From the NCBI GenBank assembly GCA_017539565.1, contig JAFYCS010000029.1:1-41147 (forward strand): a stretch of 41,147 bases of DNA, given 5' to 3'. The notes beneath the pieces were generated by a model that worked only from the letters and a program-made list of their open reading frames with translations, was not told where the DNA came from and did no database searches. Each line of letters begins with the position of its first letter. Position 1 is the stretch's first letter. Positions 1 through 41,147 of this stretch are shown here, piece by piece. The position numbers and the translations under genes are program-made. Source of the stretch: Lachnospiraceae bacterium. Its GTDB lineage: Bacteria; Bacillota; Clostridia; Lachnospirales; Lachnospiraceae.

Positions 1-669
1 ATCGTTCGTAACCCTAAGGTATTCCTTATGGACGAGCCTCTTTCAAACCTTGATGCTAAGCTTCGTGTACAGATGCGTATCGAGATCTCAAAACTTCACC
101 AGAGACTTGAAACAACCATCATCTACGTTACCCATGACCAGACAGAGGCTATGACCCTTGGTACCCGTATCGTAGTTATGAAGGACGGTGTTGTTCAGCA
201 GGTTGATACTCCTCAGAACCTGTATGAGAAGCCCGCTAACCTGTTCGTTGCAGGTTTCATGGGATCACCTCAGATGAACTTCCTTGATGCAGTAGTAGAG
301 ATCCAGGGCGAGACCGCTTACCTGAAGATCGCTGACAAGGCTATCCCTCTGAATGCTGCAAAGAGTAAGAAACTTATCGATGGTAACTATGACGGCAAGA
401 CCGTTACCTTCGGTATCCGTCCTGAGGACGTATATGACAGCGAGATGATGGTTGAGGCTTCTCCTCTCTCAGTATTTGAGTCCACCATCCGTGTATACGA
501 GCTTCTGGGTGCAGAAGTATTCCTGTACTTCGATCTGGACGAGTTCGCTATGACCGCCCGTGTTGATCCCAGAACTACCGCACGTCCCGGCGATGTTGTT
601 AAGTTTGCATTCGATACCGAGAAGATCCACGTATTCGATAAGGAAACTGAGCAGACCATCACCAACTAA
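1..669 (+). CDS. Sugar ABC transporter ATP-binding protein, C-terminal part (UgpC/MsmK/MsmX type)
   Basis: This is the 3' part of a gene that begins before the window; the frame is open from base 1. It starts just before Walker B (FLMDEPLSNLDAK), then has the D-loop and the H-loop (YVTHDQTEAMTL). A C-terminal TOBE-like domain follows from about residue 90. The LSNLDAKLR and THDQTEAM wording and long regulatory tail are typical of the CUT1-family ATPases (MsmK, MsmX, UgpC), which energise uptake of oligosaccharides or glycerol-phosphate and are often shared by several permeases. Walker A and the signature motif lie outside the window. Codons are biased to C/T-ending forms (cgt, gtt, ctt, aac, atc), unlike parB next door, which suggests high expression. 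A strong terminator follows 15 bases after the stop, so it does not belong to the parB operon. Confidence 0.93.
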   Translation: MVRNPKVFLMDEPLSNLDAKLRVQMRIEISKLHQRLETTIIYVTHDQTEAMTLGTRIVVMKDGVVQQVDTPQNLYEKPANLFVAGFMGSPQMNFLDAVVEIQGETAYLKIADKAIPLNAAKSKKLIDGNYDGKTVTFGIRPEDVYDSEMMVEASPLSVFESTIRVYELLGAEVFLYFDLDEFAMTARVDPRTTARPGDVVKFAFDTEKIHVFDKETEQTITN

Positions 670-683
670 TAAGAATGATCATG

Positions 684-713
684 AGCCCCGGCTTTTCAGC
701 CGGGGCTTTTTTT
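684..713 (+). terminator. Rho-independent terminator after the ABC ATPase gene
   Basis: A perfect 9-bp stem (684-692 with 699-707, AGCCCCGGC/GCCGGGGCT) with a 6-nt loop is followed directly by a run of seven T. This is a textbook intrinsic terminator closing the upstream transcription unit. Confidence 0.95.
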
Positions 714-724
714 ATGTCTGCCCC

Positions 725-767
725 GGTGCCAGGCACTTTGTACAAGAAGGCCAAAGTGCCTGGCACC
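725..767. repeat. 16-bp perfect palindrome, REP-like (GTGCCAGGCAC core)
   Basis: Arms at 725-740 and 752-767 are exact reverse complements (GGTGCCAGGCACTTTG / CAAAGTGCCTGGCACC) around an 11-nt spacer. No T-run follows on either strand in the right position, so it is not simply a second terminator. The core GTGCCAGGCAC is itself nearly palindromic. Short palindromes like this between genes resemble REP elements mobilised by RAYT transposases. That link is an inference; no transposase is visible in the window. Confidence 0.7.
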
Positions 768-780
768 CTAAAAAAAGGGC

Positions 781-809
781 TTGCCCTTGATAAATATACG
801 TGATATACT
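781..809 (+). promoter_or_regulatory. Putative sigma-A promoter of parB
   Basis: TTGCCC (781-786), a 17-bp spacer and TATACT (804-809) preceded by TGA, an extended -10. The parB start codon is 39 bases downstream. The promoter begins just after the palindrome at 725-767. Confidence 0.6.
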
Positions 810-848
810 AACGCAGTATGCGGTTGATGCGACACTGGGGAGTAGTAT

Positions 849-1760
849 ATGGCAGCTAATAATAAAAGGGGACTTGGAAAAGGCCTTGACGGTCTGATCC
901 GTAATACCAATGTGAATACGCCTGCTGCGGAAAACAAGGGCGGAAATAACGAAGGCAGGCCCCTTATGCTTGATATTTCAAAGATCAAGCGTGACAAAAC
1001 GCAGCCGCGTGAATATTTTAATGAAGATAAGCTTCAGGAACTGGCCGATTCCATATTGGAACACGGAATGATCGAGCCTCTGGTGGTGCAGCAGGATGGT
1101 GACAGTTATACCATCATTACCGGTGAGCGCCGCTGGCGTGCAGCAAAGATAGCGGATCTTAAAGAAGTTCCTGTTATAGTACGCAGCTTTTCAAGCCCCA
1201 AGGAAAAGCTTGCGATACAGATCGTTGAAAACTTACAGAGAGAAGATCTCAATCCCATAGAGGTGGCTAAAGGCTATCAGCGTCTTAAGGAAGAGTTCAA
1301 TGCTACCGATGATGAAGTGGCAAAGACAGTCGGAAAGAGCCGTGCTGCAGTTACGAACTTTATCAGGCTTTTGAGGCTTGATGAGCGTGTTCAGCAGATG
1401 GTCATTGATGAGAAGCTTTCCATGGGACATGTGAGAACGCTTCTTGCTATAGAAGATGCGGATAAGCAGTTTGAGACCGCACAGAATGCTTTTGACAACA
1501 GCCTTTCCGTAAGAGAGCTGGAAAAGCAGGTCAAAAAGCTTACGGCTCCCGCAAAGAACGCAAAGAGAAAGAAAGAAGATCTGACACAGTATCAGATCCA
1601 CTTTGACGAATATGCCGAGCGCCTTTCCCAGAGACTGGGGGTTAAGGTGGCAGTCAGCCTTAAGGATAAGAATCAGGGCAGGCTGGAAATAGATTTTTAC
1701 AGCACGGATGATTTTGACAAGTTTTACGAGAGACTGAGTAATGAGCAGCAGGATATTTGA
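849..1760 (+). CDS. parB: ParB/Spo0J chromosome-partitioning protein
   Basis: The 303-aa protein begins with the family's N-terminal signature KRGLGKGLDGLI, which in ParB stimulates the ParA/Soj ATPase. The ParB N-domain follows, with the nucleotide (CTP) binding motif GERRWRA at about residues 92-98. A helix-turn-helix region for parS binding lies around residues 135-190, and a basic linker leads to a C-terminal dimerisation domain. GGGGAG sits six bases before the ATG. In Firmicutes ParB loads at parS sites near oriC and organises origin segregation. Usually parA lies just upstream; here that place is taken by a terminator, a palindrome and an ABC transporter gene, so parB stands without its partner. 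It overlaps the next gene by 20 bases. Confidence 0.95.
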   Translation: MAANNKRGLGKGLDGLIRNTNVNTPAAENKGGNNEGRPLMLDISKIKRDKTQPREYFNEDKLQELADSILEHGMIEPLVVQQDGDSYTIITGERRWRAAKIADLKEVPVIVRSFSSPKEKLAIQIVENLQREDLNPIEVAKGYQRLKEEFNATDDEVAKTVGKSRAAVTNFIRLLRLDERVQQMVIDEKLSMGHVRTLLAIEDADKQFETAQNAFDNSLSVRELEKQVKKLTAPAKNAKRKKEDLTQYQIHFDEYAERLSQRLGVKVAVSLKDKNQGRLEIDFYSTDDFDKFYERLSNEQQDI

Positions 1761-2256
1761 GGCCATAGGCCTTGGGGGAATGGATCTGGCGATCCCCTTT
1801 CTGATCATGCTGATAGCGGTCATTGCCCTTATAGTGGTGGTGATCATGCAGATGAAAAAGCAGGATGCCCTCAGACGCAGATATGAAAGATTCATGCAGG
1901 GCAGTGAGGCGATGAGCCTCGAGGACGAGATGCAGCGCCTGGCAGGCGATGTATCCAGACTTAAAAAAGAATCAAAGGCATATGCCAATGATATAGATCT
2001 CCTTTTCAATAAACATGAAGGAGCGCTGCAGAAGCTGGGACTGGTCAAGTACGATGCTTTTGCGGAAATGGGCGGAAGGATGAGCTTTGTCCTGGCGCTG
2101 CTGGATGAGAGGAACAGCGGAGTGATAATAAATTCCGTGCATTCATCAACAGGCTGTTACAGTTACGCAAAGCGTGTGACAGCAGGCAGATGCGAGACAA
2201 ACTTAAGTCCCGAAGAAACCGAAGCCATGAACAAGGCGATCGGCCAGCAAAGCTGA
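1741..2256 (+). CDS. DUF4446 family membrane-anchored protein
   Basis: The 171-aa protein has one strong N-terminal transmembrane segment (about residues 15-37), then a charged, probably coiled-coil stretch (residues 38-90) and a compact C-terminal domain with FAEMGGRMSFVLALLD and NSGVIINSVHSS. These are hallmarks of DUF4446 as I know it. Members regularly follow parB in Clostridia; their function is not known. The start at 1741 is inside the parB 3' end with GAGAGA about eight bases upstream. An in-frame ATG at 1780 would have its purine run directly adjacent, so it is less likely. The overlap with parB suggests translational coupling. Confidence 0.85.
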   Translation: MSSRIFEAIGLGGMDLAIPFLIMLIAVIALIVVVIMQMKKQDALRRRYERFMQGSEAMSLEDEMQRLAGDVSRLKKESKAYANDIDLLFNKHEGALQKLGLVKYDAFAEMGGRMSFVLALLDERNSGVIINSVHSSTGCYSYAKRVTAGRCETNLSPEETEAMNKAIGQQS

Positions 2257-2325
2257 ATATGATACCGGGCTGCGGGGGTATATACCGCATCAGGATCTTA
2301 ACATAACAGAATACGAGGGATTATC

Positions 2326-3606
2326 ATGATAGACATCAAGTATCTCCGTGAGCATCCGGAGGAAGTAAAGGAAAATATCAAAAAGAAGTTTCAGGATGAG
2401 AAGCTGCCTCTGGTAGATGAGGTAATAGAGCTGGATAAGGAGCGCCGCGATGCGCAGAAAGAAGCGGACGAGTTAAAGGCCAGCCGCAACACCTTGTCAA
2501 AGCAGATCGGTGTGCTCATGAAGGAAGGCAAGAAGGAAGAGGCTGAAGAGGTCAAGAAGCAGGTTGCTGCAAATGCAGAGAAGCTTGCCCAGCTTGATGC
2601 AAAGCAGGCCGAGATGGAAGAGAAGGTTACCAAGATAATGATGGTGATCCCCAATATCATCGATCCTTCGGTGCCCATCGGTAAGGATGATTCCCAGAAT
2701 GTGGAGGTTCAGCGTTTTGGCGAGCCTGTGGTACCTGATTTCGAGATACCCTACCACACTGATATAATGGAAAAGTTAAAAGGTATCGACCTTGACAGTG
2801 CAAGACGTGTTGCAGGAAACGGTTTCTATTACCTTATGGGTGATATTGCCAGACTGCATTCAGCCGTTATAAGCTATGCAAGGGATTTCATGATCGACAG
2901 AGGCTTTACCTACTGCGTACCTCCTTTCATGATCCGTGCTAACGTAGTTACCGGCGTTATGAGTTTCGCTGAGATGGATGCCATGATGTATAAGATCGAA
3001 GGTGAAGACCTGTATCTTATCGGTACCAGCGAGCATTCCATGATAGGTAAGTTTATTGACCAGATAGTTCCCGAAGAGGAGCTTCCTTATACACTTACCA
3101 GCTATTCACCCTGCTTCCGTAAGGAAAAGGGCGCACATGGTCTGGAGGAGCGCGGCGTATATCGTATCCATCAGTTTGAAAAACAGGAGATGATAGTTGT
3201 CTGCAAGCCTGAAGAGAGTCCTATGTGGTTTGACAAACTGTGGCAGAATACTGTAGACTTATTCAGGAGCATGGATATACCCGTGCGTACCCTTGAGTGC
3301 TGCTCAGGCGATCTGGCAGATCTTAAGGTAAAGAGTGTGGATGTTGAGGCATGGAGCCCCCGTCAGAAGAAGTATTTCGAAGTGGGCAGCTGCTCCAATC
3401 TGGGCGATGCTCAGGCAAGAAGACTTAAGATCCGCGTAGACGGCAAAGACGGGAAGTACCTGGCACATACCCTTAACAATACCGTGGTTGCGCCTCCCCG
3501 TATGCTGATCGCATTCCTTGAGAACAACCTTCGTGAAGACGGCAGCGTTGCCATTCCCGAGGTACTCCGCCCTTACATGGGTGGCAAGACGGAGATAAGA
3601 CCGTAA
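2326..3606 (+). CDS. serS: Serine--tRNA ligase
   Basis: Class II aminoacyl-tRNA synthetase of 426 aa, the family's normal length. Residues 1-100 form the long antiparallel coiled-coil arm that grips the tRNA-Ser variable arm. The catalytic core has a TSEH motif (about 234-237), motif 2 with FRKEKGAHGLEERGVYR (about 265-281) and motif 3 HTLNNTVVAPPRML (about 385-398). Most bacterial SerRS read FRSEAGSAGRDTRGL in motif 2 and HTLNGSGLAVGRTL in motif 3, so this is a distinct SerRS subtype. The catalytic arginines of motifs 2 and 3 are kept, so it should be active. GAGGGA lies five bases before the ATG. Confidence 0.95.
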   Translation: MIDIKYLREHPEEVKENIKKKFQDEKLPLVDEVIELDKERRDAQKEADELKASRNTLSKQIGVLMKEGKKEEAEEVKKQVAANAEKLAQLDAKQAEMEEKVTKIMMVIPNIIDPSVPIGKDDSQNVEVQRFGEPVVPDFEIPYHTDIMEKLKGIDLDSARRVAGNGFYYLMGDIARLHSAVISYARDFMIDRGFTYCVPPFMIRANVVTGVMSFAEMDAMMYKIEGEDLYLIGTSEHSMIGKFIDQIVPEEELPYTLTSYSPCFRKEKGAHGLEERGVYRIHQFEKQEMIVVCKPEESPMWFDKLWQNTVDLFRSMDIPVRTLECCSGDLADLKVKSVDVEAWSPRQKKYFEVGSCSNLGDAQARRLKIRVDGKDGKYLAHTLNNTVVAPPRMLIAFLENNLREDGSVAIPEVLRPYMGGKTEIRP

Positions 3607-3694
3607 TCTTAAGGAGGGGCCCGCGCGAAGCGTGGGAAGATTCCTTAAGATATTCGCAAGGGGGGACCCACGAATGTGGGGGGATTCCTTGCGA
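3607..3694. repeat. Two tandem nested hairpins after serS
   Basis: Module A (3607-3650) has an outer 9-bp stem TCTTAAGGA/TCCTTAAGA and an inner 7-bp stem (3620-3626 with 3630-3636, one G-T) closed by a GAA loop. Module B (3654-3694) has an outer 8-bp stem TCGCAAGG/CCTTGCGA and an inner CCCAC/GTGGG stem with a GAAT loop. Outer stems differ in sequence but keep pairing, while the internal layout (G-run, CCC, GAA, GGG, GATTCCTT) is shared. This is a duplicated structured element. No T-run follows either module, so these are not standard terminators. Confidence 0.7.
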
Positions 3695-3728
3695 TGTAAA
3701 GCTTTAAGTACACTACGGAGTTCGACAC

Positions 3729-3742
3729 GTTCTCTTAGTTAA
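3729..3742 (+). repeat. 14-nt copy of the 5' end of tRNA-Arg(CCT)
   Basis: GTTCTCTTAGTTAA is identical to the first 14 bases of the tRNA gene at 3958-3971: acceptor 5' strand, positions 8-9, D-stem 5' strand and one loop base. The match ends there. The two copies are direct repeats 229 bases apart. It may be a tRNA remnant or an old attachment or recombination site; no integrase is nearby. Confidence 0.6.
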
Positions 3743-3767
3743 GTACCGCACTTTGAAATGTAAATAA

Positions 3768-3870
3768 CAGCCCGAAGCGTTCACCGCTGAGGGCGTACTG
3801 TAGAGGGATGCACAATGTCAGCGCGACAAAGTGTTCCTTCAGCCCGAAGCACCCCGCTGCTGAGGGCGTA
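3768..3870. repeat. Pair of similar hairpins with GA/GA internal loops
   Basis: Hairpin C (3770-3794) has GCCC/GGGC outer stem, facing GA and GA, then AGCG/CGCT with loop TTCAC. Hairpin D (3842-3867) has the same outer stem and GA/GA, then AGC/GCT with an 8-nt loop. The flanks CAGCCCGAAGC and GCTGAGGGCGTA are shared, with the variable part confined to the loop, and the copies are about 72 bases apart. An inverted pair CACTTTG (3749-3755) / CAAAGTG (3827-3833) encloses hairpin C. The shared facing GA steps would allow sheared G-A pairs if transcribed. Confidence 0.65.
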
Positions 3871-3897
3871 AGATAATGCTTGGCCAGCGATAGCGGG

Positions 3898-3960
3898 CCG
3901 CCCATCTGCGAAGCAGATTATGCATGGCGGACCGCAACCGAATGGCGAAGCCATGAGGTT
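3898..3960. repeat. Two GAA-loop hairpins abutting the tRNA gene
   Basis: Hairpin E has ATCTGC/GCAGAT (3904-3909, 3913-3918) with a GAA loop inside an outer CCGCC/GGCGG stem (3898-3902, 3926-3930). Hairpin F has AACC/GGTT (3936-3939, 3957-3960), facing GA and GA, then ATGGC/GCCAT with a GAA loop (3947-3949). F thus repeats the architecture of hairpin C and its 3' arm includes the first three bases of the tRNA. GCGAAGC, known as an unusually stable single-stranded DNA mini-hairpin, occurs at 3908 and 3945, and also at 3625 in the stretch after serS. Confidence 0.65.
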
Positions 3961-4029
3961 CTCTTAGTTAAATGGATATAACGGGTCCCTCCTAAGGACC
4001 AGTTGGGGGTTCGATTCCCTCAGGGAACA
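3958..4029 (+). tRNA. tRNA-Arg (anticodon CCT)
   Basis: A full cloverleaf can be drawn. Acceptor 3958-3964 pairs with 4022-4028 (one T-G). D-stem GTTA/TAAC encloses an 8-nt loop with GG. Anticodon stem GGTCC/GGACC encloses loop CTCCTAA with anticodon CCT at 3991-3993. A 4-nt variable region is followed by T-stem GGGGG/CCCTC and loop TTCGATT. The discriminator base is A4029. CCA is not encoded. CCT reads AGG, a codon used heavily in this window. The gene lies directly behind the hairpin-rich stretch 3607-3957; I found no clear promoter. Confidence 0.93.
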
Positions 4030-4060
4030 TTTTATCAATCGAATATCGGAAGAAAAAATA

Positions 4061-4103
4061 GTCAGGTTTTATTGCAAACGGTGCAATAAAGGGAGGGCCT
4101 GAC
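4061..4103 (+). promoter_or_regulatory. Nested hairpin in the leader of the DUF3048 gene
   Basis: The inner stem TTTATTGCA/TGCAATAAA (4068-4076 with 4082-4090, loop AACGG) lies within an outer stem GTCAGG/CCTGAC (4061-4066 with 4098-4103). It sits between the tRNA and the lipoprotein start. No T-run follows, so termination is doubtful. A processing site or regulatory leader is possible. Confidence 0.5.
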
Positions 4104-4113
4104 GCATTAGCAT

Positions 4114-4134
4114 GTTGTATCAATGGGATGCAAC
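4114..4134 (+). promoter_or_regulatory. Hairpin immediately upstream of the DUF3048 ribosome binding site
   Basis: GTTGTATC/GATGCAAC (one T-G pair) with loop AATGG ends exactly where the Shine-Dalgarno sequence GGGAGGAG (4135-4142) begins. It could keep the binding site single-stranded or respond to upstream structure. Confidence 0.45.
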
Positions 4135-4147
4135 GGGAGGAGTAATT

Positions 4148-5344
4148 ATGAAGAAGAGAAGCATGACATTGTTGATGCTCGGTATGGCAGTATCGATTTT
4201 TACTGCTGCATGTACCGGCAACGATCCTAAGCCTGAAGGTAATACGGGTACCGTAGTAGAGCTTACCCCTGAGAATTCGGGAGTAGATGTTACCCAGGCA
4301 GGTAATACCGATACCGAATCTGTGGATGATGAGCCTGTGTACGAGGAGCCCGAAGAGGAAGAAGACATTATTCCCGAGGGTATGTACCGCAGCGAGCTTA
4401 CCAACGAGTTTATCCCTATCGAATTAAAAGACCAGCGTCCCATCGCTGTAATGACCGATAACGAGATCACAGCTCTTCCCCATTACGGGACCAGTGATGC
4501 AGATATCGTTTATGAGATGATGAACAGTACGGCAAACGGACGTATCACACGTCTCATGCCGATCATAAAGGACTGGAAGAACATCAAGCAGTTCGGTAGT
4601 GTACGTAGTGCACGTCCCACAAACTTCATGGTAGCTGCAGAGTACAATGCGATCCTTTGCCATGACGGCGGCCCTTACTACATCAATCAGTATACCGCAA
4701 AAGATTACACAAACAATCTGAGCGGTGGTTTCGCACGTTTCTCCAACGGAAAGAGTACAGAGTATACAGAGTATATTACTTATGATACATACAATAATCC
4801 CAGTACCGGTAAGAGCTTTGACGGACTGGGAGCACGTATACAGCGCGCGGGCTATTCCGAGACTTATAACCAGTATTATCCCGGAGAGCATTTCACATTC
4901 TCCAATAAGGAGCTGAAGCTTTCGGACGGCCACAGCGATGCTTTCAAGGCTACGGATGTTTATCTTCCTTTCCCTCATAACAAGTCGGAGCTTCACTATA
5001 ATGAAGAGATCGGAAAGTACGAATATTATGAGTACGGCAATGTATATGTAGATGAAGGAAACGGAAACAAGCACCTGACTTTTGAAAATGTTATAATCCA
5101 GAAGTGCAGCTTCACCCAGCTGGATGAGCACGGATATCTGATATATAACATACTGGTAGGACAGCCCTGGGACGGATACCTTTTACAGAACGGCGAGGCA
5201 GTGCCGATCAACTGGGTCAAATATGGTGAGTCCGAGCGTTGTGTATATATGTATGCCGATTCTTCGCACATAGTACTCAACACCGGAAAGACCTATATTG
5301 CAATAGTACCCGATGATGCCTGGGGCGATCTTAAGATAGACTGA
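4148..5344 (+). CDS. DUF3048 (YerB-like) lipoprotein
   Basis: The start is placed at 4148, not at the upstream in-frame ATG 4112, because GGGAGGAG lies five bases before 4148. This also gives a proper lipoprotein signal: MKKRS, a hydrophobic stretch, and lipobox TAAC with Cys at residue 22. A Glu/Thr-rich linker follows to about residue 90. The DUF3048 region then has RPIAVMTDN, DADIVYEMM, GSVRSARPTNFMVAAEY and HDGGPYY. The family is typified by B. subtilis YerB; its function is unknown, and lipidation places it on the outer face of the membrane. The 398-aa length is slightly more than usual because of the acidic linker. Two leader hairpins precede it and a terminator follows. Confidence 0.88.
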   Translation: MKKRSMTLLMLGMAVSIFTAACTGNDPKPEGNTGTVVELTPENSGVDVTQAGNTDTESVDDEPVYEEPEEEEDIIPEGMYRSELTNEFIPIELKDQRPIAVMTDNEITALPHYGTSDADIVYEMMNSTANGRITRLMPIIKDWKNIKQFGSVRSARPTNFMVAAEYNAILCHDGGPYYINQYTAKDYTNNLSGGFARFSNGKSTEYTEYITYDTYNNPSTGKSFDGLGARIQRAGYSETYNQYYPGEHFTFSNKELKLSDGHSDAFKATDVYLPFPHNKSELHYNEEIGKYEYYEYGNVYVDEGNGNKHLTFENVIIQKCSFTQLDEHGYLIYNILVGQPWDGYLLQNGEAVPINWVKYGESERCVYMYADSSHIVLNTGKTYIAIVPDDAWGDLKID

Positions 5345-5366
5345 TATCATTAGGAAGGAGAACGGG

Positions 5367-5398
5367 GGATGGTTGCAGGTAACTGCGACCATCCTTTT
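5367..5398 (+). terminator. Terminator or attenuator between DUF3048 and the antiporter gene
   Basis: A 12-bp stem (5367-5378 with 5383-5394, one T-G pair) with a GTAA loop is followed by TTTT. It ends only 11 bases before the antiporter start codon. It can end the DUF3048 transcript, but because the next gene has no other promoter space it may work as an attenuator. Confidence 0.75.
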
Positions 5399-5425
5399 AG
5401 CTTATTAAGATGGAAACATATGTGA
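5369..5425 (+). CDS. Possible 18-aa leader peptide ahead of the antiporter
   Basis: GGAAGGAG (5353-5360) is eight bases before an ATG at 5369 that opens an 18-codon frame, MVAGNCDHPFSLLRWKHM. The frame runs through the whole terminator stem and ends at TGA 5423-5425, overlapping the antiporter start at 5410 in another frame. The antiporter ATG itself has no Shine-Dalgarno sequence, so translation of the leader could open the hairpin and deliver ribosomes to it. The reading is inferred from spacing only; it could be coincidence. Confidence 0.35.
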   Translation: MVAGNCDHPFSLLRWKHM

Positions 5426-6609
5426 TACTCAGGGATCTGGCCATAGTGATCCTGGCTGCAAAATTCATGGCCATTGTCGCAAAGAAGTTTAAAGCTCCCG
5501 GCGTGGTGGGAGAGATAATCGCGGGCCTTATTTTAGGGCCGGCCTTGTTGAATATTGTAGAACCGGGTGAGTTTATCAATCAGATGGCTGAGATCGGTGT
5601 CATACTTATCATGTTCTCGGCCGGTCTGGAGACAAATCTGAAGGAGCTTAAGAAATCCGGACTTATAGCCCTTGCCATAGCATGTATAGGTGTGGCGGTG
5701 CCCCTTATAGGCGGTACGGTATTGTATATGTGCATTCATGGATTTTCGGCGCCGGGTACTGAAGAATTCCTTCGTGCACTCTTTATAGGCAGCATAATGA
5801 CAGCTACTTCCGTGGGCATTACAGTTGAGACCCTGCGTGAGATGGGTTATCTGAACGGCAGGGTAGGACAGACTATATTAAGTGCGGCCATCATCGATGA
5901 TGTTATAGGTATTATCGTACTTACCTTTGTCCTGGGAATGAAGGATCCGGACAGTGATACGGTGCTGGTCATAGGAAAAACAGTACTGTTCCTGATCATA
6001 TCGCTTGTCGGCGGATATGTTATCTACCGCATCATGAAGGTTGTGGATGCACGTTATCCCCACACAAGGCGTATCCCTATAATAGGCCTGGGTATTTGCT
6101 TATTGATGGCTTATGCAGCTGAAAAGTACTTCGGTATCGCGGATATAACCGGTGCGTATGTGGCCGGTATCATACTCTGCAACATAAGGGATGCAAGCTA
6201 TATAGACAGGAAGGTGAGCGTTAACAGCTATATGATTTTCGCTCCCGTATTCTTTGTAGCCATAGGTCTTAAGACGGATTTTTCAAAGGTGGACAGCGGG
6301 ATGCTGTTATTCTCCGCAGCTTTCGTGGTAGTAGCCATGCTTACAAAGGTTGTGGGCTGCGGGCTTACGGCGAAGATATGCCGCTTCAAATGGATAGACT
6401 GCTTAAAGATAGGCGTGGGAATGATGACCAGAGGAGAAGTTGCACTGATCATTACCAATAAGGGCTTAAATCTTGGTATAATAGATTCATCATATTTTAC
6501 GGCCGTGATACTGCTGATAATCATATCAAGTATCTCCGTGCCCATAATACTTAAGATACTGTACACAAAGTCGCCCGATCCCGCGGGAGAAAGTGCCGTG
6601 ACATCGTAA
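5410..6609 (+). CDS. Cation:proton antiporter, CPA2 (Kef/NapA-like) membrane domain
   Basis: The 399-aa protein is almost entirely hydrophobic, with about 11-13 membrane segments of the Na+/H+ exchanger fold. KFKAPGVVGEIIAGLILGP near the N-terminus and SAAIIDDVIGIIVL at about residues 157-170 are the classic CPA2 motifs; the adjacent Asp pair is in the ion-binding position. It stops after the membrane domain, lacking the TrkA-N nucleotide-binding domain of KefB/KefC, so ligand gating by that domain is not expected. It should exchange Na+ or K+ for protons. The start matches where relatives begin but has no Shine-Dalgarno sequence; a leader ORF overlaps it. Confidence 0.9.
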   Translation: METYVILRDLAIVILAAKFMAIVAKKFKAPGVVGEIIAGLILGPALLNIVEPGEFINQMAEIGVILIMFSAGLETNLKELKKSGLIALAIACIGVAVPLIGGTVLYMCIHGFSAPGTEEFLRALFIGSIMTATSVGITVETLREMGYLNGRVGQTILSAAIIDDVIGIIVLTFVLGMKDPDSDTVLVIGKTVLFLIISLVGGYVIYRIMKVVDARYPHTRRIPIIGLGICLLMAYAAEKYFGIADITGAYVAGIILCNIRDASYIDRKVSVNSYMIFAPVFFVAIGLKTDFSKVDSGMLLFSAAFVVVAMLTKVVGCGLTAKICRFKWIDCLKIGVGMMTRGEVALIITNKGLNLGIIDSSYFTAVILLIIISSISVPIILKILYTKSPDPAGESAVTS

Positions 6610-6645
6610 GGACTTTAGCAAGAAGGATCTTAACGGGGGAACAGA

Positions 6646-7110
6646 ATGAAGAGATACCTGCTGATAAGCATATTGATGATGTTTCTTATCTCAGCCTGCG
6701 GTAAAAAGGAGATGAAGGTTGTTACCCTTACTCCGGCCACGGATCTGAATCCCGGAGAGCAGGTACCGCTTCCGGAGAACAGCCCGCAGGAGGTCAAGCT
6801 CACGGAGAAGTGCGTTATCAGCTTTGCCAATCTTACAGGTGTGGATATAAGCAGTCTCAGCTTTTCTCTCGGAGGAGAAGCCGCAAGGGAAATCCTGGGC
6901 GGGGAGCTGTTACGTGACGGAAGCCTTGTGACCTGGGAAGGTGAAGCGATAGCCATTATCGGAAGCAACAGCTGCGCCGATATCAGCGTAAGCGCAGTGG
7001 CAAAGGACGGGACCCAGATGACTTTTCCCGCATATACCCTGCTGGATCCCGAAAGTACCGATCTGGTGCTGACTAAAGACGAAGAAGGTTACAAGTTGTA
7101 TTTGCAATAA
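6646..7110 (+). CDS. Small lipoprotein of unknown function
   Basis: The 154-aa protein has a short lipoprotein signal with lipobox ISAC (Cys at about residue 18). The mature part of about 135 aa is beta-rich, with no family I recognise. It contains FANLTGVDISSLSFSLG, and the C-terminus ends in EEGYKLYLQ. GGGGGA lies six bases before the ATG. It follows the antiporter by 36 bases in the same direction, so it is probably co-transcribed. The -35 element of the next promoter overlaps its stop codon. Confidence 0.75.
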   Translation: MKRYLLISILMMFLISACGKKEMKVVTLTPATDLNPGEQVPLPENSPQEVKLTEKCVISFANLTGVDISSLSFSLGGEAAREILGGELLRDGSLVTWEGEAIAIIGSNSCADISVSAVAKDGTQMTFPAYTLLDPESTDLVLTKDEEGYKLYLQ

Positions 7111-7129
7111 GCTCCAAATCTGATATAAT
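7102..7129 (+). promoter_or_regulatory. Sigma-A promoter for the HD-GYP/NUDIX/glycosidase run
   Basis: TTGCAA (7102-7107), a 16-bp spacer and a perfect TATAAT (7124-7129) with a preceding TGA extended -10. The next start codon is 31 bases downstream. The -35 overlaps the end of the lipoprotein gene. Confidence 0.8.
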
Positions 7130-7160
7130 GACATCAAATCGTTTATAAAGGGGTTGCGTA

Positions 7161-8297
7161 ATGATCTTTGTGCCTACTGATGAATTGAAGAGCGGGATGA
7201 GGCTTGCAAAGCCTATCTTTAATAAGCAGGGAGTCATGCTCTATGAGAGAGATTCACGGATCACACTCCAGGGTATTAACAGTGTGCGTAACTTTGGCAT
7301 CATAGGCATCTACGTACTTGAACCGGCAGAGCCGGTACCGCCTATGAGCGATGAGGACAGGGAGTTTGAACGTTTCCAGACCATGGCGGTGTTCACCCTG
7401 CAGGAGATATTAAATGACATCAGGGACGGTTCACAGCCTTCAAGACTGGAGACCCTTACCGCAGATATTATACGCCGTTTCGGCAATCATGTATCAAAGT
7501 TCAATTTCACGCAGAACCTTCGCAGTGTAGAGGATAATGTTTATAAGCATTCCCTTAACGTGGCCATACTGACCGCAGCCATATACAATAAGCTGGCTGT
7601 GAATCCCGAGGCCCAGCGCTGCTGTGTAATAGCGGCCCTTTTGCATGACATAGGATCGCTGGATATACCTGACCCTATCAGCCGCAAGAAGGAGGCTGAC
7701 CTTACGGATGAAGACCGGGAGATCATAGAGCGCTGCAAAGAAGAAGGCTACCGCCTGCTCCGCGAGAATTGTGATCTGGACAGTGAGGTCATGAGGAACA
7801 TCTCCTTCCTGTTAAGGGATCTGAAGGAGCTCAGAAACGGTGGCTTCAAAGATATCCGCCAGCCGGATTTCCAGCTGGAGACATTGAAGGTTGCATGGTA
7901 TTTTGATACCCTTACAGCCATGAAGTACGGCGAGGAACCCAAGAGTGACATAGCGGCTTACAAATTCCTTCATCATCCCCGCAACCGCATGAACCAGCAG
8001 GTGGTAAGGGCGCTTACCCAGGCTATCAATATAGTTCCCATGGGTTGTACCGTTCAGATGACGAACAGGACTAAGGGTATAGTCCTTACGGAAAACGGTG
8101 ATGATATCTTAAGACCCTTCATATTAAGCTTTAACGATAACCATGTGTACAATCTGGCGGACGGTAAGGTATATGAGAATATGCAGATACAGGATGTCTT
8201 AAAGACCATGGATAACCGGTATATTATGACAGATAAGTTCGAAGAATACAGGCAGGCGCTTAAAAACGGAGAGGCGAAGGTAATACACTTAGGATAG
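7161..8297 (+). CDS. HD-GYP-type protein with degenerate active site
   Basis: The 378-aa protein has an N-terminal domain (residues 1-60, DELKSGMRLAKPIFNKQGVM) often found ahead of HD-GYP domains in Clostridia, and an HD domain at about 120-290. HD-GYP enzymes cut cyclic di-GMP using a metal cluster. Here the first His (about 130) and the HD pair (162-163, LLHDIGSLDIPD) are kept. The HDIGK lysine is Ser, the following conserved His is missing (ERCKEEG), and the HH...GYP segment is replaced by LLRDLKELRNGGFKD. The later VAD.FDA motif reads VAWYFDTLTA. It is therefore likely inactive as a phosphodiesterase and may be a binding or regulatory protein. It has its own strong promoter and heads the NUDIX-glycosidase group. 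Confidence 0.85.
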   Translation: MIFVPTDELKSGMRLAKPIFNKQGVMLYERDSRITLQGINSVRNFGIIGIYVLEPAEPVPPMSDEDREFERFQTMAVFTLQEILNDIRDGSQPSRLETLTADIIRRFGNHVSKFNFTQNLRSVEDNVYKHSLNVAILTAAIYNKLAVNPEAQRCCVIAALLHDIGSLDIPDPISRKKEADLTDEDREIIERCKEEGYRLLRENCDLDSEVMRNISFLLRDLKELRNGGFKDIRQPDFQLETLKVAWYFDTLTAMKYGEEPKSDIAAYKFLHHPRNRMNQQVVRALTQAINIVPMGCTVQMTNRTKGIVLTENGDDILRPFILSFNDNHVYNLADGKVYENMQIQDVLKTMDNRYIMTDKFEEYRQALKNGEAKVIHLG

Positions 8298-8306
8298 CTT
8301 TAAATC

Positions 8307-8927
8307 GTGGCTGGGAAATACACATCTATCGAGAATCTGTACAACAACAGATACCTGAATTTCTATCATATGGACGCGCTGACGGATTCCGGCAGGGCGT
8401 TCGATTATTTTTTTGTTTCACGCAATAACAGTGAGAATATAAGGATCGTAACGGGAAGCGATGCTCCGGAAGGCTGTGTTATCTACCCGGTACTTAAGGA
8501 GGATCCCGGAAAGATCGTTCTGATACGCCAGTACCGCTATCCCCTGGGACGTTTTATCTATGAACTGCCGGCAGGCCTGATAGAACCGGGAGAAGATCCC
8601 GAGCAGGCAGCTGTTAGGGAGCTTAAGGAGGAGACCGGTTATGTTCTGGAGCCGGTACATGGTGATGAGATGTGGAACAGGGCTTTTTATATGGGAGCCG
8701 GTTTTACGGATGAAAGCAGTGCAACGGTATTCGGGTATGCCGTGGGAGATCCCGGAGCGCGTGCACCTGAAGAAAGCGAGAGCATCAGCGTGTTGACCGC
8801 AGACAGGGCAGAGGTGCGCCGTATATTAAGAGAAGAGCAGGTATCCCTGCGTATGGCGTATCTGTGCATGAATTTTCTCAGGGCCGATCCGTCCGATCCC
8901 TTTGCTTTTTTGAAGACAGGAGAATGA
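8307..8927 (+). CDS. NUDIX hydrolase, ADP-ribose pyrophosphatase-like
   Basis: The 206-aa protein has a complete Nudix box from about residue 90: G, then E seven on ([11 protein letters not shown]), then RELKEETGY, which carries the metal-binding glutamates. [20 protein letters not shown] before the box is typical of the ADP-ribose and nucleotide-sugar diphosphatase branch (NudF-like), which cuts a nucleoside diphosphate linked to a sugar. The exact substrate cannot be told. The start is GTG at 8307, with only a weak AGGA upstream; an ATG at 8370 would cut into the N-terminal domain. It lies nine bases after the HD-GYP gene and six before the beta-mannosidase gene, clearly in one operon. Confidence 0.88.
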
Positions 8928-8933
8928 TTTACG

Positions 8934-11429
8934 ATGCTGAGTATAGATCTGTGCGGCGAAAAATGGAATATGACCGATTGCGGGAGCGAAAAGAGGTATA
9001 AGGCCACTGCACCGGGCAGTGTTCTTTCCGTACTCCGCGCAGCCGGGGAGATACCCGATCCCTATGCGGGCGAAAACGAAAAGGACCTGCTTTATCTTTT
9101 CGAGCATGATTATGAATTTGATACCGTTTTTAACGTCCGCGGGGATATGCTTCAGGAAGAAGTCCTGGAGATGGTATTTGAGGGCATCGATACCATAAGT
9201 GAGATATATCTTAACGGGGAGAAGCTGGGACGCACAAAGAATATGCACCGCACTTACCGTTTTCCTGTAAAAGACAAGCTCCATATGGGGAGTAACGACC
9301 TTAAGATACATTTATTTTCTCCCCTCCAGTATATAAAGGATCACAAGAACAAAGCACATAAGGATATAGAGTGGTGCGCAGACGGAGCCGTATACGGCGG
9401 ACATATGCTGCGTAAAGCACATTCTTCCTTTGGCTGGGACTGGGGACCGGCTCTGCCCGATATGGGTGTATTCAGGTCTATAAAGGTAGAGGGCTGGTCA
9501 AAGGTCAGATTAAAGTCAGTATATTTCTTTCAGGAGCATGACCGCGAGAACGGCGGTGTCACCCTGTTTGTGGATCCGGTCATGGAGTTTTCGGATCCCC
9601 TTCCCGTGGAAGTTAATATCGATGTGAGCGGGGAAGCTCCCGTTGAGATAATGACACGTATGCCTGATCCCGGTGTCATGTCCACACAGAAGGGCGATAA
9701 TGAGATGGGCATACCCATTCATTCACCCAGGCTGTGGTGGCCCAACGGCTACGGCACCCAGGAGCTTTATGAGGTGAAAATAAGCCTGAAAAAAGCAAAC
9801 AGGCTGTATGATGAGAAAACTTTCCGTGTGGGACTCCGCACCATTGAGCTGAGCCATGAGAAGGATGAATACGGAGAGGAATTCTGTTTTGTGGTAAACG
9901 GTGTAAAGATATTTGCCAGGGGAGCCAATTATGTTCCTGAGGATGCGGTATATCCTTATATCACAAAAGATAAGCAGCGCAGGCTGGTAGAAGCGGCAGC
10001 AGCTGCCAATTTCAACTGCTTAAGGGTATGGGGTGGCGGTTATTACCAGTCCGATTATTTCTATGACCTTTGCGATGAAGCGGGTATACTGGTATGGCAG
10101 GATCTTATGTATGCTTCGAATATCTATGACATGACCTCCGGTTTTGAAAAGAGCATACTGGCAGAGACAGCGGATAATGTGGCACGTCTGCGTCACCATG
10201 CATGCCTGGCGTTGTGGTGCGGTAACGATGAGATAGAGAGTGCCTGGGATACGCTGGAAGGGTTTAAGGATCATTCCCCTGCGCTTAAGGCTGATTATAT
10301 CAAGATGTTTGAATATCTCCTGCCGAAGAAAGTCAGGGATGAAGATGAGAGCACTCCATGGTGGCCTTCGAGCCCCTCATCGGGAGGTTGTTTTGACATG
10401 CCCGGTGACGAAAACAGGGGAGATTCCCATTACTGGGATGTATGGCACGGGCTTAAGCCCTTTACGGAATACGGGGAACATCATTTCCGTTTCCTCTCCG
10501 CATTCGGATTCCAGTCTTTCCCTTCGTACAAGACGGTGAAGAGTTATGCTAAGCCGGAGGAGCGCAATATCTTTTCACCTGTTATGGAGAGCCATCAGAA
10601 AAACAGGGACGGTAACGGAAAGATACTTCATTACATGTCAAAGAATTTCCGTTATCCCAAAGATTTCGAACAGCTATTATATGTGAGTCAGATACAGCAG
10701 GGTATGGTGGTAGAGTACGGTGTGGACCATTTCCGCAGGGAAAGGGGCCGCTGCATGGGGACTCTTTACTGGCAGCTTAATGATAACTGGCCCGTGGCCA
10801 GCTGGTCATCCATAGATTATTACGGACGCCGCAAGGCACTGCATTATATGGCGGCACGCTTCTATGCACCGGTGGCAGGAAGCCTGCTGGTCGAAGGCAG
10901 CAGTGTCACGGCATATCTGGTAAACGACAGTATGGAGCAGGTAAAGCTCAGGGTAAGGCTTACGCTTATGACGACGGACGGACAGGAGCTCATGCGTTTC
11001 TCGGATGACGGCAGGGTGGATCCCGGAAAGGTCTTTAAGGGACAGAAGAGAGATTTTGCAAAGCTCTGTGATAAAGCCCCCGGGGAGGTCTATCTGATGG
11101 CCGAATTCGATGCGGACGGAACGGTCTTTTATAAAGATGTGACCTTTGTGCCTTATAAGCATCTGGATCTGAAAAAGCCTGACATCTCCGTGGAGGTTAG
11201 GGAGACGGAGGATGCCTGGCAGATAGTGCTTTCAAGTGATGTTTATGCTCCTTTTGTTATGCTTGAGCTTAAGGAAGCGGACGCGGTATTTTCCGATAAT
11301 GCGTTTTCGCTGCATAAAGGCCGGGAGCGTGTGATCACGGTCCTTAAGAAGGACATGAGTGCTGAACCGGAGGATGCGGAAAGCTTCCTGGAACAGCTTA
11401 AGATATACGATCTTTACAATTCATATTAA
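8934..11429 (+). CDS. GH2 beta-mannosidase-like protein lacking the nucleophile Glu
   Basis: The 831-aa protein has full GH2 beta-mannosidase layout: jelly-roll N-domain (APGSVLSVLRAAGEIPDPYAG), immunoglobulin-like domain, TIM barrel with LRVWGGGYYQSDYFYDL and ALWCGNDE, then YWQLNDNWP and C-terminal beta domains. These enzymes remove terminal beta-mannose from manno-oligosaccharides in the cytoplasm; no signal peptide is seen. The acid/base Glu is present at residue 433 (WCGNDE). The nucleophile segment, normally SEFGFQS, reads FLSAFGFQSFPS, with Ala 523 (codon GCA at 10500-10502) in place of Glu. The 90-residue spacing fits the family (462 and 555 in the Bacteroides enzyme, as I recall). A single A-to-C change from GAA would explain it. 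Natural loss or a sequence error are both possible. Confidence 0.92.
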   Translation: MLSIDLCGEKWNMTDCGSEKRYKATAPGSVLSVLRAAGEIPDPYAGENEKDLLYLFEHDYEFDTVFNVRGDMLQEEVLEMVFEGIDTISEIYLNGEKLGRTKNMHRTYRFPVKDKLHMGSNDLKIHLFSPLQYIKDHKNKAHKDIEWCADGAVYGGHMLRKAHSSFGWDWGPALPDMGVFRSIKVEGWSKVRLKSVYFFQEHDRENGGVTLFVDPVMEFSDPLPVEVNIDVSGEAPVEIMTRMPDPGVMSTQKGDNEMGIPIHSPRLWWPNGYGTQELYEVKISLKKANRLYDEKTFRVGLRTIELSHEKDEYGEEFCFVVNGVKIFARGANYVPEDAVYPYITKDKQRRLVEAAAAANFNCLRVWGGGYYQSDYFYDLCDEAGILVWQDLMYASNIYDMTSGFEKSILAETADNVARLRHHACLALWCGNDEIESAWDTLEGFKDHSPALKADYIKMFEYLLPKKVRDEDESTPWWPSSPSSGGCFDMPGDENRGDSHYWDVWHGLKPFTEYGEHHFRFLSAFGFQSFPSYKTVKSYAKPEERNIFSPVMESHQKNRDGNGKILHYMSKNFRYPKDFEQLLYVSQIQQGMVVEYGVDHFRRERGRCMGTLYWQLNDNWPVASWSSIDYYGRRKALHYMAARFYAPVAGSLLVEGSSVTAYLVNDSMEQVKLRVRLTLMTTDGQELMRFSDDGRVDPGKVFKGQKRDFAKLCDKAPGEVYLMAEFDADGTVFYKDVTFVPYKHLDLKKPDISVEVRETEDAWQIVLSSDVYAPFVMLELKEADAVFSDNAFSLHKGRERVITVLKKDMSAEPEDAESFLEQLKIYDLYNSY

Positions 11430-11430
11430 T

Positions 11431-11446
11431 AAGCCGCAGGCTTTTT
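11431..11446 (+). terminator. Weak terminator-like hairpin after the GH2 gene
   Basis: AAGCC/GGCTT (11431-11435, 11439-11443) with a GCA loop and a short T-run. The five-base stem is weak and probably allows read-through into the GH36 gene 48 bases on. Confidence 0.3.
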
Positions 11447-11493
11447 CCGTCAAGGGGAAAGGCCTGTACGGATCTTTTGCGGAGGGGTTGATA

Positions 11494-13707
11494 ATGAGTA
11501 TAGCCGTTAATGAACAGGAAAGAATATTCAGGCTGGATACACCGGATACCAGTTATATCTGTGCTGTTACCGATGATCCCGGATATCTGGGACATGTATA
11601 TTACGGCCCCCGTATTCCGGATGACGACATACGCTGTCTGCTCCGCACATCGGAGAATCCTTATATACCTTCCATGAACAAAAGGGATAAGCTCAGTTTT
11701 ACGGACTGCTATCCGATGGAGTATCCCGTATACGGTACGGGTGATTTCCGCGAGCCTGCCCTTAAGATACGTACGCCGGAGGGGTACTGTGCAGCGGAGC
11801 TTAACTATGCCGGATACAGTGTGGAGAACTTCAAAACGGGACCGGTACCCGGAGTGTACGGGGATAACGGGCAGGTACTGACGATAAAGCTTAAGGATGA
11901 CTGTCTTAAGCTGGAGGTCCTTTTGAAATATACGGTATTTGATGACTGTAATGCGGTGATACGCCACAGCGAGATCATCAATAACAGCAGCAGTACGCTC
12001 TTTCTGGAACGGGCCCTTTCCGCATCCTTTGATATGGATAATGAGGATTACGAGCTGATAACCTTAAACGGCAGCTGGGCCAGGGAGCGGCATATCAACA
12101 GAAAGCCCATAGGATACGGCTTCCAGGGTGTGTATTCGGACAGAGGAGAGACTTCACACCAGCATCATCCCTTCCTTGGGATAGTTTCAAAGGACTGCAC
12201 CCAGAGCCGGGGCGAAGCTATAGGGGTCAACCTTATCTATTCAGGTAATTTCATTGCAAGTGTATATGAAGGACAGTTTGATAACCTGCGTGTGATGACA
12301 GGCATCGATCCGGAGAGTTTTGAGTGGAAACTGAATGCCGGTGAGAGCTTTGTAACACCACAGGCAGCCCTTGTATATTCGGCAGAGGGGCTTGGGGGCA
12401 TGAGCAGGTCTTTCCATGACCTGTACCGTGAGCATCTTATCAGGTCGCCCTGGAAGGATAAAGCCCGTCCCATATTGATAAATAACTGGGAAGCCACTTA
12501 TTTTGATTTTAATGAGGAAAAACTCCTGGCCATAGCAAAGGAAGCGGCTGCCTGCGGTATAGAGATGCTGGTAATGGACGACGGGTGGTTCGGAAAAAGG
12601 AACGATGATAACAGTTCCCTGGGGGACTGGAACGTTAATGAAAACAAGCTTAAGGGCGGCCTTAAGAAGCTTGTGGATGGCGTCAATGCCCTGGGTCTTA
12701 AGTTCGGCATATGGTTCGAACCCGAGATGATAAGTCCCGATTCCGATCTGTACCGTGCCCATCCCGACTGGGCTATCGCAGTTCCCGGACGGACTGCGGG
12801 ACTGGCGCGTAACCAGTATGTGCTGGATATAAGCCGAAGTGAAGTCAGGGATCATGTTTTCAGATCTTTAGCCGATATATTAGATAGCGCCAATATTGAA
12901 TATGTCAAGTGGGATATGAACAGACCCTTATCTGATCTGGCATCCCTTGGACTTGAGGCTGACAGGCAGAAGGAATTATCTCACCGCTATGTCCAGGGAG
13001 TATATGAACTGCAGGGCAGGCTGATGGAGAGATATCCGGATCTGCTCCTTGAGAACTGTTCGGGCGGCGGGGCCCGTTTCGATGCGGGAATGCTCTGTTT
13101 CAGCCCGCAGATATGGTGCTCGGATGATACGGATGCGATAGAACGTCTGCTGATCCAGGAAGGTACTGCGCTGGTATATCCGCTTTCCGCTATGGGAGCG
13201 CATGTCAGTGACTGCCCCAATCATACTGTGGGCAGGGTAACGCCATTTGAGACCAGAGGCTATGTTGCACTGGCCGGCACTTTCGGCTATGAGCTGGATA
13301 TCACACGTATACCTGAAGCAGACAGGGCGATGATACCCGGACAGGTAAAGATGTATCACATGTATAATGAGCTGGTAGCTGCAGGCGATTATTACCGTCT
13401 GGCATCATATTCCGGGAATAATTCATATGACAGCTGGATGTGTGTCAGAAAGGATAAGAGCGAAGCACTGCTCACATTCATACAGGTAAAGGGCAGGCCC
13501 AATGCCCATTCCAGAAAGCTTAAGGTGGAAGGCCTGGATCCCGGTAAAACATACCGGATCTACCGTTTCGATATGGAAACCGTGAGCGAAGTACCATACG
13601 GAGACGGAAAAGCATATCATGGAAGTACCCTGGCAAATGCCGGGCTGATAATAAATAATATGTGGGGAGATAATAAGGGGATCCTGCTGCATATAAAAGA
13701 GGAATAA
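11494..13707 (+). CDS. Alpha-galactosidase, GH36
   Basis: The start is set at 11494 because GGAGGGG (11481-11487) lies six bases before it; upstream in-frame starts would read through the intergenic hairpin. The 737-aa length fits tetrameric GH36 enzymes such as Geobacillus AgaA/AgaB. The N-terminal beta-supersandwich is followed by the barrel with NNWEATYFDF, VMDDGWFG and FGIWFEPEM. The nucleophile is Asp 474 in KWDMNR and the acid/base Asp 544 in WCSDDTD; CSGGGARFD lies between. All catalytic residues are kept. It removes terminal alpha-1,6-galactose from raffinose-type sugars or galactomanno-oligosaccharides. No signal peptide is present, so it works on imported sugars. Pairing with the GH2 gene suggests galactomannan use. 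Confidence 0.95.
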   Translation: MSIAVNEQERIFRLDTPDTSYICAVTDDPGYLGHVYYGPRIPDDDIRCLLRTSENPYIPSMNKRDKLSFTDCYPMEYPVYGTGDFREPALKIRTPEGYCAAELNYAGYSVENFKTGPVPGVYGDNGQVLTIKLKDDCLKLEVLLKYTVFDDCNAVIRHSEIINNSSSTLFLERALSASFDMDNEDYELITLNGSWARERHINRKPIGYGFQGVYSDRGETSHQHHPFLGIVSKDCTQSRGEAIGVNLIYSGNFIASVYEGQFDNLRVMTGIDPESFEWKLNAGESFVTPQAALVYSAEGLGGMSRSFHDLYREHLIRSPWKDKARPILINNWEATYFDFNEEKLLAIAKEAAACGIEMLVMDDGWFGKRNDDNSSLGDWNVNENKLKGGLKKLVDGVNALGLKFGIWFEPEMISPDSDLYRAHPDWAIAVPGRTAGLARNQYVLDISRSEVRDHVFRSLADILDSANIEYVKWDMNRPLSDLASLGLEADRQKELSHRYVQGVYELQGRLMERYPDLLLENCSGGGARFDAGMLCFSPQIWCSDDTDAIERLLIQEGTALVYPLSAMGAHVSDCPNHTVGRVTPFETRGYVALAGTFGYELDITRIPEADRAMIPGQVKMYHMYNELVAAGDYYRLASYSGNNSYDSWMCVRKDKSEALLTFIQVKGRPNAHSRKLKVEGLDPGKTYRIYRFDMETVSEVPYGDGKAYHGSTLANAGLIINNMWGDNKGILLHIKEE

Positions 13708-13711
13708 ATAT

Positions 13712-16048
13712 ATGAGAAAAGATAAGAAGAATCAGGCTGTTATAAAAGCTATAAGCGGTTTTATGCTGATATTCATGCTCTGCATAGGCAGCAGCGGTGT
13801 AAAGGCATCTGCAGAGGGAGGCAGTGATGAGCCTTCACCTGTGCCCACACCTACACCAACTGTGTCTGCGCAGGAGATAACACCCACACCGGGAGAGGAA
13901 GATATCCCGGAGGAGGCTGTGCCCACGGATGCAGATGAGGATGAGTCAGACGGGGCAGAGGCACCCACTCCCACTGCAGCGGAAGAAGACGGGGATGAGG
14001 AGGAGCCGGGGATGGATCTGGCTTCGACACCCACGCCTACACCCTTCCCTATACAGGAAGCAGTCATCACCCTGGCTTTTGATACAGCGGTATATACCGG
14101 AGAAAACATCACCCAGAAGGTTGTCAGCGTAGTATGGGGATATGATACTCTTATTGAGAATAAGGACTATATAATCGGCGAAGGCCTTATCCGCAGGGAG
14201 ATAGGCAATTACAAAGTAAGCATAATAGGTATCAATGCATACAAAGGTACGGCATATGCAGAATGGAGCATAGTGGCTCCCACACCCACACCCGAACCGA
14301 CAGAGACACCTACGCCCGCTCCTGACGATCCTGATCCTTCGGATGTCACACCTACACCTACTGAGGGGCCTACACCCATACCCGAGCCGGGGCTCAGAGT
14401 CCTGGGAGTGCAGGGTAAGCTGTATACAGGCTCAAAGATAACCCAGGATGACGTCATAGTTAAATATGACGGACTTCTGCTGGCAAAGGGCAGAGACTAC
14501 TCAATTAAGTATAAGAATAACGTTGACGCCGGTGTGGCCAAGATGATAGTTACCGGAAAGGGTAACTATAAGGGAAAGTGCATCGTGGACTTTACCATCT
14601 ATAAGATCGACCTGAACGAGTACTGTACCGCCGAAGACCTGGTCGTGTCCGTGAAATCACCGGTTAACGATAAGACACCCGAGGTACGCTGGGGTGATAC
14701 TGTATTAAAGCGCCTCCGGGATTATAATATGAGTATAGAACCAAAGAACCTGAAGGAGCCCGGAGTATATGATATAGAGATAAGCGGTACGGGGAATTTT
14801 ACCGGCAGCATTAACATAAGCGCCACTGTCATGGATGGTGTGAATGTTAAGAACTTAAGAGTCAGTAAGATACCGGAGCAGACCTGGACGGGCTTTGCCA
14901 TAACCCCCCGTGTGAATATCACATACAGGGGTAAAGAAGTTACCAGCGGCATCGAGATCACATACGAAGATAATATAGAAACAGGTAAGGGATATCTGGT
15001 GATCACCGGTAACGGTGAACCCTTTAACGGGGATACTGTCTTTGCGGGAAGGGTTAAGGTCCCGTTTAAGATAAAGGGTAAGGATCTGGCGGACGTGGCC
15101 ATTATAAGCGTAAAAAATGCCGTTTATACAGGCAAGCCCTGCACTCCCGAGATAAAAGTCAAGGTAGGCAGTCATGTACTTTCGGAAGGGACAGATTATA
15201 CTACACGCTTTAAGTATAACAGAAAAGTAGGAACAGCGTATTACCACATATACGGCTGCGGCAGGTACAGCGGAAAAGTCAGAGGTGAATTTGAGATAAC
15301 CCAGTGCAGTATCAATGACCTGGATGTGGATATTTCTATCCCCGAACGCGTATATTACGAAAAAGACGGTCCCATGCCGGTACCTGTGATAACACATAAC
15401 AATATCCTGCTCAGGGAAAATATTGACTACACCCTTACGTACAGCGAAAACAGAAAGGCAGGGAAGCTTTTTAAGGTTACCGTAGAGGGCATCGGTAATT
15501 ACTACGGACGCGCGACAAGGGAAGTCATGTGCTATGCAAAACCCCTGGATATGACTATATCCCTGACTCCGGATCCTGCCTGGAAGAAATTCACAAAGGT
15601 TGAAAAATATATCGTGAAGCCTGTGCTTATGGATACCAACGGACTTATGCTGGAGGAAGGGATAGATTACGAAGCGGATTATACTTATACGGATATACTG
15701 GGACAGCCTCTGGAATATGATGAGTATATGCCCCAGAGCAGGACTATATGCATTCACATAGAAGCTAAGGGAAATTACAGCGGAAAGACAGTGATAGAAT
15801 ACAGGGCTGCTGCGTCAAAGATATCGAAGGCTAAATTTAAGGTGGATCCGCAGGTATATACCGGTTATCCCGTAGAGCCCGGACAGGAGCAGATCACTGC
15901 TTCCGTGGAAACAGGCCAGTACGAGATCATATACTATAAGAATAACGTGAAGACGGGAACGGCTTCGATGATAGTCCACGGACTGGGAGAATACGGTGGC
16001 TATAAGAAAGTGAAGTTTAAGATAACCAAATACGCGATGAACGAATAA
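13712..16048 (+). CDS. Large secreted protein with TPTP linkers and about eight beta-rich repeats
   Basis: The 778-aa protein starts with a signal peptide (basic MRKDKKNQAVIK, hydrophobic core, cut probably after VKA near residue 32). An acidic Thr-Pro-rich linker follows to about residue 115. About eight repeats then cover roughly 118-190, 228-298, 299-374, 376-455, 458-530, 534-610, 612-700 and 704-774, with a second TPTP linker at 190-228. The repeat pattern is YTG near the start, GxDY in the middle, then NN...G.A...V.G.GNY.G and a final F.I strand. Such repeats occur in Clostridia surface proteins and look like immunoglobulin-like stalk domains. No sortase motif, membrane anchor or enzyme domain is visible. 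AGAGG lies upstream, partly in the GH36 gene end, so the two are co-expressed. A surface adhesin or structural role is a guess. Confidence 0.8.
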   Translation: MRKDKKNQAVIKAISGFMLIFMLCIGSSGVKASAEGGSDEPSPVPTPTPTVSAQEITPTPGEEDIPEEAVPTDADEDESDGAEAPTPTAAEEDGDEEEPGMDLASTPTPTPFPIQEAVITLAFDTAVYTGENITQKVVSVVWGYDTLIENKDYIIGEGLIRREIGNYKVSIIGINAYKGTAYAEWSIVAPTPTPEPTETPTPAPDDPDPSDVTPTPTEGPTPIPEPGLRVLGVQGKLYTGSKITQDDVIVKYDGLLLAKGRDYSIKYKNNVDAGVAKMIVTGKGNYKGKCIVDFTIYKIDLNEYCTAEDLVVSVKSPVNDKTPEVRWGDTVLKRLRDYNMSIEPKNLKEPGVYDIEISGTGNFTGSINISATVMDGVNVKNLRVSKIPEQTWTGFAITPRVNITYRGKEVTSGIEITYEDNIETGKGYLVITGNGEPFNGDTVFAGRVKVPFKIKGKDLADVAIISVKNAVYTGKPCTPEIKVKVGSHVLSEGTDYTTRFKYNRKVGTAYYHIYGCGRYSGKVRGEFEITQCSINDLDVDISIPERVYYEKDGPMPVPVITHNNILLRENIDYTLTYSENRKAGKLFKVTVEGIGNYYGRATREVMCYAKPLDMTISLTPDPAWKKFTKVEKYIVKPVLMDTNGLMLEEGIDYEADYTYTDILGQPLEYDEYMPQSRTICIHIEAKGNYSGKTVIEYRAAASKISKAKFKVDPQVYTGYPVEPGQEQITASVETGQYEIIYYKNNVKTGTASMIVHGLGEYGGYKKVKFKITKYAMNE

Positions 16049-16052
16049 AAAC

Positions 16053-16571
16053 CTATTCGATCACCGCTTTGTCACCATCCAGTTCGATCACCACGTGACG
16101 TTCGGGATTATCGAAATCGTGGGTATAAGTAAAGTAGATCTTTCCGTCCGACTTTGAGAACTCTATCTGGTCCGAAAGCTCGGATAAGGAAGAAACGCCA
16201 AGTGCGTATGCTATATATCTGTAGAACAGGTTTGTTTCGGTGGACTGGGCGGTAAGCTCGATACGTTCACCGACTATGCTGCGCATATAATCTATGGATT
16301 CCCCGTCTTCATGAACAAAAAGACCGTCTACCTGGCCGTGAGGTACCATGTACATCACGGTCTGTATACGTTCACCGAACTCCTTGTCTTTTTCAATAGC
16401 AGCCAGGTCTTCGGGAGATAATACTTCCGGAGTGGGCGTAGGGGTTGCGGTGGGGATTATCTGTACAGCCTCTGTTGAAGAGGCCGGGTCTTCACCTGAT
16501 CCGGACTTGGTACAGGCCGATAATGCCAGGGCTGTGACTAATGTGAGCGGTATTACTTTCTTTATATTCAT
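16053..16571 (-). CDS. TPTP-linked lipoprotein of unknown function
   Basis: The 172-aa protein has a clear lipoprotein signal with lipobox LSAC (Cys about residue 20), a short Ser/Thr region, and a TATPTPTP linker like that of the neighbouring secreted protein. A globular domain of about 120 aa follows, ending in RHVVIELDGDKAVIE. No family is recognised. The segment around residues 60-75 (EKDKEFGERIQTVMYMV) is helical. GGAGA lies about nine bases before the start on the minus strand. It converges on the secreted-protein gene with only four bases between stops and has its own promoter, so it is controlled separately. Confidence 0.8.
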   Translation of the reverse strand: MNIKKVIPLTLVTALALSACTKSGSGEDPASSTEAVQIIPTATPTPTPEVLSPEDLAAIEKDKEFGERIQTVMYMVPHGQVDGLFVHEDGESIDYMRSIVGERIELTAQSTETNLFYRYIAYALGVSSLSELSDQIEFSKSDGKIYFTYTHDFDNPERHVVIELDGDKAVIE

Positions 16572-16602
16572 ACATATTATTCTCCATCTTCAGACTATGG
16601 AT

Positions 16603-16631
16603 ATTATAACCTTTCTGTTTTTTATTGAAAA
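16603..16631 (-). promoter_or_regulatory. Promoter of the minus-strand lipoprotein gene
   Basis: Reading the minus strand: TTTTCA (16626-16631), a 17-bp spacer and a perfect TATAAT (16603-16608). It is divergent from the clp promoter about 55 bases away. Confidence 0.65.
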
Positions 16632-16663
16632 GGCATTTTTTGCATATCCTGAACAGAAAAAAC

Positions 16664-16692
16664 TGTACAGGGATTGGGAATTGTGGTAAAAT
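16664..16692 (+). promoter_or_regulatory. Promoter of the clpS-clpA operon
   Basis: A weak -35 TGTACA (16664-16669), a 17-bp spacer and TAAAAT (16687-16692) with an extended TGG. It relies on the extended -10. The -10 lies inside a palindrome (16683-16697). Confidence 0.5.
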
Positions 16693-16697
16693 ACCAC
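16683..16697. promoter_or_regulatory. Operator-like palindrome over the clp promoter -10
   Basis: GTGGTA (16683-16688) and TACCAC (16692-16697) are exact inverted repeats around AAA, centred on the -10 box. The position suits a repressor site. The regulator is unknown; it does not look like the CtsR heptad repeat. Confidence 0.4.
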
Positions 16698-16735
16698 TGT
16701 TTAAGAGTAAATACAGTCACTTTTTGGAGGCGGAA

Positions 16736-16870
16736 ATGGATCAGTCATCACTTGTAGCCCTGCTTACTTTATTTGGCGGAGCGCTGATAATCATACTAGC
16801 TGTCGTGATATCGGTGATAAGCACCTTTGTCAGTTCCGTGGCATCCGTTGTTGATGATGAAGAGGACTGA
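16736..16870 (+). CDS. 44-aa single-pass membrane peptide ahead of clpS
   Basis: The start at 16736 is fixed by GGAGG (16726-16730) five bases upstream; a longer reading from 16625 would run through the promoter. The peptide has a short outer N-terminus, one hydrophobic helix (about residues 6-35, LLTLFGGALIIILAVVISVI) and an acidic tail DDEED. Its stop is two bases before the clpS start, so the three genes form one operon. The function is unknown; the position suggests a role with the ClpAP system, for example membrane localisation or substrate delivery, but that is inference. Confidence 0.65.
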   Translation: MDQSSLVALLTLFGGALIIILAVVISVISTFVSSVASVVDDEED

Positions 16871-16872
16871 CG

Positions 16873-17202
16873 ATGGCAGATAAGACAGGCAGAAAGGTCA
16901 GGCAGGATGAGGGCTGCAGTGTGCAGTCCTCTGTTCGTATTAAGCCGAAGAAACCTTCGCTGTACAAGGTGATAATGTTAAATGATGATGTCACCACTAT
17001 GGATTTCGTGGTGGAGATATTAAAGGATATCTTCTGCAAGAGCAATGACCAGGCTGTGGAGCTTATGCTCAAAGTCCACCACGAAGGCAGGGCAGTCATA
17101 GCGGTATACACCTATGATATAGCCAGGACCAAGCAGCGGCTGGCCATGGACAGGGCCAGGGCAGAGGGCTTTCCTTTCCGCATTGATATAGAGAGTGAAT
17201 GA
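16873..17202 (+). CDS. clpS: ATP-dependent Clp protease adaptor ClpS
   Basis: The 109-aa protein has a flexible, basic N-terminal tail (residues 1-27) and the ClpS core: YKVIMLNDDVTTMDFVVEIL, then the VHHEGRAVIAVYTYDIA segment. The NDD and the hydrophobic pocket residues bind N-degrons (Phe, Leu, Trp, Tyr at the N-terminus), which ClpS hands to the ClpA N-domain. The neighbour is clpA, nine bases downstream, which supports the call. The N-tail, needed in ClpS for delivery, contains a Cys (CSVQ), an oddity without a clear meaning. Confidence 0.92.
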   Translation: MADKTGRKVRQDEGCSVQSSVRIKPKKPSLYKVIMLNDDVTTMDFVVEILKDIFCKSNDQAVELMLKVHHEGRAVIAVYTYDIARTKQRLAMDRARAEGFPFRIDIESE

Positions 17203-17211
17203 GGCGATAAT

Positions 17212-19605
17212 ATGGTATTTGATGATATTACCGAAAAGATAATGCAGGCGACACTGTTTAAGGCGTCCGAGCTGGGCAGTGAGTTCGTCACTCCCGAGCA
17301 TGTGCTCTACACATGCCTTGATCTTCCCGTGTTTACAAGGGCTTTGGCCATGAACGGCGGGGATCCCAAGATGCTTAAGGCGGATCTTGAGGATTTCCTT
17401 AAGACCATGCTGCCTGCGATAAAGACCGAAAAGGATACCAGGAGCATAGGAGAGCGCATCTCGGATTCCTTTGCCACCATGATAGAGACAGCGGTAGAGC
17501 TGGCCGAGCATACGGGCAGCAAGTTCATCTGCCTTCATCACGTGATATTTGCCATGAGCAGGCTCAAGGAGAGTTTTGCGGAGTTTTTCTTAAGCCAGCA
17601 GGTGGGAAAGATAGCGGATCTGGCATCTACGCTTGAACTGCTCACCGAAGAAAGGAATGAAGAACTGCCTTTCGGGGATGAGTACGAAGATGAATATGAC
17701 AGCCCGGAGGGCTTTGTGCTGGAATATGCAAAGCTCATGAATGAGCAGATAAAGGGACGTAATCCCCTGGTGGGCCGGGAGCAGGAACTTGACAGGATAA
17801 TTCGCATACTGCTGCGTAAAGAGAAGAACAATCCCCTGCTCATAGGCGAGCCCGGTGTGGGTAAGACCAGCATAGTATACGGTCTGGTAGAGCGCATAGA
17901 AAACGGCGATGTGCCGGAGGCCCTTAAGCAGGCATCTGTATATTCACTGGAGGTAGGTGCTTTACTGGCAGGTACCCAGTACAGGGGCGATTTTGAAAAG
18001 CGTTTTCTGGATATAATGGATGCCCTGGAGGAAATGGACAGGCCCATAGTGTTTGTGGATGAGATCCACAATCTGATAGGTGCGGGATCCTCCGGAAACG
18101 GCGGCATGGATGCATCCAATATGATGAAGCCTTATCTGGAGGGAGGGAACATCCGCTTTATCGGGGCTACCACCTATGATGAGCATAAGAAATATTTTGC
18201 GAAGAATGCCACTCTTTCCAGGCGTTTCCAGAAGGTAGACATCAAAGAACCCGACGAAGATGAAGCTTTAAAAATATTAGAGGGAATAAAATCGAGTTAC
18301 GAGCATTATCATAATGTGAAGTACGGAAAGGATGTACTCTCGCATGCGGTGCATCTGAGTAAGGAATTCATAGGAGGCAGATATCTGCCGGATAAGGCTA
18401 TCGATCTGATAGATGAGGCGGCGGCATACAGGCGTATGCATCCGCTGACCGGACAGAAGAAGCAGACCGTAGGCAAGGATGTCATAGAGACCGTGCTGGC
18501 GGAGGTGGGCAATATACCCAGGCAGACCGCACAGCAGTCGGAGCTTGAGGGACTTAAGAATCTGTATGAACGTATTACGGGCAGTATTTTCGGGCAGGAA
18601 GAGGCCGTTCGCAGGATAGTGGATGCGATCTGCATGTCACGTGCGGGGCTTCTGGCCGAGAATAAGCCTATAGCAAGCTTTCTGTTTGTCGGACCTACAG
18701 GCGTGGGTAAGACCGAAGTGGCCAAGGTACTGGCAAAAGAGCTGGGTGTGGAGTTCATACGTTTTGATATGAGTGAATATGCGGAGAAGCATACCGTATC
18801 CAAGCTTATAGGTTCCCCCGCAGGCTATGTGGGCTATGACGACGGAGGATTACTGACCGACGCCATCCGCAAGACACCGCACTGCGTATTGCTTCTGGAT
18901 GAGATAGAAAAGGCACATCCGGATATCTATAATGTGCTGCTGCAGGTTATGGATTATGCATCGCTTACGGATAACCGCGGGCAGAAGGCGGATTTCCGCA
19001 ATGTGATCATCATAATGACCAGCAACGCGGGAGCGAGGATGATAGGCAAACAGAATATAGGCTTCGGAGCCAGCAGGTTTAATGACAGCGTTATGATGGA
19101 GGAAGTAAAGCGTGTGTTCACGCCGGAATTCCGTAACCGCTTAAGCGCAGTCGTTACCTTCAACCATATGAACAACCGTATGGCCGGCCAGATAACCGAT
19201 AAGAAGATAGGCGAACTTTCATCAAGGCTTAAGAGCCGTAAGGTTGAGATACATGTTGAGGACAGCGCAAGGGATTATATCATTAAGAGAGCTGTCACCA
19301 AAAATTACGGCGGACGTGAGATAGAGCGTATCATCGACGGCGAGATAAAGCCGCTGTTCGTATCTGAGATACTGTTCGGAGGTTTAAAGAACGGCGGGGA
19401 CGTATATCTTACCCTTAAGGATGACAAGCCTGCCCTGGAAGGTAAAAAGCCTGAAAGAAAAGCGGAGAAGGAAGCAGGAAAGAAGCCGGTAAAAAAGAAA
19501 ACTATAGAACCCAAAGACCTGATGAGCGGCAAGAAAAAAACGGAAAGCAGGAAAAAGCTCAGTCAGAAGGTGAAACGTAACCCCGGGAAGAAAGAGGAGG
19601 AGTAA
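17212..19605 (+). CDS. clpA: ATP-dependent Clp protease ATP-binding subunit ClpA
   Basis: The 797-aa AAA+ unfoldase has an N-domain (about 1-145) that would bind ClpS. The first AAA module has Walker A GEPGVGKT at 212-219 and Walker B VFVDEIH; the second has Walker A GPTGVGKT at 494-501 and Walker B LLLDEIEKAHP. There is no long coiled-coil insert between the lobes, so it is ClpA-like rather than ClpB-like or a long ClpC. An IGF tripeptide at 616-618 is the loop that docks on ClpP. An unusual feature is a Lys/Glu-rich tail of about 55 residues at the C-terminus with repeated KK, absent from E. coli ClpA. clpP is not in the window. Confidence 0.93.
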   Translation: MVFDDITEKIMQATLFKASELGSEFVTPEHVLYTCLDLPVFTRALAMNGGDPKMLKADLEDFLKTMLPAIKTEKDTRSIGERISDSFATMIETAVELAEHTGSKFICLHHVIFAMSRLKESFAEFFLSQQVGKIADLASTLELLTEERNEELPFGDEYEDEYDSPEGFVLEYAKLMNEQIKGRNPLVGREQELDRIIRILLRKEKNNPLLIGEPGVGKTSIVYGLVERIENGDVPEALKQASVYSLEVGALLAGTQYRGDFEKRFLDIMDALEEMDRPIVFVDEIHNLIGAGSSGNGGMDASNMMKPYLEGGNIRFIGATTYDEHKKYFAKNATLSRRFQKVDIKEPDEDEALKILEGIKSSYEHYHNVKYGKDVLSHAVHLSKEFIGGRYLPDKAIDLIDEAAAYRRMHPLTGQKKQTVGKDVIETVLAEVGNIPRQTAQQSELEGLKNLYERITGSIFGQEEAVRRIVDAICMSRAGLLAENKPIASFLFVGPTGVGKTEVAKVLAKELGVEFIRFDMSEYAEKHTVSKLIGSPAGYVGYDDGGLLTDAIRKTPHCVLLLDEIEKAHPDIYNVLLQVMDYASLTDNRGQKADFRNVIIIMTSNAGARMIGKQNIGFGASRFNDSVMMEEVKRVFTPEFRNRLSAVVTFNHMNNRMAGQITDKKIGELSSRLKSRKVEIHVEDSARDYIIKRAVTKNYGGREIERIIDGEIKPLFVSEILFGGLKNGGDVYLTLKDDKPALEGKKPERKAEKEAGKKPVKKKTIEPKDLMSGKKKTESRKKLSQKVKRNPGKKEEE

Positions 19606-19608
19606 GGC

Positions 19609-20724
19609 TTGAGCGATTACGATTATCTTATAGTAGGAGCCGGGATTTACGGCGCTGTTTTTGCGCATGAGGCAAAGCAGGCCGGTAAGAAAGTGCTGGT
19701 CATAGAGAAGCGCGACCATATCGCCGGTAATATTTACAGTGAAGATGTGGAAGGAATACAGGTGCATAAATACGGACCCCATATCTTCCATACTTCGGAT
19801 AAGGCCGTATGGGATTATATGGGTAAGTTTACGGAGTTCAACCGTTATACAAACAGCCCCATAGCCCGCTATAAGGACGAGCAGTACAATCTGCCTTTCA
19901 ATATGAACACTTTCCATCAGATGTGGGGAGTAAGGACACCTGAGGAAGCCAGGGCAAAGATAGAGGAACAGAAGAAAGAAGCCGGTATCACCGAACCCCG
20001 TAATCTTGAGGAGCAGGCCATAAGCCTGGTGGGCCGCGACATCTATGAGAAGCTTATAAAGGGTTATACGCAGAAGCAGTGGGGACGTCCCTGCACCGAG
20101 CTGCCGGCCTTTATCATCAAACGTCTGCCTGTACGTTTTGTTTACGACAATAATTATTTCAACGATACCTATCAGGGTATCCCCATCGGCGGATATACGA
20201 AGATGATCGAGCGTATGCTGGAAGGTATAGAAGTAAGGACCGGCTGTGATTATTATTCTGACAGGGCATATTATGATTCGCTGGCAGATAAGAAGGTGTT
20301 CACGGGCATGGTGGATGAGTATTTCGGTTACGAATACGGTACGCTTGAATACAGGAGCCTGCGCTTTGAAACGGAGCTTCTGGATGTTGAGAATTATCAG
20401 GGCAATACCCTGGTAAACTATACCGAGTATGAGATACCTTATACCCGCATAATAGAGCATAAGCATTTTGAATTCGGCGCCCAGAACGGGAATGTAAACC
20501 CGAAGACCGTGATAACCAGGGAGTATCCTGCCACATGGAAAAAGGGCGATGAGCCCTATTATCCCATCAATGATGAGAAGAATAATGCCCTGTATGAGAA
20601 GTACAGTGCCCTGGCAAAAAAAGAGGGCAATGTGCTCTTCGGCGGAAGGCTGGGTATCTACCGTTATCTGGATATGGATAAGGTGGTGGCTCTGGCTCTT
20701 AAGGATGCCAAAGAGGAGCTGTAG
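19609..20724 (+). CDS. glf: UDP-galactopyranose mutase
   Basis: The 371-aa FAD enzyme converts UDP-galactopyranose to UDP-galactofuranose, the donor for Galf in surface glycans. The FAD-binding motif VGAGIYGAVFA is at the N-terminus, then EKRDHIAGNIYSE, YGPHIFHT and, near the C-terminus, GGRLGIYRYLDMD with the FAD-contacting Arg. NRYTNSPIARYKDEQYNLPF contains active-site residues. The start is TTG at 19609 with GAGGAGG eight bases upstream. It lies three bases after clpA, so it is transcribed with the protease genes although its job belongs to the glycan cluster that follows. Confidence 0.95.
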   Translation: MSDYDYLIVGAGIYGAVFAHEAKQAGKKVLVIEKRDHIAGNIYSEDVEGIQVHKYGPHIFHTSDKAVWDYMGKFTEFNRYTNSPIARYKDEQYNLPFNMNTFHQMWGVRTPEEARAKIEEQKKEAGITEPRNLEEQAISLVGRDIYEKLIKGYTQKQWGRPCTELPAFIIKRLPVRFVYDNNYFNDTYQGIPIGGYTKMIERMLEGIEVRTGCDYYSDRAYYDSLADKKVFTGMVDEYFGYEYGTLEYRSLRFETELLDVENYQGNTLVNYTEYEIPYTRIIEHKHFEFGAQNGNVNPKTVITREYPATWKKGDEPYYPINDEKNNALYEKYSALAKKEGNVLFGGRLGIYRYLDMDKVVALALKDAKEEL

Positions 20725-20740
20725 AGGCAGCCATAGTAAC

Positions 20741-20769
20741 TTGTAATAATCGGCCATAATTGATATAAT
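20741..20769 (+). promoter_or_regulatory. Promoter of the glycan operon
   Basis: TTGTAA (20741-20746), a 17-bp spacer and TATAAT (20764-20769) with extended TGA. It lies 31 bases before the first gene of the 16-gene run. A TTGACA at 20772 has no -10 at a workable distance. Confidence 0.75.
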
Positions 20770-20799
20770 GGTTGACATAAATTTTGAGAGGTGATCGTT

Positions 20800-21786
20800 A
20801 TGATCCTTGACGGAAAAACAGTTTTGGTAACAGGAGGTACGGGCTCTTTCGGTAAATGCTTTACCCGCTACGCCCTTACCCATTCGGATGTTAAGAAGAT
20901 AATCATTTATTCAAGAGATGAATATAAGCAGTTTGTAATGCAGAATGAGTTTAAGGAGTATTCCGACAGACTCCGCTTTTTCATAGGTGATGTACGTGAT
21001 CTGGACCGTATGCGCAGAGCGCTCAAGGGTGTGGATTATATAGTGCATGCTGCGGCGCTTAAGCAGGTTCCCGCCTGTGAGTACAATCCCAACGAGGCAA
21101 TAAAGACAAATATACACGGTGCCATGAACGTTATAGAAGCGGCCCTTGACAGCAATGTACAGAAGGTGGTTGCACTTTCCACCGACAAGGCGGTAAATCC
21201 CGTGAACCTTTACGGCGGCACCAAGCTGGTGAGTGATAAGCTCTTTATCGCAGCCAATGCATATGCCGGTTCAGGGGATCTGGCATTCTCTATAGTACGC
21301 TACGGAAATGTAGCGGGCAGCAGGGGATCAGTCATCCCCTTCTTTAAGAATCTCATCAATAAGGGGGAAAAGAGCCTGCCTATCACGGATTACCGAATGA
21401 CGCGTTTCTGGATATCCCTTGAGCAGGGGGTAGAACTGGTGCTAAAGGCGCTTGAAGAGAGCGTAGGCGGGGAGACCTTTATAAGCAAGATCCCTTCATT
21501 TAAGATCACCGATCTGGCCGAAGCTATGCTTCCCGGATGTGATAAGCCGGAAGTAGGCATAAGGGAAGGTGAGAAGCTGCATGAAATAATGGTAACCGTG
21601 GAAGATTCCATGACCACCTATGAGTATGAGAAGCACTTTATCGTATATCCCCAGATGGTATGGAGCGATAAGAGAGCCATTAAGCCCAGCGGGAAAAAAG
21701 TTCCTGACGGTTTTTCATACAGCTCCGGCAACAATACGGAGTGGCTCAGTGTGGATCAGATAAGAGAACTGCTTAAGACCGTATAA
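20800..21786 (+). CDS. UDP-GlcNAc 4,6-dehydratase-like (PseB/CapD type)
   Basis: The start is set at ATG 20800 since AGAGGTGATC, matching the 16S 3' end, lies just upstream and covers the alternative GTG at 20791. The 328-aa short-chain dehydrogenase-fold protein has the NAD(P) motif TGGTGSFG, then DVRDLDR, HAAALKQVPACEYNP, and STDKAVNPVNLYGGTK with the catalytic Tyr and Lys. HAAALKQVP and the STDKAV.P.N motif are those of PseB and FlaA1/CapD-type dehydratases, which make UDP-4-keto-6-deoxy-N-acetylhexosamine. The length fits PseB-type soluble enzymes. No PseC or other pseudaminic acid genes follow, so the end product is open. It heads the glycan operon. Confidence 0.88.
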   Translation: MILDGKTVLVTGGTGSFGKCFTRYALTHSDVKKIIIYSRDEYKQFVMQNEFKEYSDRLRFFIGDVRDLDRMRRALKGVDYIVHAAALKQVPACEYNPNEAIKTNIHGAMNVIEAALDSNVQKVVALSTDKAVNPVNLYGGTKLVSDKLFIAANAYAGSGDLAFSIVRYGNVAGSRGSVIPFFKNLINKGEKSLPITDYRMTRFWISLEQGVELVLKALEESVGGETFISKIPSFKITDLAEAMLPGCDKPEVGIREGEKLHEIMVTVEDSMTTYEYEKHFIVYPQMVWSDKRAIKPSGKKVPDGFSYSSGNNTEWLSVDQIRELLKTV

Positions 21787-21798
21787 CGGGGGAGTGAG

Positions 21799-23703
21799 AT
21801 GAACCATCATTATCTTAGAAAAACCCTCCCGACGGACAGGGGCAGATATTTAAACTGGTTAAAGGACGAGGAATTACGACGCAGTTCCTTTGGTCTTGAA
21901 AAGAACGATTATGAAAATGACAGGGCCTGGTTTGAGGCCCTGATCGCAGATGAAGGCACAGACAGCCTGGTGTATATGGATTTCTTCATGGCACTGGGAG
22001 AGGCCAGGATCATCCCCTCTGAGGATGAAGAGGGTGTTGGCCTGGTGTCCTTAAGCGTTTCAAAGGAATTCCACGGACAGGGCATAGAAGCAGAGATGCT
22101 CGATGCCCTTAAGCTTAAATTTAAGGATAAGTATAAAAGGCTTGAGCCGGTAGACGTACCGGAATATAAGCTTAAAGCCGTTCCTGCAAAACAGAGGGAC
22201 GGACGTTTTGAGATACTCCGCATACTTGCCATGTTCATGATAATCACCATGCATTATCTGGGCAACGGCTCTCTGTTAAATCCCTTATCTGAGGACAGGT
22301 CTCCCGCAAATATGGCGTTCTGGGCAGTAGAGGCTTTATGCTTTGCTTCCGTTAACGTATATGTGATGATAAGCGGTTACTATTCCGTAGATACCCGCTT
22401 TTCCCTTCGTAAGTTCGTAAAGCTGTGGTGTGAGATCTTTTTCTACAGCGTGCTGGTGGGGGCTGTATGCTTTGCAACAGGTATAGAGAGCCTGGAAGAG
22501 CATATGAACCTCTATGAGATCCAGTATCTGGTCTTCCCCGTCAGCAACGGGCATTACTGGTTTGCAACATCGTATATGATGCTGATGCTCATAGCACCCT
22601 TCCTGGGACGCGGTTTTAAGATGTTAAACAAACTTCAGCATGGCTTCATACTCATATGTCTGCTGGTATTTACCTGTGTATCCAAGAGCCTGTTTCCCAT
22701 GCATATGATGGGACTTGAGGATCACGGCTGCAGCCTGCAGTGGTTTATCACCCTTTATGTACTGGCGGCATATATCCGTCTCTACGGTCTGCCCATATGC
22801 AAAAAGAAAGCCGGGTCTGCGCTTCTGTATGTGGTATCGGCTCTGCTTGTAGTACCCTGTATATTATTAATGTATGGTCTGGAAGCGGGACTTGTCTCAG
22901 GAGCGCACTTTACTGATGCTTCACTCCTTGTGGATGACTATAATCACCTTCTGGTTCTGCTTTCCAGTGTCGGACTGTTTATGTTATTTGTACATATGAA
23001 GCCCATCACCGGAAAGGCAGCTGCTGTTATAAGCAGGATAGCATCCTGTACCTTCGGTGTATATCTTTTGCATGCACATCTGTATCTTGAAAATGAGTGG
23101 CCGCTGTGGTTTGATGTGACCGGACCTAAACAGGAGATGCGTCCGGTACATCTGATAGCGACGGTGTTTATAATATTTGCCTGCGGATGTGTCGTGGATA
23201 TCATAAGGCAGATCATCTTTAACGTGTTTGAAAGCCTGTGCGACTGGGCTCTTGGGATATATTATGCAAAGAAGGAAGTATGGGACTATCTGATAGCCGG
23301 CTTTGCCGCTACTGTTGTGAGCTGGGTCACCTACGCGATCTTCGCAATGGGTATATTCTCATTTATGGAAGAGACCTGGCGCGTAGTGCTGGGGAATGCA
23401 GCCAGCTGGACGATAACAGTGGTATTTGCTTATGTTATAAACAGGATATTTGTTTTCCACAGTGAGAAGACAGGATTTAAAGCCGTTACAAAGGAATTTC
23501 TGGAGTTTGTTGCCGCCAGGCTCTTTTCATTCGGCCTGGAAGAAGCTATCATGTTCCTGTTTGTAACGGTGCTCAAGTGGAACGAGCTTCTGGTTAAGAT
23601 GCTTATAGCCAGCATAATCGTTATTGTAGTCAATTATATTTTGAGTAAACTGTGGATCTTTAAGGATCCCTCCAAGGATAAGAAGAAGGAAAAGGCAGAA
23701 TGA
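21799..23703 (+). CDS. Triple fusion: GNAT + acyltransferase 3 + GtrA domain
   Basis: The 634-aa protein joins three modules. Residues 1-115 resemble a GNAT/RimJ-type acetyltransferase (LRKTLPTDRGRYLNWLKDEE; FHGQGIEAEML as the CoA loop). Residues about 133-480 are an integral membrane acyltransferase 3 domain starting RFEILRILAMFMIITMHYLG with the conserved Arg and His, and some ten helices. Residues about 495-625 are a GtrA-like four-helix domain (WDYLIAGFAATVVSW; YVINRIFVF; ILSKLWIF). Acyltransferase 3 proteins O-acetylate glycans across the membrane, and GtrA proteins are thought to flip undecaprenyl-phosphate sugars. The fusion would couple sugar flipping and acylation. Its stop overlaps the next start in ATGA. 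Confidence 0.88.
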   Translation: MNHHYLRKTLPTDRGRYLNWLKDEELRRSSFGLEKNDYENDRAWFEALIADEGTDSLVYMDFFMALGEARIIPSEDEEGVGLVSLSVSKEFHGQGIEAEMLDALKLKFKDKYKRLEPVDVPEYKLKAVPAKQRDGRFEILRILAMFMIITMHYLGNGSLLNPLSEDRSPANMAFWAVEALCFASVNVYVMISGYYSVDTRFSLRKFVKLWCEIFFYSVLVGAVCFATGIESLEEHMNLYEIQYLVFPVSNGHYWFATSYMMLMLIAPFLGRGFKMLNKLQHGFILICLLVFTCVSKSLFPMHMMGLEDHGCSLQWFITLYVLAAYIRLYGLPICKKKAGSALLYVVSALLVVPCILLMYGLEAGLVSGAHFTDASLLVDDYNHLLVLLSSVGLFMLFVHMKPITGKAAAVISRIASCTFGVYLLHAHLYLENEWPLWFDVTGPKQEMRPVHLIATVFIIFACGCVVDIIRQIIFNVFESLCDWALGIYYAKKEVWDYLIAGFAATVVSWVTYAIFAMGIFSFMEETWRVVLGNAASWTITVVFAYVINRIFVFHSEKTGFKAVTKEFLEFVAARLFSFGLEEAIMFLFVTVLKWNELLVKMLIASIIVIVVNYILSKLWIFKDPSKDKKKEKAE

Positions 23704-24791
23704 AGAGGATAAGCCTGTCCGACAAGTGCATACTGGTCACCGGTGCGGCAGGGTTTATCGGGGCCAATCTGGTACTCAGCCTCTTAAACAGCAGGGAACA
23801 CAAGGGGATGAAGATACTTGGCGTCGATAATATGAATGATTATTACGACGTGGCCATCAAGGAGTATCGCCTGAAAATGATAGAGGATGCTGCGAAAGCA
23901 TCGGATAATGAGTGGGTATTCTTTAAGAAGAGTATAGCTGATGAGGCATTTATCAAAGAGCTTTTTGAAAGCTGCAATATAAAGATAGTTGTCAATCTGG
24001 CGGCACAGGCAGGGGTACGCTATTCCATAGTCAATCCCGATGCCTATATGGAGGCCAACATCATGGGCTTCTACCGTATACTCGAAGCCTGCAGGCACAG
24101 CCGTGAAAAGGACGAGACAGGCGGTGTGGAGCATCTGGTATATGCGTCATCCTCTTCGATATACGGGGATTCATCAGATATACCTTACAGGGTTGATGCA
24201 CCCACGGAACATCCGGTATCATTATATGCCGCGACCAAAAAGAGTGACGAACTGCTTGCCCATGCCTACAGCAAGCTTTATGAGATACCCTCTACGGCGC
24301 TCCGCTTCTTTACCGTGTACGGTCCCGCAGGAAGGCCTGATATGGCATATTTCGGTTTCACGGATAAGCTTCGCAGGGGAGAGAAGATAAAGATATTCAA
24401 TCACGGTAACTGCCGCAGGGATTTTACCTATGTTGACGACGTGGTGGAGGGCATCATCAGGGTGATGCAGGGCGCCCCGGATAAAAAGAAGGGAGAAGAC
24501 GGGCTTCCTCTTGCTCCTTATGCGATATACAACATAGGCAATTCAAAGCCCGTGGATCTTATGGAGTTTATCGATATACTGGCAGCCGAGCTTAAGCAGG
24601 CCGGAGTCCTTCCCGGGGACTTTGATATCAAGGCACATCAGGAGCTGGTGCCAATGCAGCCCGGCGATGTGGCAGTGACTTATGCCGATACCTCTGCACT
24701 GGAGAGGGATTACGGCTACAGGCCGTCCACCGATATAAGGACAGGGCTTAAGAATTTTGCGATCTGGTATAAGGAGTTTTATCTGTCTTGA
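23700..24791 (+). CDS. UDP-glucuronate 4-epimerase-like NAD-dependent epimerase
   Basis: The 363-aa extended SDR enzyme has TGAAGFIGANL, VDNMNDYYD, NLAAQAGVRYS, SSSSIYG, the YxxxK pair (SLYAATKKSDE) and VYGPAGRPDMA. The GVRYS and GPxGRPDMA wording is the mark of UDP-glucuronate 4-epimerases (LpsL, CapI type), which interconvert UDP-GlcA and UDP-GalA. This suggests galacturonic acid in the glycan. No UDP-glucose dehydrogenase of the plain kind is in the window. It starts within the stop of the fusion gene (ATGA) and ends overlapping the next TTG start. Confidence 0.85.
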   Translation: MKRISLSDKCILVTGAAGFIGANLVLSLLNSREHKGMKILGVDNMNDYYDVAIKEYRLKMIEDAAKASDNEWVFFKKSIADEAFIKELFESCNIKIVVNLAAQAGVRYSIVNPDAYMEANIMGFYRILEACRHSREKDETGGVEHLVYASSSSIYGDSSDIPYRVDAPTEHPVSLYAATKKSDELLAHAYSKLYEIPSTALRFFTVYGPAGRPDMAYFGFTDKLRRGEKIKIFNHGNCRRDFTYVDDVVEGIIRVMQGAPDKKKGEDGLPLAPYAIYNIGNSKPVDLMEFIDILAAELKQAGVLPGDFDIKAHQELVPMQPGDVAVTYADTSALERDYGYRPSTDIRTGLKNFAIWYKEFYLS

Positions 24792-26524
24792 GTGAAGAGA
24801 AGAAAGCTACAGGAGTAAACAGGACTATCACTTTGGTAGTTTTTCCCCTGCTGCTTTTTTTATTTGCGCTGATAGGCGCAGGGCAGGGGACGGATCTTTC
24901 CGATACCATGTACAGTGCCTGTAATTACGCATTTTTTGACAGTGATGTCAGCAGCTGGCATTTTGCAACCTTCCTTGCAAATCTTCTGGGACGCGGCTTT
25001 TATCTGATATGCGGCGGCAGGCTTATAGGGCTCAAGCTGCTTTGCAGCCTTGTTCCGGCGGGAACGGCCATACTGGTTTATTTCAGGCTTAAGGAGCGCG
25101 TACATCCTTATCTTTTATTTCCGGCACTGCTCATTACCCTGGGACTCAACTGGAGTCCTTCCGTGATATTATATCAGCATTTAAGTTATCTGGGGCTTAC
25201 AGCCGGGGCACTGATCCTTTTTTATGCCATGGGCAAAAAGGACAGGCGCTTTATGGCGCTGGCAGGCCTGGTGCTGGGCCTGGGACTGGGAGTGAGGATA
25301 TCGAATCTTACCCATTGCGCCCTGATAATATATGTGATATGGGATGACCTGCGGGCTAAGCAGGCAAAGAGACTGGCGGCAGACATACTCTGCTGTGTGG
25401 GCGGATATATGGCCGGGGCGGTCCTTGTTTTTCTGCTTATGCTGATCAGCGGTGGCACGGATGGCATAATGCGCATGACCTCCTGGATAGCCGGTCTTCT
25501 GGGCGGCAGCAGCGGTGAAGGCGGCTATACCCTTAAGGATATGATCTTCACCACAGCCGATAATTATCTCGGGAATCTTCTGTTTGCACTGATACCCGCT
25601 GCCGGTGTGGCAGCAGGCAGTATAATGTTTAAGCTGATAAAGCCCGGGATGAAGATAGCTGCACAGTTTGTCTACAGCGGAGGGATCGGTCTTATATTCT
25701 TTTACTATTACCGTAACGGGGTATATGATTTTAAGTATCATAATGTGGGCGCCATCTTCCGTATATCGGTGGTGATACTGATATTGCTGATGGTTCTTGA
25801 TGTATGGGTATTATTCGATAAAAAGTTTTCTTCGAAGGAAAGGGGACTTGCCCTTCTTGCATTGATAACCCAGTTGATCACTCCCCTTGGCAGCAATAAT
25901 CATCTTTATTCCTGCATTAACTGTATGTATCTGTTGCTGCCGGTGGGAGTACATCTTTTTGCGGGGATTATCCGGCTGCGCAGCAGGGAAAGGTGCTGGC
26001 ATTATCCGCTGCTTTTTATGGGAGTTTCGCTGACGCTGCTTTTGCTGGTGCAGAGTGCGCTCTTCCATGTTAATTTTGCATTTAAGGACGGCACGGACGG
26101 GACCTGGCGTGAATACAGGATAGGCAGGGAAGGCCCCGTTATGCTGCAGGGTATGTGTACATCTTATGAGAGGTTCACATCCATAAAAAATGTATGCGAT
26201 ATGATAACGCTCAACTATCCAAAGGGAGAGCCCATGCTCACATACGGGGATATACCGGGACTGCATTATATAATGAATATGCCCCCGGCAGTATCTACTG
26301 CCTGGCCGGATCTGGAGAGCTATCCGGCAGAGCAGTATAAGGAAGAACTGGAAAAGATAGAAGGATACCCCATCTGCGTGATCACAGAGGAAGCGGATGA
26401 TCTGTCTATGGGCGAAAGAGATATGCAGGATAAAAAACTTTCATATTTATTCGCATTCCTATATAATAACGGATATGAAAAGATATATGACCAAAAAGGT
26501 TTTGTGATATACGAAAGGAAATGA
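24788..26524 (+). CDS. Polytopic membrane protein, GT-C glycosyltransferase-like
   Basis: The 578-aa protein has about 11-12 membrane helices in the first 430 residues and a soluble C-terminal part of some 130 residues. After the first helix an acidic loop (GQGTDLSDTMYS) occupies the place of the catalytic Asp loop in GT-C transferases. The call is structural; I do not recognise a named family. The start is TTG at 24788, overlapping the previous stop (TTGA), with AAGGAG about 11 bases before. GT-C enzymes use polyprenyl-phosphate sugars on the outer face, which fits the GtrB-like and GtrA partners in this operon. A Wzy-type polymerase is the other option. Confidence 0.7.
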   Translation: MSEEKKATGVNRTITLVVFPLLLFLFALIGAGQGTDLSDTMYSACNYAFFDSDVSSWHFATFLANLLGRGFYLICGGRLIGLKLLCSLVPAGTAILVYFRLKERVHPYLLFPALLITLGLNWSPSVILYQHLSYLGLTAGALILFYAMGKKDRRFMALAGLVLGLGLGVRISNLTHCALIIYVIWDDLRAKQAKRLAADILCCVGGYMAGAVLVFLLMLISGGTDGIMRMTSWIAGLLGGSSGEGGYTLKDMIFTTADNYLGNLLFALIPAAGVAAGSIMFKLIKPGMKIAAQFVYSGGIGLIFFYYYRNGVYDFKYHNVGAIFRISVVILILLMVLDVWVLFDKKFSSKERGLALLALITQLITPLGSNNHLYSCINCMYLLLPVGVHLFAGIIRLRSRERCWHYPLLFMGVSLTLLLLVQSALFHVNFAFKDGTDGTWREYRIGREGPVMLQGMCTSYERFTSIKNVCDMITLNYPKGEPMLTYGDIPGLHYIMNMPPAVSTAWPDLESYPAEQYKEELEKIEGYPICVITEEADDLSMGERDMQDKKLSYLFAFLYNNGYEKIYDQKGFVIYERK

Positions 26525-26526
26525 CT

Positions 26527-27657
26527 ATGAAGATCAATTTTAACGTACCGCCCCATACGGGGAAAGAACTGGATTATATAAAGGAGTGTATAGCAGCGGA
26601 AAAGATCTGCGGCGACGGTGCATATACAAAGAAGTGCAACGCCTGGATAGAAGAAAAGACCGGTGTAAGCGCAGCTCTGCTCACCACATCCTGCACACAT
26701 GCCACGGAAATGGCAGCGCTCCTTCTTGATATAAAGGAAGGTGATGAGGTGATAATGCCTTCCTATACCTTTGTATCAACTGCGGACGCATTTGTGCTGC
26801 GCGGGGCAAAGGCGGTATTTGTGGATATAAGACCCGATACCATGAACATCGATGAAAAACTTATAGAAGAAGCAGTTACGGAGAAGACGAAGGCCATAGT
26901 TCCCGTTCATTATGCAGGTGTATCCTGTGAAATGGACACCATCATGGATATCGCAAAGAGGCATTCACTCTTTGTGGTCGAGGATGCGGCACAGGGTGTG
27001 ATGGCATCTTATAAGGGAAAAGCCCTGGGAAGCATAGGAGATATGGGCTGCTATTCCTTCCATGAGACAAAGAATTACAGCATGGGAGAGGGCGGCGCGC
27101 TGCTCCTTCGTGATGACAGATATACCGATATGGCAGAGATAATCAGGGAAAAAGGCACCGACAGGAGCAGATACTACCGCGGGCAGGTCGATAAGTACAC
27201 CTGGCAGGAAGCCGGATCCTCCTATCTTCCCAGTGATATGAACGCCGCTTATCTTTATGCGCAGCTTGAGATGGCGGATGAGATAAACAACGCCAGATTA
27301 AAGATCTGGGATACCTATTATAAGGAGCTTAAGCCCCTTGCCGATGCCGGCAGGATAGAGCTTCCCGTTATTCCTGAGGGCTGTGTTCACAATGCCCATA
27401 TGTTCTACGTAAAGACAGCGGATCTTTCGGAACGTACGGCTCTTAAGGCCCATCTGGCAGATAAGGGTATCCTTGCGGTTTCACATTATGTGCCCCTGCA
27501 TTCATCACCTGCAGGAAAGAAGTACGGACGTTTTGCCGGCGAGGATAAGTACACCACAAAAGAAAGCGACAGGCTGCTTCGCCTGCCCATGTACTTTGGC
27601 CTTACCGAAGATGAGAATATGTACATCATCGACAGCGTAAAGGAGTTTTACGCATAA
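26527..27657 (+). CDS. WecE/RffA-like sugar aminotransferase
   Basis: The 376-aa PLP enzyme is of the DegT/DnrJ/EryC1 family. The PPHTGKE start, GDGAYTKKC, LLTTSCTHATEMAALLLDI, MPSYTFVSTADAFVLRGA and DIRPDTMNIDE match E. coli WecE/RffA closely as I recall it. The PLP lysine is Lys 182 in SFHETKN. WecE makes dTDP-4-amino-4,6-dideoxygalactose from dTDP-4-keto-6-deoxyglucose; the needed rmlA/rmlB are not in the window. ATG 26527 is preferred to ATG 26521 because AAAGGA lies seven bases before it. A GNAT gene two genes on could acetylate the amino group, as WecD does. Confidence 0.9.
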   Translation: MKINFNVPPHTGKELDYIKECIAAEKICGDGAYTKKCNAWIEEKTGVSAALLTTSCTHATEMAALLLDIKEGDEVIMPSYTFVSTADAFVLRGAKAVFVDIRPDTMNIDEKLIEEAVTEKTKAIVPVHYAGVSCEMDTIMDIAKRHSLFVVEDAAQGVMASYKGKALGSIGDMGCYSFHETKNYSMGEGGALLLRDDRYTDMAEIIREKGTDRSRYYRGQVDKYTWQEAGSSYLPSDMNAAYLYAQLEMADEINNARLKIWDTYYKELKPLADAGRIELPVIPEGCVHNAHMFYVKTADLSERTALKAHLADKGILAVSHYVPLHSSPAGKKYGRFAGEDKYTTKESDRLLRLPMYFGLTEDENMYIIDSVKEFYA

Positions 27658-27660
27658 GAT

Positions 27661-29400
27661 ATGTGGACGGATGAGGAAAACGGGTACATAGAGCCCGGGC
27701 AGCCTCTTGATGAAGAGCCCGGAGGGGAAGCGGATAAGCCTGCAGAAGATAAGGCAAAGAAGAGGCTTATCAGTATAGCTGTCCCTGTGATACTGACACT
27801 TGTTTTCTTCATAATCCCTCTTTTTTGGGGAACCCCGGTATATGCCCTTAATGATGACATTCAGATAAGGGATATACTTTCAGGTGCCTACAGCGGCAGC
27901 CCCGATCTGCATACCGTTTATATGGGAGCTGTTCTTTCAGGGATCCTTGCGCTGCTGTATACGGTCATTCCTTTTATTCCCTGGTATGGATTGTTTTTAT
28001 GTGCTGCTCCGGCAGCAGTCTTTTTTATAGTCTGTCTGGTGATCATGCGCAGTGATAAAGCTTTGCTCATCAGATCCCTGCTTATCACGATGATGAGCGG
28101 TCTGTGTCTCTGGTTCTTATATCCGGCATATATAATGCCTCATTATACGCTGGTGGCGGCGATGTTCGCCGCAGCTGCGCTGTTTCTTATGATGAACAGA
28201 CAGTATATGGGCGGCGTCATAATGCTGCTTATATGCCAGCAGGTCAGGCAGCAGGTCTTTCTGATGATACTTCCTTTTGCGGCAGCGGTGCTGCTCCTTT
28301 GTTTTATCGAAGATAAGGATAAACACCGGGAGCTTAAGAAACCGCTGCTCATTTTTGCGGGTACCCTTGCCTGCCTGCTTGTATTTAACCTGATCGCATA
28401 TGCAGGCAGCAGCTGGCAGGATTATCTTAAGCTCAATGATGCACGTACACAGCTTTATGATTATACGGGGGTATGGACGAGCAGCGCTGCTGCAGACCAC
28501 TATGCGGGATACGGTGTGAGCGGAGAGGAGCTTGAGTTTTACCGTCAGTATGATCTGCTTCCCATTGAAGGAGCCGGTACCGGGACTTTGTACGGTATGG
28601 CTGCTTACCGTGAAGAGGGCAGACATCTGCAAGGCATGGAGCATCTTAAGGCGGTAGTATACGATCTGGCAGCTCTGTTTCTTCATGACAGGGGAAAGGC
28701 ACAGGTGTATGCCTGGGGGCTGCTGCTGTTATATGTCCAGGCGGTTATCGTGGCGCTGCACAGGGGAAAGGGCTGGGGAGTCCTTTTCGGGGCAGGCTGT
28801 TTTCTCATGCACATTATGATATACGCTTATCTCCTGTGGAGGGGGCGTGTTCCGGACAGGGTGACCGTATCTCTTTGCATGGCACAGTGCTTTATGCTGG
28901 GAGGAATGGTAGTCAGATATTCCGATGAAATAAGGAGGATATACTGGCTGATACAGGCTGCCATATTGACCATCGTGCTCTCACAGGTCCTTAATGCGGC
29001 GGAGAACATACGTAATACATACAATGAACAAATAGCTGTAAATAATGAGGATGATGTGTTATACTCTTATATGGCGCAAAATGCCGGCAGGCTGTATGTA
29101 CTGGAAACTTATGCGACTGTATATCATACGGCTTATGTTACGGATACGGACCGCGCGGGTAATACGGTGATTATGGGCGGCTGGCAGTATCTGAGTCCCC
29201 TGCAGGATAAGAAGCTTAAGGCATATGCATATGACAGCCGTTTTGAGCTGTTTTCAAAGGGCGGAGCGGAGCTTGTGTTCAGAACAGGAGACGGTCTGTC
29301 TGCCGGTGATATGGACAGCTATCTTAACAGAATATACGGCACCGGTCTCAGGCTTGTAAAAGAGCTCCCCGGTAATTTTGAGATATATGTAGTGGAATGA
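27661..29400 (+). CDS. Second polytopic GT-C-like membrane protein
   Basis: The 579-aa protein has an acidic, Pro-rich cytoplasmic N-terminus (residues 1-36), then about 11 membrane helices and a soluble tail of about 110 residues. The first outer loop after helix 1 has YALNDDIQIRDIL, an acidic motif in the GT-C catalytic position. It is the same overall design as the gene at 24788 but not obviously its duplicate. AAGGAG lies about 13 bases upstream inside the aminotransferase end; the start follows the previous stop by three bases. It is probably a lipid-carried-sugar transferase; polymerase or other functions are possible. Confidence 0.68.
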   Translation: MWTDEENGYIEPGQPLDEEPGGEADKPAEDKAKKRLISIAVPVILTLVFFIIPLFWGTPVYALNDDIQIRDILSGAYSGSPDLHTVYMGAVLSGILALLYTVIPFIPWYGLFLCAAPAAVFFIVCLVIMRSDKALLIRSLLITMMSGLCLWFLYPAYIMPHYTLVAAMFAAAALFLMMNRQYMGGVIMLLICQQVRQQVFLMILPFAAAVLLLCFIEDKDKHRELKKPLLIFAGTLACLLVFNLIAYAGSSWQDYLKLNDARTQLYDYTGVWTSSAAADHYAGYGVSGEELEFYRQYDLLPIEGAGTGTLYGMAAYREEGRHLQGMEHLKAVVYDLAALFLHDRGKAQVYAWGLLLLYVQAVIVALHRGKGWGVLFGAGCFLMHIMIYAYLLWRGRVPDRVTVSLCMAQCFMLGGMVVRYSDEIRRIYWLIQAAILTIVLSQVLNAAENIRNTYNEQIAVNNEDDVLYSYMAQNAGRLYVLETYATVYHTAYVTDTDRAGNTVIMGGWQYLSPLQDKKLKAYAYDSRFELFSKGGAELVFRTGDGLSAGDMDSYLNRIYGTGLRLVKELPGNFEIYVVE

Positions 29401-29915
29401 TGGACAGATTGGAAAGCGAAAGAATATTATTACGCCCCATAACTGCGGATGATACCGCAGATATATTGCGTTGGCGTAATGCTCCCCATGTGATGGAGCA
29501 TTTTATCATACGTACGCCTCTTACGGAACAGCAGCACCTGAATTGGCTTAAAGAGCAGGTGGGTAAGGGATACGTTGAGCAGTTTATCATAGTCGTCAGG
29601 GAAAGCGGCAGGGCCATAGGCAGCCAGTATTTCCATCATATAGACAGGGAAAAAAAGACTGCGGAATTCGGTATATTCATAGGAGAGCCGGATGCTCTCG
29701 GAAAGGGCTACGGTCCCGAGGTACTGGATCTTGCATTAAGGCATGCCCGTGAAAAAATGGGGCTTAAAACTGTTACACTGAGGGTCATAGCAGATAATGA
29801 GGTTGCCTGCAAGCTGTACAGCGGCAGAGGGTTTAAGCTCATACCGGAAAGTACACAGACCAGGGAATATAACGGCAGGGAAGAAAAGATATATCATATG
29901 GAGCTGGTATTTTAG
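29397..29915 (+). CDS. GNAT N-acetyltransferase, RimJ/RimL type
   Basis: The 172-aa protein is a single GNAT domain: RLESERILLRPITADDTADILRWRN at the front, then AEFGIFIG, the acetyl-CoA loop LGKGYGPEVLDLAL and TLRVIADNEVACKLYSGRGF at the end. This layout is common among enzymes that acetylate an amino sugar bound to a nucleotide (PseH and WecD do this in other folds of the superfamily). The aminotransferase gene nearby makes such a substrate, which supports that role. It starts in the stop of the previous gene (ATGA); an ATG three bases on is equally possible. Confidence 0.83.
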   Translation: MMDRLESERILLRPITADDTADILRWRNAPHVMEHFIIRTPLTEQQHLNWLKEQVGKGYVEQFIIVVRESGRAIGSQYFHHIDREKKTAEFGIFIGEPDALGKGYGPEVLDLALRHAREKMGLKTVTLRVIADNEVACKLYSGRGFKLIPESTQTREYNGREEKIYHMELVF

Positions 29916-30854
29916 ATGCAGTTGATAAGTTTCGTGATCCCCTGCTACCGTTCGGAAAAGACCATAGAAGCGGTAGTGGCGGAGATAAGGGAAAAAATGA
30001 ATACACTTCCCGAATACGAATGGGAACTGGTGCTGGTAAATGACTGCTCTCCCGACGGGACGCTTCAGGTGATAAAGCATATCGCCGAAGAGGATAAGAG
30101 AGTTACCGTTATCGACTTTGCAAGGAACTTCGGGCAGCATTCTGCTCTGATGGCCGGTCTACGGCAGACCAAGGGCGATATCGTCATATGTCTGGATGAT
30201 GACGGACAGACACCTGCTGATCAGGCAGACCGTCTTCTTGATGCCTTAAAAGCCGGGGCAGATGTGGCTTACGCCAGATATCAGCATAAAAGGCATTCGG
30301 GCTTCAGGAATTTCGGATCCCATGTAAACGAGCTGATGGCGCGTTTCATGCTGGGTAAGCCCAAAACCCTGCAGGTCTCCAGTTATTTTGCGGCTAAACG
30401 TTATATAATTAACGATATGATACGGTATGAGAACAGCTATCCTTATGTGATAGGTCTGGTACTGCGTTCCACAAATAATATAGTCAATGTTGATGTAGAC
30501 CACCGTGCCCGTGAGATAGGAAGCTCCGGTTATACTTTAAAAAAGCTGCTGGATCTTTGGATGAACGGGTTTACTTCTTTTTCCGTAAAACCCCTGCGTA
30601 TCGCTACGGTGATGGGGGTGATCGCGGCTATCGTGGGATTCATATACGGAATAGTTATCATAATCCAGCATTTTATACTGCCGGACCGTGTACAGGGCTT
30701 CGCATCCCTTGCAGCAATACTTGTATTTTTCGGCGGTATGATGATGATAATGCTGGGGCTTCTCGGGGAATATGTGGGACGTATCTATATAAGCCTTAAC
30801 AATTCACCGCAGTATGTTATCAAGGAAATCTATAATAAGGAGAATGAAAAATGA
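29916..30854 (+). CDS. GtrB/ArnC-like polyprenyl-phosphate glycosyltransferase
   Basis: The 312-aa GT2 enzyme has an N-terminal GT-A domain (FVIPCYRSEKTIE, VNDCSPDGT, then CLDDDGQTP as the metal-binding acidic motif) and two C-terminal membrane helices (about 228-250 and 265-292). The tail YVGRIYISLNNSPQYVIKE is typical of GtrB, ArnC and related enzymes that move a sugar from a nucleotide to undecaprenyl phosphate on the inner membrane face. With the GtrA domain in the same operon, it supplies the lipid-linked sugar to be flipped. It starts on the base after the previous stop. Confidence 0.9.
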   Translation: MQLISFVIPCYRSEKTIEAVVAEIREKMNTLPEYEWELVLVNDCSPDGTLQVIKHIAEEDKRVTVIDFARNFGQHSALMAGLRQTKGDIVICLDDDGQTPADQADRLLDALKAGADVAYARYQHKRHSGFRNFGSHVNELMARFMLGKPKTLQVSSYFAAKRYIINDMIRYENSYPYVIGLVLRSTNNIVNVDVDHRAREIGSSGYTLKKLLDLWMNGFTSFSVKPLRIATVMGVIAAIVGFIYGIVIIIQHFILPDRVQGFASLAAILVFFGGMMMIMLGLLGEYVGRIYISLNNSPQYVIKEIYNKENEK

Positions 30855-31564
30855 GCCTGACTAAAGAGAATCTGGTACTTTCGGTTATCATCCCCTGTTA
30901 TGACGAGGTGGATACGATAGAGGTTGTACTGGATAAAGTACGCGCCTGCGGTCTTAAGACAGAGATCATAGTGGTGGATGACGGCTCTACCGACGGCACC
31001 AGGGATCTGCTCAGGAATGAGCTTAAGAGCAAGATCGATATCCTTCTTTTCCATAAGCAGAATATGGGTAAAGGTGCCGCTCTGCGCCATGGATTCCAGG
31101 CGGCTACCGGAGATCTTGTGATCGTTCAGGATGCTGATCTTGAATATGATCCCAATGAATTTAACAGGCTTATCGAGCCCTTCATATCCGGCAACGCCGA
31201 TGCGGATGTGGTATACGGTTCCAGATACCTGCGCGGTAATAAGTTCCGTGTTGACGGCTTTTATCATGAGTTCGGAAACAAATTCCTTACCATGGTATCA
31301 AATATATGCTCGGACCTGTCCCTTACGGATATGGAAACCTGCTATAAGATGTTTAAGCGCGAAGTCATACAGTCCATAAAGCTTCGTGAGAACCGTTTCG
31401 GTTTCGAGCCCGAGGTTACGGCAAAGATAGCAAAGAAAAAATGCAGGATATATGAGATACCCATTTCTTATCATCCCCGTACATTCGAGCAGGGTAAGAA
31501 GATAGGCTGGAAGGATGCTTTCAGGGCCATATACTGCATAATAAGATATAATTTTTTCAGTTGA
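30851..31564 (+). CDS. GT2 family glycosyltransferase, DPM1-like
   Basis: The 237-aa GT-A enzyme has VIIPCYDEVDTIE, VDDGSTDGTRDLL, and QDADLEYDP as the acidic donor motif, then GSRYLRG and EPEVTAKIAKKKCRIYEIPISYHPR. This is the short dolichol-phosphate-mannose-synthase type without membrane helices. It may load a second sugar onto undecaprenyl phosphate or act as an ordinary transferase. It overlaps the preceding gene by ATGA. With two lipid-phosphate transferase candidates and two GT-C candidates, the operon may provide two donor-transferase pairs. Confidence 0.88.
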   Translation: MSLTKENLVLSVIIPCYDEVDTIEVVLDKVRACGLKTEIIVVDDGSTDGTRDLLRNELKSKIDILLFHKQNMGKGAALRHGFQAATGDLVIVQDADLEYDPNEFNRLIEPFISGNADADVVYGSRYLRGNKFRVDGFYHEFGNKFLTMVSNICSDLSLTDMETCYKMFKREVIQSIKLRENRFGFEPEVTAKIAKKKCRIYEIPISYHPRTFEQGKKIGWKDAFRAIYCIIRYNFFS

Positions 31565-31580
31565 TACAGGAGATACAGAA

Positions 31581-32900
31581 ATGACTTTATACGAAAAACT
31601 TGTAAGCGGAGAAGAAAAGCTTTCACTTGTGGGGCTTGGTTATGTGGGGATGCCCATAGCCGTAGCCTTTGCAAAGAAGATAAAGGTAATAGGTTTTGAC
31701 CTTAATGCGGAGAAGATAGCTCTGTACAAGGGCGGCACGGATCCCACAAAAGAAGTGGGGGATGAGGTTATAAAAAACACTGCGGTCGACTTTACCGCAG
31801 ACGAGAACCGTCTTAAAGAAGCGCGTTTCCATATAGTTGCTGTGCCCACTCCGGTAAATGCAGATCATACACCTGACCTTACTCCCGTGGAAGGTGCCAG
31901 CCGTATACTGGGACGTAACCTGACAAAGGGCAGCGTAGTGGTATTTGAGTCTACGGTCTACCCCGGAGTTACCGAGGATATCTGCGTACCGATCCTGGAA
32001 AAGGAATCGGGACTTAAGTGCGGAGTTGATTTTAAGATAGGTTATTCTCCGGAACGTATCAATCCCGGGGATAAAGTGCACAGACTGGAGACCATCACCA
32101 AGATAGTATCCGGTATGGACGAAGAAACTCTGGATACCGTGGCCAAGGTATATGAGCTGGTAGTCGATGCCGGGGTATACCGCGCAGAGTCAATAAAGGT
32201 GGCAGAGGCTGCCAAGGTGATAGAGAACAGTCAGAGAGATATAAACATAGCGTTTATGAATGAGCTGTCCATGATCTTCCACCGTATGGGGATCGATACA
32301 AGGGCGGTGCTTGAGGCTGCAGGGACCAAGTGGAATTTCCTTAAGTTCTATCCCGGCCTTGTGGGCGGACACTGCATAGGTGTGGATCCTTATTATCTTA
32401 CTTATAAGGCGGAGGAGCTGGGATATCATTCACAGATAATACTTTCCGGCCGCAGGATAAATGACGATATGGGCCGTTATGTTGCAGAGAGCCTGGTTAA
32501 GGATCTGATCAGGGCAGACATAGCAGTCAAGAATGCAAGGGTGGCTATACTGGGCTTTACCTTTAAGGAGAACTGTCCCGATACCAGGAATACCAAGGTT
32601 ATTGATATAGTAAACGAACTTAACGAATACGGAATCACCCCCATGGTAGTCGATCCCGCAGCGGATGCAGCGGAAGCAAAGCGTCTGTACGGCATCAGTT
32701 TTAAACAGATGGATGATGTGAAGGATATGGATGCGGTGATAATAGCAGTTGCACATAGTGAATTTGACAGGCTGGGTGCGGATGAAATAGATTCATTCTT
32801 TGCTGCAGGCAACAGGAAGAAGGTACTGATGGATCTGAAGGGTATCTTAAAACGCAGCGATTATGAAGGCAGAGAAGATTACTTATACTGGAGATTATGA
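31581..32900 (+). CDS. UDP-HexNAc 6-dehydrogenase (TviB/WbpA type)
   Basis: The 439-aa nucleotide sugar dehydrogenase has NAD-binding GLGYVGMPIAVAFA, VPTPVN, ESTVYPGVTED, SPERINPGD and the catalytic Cys 265 in GGHCIGVDPYYL. The SPERINPGD and GGHCIGVDPYYL wording is typical of the branch that oxidises UDP-GlcNAc or UDP-GalNAc to the uronic acid, as in Vi antigen TviB and Pseudomonas WbpA. The next gene is a TviC-type epimerase, so the pair probably makes UDP-GalNAcA. AGGAG lies about nine bases upstream. Confidence 0.9.
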   Translation: MTLYEKLVSGEEKLSLVGLGYVGMPIAVAFAKKIKVIGFDLNAEKIALYKGGTDPTKEVGDEVIKNTAVDFTADENRLKEARFHIVAVPTPVNADHTPDLTPVEGASRILGRNLTKGSVVVFESTVYPGVTEDICVPILEKESGLKCGVDFKIGYSPERINPGDKVHRLETITKIVSGMDEETLDTVAKVYELVVDAGVYRAESIKVAEAAKVIENSQRDINIAFMNELSMIFHRMGIDTRAVLEAAGTKWNFLKFYPGLVGGHCIGVDPYYLTYKAEELGYHSQIILSGRRINDDMGRYVAESLVKDLIRADIAVKNARVAILGFTFKENCPDTRNTKVIDIVNELNEYGITPMVVDPAADAAEAKRLYGISFKQMDDVKDMDAVIIAVAHSEFDRLGADEIDSFFAAGNRKKVLMDLKGILKRSDYEGREDYLYWRL

Positions 32901-33880
32901 TAATGGGATATAAAGATCTATCATTTCCGGAGGGGAGCAGATTCCTGGTTACGGGAGGAGCGGGCTTTATCGGTTCAAATCTGTGTGAAGCCATACTGGA
33001 TCTGGGAATGGAAGTACGCTGTCTGGACGATCTGTCCACAGGTAAGCAGGCCAATGTGGACTTCTTAAAAGACAGAAAAGGATATGAATTTGTCAAGGGT
33101 GATATAAAAGATCTTGATACCTGTATGAAGGCATGCGAAGGCATTGACTATGTGCTTAATCAGGCGGCATGGGGAAGCGTGCCGCGAAGCATAGAGATGC
33201 CTCTTTTTTACGAGGAAAACAATATAAGGGGAACCCTTAATATGATGGAGGCTGCAAGACAGAACGGGGTTAAACGTTTTGTTTATGCATCTTCTTCATC
33301 AGTCTACGGTGATCATCCGGTACTGCCAAAGGTCGAGGGGCAGGAGGGAAATCTCTTATCGCCTTATGCGCTTACCAAACGTGCCTGTGAAGAGTACGGC
33401 AAGCTGTATTACAGACTGTATGGTCTGAACACCTATGGTCTGCGGTATTTTAATGTATTCGGACGCAGGCAGGATCCCGACGGAGCATATGCGGCTGTGA
33501 TCCCCCGCTTTATACGGCAGCTCCTCCACGGGGAAGTGCCTACGATAAACGGTGACGGAAAACAGTCCAGGGATTTTACTTATGTAGATAATGTTATAGA
33601 GGCTAACCTTAAGGCCTGCCTTGCAGGCGATGAGGCTGCGGGACAGGCATACAACATAGCATACGGCGGAAGGGAATACCTGATAGATATATATGATGCC
33701 CTGTGCGAAGCCTTAGGAGTTTCGGTGAAACCCAATTTCGGTCCGGACAGGCCCGGTGATATCAAGCATTCCAACGCTGATATATCAAAGGCTAAAAGAC
33801 TGCTTAATTATGATCCGGAATATGATTTTGCAAAAGGTATCAAACTGGCTATCGAGTGGTATAAGGAGAACCTTAAATGA
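32897..33880 (+). CDS. UDP-HexNAc(A) 4-epimerase (TviC/WbpP type)
   Basis: The 327-aa extended SDR epimerase has VTGGAGFIGSNL, VLNQAAWGSVPRSIE, YASSSSVYGD, the YxxxK pair (SPYALTKRACE), NVFGRRQDPDGAYAAVIPRF and DFTYVDNVI. NQAA.GSVPRS and FGRRQDP.GAYAAVIP are the mark of TviC/WbpP epimerases, which accept N-acetylated and uronic acid forms. Together with the preceding dehydrogenase it reproduces the Vi antigen sugar pathway from UDP-GlcNAc to UDP-GalNAcA. It begins in the previous stop codon (ATGA). Confidence 0.92.
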   Translation: MIMGYKDLSFPEGSRFLVTGGAGFIGSNLCEAILDLGMEVRCLDDLSTGKQANVDFLKDRKGYEFVKGDIKDLDTCMKACEGIDYVLNQAAWGSVPRSIEMPLFYEENNIRGTLNMMEAARQNGVKRFVYASSSSVYGDHPVLPKVEGQEGNLLSPYALTKRACEEYGKLYYRLYGLNTYGLRYFNVFGRRQDPDGAYAAVIPRFIRQLLHGEVPTINGDGKQSRDFTYVDNVIEANLKACLAGDEAAGQAYNIAYGGREYLIDIYDALCEALGVSVKPNFGPDRPGDIKHSNADISKAKRLLNYDPEYDFAKGIKLAIEWYKENLK

Positions 33881-34635
33881 GGAGCATCGCCATACGCATA
33901 GATGATGTATGCCCGGTAATGGACTGGGAGGCGTTTTCGCGTTTTTCGGCACTTCTGGATAAATATGAGATCAAACCGCTGATAGGTGTGGTGCCTGATA
34001 ATCAGGATCCGTGTCTGGATGCGGGAGATAAGCGTAATAAGGCCTTTGATGATCCTGCGGGATATGCTGCATGGTTAAAGAGTCTTACGGACAAAGGCTG
34101 GATAATTGCAATGCATGGTGTTCACCATGTATATACCACCCAAAACGGCGGTCTTTTCCCAATGAACCATTTCTCTGAATTCGCCGGCGTGGAGCTTAAG
34201 GATCAGTATCACCTTATCCGTCACGGCCTGACATGCTTAAAAAAGCTGGGTTTAAAGACAGATATATTTATGGCGCCCGGACACAGCTTTGATAAGAATA
34301 CTTTAAGGGTACTGCGCAGGTTCGGATTCAGATATATCACAGACGGTTACGGCAGTTTTCCCTATGAAAGATTATCATTTACATTTCTTCCGATCTCTTT
34401 TTTGCGGAAGGCGGAGCTCAAAGGTGAAGACGGCATTACCACCTTTGTAGTTCATCCTGCGGAAATGAGCGATAAGGATTTTGAGGAATATGAAGACCTG
34501 TTTGAGAACAGGCGTGATCAGTTTAAAAACTACAGCGAGATGTTTAACATCCCGGCACTTAAGCGGAACAGAGGCACGGATCTGCTTGAATATATGATGG
34601 TTACCACCAAGCATTATGCCGGGAAGATCATATAG
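33877..34635 (+). CDS. Polysaccharide-deacetylase-fold protein (DUF2334-like)
   Basis: The 252-aa protein shows the carbohydrate esterase 4 layout. The Asp pair RIDDVCP at residues 8-14 and a His pair in MHGVHH (about 81-86) would bind the metal, and a later APGHSFD segment and a final VVHPAEM fit the family. It is closest to DUF2334-type proteins by wording. It has no signal peptide or membrane helix, so it should act in the cytoplasm on nucleotide- or lipid-linked sugar, perhaps removing the acetyl group of a HexNAc unit. Its start overlaps the epimerase stop (ATGA). Confidence 0.8.
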   Translation: MRSIAIRIDDVCPVMDWEAFSRFSALLDKYEIKPLIGVVPDNQDPCLDAGDKRNKAFDDPAGYAAWLKSLTDKGWIIAMHGVHHVYTTQNGGLFPMNHFSEFAGVELKDQYHLIRHGLTCLKKLGLKTDIFMAPGHSFDKNTLRVLRRFGFRYITDGYGSFPYERLSFTFLPISFLRKAELKGEDGITTFVVHPAEMSDKDFEEYEDLFENRRDQFKNYSEMFNIPALKRNRGTDLLEYMMVTTKHYAGKII

Positions 34636-34645
34636 GTGAACTGCT

Positions 34646-35800
34646 ATGCAAGACGGCAGGATAGTAGTGCTTCAGATAATAGGAGGACTCTCCATAGGCG
34701 GGGCGGAAAGCCGTATCATGGATATACTCCGTGAGATCGACAGGGATAAGTACCGCTTCGATTTTCTTTTGAATGAAGCACCCGGACAGTATGAAGAAGA
34801 GGCCAAAGCACTGGGGTGCAGGATATACCGTACCGTAAAGTATAAGGTATACAACAAAGGCCGGTATTTAAAGGAACTCAGGGATTTTTTCAGTGCGCAT
34901 CCCGAGATTGATATAGCCCAGGGACACAGCACCAATACAGCGGCGCTGTACCTGCCGGTGGCAAAGGAAAACGGTGTGGCTGTCACCATCGCCCATGCCA
35001 GAAGTGCGGGAGTTGAGCCCGGTCTGTCGGGATGGCTTAAAAGACGGACACGCAGAGGATTGTTTGATAAGGCGGATGTATGCTGGGCATGCTCCGGAGA
35101 AGCTGCGGCTGCGGTATTCGGAAAAGAGAATCTTTCCGGGGTACGCATCATTCCCAATGCCATAAAGGCAGATCTTTTTGCACCGGACGAAGAACATATA
35201 GCCCGGGGCAGGGCCCTGAGGGAAGAACTGGGGATAAGGGACGCCTATGTGGTAGGGCATGTGGGGCGTTTCCATTATGCAAAGAACCATCCGTTTCTCA
35301 TAAAGGTATTTTCGGAGATCTGCAAAAGCAGGGATAACGCCAGGCTTCTTATCGTCGGGGATGGGGAAGACAGGCCGGTGATAGAACAGCAGATAGCCGG
35401 GGCGGGCCTTAAGGATAAAGTGATACTTGCGGGAATGCAGAGGGATACGTCGAAGTATTACCAGGCTATGGATGTGCTGGTATTCCCTTCCTTTTATGAG
35501 GGACTGCCGGGTACGATAGTGGAAGCGCAGTGTGCAGGACTGCCCTGCGTGGTATCCGATGCGGTGACGAGGGATGTGGACAGGACACCTCTGCTGAGAT
35601 ACCTTTCACTTGATGAAAGTGCACAGAAGTGGGCACAGACCGCTATGGAAATGTCTGATGAATACCCGGCTGCAAACAGGCAGGATATGATGAGATACTG
35701 CGATATGATGAAAGAATCCGGGTTTGATGTTACCGCCCAGGTGCGGGACCTGGAGAAAACATATAAGGAATTGCTTACGGAGTATGGGAGAGATAAATAA
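34646..35800 (+). CDS. Glycosyltransferase family 4 (EpsF-like)
   Basis: The 384-aa GT-B enzyme has LQIIGGLSIGGAESRIMDIL in the N-domain and GHVGRFHYAKNHPFLI, IVGDGEDRP and PSFYEGLPGTIVEAQCAGLPCVVSD in the C-domain. The last motif carries the Glu residues that bind the nucleotide-sugar. Wording resembles EpsF-type capsule transferases that build the repeat unit. The usual final helix is present (LEKTYKELL). AGGTGA lies six bases before the ATG. The end overlaps the next gene by 17 bases. Confidence 0.9.
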   Translation: MQDGRIVVLQIIGGLSIGGAESRIMDILREIDRDKYRFDFLLNEAPGQYEEEAKALGCRIYRTVKYKVYNKGRYLKELRDFFSAHPEIDIAQGHSTNTAALYLPVAKENGVAVTIAHARSAGVEPGLSGWLKRRTRRGLFDKADVCWACSGEAAAAVFGKENLSGVRIIPNAIKADLFAPDEEHIARGRALREELGIRDAYVVGHVGRFHYAKNHPFLIKVFSEICKSRDNARLLIVGDGEDRPVIEQQIAGAGLKDKVILAGMQRDTSKYYQAMDVLVFPSFYEGLPGTIVEAQCAGLPCVVSDAVTRDVDRTPLLRYLSLDESAQKWAQTAMEMSDEYPAANRQDMMRYCDMMKESGFDVTAQVRDLEKTYKELLTEYGRDK

Positions 35801-36887
35801 AGTATTATTCCATATATACAGTCTGGGAAAAGGCGGTGCAGAGCGCGTTGTGACAACCCTTGCGGGGGAGATGGCGCGCAGGGGCATGGAAGTTGTCATA
35901 GCTACGCTGGCCACCGAAAAGGAGGAGTATCCTCTTCCGGAGGGAGTACGTCGTGCAGATGTGGGACTCAGTGAAGCAGAGAACAAAAAGGGCAGGTTAA
36001 GCCGTATGCGCATGCGCATAAAGAAGCTCAGGGATTGTCTGTCCAAGGAGAGGCCTGATGTAGTATATGCCTTTATGCAGACTGCCAACTACAGGGCTAT
36101 AATGGCTGCGGATCCGTTAAAGATACCGGTCATAATATCCGTGCGCAGCGATCCGAAGGTGGATTACGCGTCAAAAAAACAGAAATTCTTAAGTAATATG
36201 CTGTATAAGAAGGCTGCCGGTTCGGTATTCCAGACCACGGGAGCCAGGGATTTCTTTCCTGAGGAGATAGCATCAAAGGCAGCAGTGATCCTGAATCCCA
36301 TAAGCGAAAAGTACCTGAAAACCGAGAGGGCGGCAGATATACGGAAAGTATTTGCAGCAGTCGGGCGTTTTCATGATGCAAAGGACTATATGACACTGGT
36401 CAGGGCTTTTGAGCGTTTTCTGAAAGATCATGAGGAATATACGCTTGAGATATACGGCGGAGACAGCGGCGACAACAGCCGCCTGCAGGTGGCCGAATAT
36501 GTACATGGTCATGCGCTGGATGATAAGATACTTTTCATGGGCAGCCGCAGTAACGTGGCGGACTGCATCAGGGATGTTACCGCATATGTACTCTCATCTA
36601 AATATGAAGGCCTGCCCAATGCGCTTATGGAAGCCATGGCTCTGGGTCTCCCTGTTATAGCTACGGACTGTCCCAGCGGCGGACCGGCGGCGCTGATCAG
36701 CGACGGGGAGAACGGACTGCTTGCCGAGGCCGGCAATCCACGGGAACTGGCGGCGGCCATGGCCAAGATGGCGGAGAATCCTGAAGATGCGCAGAGAGTT
36801 GCAGATGAGGCAAAGAAGATAAGAGAGATAGCCGGGACAGCCCGTATAACCGATGAATGGCTGGATTACGCGAAGAGGTGTATCTGA
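35784..36887 (+). CDS. Glycosyltransferase family 4
   Basis: The start is placed at ATG 35784 (MGEINKVLFHIYSLGKGGAERV), where relatives begin; the in-frame ATG at 35724 would add 20 residues of nonsense-like sequence. No well-spaced Shine-Dalgarno is seen (CGGAG is one base from the ATG), so translation may depend on coupling with the overlapping gene. The 367-aa GT-B enzyme has SLGKGGAERVVTTLA, AVGRFHDAKDYMTLV, IYGGDSGDNSRL and SKYEGLPNALMEAMALGLPVIATDC. It belongs with GalNAc/glucose-type GT4 transferases; the sugar cannot be read from sequence. Confidence 0.88.
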   Translation: MGEINKVLFHIYSLGKGGAERVVTTLAGEMARRGMEVVIATLATEKEEYPLPEGVRRADVGLSEAENKKGRLSRMRMRIKKLRDCLSKERPDVVYAFMQTANYRAIMAADPLKIPVIISVRSDPKVDYASKKQKFLSNMLYKKAAGSVFQTTGARDFFPEEIASKAAVILNPISEKYLKTERAADIRKVFAAVGRFHDAKDYMTLVRAFERFLKDHEEYTLEIYGGDSGDNSRLQVAEYVHGHALDDKILFMGSRSNVADCIRDVTAYVLSSKYEGLPNALMEAMALGLPVIATDCPSGGPAALISDGENGLLAEAGNPRELAAAMAKMAENPEDAQRVADEAKKIREIAGTARITDEWLDYAKRCI

Positions 36888-36888
36888 T

Positions 36889-38034
36889 ATGGCACACGAG
36901 CTTAAGAAGATAGCCGTCGTCGGACCGGTATATCCTTTTAAAGGCGGCATTTCGCATTACACCGGACTGCTGGTAAAGGCTTTAAAAGCAGGACATGAGG
37001 TGGAATGCATTTCATATTCCCTGCAGTACCCTAAGATACTGTTTAAAAAGGAACAGAGGGATTACGGGAACAAGACCTTTGAGATAAAAGATACCCGTTT
37101 TATCATAAATACCGCAAACCCCTTCAATTGGGGAAAGGCGGCACGTGAGATAAAAAAACTCAGACCGGATCTTGTGATAGTACAGTGGTGGCATCCGTAT
37201 TTTGCACCCTGCTATGCAGCTGTACTTTCGGGGCTTAAGGGCATACCGGTATTCCTTACATGTCATAATGTGCTGCCTCATGAGCGTTTTCCCATGGACA
37301 GGTTGCTGACAAAGTCCGTATTAAAGAAAGCCGCAGGATGTATAGTACATTCAAAAGAAGATGAGGCGGACCTTAAGGCAATGATCCCGGCAATGCATTA
37401 CAGGCGTAATATGCATCCTACTTATAATGCCTTCCGGCTGAAGGGGATCAGCCGCGAAGAAGCAAGAAAAGAGCTTGGTCTTAAGGCGGAAGAGAAGGTG
37501 CTCCTGTTCTTCGGACTGGTGCGTAAATATAAGGGCCTTAAATACCTGATCGAAGCGGCGCCTGAATGCGTGAAGGCTCTGGATGGCGTTAAGATATGTG
37601 TTGTCGGGGACTTCGGTGATGCCAGGGATGAATATATGTCCCTGATAGAAGCCACTGGTGTAAAGGACAGCTTTATGATAAGGGACGGTTATGTACCCGA
37701 TGCCGATGTGGAACCGTATTTTGCGGCTGCGGATCTGTGCATCTGTCCTTATATTTCCGCGACCCAGTCGGGAATAGTGCAGATAGCTTTCGGCTTCGGG
37801 CTGCCTGTTATCGCCACTGATGTGGGAGGCCTTCCCGAGGCGGTAACGGATAAGAAGACAGGGTATATAGTTCCGCCCGGTGATCCGCAGGCTCTGGCAA
37901 AAGCGATAACTGCTTTCTTTACGGAAGAAAGGGCCGGAGAGTTTAAAGAGAATATCAGGGAAGATGAGAAGCGGTTTTCATGGGAAAACATGGTGGGAAC
38001 CATTGAGGATCTTTATAAGGAGGCATGTTCTTGA
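36889..38034 (+). CDS. Glycosyltransferase family 4
   Basis: The start is placed at ATG 36889 with AGAGGTG about nine bases before it; an upstream in-frame ATG at 36853 has no such site. The 381-aa GT-B enzyme begins KKIAVVGPVYPFKGGISHYT, with CHNVLPHERFPMDRLLTK in the N-domain and LLFFGLVRKYKGLKYLIEA, DLCICPYISATQSGIVQIAFGFG and PVIATDVGGLPEAV in the C-domain. The conserved Glu of the EX7E motif is replaced by the SATQSGIVQIAF segment, as in some GT4 subfamilies. It begins one base after the previous stop. Confidence 0.88.
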   Translation: MAHELKKIAVVGPVYPFKGGISHYTGLLVKALKAGHEVECISYSLQYPKILFKKEQRDYGNKTFEIKDTRFIINTANPFNWGKAAREIKKLRPDLVIVQWWHPYFAPCYAAVLSGLKGIPVFLTCHNVLPHERFPMDRLLTKSVLKKAAGCIVHSKEDEADLKAMIPAMHYRRNMHPTYNAFRLKGISREEARKELGLKAEEKVLLFFGLVRKYKGLKYLIEAAPECVKALDGVKICVVGDFGDARDEYMSLIEATGVKDSFMIRDGYVPDADVEPYFAAADLCICPYISATQSGIVQIAFGFGLPVIATDVGGLPEAVTDKKTGYIVPPGDPQALAKAITAFFTEERAGEFKENIREDEKRFSWENMVGTIEDLYKEACS

Positions 38035-38801
38035 AGACAGTGGTGCTGATACCCGCGTACAAGAGTGCTTTTGATGCTGATGAAGAAGCATGCGTGAAGC
38101 GCTATGTCAGGGTATTTAAGAACCGGGATCTGGTATTTACACTGCCTGAATCCCTTGACAGCAGTTATTATACCCGGACATTCCCGACGGTAGGACAAAG
38201 ACGTTTTGACCAGCGTTTTTTCAGGGGGATCGAAGGATATAACAGATTACTGCTTTCGGAAGGCTTTTACCGGGCTTTTGACAGATACGATTATATGCTG
38301 ATAGCCCAGCCTGATGCCGTTGTCTGGCAGGATGAGGACAGGCTGGATGAGTTTATAGAAAAAGGTTACGATTACTATGGGGCTCCCTGGGAGCCGGCCC
38401 GGCGTATCTGGGAATGGACATTTATTAAGAAGAACAGCTTTCCGGGCTTTAAGATCCGCTGCTGCAAAGGCAGAAATGACGGGATAATAATGGGTAACGG
38501 CGGTTTCTCCTTAAGACATATAGAGCATTGCCGGCAGCTGATACACAAGTTCGGCTGGCGCAGGATATACTGGTTTGTAAACAGGAATGAAGATATCTTC
38601 TTCGGTGTATTCGGCCGTGACAGCGGTATGGGATTTAAGAGTGCCGATCTGCTGACGGGAAGGGAATTTGCGGCAGAGTATCATCTCAGGGAACGTGTTG
38701 AGAAGGGGGATATCCCCTATGCGGTACATGGCTGGAGCAAGGATTTTGCCGATTACAAAGATATGCAGGCATATCTGAAAGAATACGGCATTGATATATG
38801 A
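38031..38801 (+). CDS. DUF5672 protein, putative glycosyltransferase
   Basis: Two starts are possible: ATG 38025, one base after AAGGAGG (38017-38023), and TTG 38031 at seven bases. The latter is chosen; it overlaps the previous stop as TTGA, as at 24788. The 256-aa protein has VVLIPAYKS at the front, YDYMLIAQPDAVVWQDE, YDYYGAPWEPA and NGGFSLR...NEDIFFG. These match DUF5672 as I know it. The DAVV.. and GAPW/GNGGFSLR/ED motifs look like a GT-A fold, so it is probably a transferase adding a sugar. It is the last gene of the operon; no clear terminator follows. Confidence 0.82.
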   Translation: MKTVVLIPAYKSAFDADEEACVKRYVRVFKNRDLVFTLPESLDSSYYTRTFPTVGQRRFDQRFFRGIEGYNRLLLSEGFYRAFDRYDYMLIAQPDAVVWQDEDRLDEFIEKGYDYYGAPWEPARRIWEWTFIKKNSFPGFKIRCCKGRNDGIIMGNGGFSLRHIEHCRQLIHKFGWRRIYWFVNRNEDIFFGVFGRDSGMGFKSADLLTGREFAAEYHLRERVEKGDIPYAVHGWSKDFADYKDMQAYLKEYGIDI

Positions 38802-38819
38802 TGTAAGCCTTTTCCGTAC

Positions 38820-38848
38820 TTTACATTTTAAATACTGCGTGTTAAAAT
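38820..38848 (+). promoter_or_regulatory. Promoter of the unknown gene at 38921
   Basis: TTTACA (38820-38825), a 17-bp spacer and TAAAAT (38843-38848) with extended TGT. It separates the last two genes from the glycan operon. Confidence 0.7.
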
Positions 38849-38920
38849 CATATATGCATTATTATCGGGCAGAATATCGTCTGTAGATGCAAATTCTGGA
38901 CCAGGAGGCCGTTGGCGGGG

Positions 38921-39613
38921 ATGAACGAGGAAGAACTCCAAAATTACATTTCCGAAGTTCTGAAGGGAAACGAAGACTATTACAGATACATCAGTGACTT
39001 CGCGGATAAGTATGGATACGACCCTGCCACCATGGAAGAACCCCTGTCACAGTCCATCGGCTATGTTGAGGATGCCCAGCGTGTCTGTAAGGAACATATA
39101 CTGGCTTTAAGGGGGGAGGGATCGTCCCAGAATGCGAGTATGCTTACTTTTATGGCACTGGGAGATAAGCTTGCGACTCTGCTGAGGAATCTCCAGTCCG
39201 TAAGGAACCGCCAGAAGTCCGTTATACAGTCAGCTGAAGGCAATCTGCGTGAGGATGTGAAAAAGCTCCTGGATGATCTTTTTGCAGTGAAGTGGTTTCC
39301 CGATTATGTGGGAGTACCTACTGTAGAAGGGCTCAAGAAATACACTATCAAGCATCCTTTCCTGAAAAAAGGTGCCCATATGAAGTGTATTATCACATAT
39401 ATGCTTGAGCTGGCGGAATTTGACAAGATGATACAGGTGCTGGCAGAGTATTATTTTAACGATACACGCGGATATGACGAAAAGGAACATAAGGCCATTG
39501 AGGTTACTGCGGAGAATATCCGTAAGTCTGTGGTCACGGGAGAGGACATTCTGATGGCAAAAGCTGCCTTTAATAAGTATGAAGGAGTATATAACTCCAT
39601 ACTGGGCAGTTAA
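38921..39613 (+). CDS. Hypothetical helical protein, 230 aa
   Basis: AGGAGG (38903-38908) lies 12 bases before ATG 38921 and three before an in-frame TTG at 38912; neither is ideal, and the ATG is preferred. The protein is soluble, charged and mostly helical: NEEELQNYISEVLK at the front, a helical bundle to about residue 110 (LRNLQSVRNRQKSVIQ), then KWFPDYVGVPTVEGLKKYTIKH and a final helical part. No signal peptide, membrane helix or family is recognised. It has its own promoter and a terminator, so it is a single-gene unit. Confidence 0.8.
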   Translation: MNEEELQNYISEVLKGNEDYYRYISDFADKYGYDPATMEEPLSQSIGYVEDAQRVCKEHILALRGEGSSQNASMLTFMALGDKLATLLRNLQSVRNRQKSVIQSAEGNLREDVKKLLDDLFAVKWFPDYVGVPTVEGLKKYTIKHPFLKKGAHMKCIITYMLELAEFDKMIQVLAEYYFNDTRGYDEKEHKAIEVTAENIRKSVVTGEDILMAKAAFNKYEGVYNSILGS

Positions 39614-39644
39614 AGGTCAATAATATGAGATAAGGATAGTTAAG

Positions 39645-39684
39645 AGCGCAACGTCTGCATTTGCCGGGCTGTTGCGCTTTTGTT
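39645..39684 (+). terminator. Rho-independent terminator after the gene at 38921
   Basis: AGCGCAAC/GTTGCGCT (39645-39652 with 39671-39678) forms an 8-bp stem with an 18-nt loop followed by TTTTGTT. The long loop may contain further pairing. Confidence 0.8.
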
Positions 39685-39702
39685 ACTTTACGGCATTATA
39701 AT
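39672..39702 (+). promoter_or_regulatory. Weak promoter candidate for the last gene
   Basis: A perfect TATAAT (39697-39702) lies 48 bases before the start codon. The -35 is poor: TTGCGC (39672-39677) at 19 bp, inside the terminator stem. Confidence 0.4.
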
Positions 39703-39750
39703 GATATTTGGCGGAGTCTGTACATAAGACGTTTATACGGAGGAGAGCAT

Positions 39751-41147
39751 ATGCCTCGTTTTTTCTGGCAGAGTAAAGATAAGCCTAAAAAGAAGGGTCC
39801 GGAGAATGAGGGACCCATGATAGAGCTTAATGATATGACCGGTTATGAGGTCAGAAAGCGTCAGCGGGATGAGGAAGAAGCCCGTAAAAAAGCTGCTGAA
39901 GAGCAGCATAATAAGGACAGGAAAAAGGTGTCAGCGGAACTGGAGTTTGCGGCAGCCCTGTATGATGCAAATGATGTGAAAGAAGCCGGGAAAAAGGCCT
40001 TCTCAAAGATCAGTACTCTTCTTGTGCGCTATAACCGCCTGCAGGATATAAAGAGGGATAATAAGATCAATGCGCAGGAAGCGCGTGATGAGGAAAACAA
40101 GAGCTATGAGAGCGAGATGGCACGGCTGAACTACGAGGAAGAAGAGATCAATAAAGCTCTGGAAGAGAATAAAGACGGTGATGTATCGGATCATAAGGAA
40201 AAGCTCAGGAATATCGCTGAGAGCCGCAGGAAACTGAGGATAAGGCATGATAGTGTCCTTAAAAAGATAGATAAAGAAGAACATGGTATCACAAATGAAG
40301 AGAAGACACTGCTGGATCAGGACAGGGGCGGAATAAGAAGTGCATTGATGCTCGGAGGAAAGACCTCTGCAGGCATGGGTTATACCCTGACGGAAGGCAG
40401 TCAGGCCGATATCATAAAGGCCCGGAACTATATAGATGAACAGGGGAGTGAAGAAGGAAGCCTCATGGGACAGATGTCCCTTCTTGATAATGCCGTAAAT
40501 ACCGGAGGAATAGATCTTGAGCAGCGTGGGAAGGGGAAGACTGAAGGAATAGCCCACGCAAACCTTTCGGAGATATTAAGGAATCTTACAGCCGATGAAC
40601 TGGAAGAAATGAACTCCGGCAGGGGTGAGAAGCTTAACATCAACATGGAGATGCTTGATAAAAGCAAAAAAGATCCGCAGCAGATGGATAAGCTTTTCGG
40701 CGCGAAAAAGGACATGGACGGCGTGCGTGATGCTGCCGGGAAAAGAGGCGTGACTTATATACATGAAAAAAGCAAAAGTGAGGGCGCCAGAAACTATTTT
40801 GTCGGTAAGTATAACAGCATCAGGGGAGGTATCAACAGCTTCAGAAAGAATCATCCGGTTTTGGGAGCTGTATTTATGGCAGCTCCTGTCGGTACACTGA
40901 TGGACCTCTACGAACCCAGGAAACGTGTAACCATGAAACAGCATGGTCTGACACCTGAGGCGATAGCGCGTGCCAAAGGTAAAGCAGGGGCTTATAACGA
41001 TCCGGAGAAGGCGAAGCGGATCATCAGATCTTTCAAAGGCAATTCAGGGATCCTGGACGGCTTTTTTTCACATGGTGCTTCCATAAACCGTAAGATACAG
41101 GTGGGATCCTATTCCAGCCCGCAGCAGAGACGTGAGCAGATGAGAGC
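39751..41147 (+). CDS. Hypothetical charged coiled-coil protein, C-terminus beyond the window
   Basis: An ATG with GGAGGA (39739-39744) six bases upstream opens a frame with no stop up to the window end, 465 codons. The N-terminus MPRFFWQSKDKPKKKG is basic. Residues about 30-190 are very rich in Lys, Glu, Arg and Asp, with heptad-like spacing (KRQRDEEEARKKAAEEQ; ARLNYEEEEINKALEEN), so a long coiled coil is likely. The second half is less charged, with GGIRSALMLGGKTSAG and one moderately hydrophobic stretch HPVLGAVFMAAPVGTLMDLY at about 367-386. No family, catalytic motif or signal peptide is recognised. It could be a structural or scaffold protein. Confidence 0.8.
   Translation, partial: MPRFFWQSKDKPKKKGPENEGPMIELNDMTGYEVRKRQRDEEEARKKAAEEQHNKDRKKVSAELEFAAALYDANDVKEAGKKAFSKISTLLVRYNRLQDIKRDNKINAQEARDEENKSYESEMARLNYEEEEINKALEENKDGDVSDHKEKLRNIAESRRKLRIRHDSVLKKIDKEEHGITNEEKTLLDQDRGGIRSALMLGGKTSAGMGYTLTEGSQADIIKARNYIDEQGSEEGSLMGQMSLLDNAVNTGGIDLEQRGKGKTEGIAHANLSEILRNLTADELEEMNSGRGEKLNINMEMLDKSKKDPQQMDKLFGAKKDMDGVRDAAGKRGVTYIHEKSKSEGARNYFVGKYNSIRGGINSFRKNHPVLGAVFMAAPVGTLMDLYEPRKRVTMKQHGLTPEAIARAKGKAGAYNDPEKAKRIIRSFKGNSGILDGFFSHGASINRKIQVGSYSSPQQRREQMR

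What the first reader, a model, noticed from the sequence alone, without database searches (positions are those of the whole stretch)
3607..3960. Dense cluster of GAA-loop and GA/GA hairpins between serS and tRNA-Arg
At least six hairpins fill a 350-base gap with no gene. They fall into families: two nested modules after serS with differing outer stems but conserved layout, two near-copies with GCCC/GGGC stems and facing GA steps, and two GAA-loop stems next to the tRNA. The differing outer stems that still pair are a sign of selection on structure. GCGAAGC, an exceptionally stable DNA mini-hairpin, appears three times. This could be a structured RNA, a REP-type cluster, or a DNA secondary structure acting near the origin.
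Basis: partly seen in the sequence, partly recalled or inferred. Interest (0 to 1): 0.7.

Follow-up and report, generated by a model that had tools for sequence, protein, structure and literature searches.

The report
Stacked mobile hairpin repeats beside tRNA
The cluster of hairpins is real, but it looks like a pile-up of two families of short, gene-less mobile repeats, one of which has merged with the start of the neighbouring tRNA gene, not one dedicated RNA.

Summary
The hairpins at 3607-3957 are real and beyond chance (RNA fold z -4.8). The gap holds two dispersed repeats of unrelated sequence.

Element A (3607-3694) is two tandem copies of one module: outer stem, AGGGG/AAGAT-type internal loop, CCC..GGG stem. 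Model R1 finds 24 modules in this genome, ten of them its own training set, and hits in 13 of 35 genomes of the genus, own included. The three closest relatives have another sequence at this site. No direct repeat of 5 bp or more flanks A (0 of 30 copies). No transposase partner was found.

Element B (3840-3959, partial copy 3768-3837) is a decayed copy of a 145-bp miniature transposon with hits in 19 of 35 genomes. Intact copies end in GTAACTATTCAG/CTGAACAGTTAC; 7 of 13 bounded copies have exact 8-bp duplications. These ends resemble the ISBst12 group of IS66 (PMC12898284, passage). B is at this locus in six species. In three, its last hairpin uses the 5' end of tRNA-Arg(CCU) as one arm.

Covariation is strong, but template switching could also produce it.

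The parts
2326..3606 (+). serS, seryl-tRNA synthetase; its TAA stop (3604-3606) abuts element A
   Evidence: ORF, Pfam tRNA-synt_2b and Seryl_tRNA_N
3607..3694 (+). Element A: two tandem hairpin modules, at this site in this genome only among the relatives compared
   Evidence: BLAST copies in the own genome, R1 hits in 13 of 35 genomes, own included, absent at this site in G012, G028 and G032
3607..3650 (+). module m1: stem TCTTAAGG/CCTTAAGA, internal loop AGGGG/AAGAT, stem CCCGCGC/GCGTGGG with a G-U wobble, GAA loop
   Evidence: R1 56 bits, but m1 is in R1's training set; folds
3654..3694 (+). module m2: stem TCGCAAGG/CCTTGCGA, purine internal loop, stem CCCAC/GTGGG
   Evidence: R1 62.6 bits, but m2 is in R1's training set; folds
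3695..3698 (+). TGTA, the 3' flank of A; also present in relatives that lack A here, so a likely target and not part of A
3729..3742 (+). copy of the first 14 bases of the tRNA-Arg gene (28-bp version in G028)
   Evidence: relatives
3768..3837 (+). partial second copy of element B: first hairpin (P1) and remnant
   Evidence: R2 29.9 bits
3840..3959 (+). Element B, decayed copy of the 145-bp three-hairpin MITE
   Evidence: R2 66.4 bits; the window is not in R2's training set
3842..3867 (+). B hairpin P1: GCCC-GA-AGCA..TGCT-GA-GGGC, facing GA steps
   Evidence: alignments
3893..3935 (+). B hairpin P2: GCGGGCCGCC..TCTGC-GAA-GCAGA..GGCGGACCGC
3936..3960 (+). B hairpin P3, rebuilt: its 3' arm includes the first three bases of the tRNA
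3958..4029 (+). tRNA-Arg(CCT)
   Evidence: ARAGORN, Rfam RF00005 61.7 bits

Best explanation
The gap is a stack of non-coding mobile repeats of two families. Element B is a miniature inverted-repeat element moved in trans by a transposase of the ISBst12 group of the IS66 family: it is recognised at its GTAACTATTCAG-type ends and makes an 8-bp target duplication. A copy landed between serS and tRNA-Arg in the common ancestor of at least six species and decayed. Its last hairpin was rebuilt against the adjoining tRNA 5' end, probably by template switching between similar inverted repeats (inferred). Element A came later, directly after the serS stop codon, in the lineage of this species. It is a tandem pair of hairpins of one strand-specific type that spreads without a target duplication of 5 bp or more; I infer a single-strand (HUH-like) route for it, weakly. 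Dispersal of both families, and B's ends and target duplications, are shown at family level. The enzyme that acts in trans, the template switching and any effect on the tRNA are inferred.
For: A: R1 matches 24 modules in the own genome (E up to 0.004; ten are its training set; 150 of 1431 candidates scored, so a lower bound). It hits 12 of the 34 other genomes of the genus, with 1 to 33 matches each. BLAST, without a model, finds further copies in this genome, the best at E 7.7e-38. Another sequence fills the same place in G012, G028 and G032. For eight chosen loci of the sister family A', 0 of 16 alignable orthologous sites in these three genomes hold an intact copy; 5 could not be aligned. 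B: R2, trained on 12 copies from six genomes, hits 19 of 35 genomes at E 0.01, with 69 matches in G013. Among fetched loci, 12 of 13 copies with both ends are 144-146 bp; 7 of 13 have exact and 9 of 13 at least 7-of-8 target duplications. Counting rows on both strands, 17 of 25 against a shuffled mean of 0.7 and maximum of 6. Two IS66-family loci in G006 and one in G016 have paired ends close to GTTACTATTCACAG; at the only one with both flanks in hand the 8-bp repeat is exact (transposase). ISDge4 of the ISBst12 group has ends GTGACTACTCAGCA and GTAACTGCTCAGCA and an 8-bp direct repeat (PMC12898284, passage). R2 hits at the tRNA locus in G000, G012, G032, G028, G018 and G023.
Against: The window's own B copy has no recognisable termini and no 8-bp duplication. 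No IS66 transposase was found in this genome, and none of the IS66 loci examined has exactly B's ends. B-rich genomes G013, G020, G002 and G031 gave no homologue of the G006 transposase (incomplete assemblies). A: short shared words between its flanks exceed all shuffles (4.1 against 3.4, 0 of 1000), and still do slightly after collapsing related flanks (20 rows, 3.85 against 3.45, 19 of 1000), so a 3-4 bp duplication is not excluded. No A module lies in 30 Y1-transposase loci. Strand asymmetry (G-T against A-C: 29 to 3 in A, 34 to 4 in A', 26 to 6 in B) could also reflect an RNA-level constraint.
Confidence: 0.8

Rival explanations
1. The region is a dedicated structured RNA or tRNA-leader regulator: the B domain and its last hairpin sequester the 5' strand of tRNA-Arg(CCU) and so control its maturation.
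For: Domain kept at this locus in six species. In G028, G018 and G023 the leader pairs with the tRNA 5' strand with probability 1.00 and the acceptor stem with 0.00; folds of -56, -45 and -44 kcal/mol against -29, -32 and -30 for the separate parts. The leader arm matches the differing fifth tRNA base (T in G028, C in G018 and G023).
Against: In the window and G012 the pairing covers only three tRNA bases (acceptor 0.07, leader pairing 0.42; G032 has the same leader). G011, of the same genus, lacks the domain and folds normally with a 60-base leader (0.96; 0.56 with a shorter one). A low acceptor value is not special in this static calculation: it is 0.00 to 0.11 in six other tRNAs without B. 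The same domain occurs where no tRNA is found (0 tRNAs in 18 printed loci, some overlapping). Processing and modification are ignored.
Confidence: 0.1
2. Elements A and A' are REP/REPIN repeats moved by a RAYT (Y1) transposase.
For: Short intergenic hairpins, many copies, no flanking repeat of 5 bp or more, strand asymmetry. A Y1 gene is present in this genome and in 15 of 35 genomes.
Against: 0 of 30 Y1 loci (85 kb) hold an A module. The three Y1 loci that I printed are flanked by repeats of other sequence. G014, G016 and G030, rich in A, have no Y1 match.
Confidence: 0.15
3. A acts at the RNA level: a 3'-UTR or intercistronic hairpin that stabilises mRNA or supplies a ribosome-binding site (AAGGAGGGG).
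For: Several copies start at a stop codon (read by eye). In G032 a truncated A' end is followed at once by a start codon, AAGGAGGGGAAATGG. Fixed G-T wobble in 16 of 18 A' copies. For A the downstream gene is co-oriented in 19 of 26.
Against: Upstream genes of A are in both orientations (12 and 11 of 26, 3 undecided), and A' is mixed (downstream 12 and 10 of 22, crude ORF calls). Near relatives lack intact A' copies at the same gene pairs.
Confidence: 0.2
4. The apparent covariation is only mutational: template switching keeps palindromes perfect without selection.
For: Two-sided changes outnumber one-sided changes (111 to 27 cells in A, 204 to 24 in B; cells count sequences, not events). The tRNA-leader arms look freshly copied. 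The process is described for imperfect inverted repeats (PMC7202029 and PMC8604942, abstracts as listed).
Against: A purely double-strand process should leave G-T and A-C mismatches equally, but G-T is 8 to 10 times commoner in A and A' and about 4 times in B (related copies, so few independent events). Internal loops are conserved too.
Confidence: 0.35

Closest known systems
ISBst12 group of IS66 (ISDge4, Deinococcus geothermalis; PMC12898284, passages seen)
   Same: Ends GTGACTACTCAGCA/GTAACTGCTCAGCA against B's GTAACTATTCAGAA/GTAACTGTTCAGAA; 8-bp direct repeat; IS66 transposases with similar ends exist in the genus
   Different: B has no gene and is 145 bp with three internal hairpins; a transposase with exactly B's ends was not found
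Bacterial MITEs (RUP, NEMIS, Bcr1, ERIC and others; named in PMC3733652, passages seen)
   Same: Short, gene-less, terminal inverted repeats, strong folding, next to genes
   Different: ISBst12-type ends; I did not compare the sequences themselves
REP/REPIN elements with RAYT (PMC3733652 passages; PMC3116915 listing only)
   Same: A: short hairpin pairs, intergenic, many copies, no flanking repeat of 5 bp or more
   Different: A has two hairpins in the same orientation, no GTAG or CGTC tag seen, and no Y1 gene nearby in 30 Y1 loci
CCCTCTCCC/GGGAGAGGG palindromic repeats of Azospirillum plasmids
   Same: Contain the m1 core AGGGGCCCGCGCGAAGCGTGGGAAG, exact over 25-27 bases in 6 of 15 Azospirillum records
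   Different: In the two read the outer arms do not pair around the core as in A
Hairpin on plasmids of Natronomonas, Halorarius and Natribaculum
   Same: Outer stem, AGGGG/AAGTA internal loop, CCCGCGCGAAGCGCGGG, the same layout as m1
   Different: One copy per plasmid in four plasmids; relation unknown, may be convergence

Membership tests
ISBst12/IS66-type MITE (element B) | terminal inverted repeats of the ISBst12 type | tested here: met
   Family level: GTAACTATTCAG..CTGAACAGTTAC, up to two substitutions per end, in 13 bounded copies. Not recognisable in the window copy
ISBst12/IS66-type MITE (element B) | 8-bp target duplication | tested here: met
   Family level: exact in 7 of 13 bounded copies, 7 of 8 letters in 2 more, not in 4. 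Window copy: none seen
ISBst12/IS66-type MITE (element B) | no coding capacity | tested here: met
   145 bp, three hairpins
ISBst12/IS66-type MITE (element B) | cognate transposase in the same genome | tested here: not met
   0 PF03050 matches in G000 (draft, 120 contigs); 10 of 35 genomes of the genus have one
ISBst12/IS66-type MITE (element B) | transposase element with matching ends in the genus | tested here: inconclusive
   GTTACTATTCACAG-type ends at three IS66 loci in G006 and G016: close to B's ends, not identical
REP/REPIN with RAYT (element A) | linked Y1 (RAYT) gene | tested here: not met
   0 of 30 Y1 loci hold a module
REP/REPIN with RAYT (element A) | GTAG or CGTC tag at the hairpin foot | tested here: not met
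   Read by eye in the 30 copies: 5' flanks end in A in 27, no common tag
IS200/IS605-derived element (element A) | no target duplication | tested here: inconclusive
   0 of 30 copies have a flush repeat of 5 bp or more, but short shared words are slightly in excess
IS200/IS605-derived element (element A) | imperfect hairpins in the same orientation near both ends | tested here: met
IS200/IS605-derived element (element A) | fixed target next to the ends | tested here: inconclusive
   3' flank TGT in 26 of 30 and 5' flank A in 27 of 30, copies partly related; TGTA present at the A-less site in G012, G028 and G032
IS200/IS605-derived element (element A) | TnpA gene bounded by the same hairpins | tested here: not met
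Known RNA family | Rfam match at the gathering score | tested here: not met
   only tRNA

The most novel reading that the evidence does not exclude
A and A' belong to a wide class of recursive hairpin elements recognised, on one strand, through a purine-rich internal loop (AGGGG/AAGAT) around a CCC..GGG stem with a fixed wobble. The module can be set in tandem or nested in itself, moves without terminal repeats or a long target duplication, and uses the same core in Lachnospiraceae, Azospirillum and haloarchaeal plasmids, served by an enzyme not yet identified.
Probability: 0.12. Interest if true: 0.75.

Novelty: new member of a known kind. Interest (0 to 1): 0.42.

Why it matters
It shows how covarying hairpins in one gap, which look like a structured RNA, can be a pile-up of mobile repeats, and it gives simple tests to tell the two apart: orthologous sites, target duplications, and G-T against A-C counts. 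The B family offers a miniature relative of the ISBst12 group, whose transposition one paper calls reported for the first time in 2026 (PMC12898284, passage). The tRNA case is worth an experiment: in three species a transposon-derived hairpin is predicted to tie up the 5' half of tRNA-Arg(CCU), so either the cell resolves it or another gene does the work.

Tried and rejected
Rfam at gathering and relaxed thresholds found the tRNA and only hits below the gathering score. Viral contigs: none for the B core or for two A patterns; the m1 core pattern gave 4 stretches and a GGGAAGG-TGAGG variant 19. Both patterns hold part of the core in their own letters, so they do not test conservation of those letters. 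Phages: none. Outside the genus: over 80 serS neighbourhoods of the clade (655 kb, a few of the same genus) R1 hits one (L066) and R2 none. RAYT link: disfavoured for lack of any A module near Y1 genes. parS or origin role: no parS-like site. Counting tRNA-Arg(CCU) genes: my pattern demanded too long a gap and missed even the window's own tRNA, so that search says nothing. The G-U content of tRNA stems as a control failed (0 tRNAs parsed), so I have no RNA-helix yardstick. Literature: searches showed no paper on these repeats in the listings; this is no proof of absence, since the library lacks most subscription journals.

Caveats on counts: R1 and R2 scored 150 or 97 of several hundred to over two thousand first-look candidates per genome, so copy numbers are lower bounds; the weakest matches may be other palindromes. 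R1's ten training modules are all from this genome. Genome tallies include the own genome. Alignments A5 and A6 were fitted to their models and hold related copies. A6 has eight opposite-strand self-matches among its 47 rows. Loci overlap, so some rows are the same place (identical rows counted once). The 30 A and 23 A' copies were picked with a pattern. Orientation counts rest on crude ORF calls.

Full report
What is there. Between serS (ends 3606) and tRNA-Arg(CCT) (3958-4029) the + strand folds at -142 kcal/mol, better than all 100 shuffles. The gap has no ORF of 100 aa or more and no Rfam match.

Element A, 3607-3694. Two modules, m1 and m2, share one plan: an outer stem of eight pairs ending in AAGG/CCTT, a purine-rich internal loop, a CCC..GGG stem, and a small loop. 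BLAST with this stretch finds further copies in the same genome, the best at E 7.7e-38. A covariance model built from ten modules of this genome (R1) matches 24 modules in the genome, the ten included (E up to 0.004; 150 of 1431 candidates scored). At E 0.001 it matches 13 of 35 genomes of the genus, own included, with 1 to 33 matches in the other twelve; 22 genomes gave none. Some copies are tandem pairs like the window's (77-103 bp in 30 copies). A sister family, A', sets one module inside the loop of another (95 bp in 21 of 23 copies). Half and hybrid copies occur. Over 63 distinct modules 98.9% of cells pair and 9 of 13 pairs have two-sided changes; no shuffle of 500 reaches these values (alignment fitted to the model).

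Element A is recent here. In G012, G028 and G032, whose serS is 99% identical, the space from the same stop codon to the common TGTAAAGCTTTAAG holds another sequence, with a GA/GA palindrome of its own. I took eight A' loci of this genome and sought their orthologues in those three genomes: 16 sites could be aligned and 5 could not. None of the 16 carries an intact A'. Several hold other palindromes, several are short or empty, and one keeps a truncated A' end immediately before a start codon. Such turnover between near relatives fits mobile repeats better than a kept RNA gene.

Element B, 3840-3959, with a partial copy at 3768-3837. The GCCC/GGGC hairpin with facing GA steps is the first of three hairpins of a second family. 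An exact pattern hits 11 of 35 genomes. A model of the three hairpins, trained on 12 copies from six other genomes (R2), hits 19 of 35 at E 0.01, some of them weakly, and gives the window copy 66.4 bits. Intact copies are bounded by GTAACTATTCAG and CTGAACAGTTAC. Of 13 copies with both ends among the fetched loci, 12 are 144-146 bp (one is 198 bp), 7 have an exact 8-bp flanking repeat, 2 more match in 7 of 8, and 4 do not match. This is a transposon signature. The ends resemble those of ISDge4 of the ISBst12 group of IS66 (PMC12898284, passage). The 8-bp repeat is also reported for IS66 in Frankia (PMC11946415, passage). In the genus, IS66-family loci in G006 (two) and G016 (one) have paired GTTACTATTCACAG-type ends; only one has both flanks in hand, and its 8-bp repeat is exact. 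The two G006 elements have a single long ORF; one scores over NCBI's IS66 cut-off and the other under it (189 and 163.5 bits against 180), and both are over Pfam's. The window's genome has no IS66 match, and the B-rich G013, G020, G002 and G031 have no homologue of the G006 transposase. So in most genomes B is seen without its presumed enzyme. In G020 another B copy sits at the very end of serS in the opposite orientation and appears to supply its stop codon.

The tRNA junction. B lies at this locus in G000, G012, G032, G028, G018 and G023 and is absent there in G011, of the same genus, and in a Butyrivibrio MAG. In G028, G018 and G023 the last hairpin's 3' arm is the start of the tRNA: its first 12 bases in G018 and G023 and 19 of its first 20 in G028. 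Leader pairing with the tRNA 5' strand is 1.00 in these three; among the other 26 distinct tRNAs of the same call it is at most 0.61. Acceptor pairing is 0.00 in the three and 0.96 in G011 and in the Butyrivibrio MAG. But it is also 0.00 to 0.11 in six other tRNAs without B, one of them tRNA-Arg(CCT) of G021, so a low acceptor value alone means little in this static calculation. In the window only three tRNA bases are involved (acceptor 0.07, leader pairing 0.42). The tRNA start resembles B's end (GGTTCTCTTAGTTAA against GGTTCTGAACAGTTAC), which offers a start for template switching; this step is inference. The 14-base copy of the tRNA start at 3729 (28 bases in G028) is longer than B's 8-bp duplication and remains unexplained.

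Strand. G-T cells exceed A-C cells: 29 to 3 in A, 26 to 6 in B, 34 to 4 in A', where one G-T wobble is fixed in 16 of 18 copies. So one strand seems to matter, as RNA or as single-stranded DNA; copies are related, so independent events are fewer. On the other hand, two-sided changes outnumber one-sided ones, which suits template-switch correction. Covariation alone therefore does not prove a selected RNA.

What moves A is open. No copy of 30 has a flush direct repeat of 5 bp or more, though short shared words between its flanks are slightly in excess (3.85 against 3.45 after collapsing related flanks, 19 of 1000 shuffles); A' shows none (3.30 against 3.24). No A module lies in 30 Y1 loci. The 3' flank is TGT in 26 of 30, and TGTA is also present at the A-less site. 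I favour a single-strand route by analogy with IS200/IS605 (recalled), at low confidence.

A wider lead. The m1 core is found in palindromic repeats of Azospirillum plasmids, exact over 25 to 27 bases in 6 of 15 records. It also occurs with two mismatches on four haloarchaeal plasmids. In the two that I read, arms outside the matching stretch pair around an AGGGG/AAGTA loop as in m1. The m2 query and one made-up control gave nothing. E-values of 1e-4 to 1e-2 in GC-rich palindromes leave convergence possible.

Verdict. Observation confirmed; the REP-like option partly right.

Noticed in passing
3958-4029 and orthologues L198, L199, L200: In three congeners the leader of tRNA-Arg(CCU) forms a long hairpin with the first 12-20 bases of the tRNA and is predicted to block the cloverleaf.
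   Followed up: partly
3729-3742 and 3958-3971: The first 14 bases of the tRNA gene are repeated upstream (28 bases in G028), longer than B's 8-bp duplication; origin unexplained.
   Followed up: partly
L397, L398, L403, L404, L399-L402: The core of module m1 recurs in Azospirillum plasmid repeats, haloarchaeal plasmids and, with varied loops, viral contigs.
   Followed up: partly
L196-L198, L034, L038, L046: Other palindromes (such as AAGATCCTTCGCTTCGCTCAGGATGACA and TCATTCTGAGGGCGAAGCCCGAAGAATCTT) share the GA/GA plus GAA-loop design and often abut A' copies.
   Followed up: no
L345 (orthologue of L033) and L011: Truncated ends of A' or A (AAGGAGGGG, AAGGAGTGG) lie just before start codons, as if taken over as ribosome-binding sites.
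   Followed up: no
L207 (G020): A B element in reverse orientation begins exactly at the end of serS and its end GTAAC appears to provide the stop codon.
   Followed up: no
L376, L378, L388: RAYT-like Y1 genes flanked by their own repeats (GGTGCCGGGCACTTTGTAC, GGGGACGGTCC, GGGGTCAGGTACTGTGAAC types).
   Followed up: no
849-1760: parB, DUF4446 and serS in a row, so probably near the origin (recalled), yet no parS-like site in the window.
   Followed up: partly
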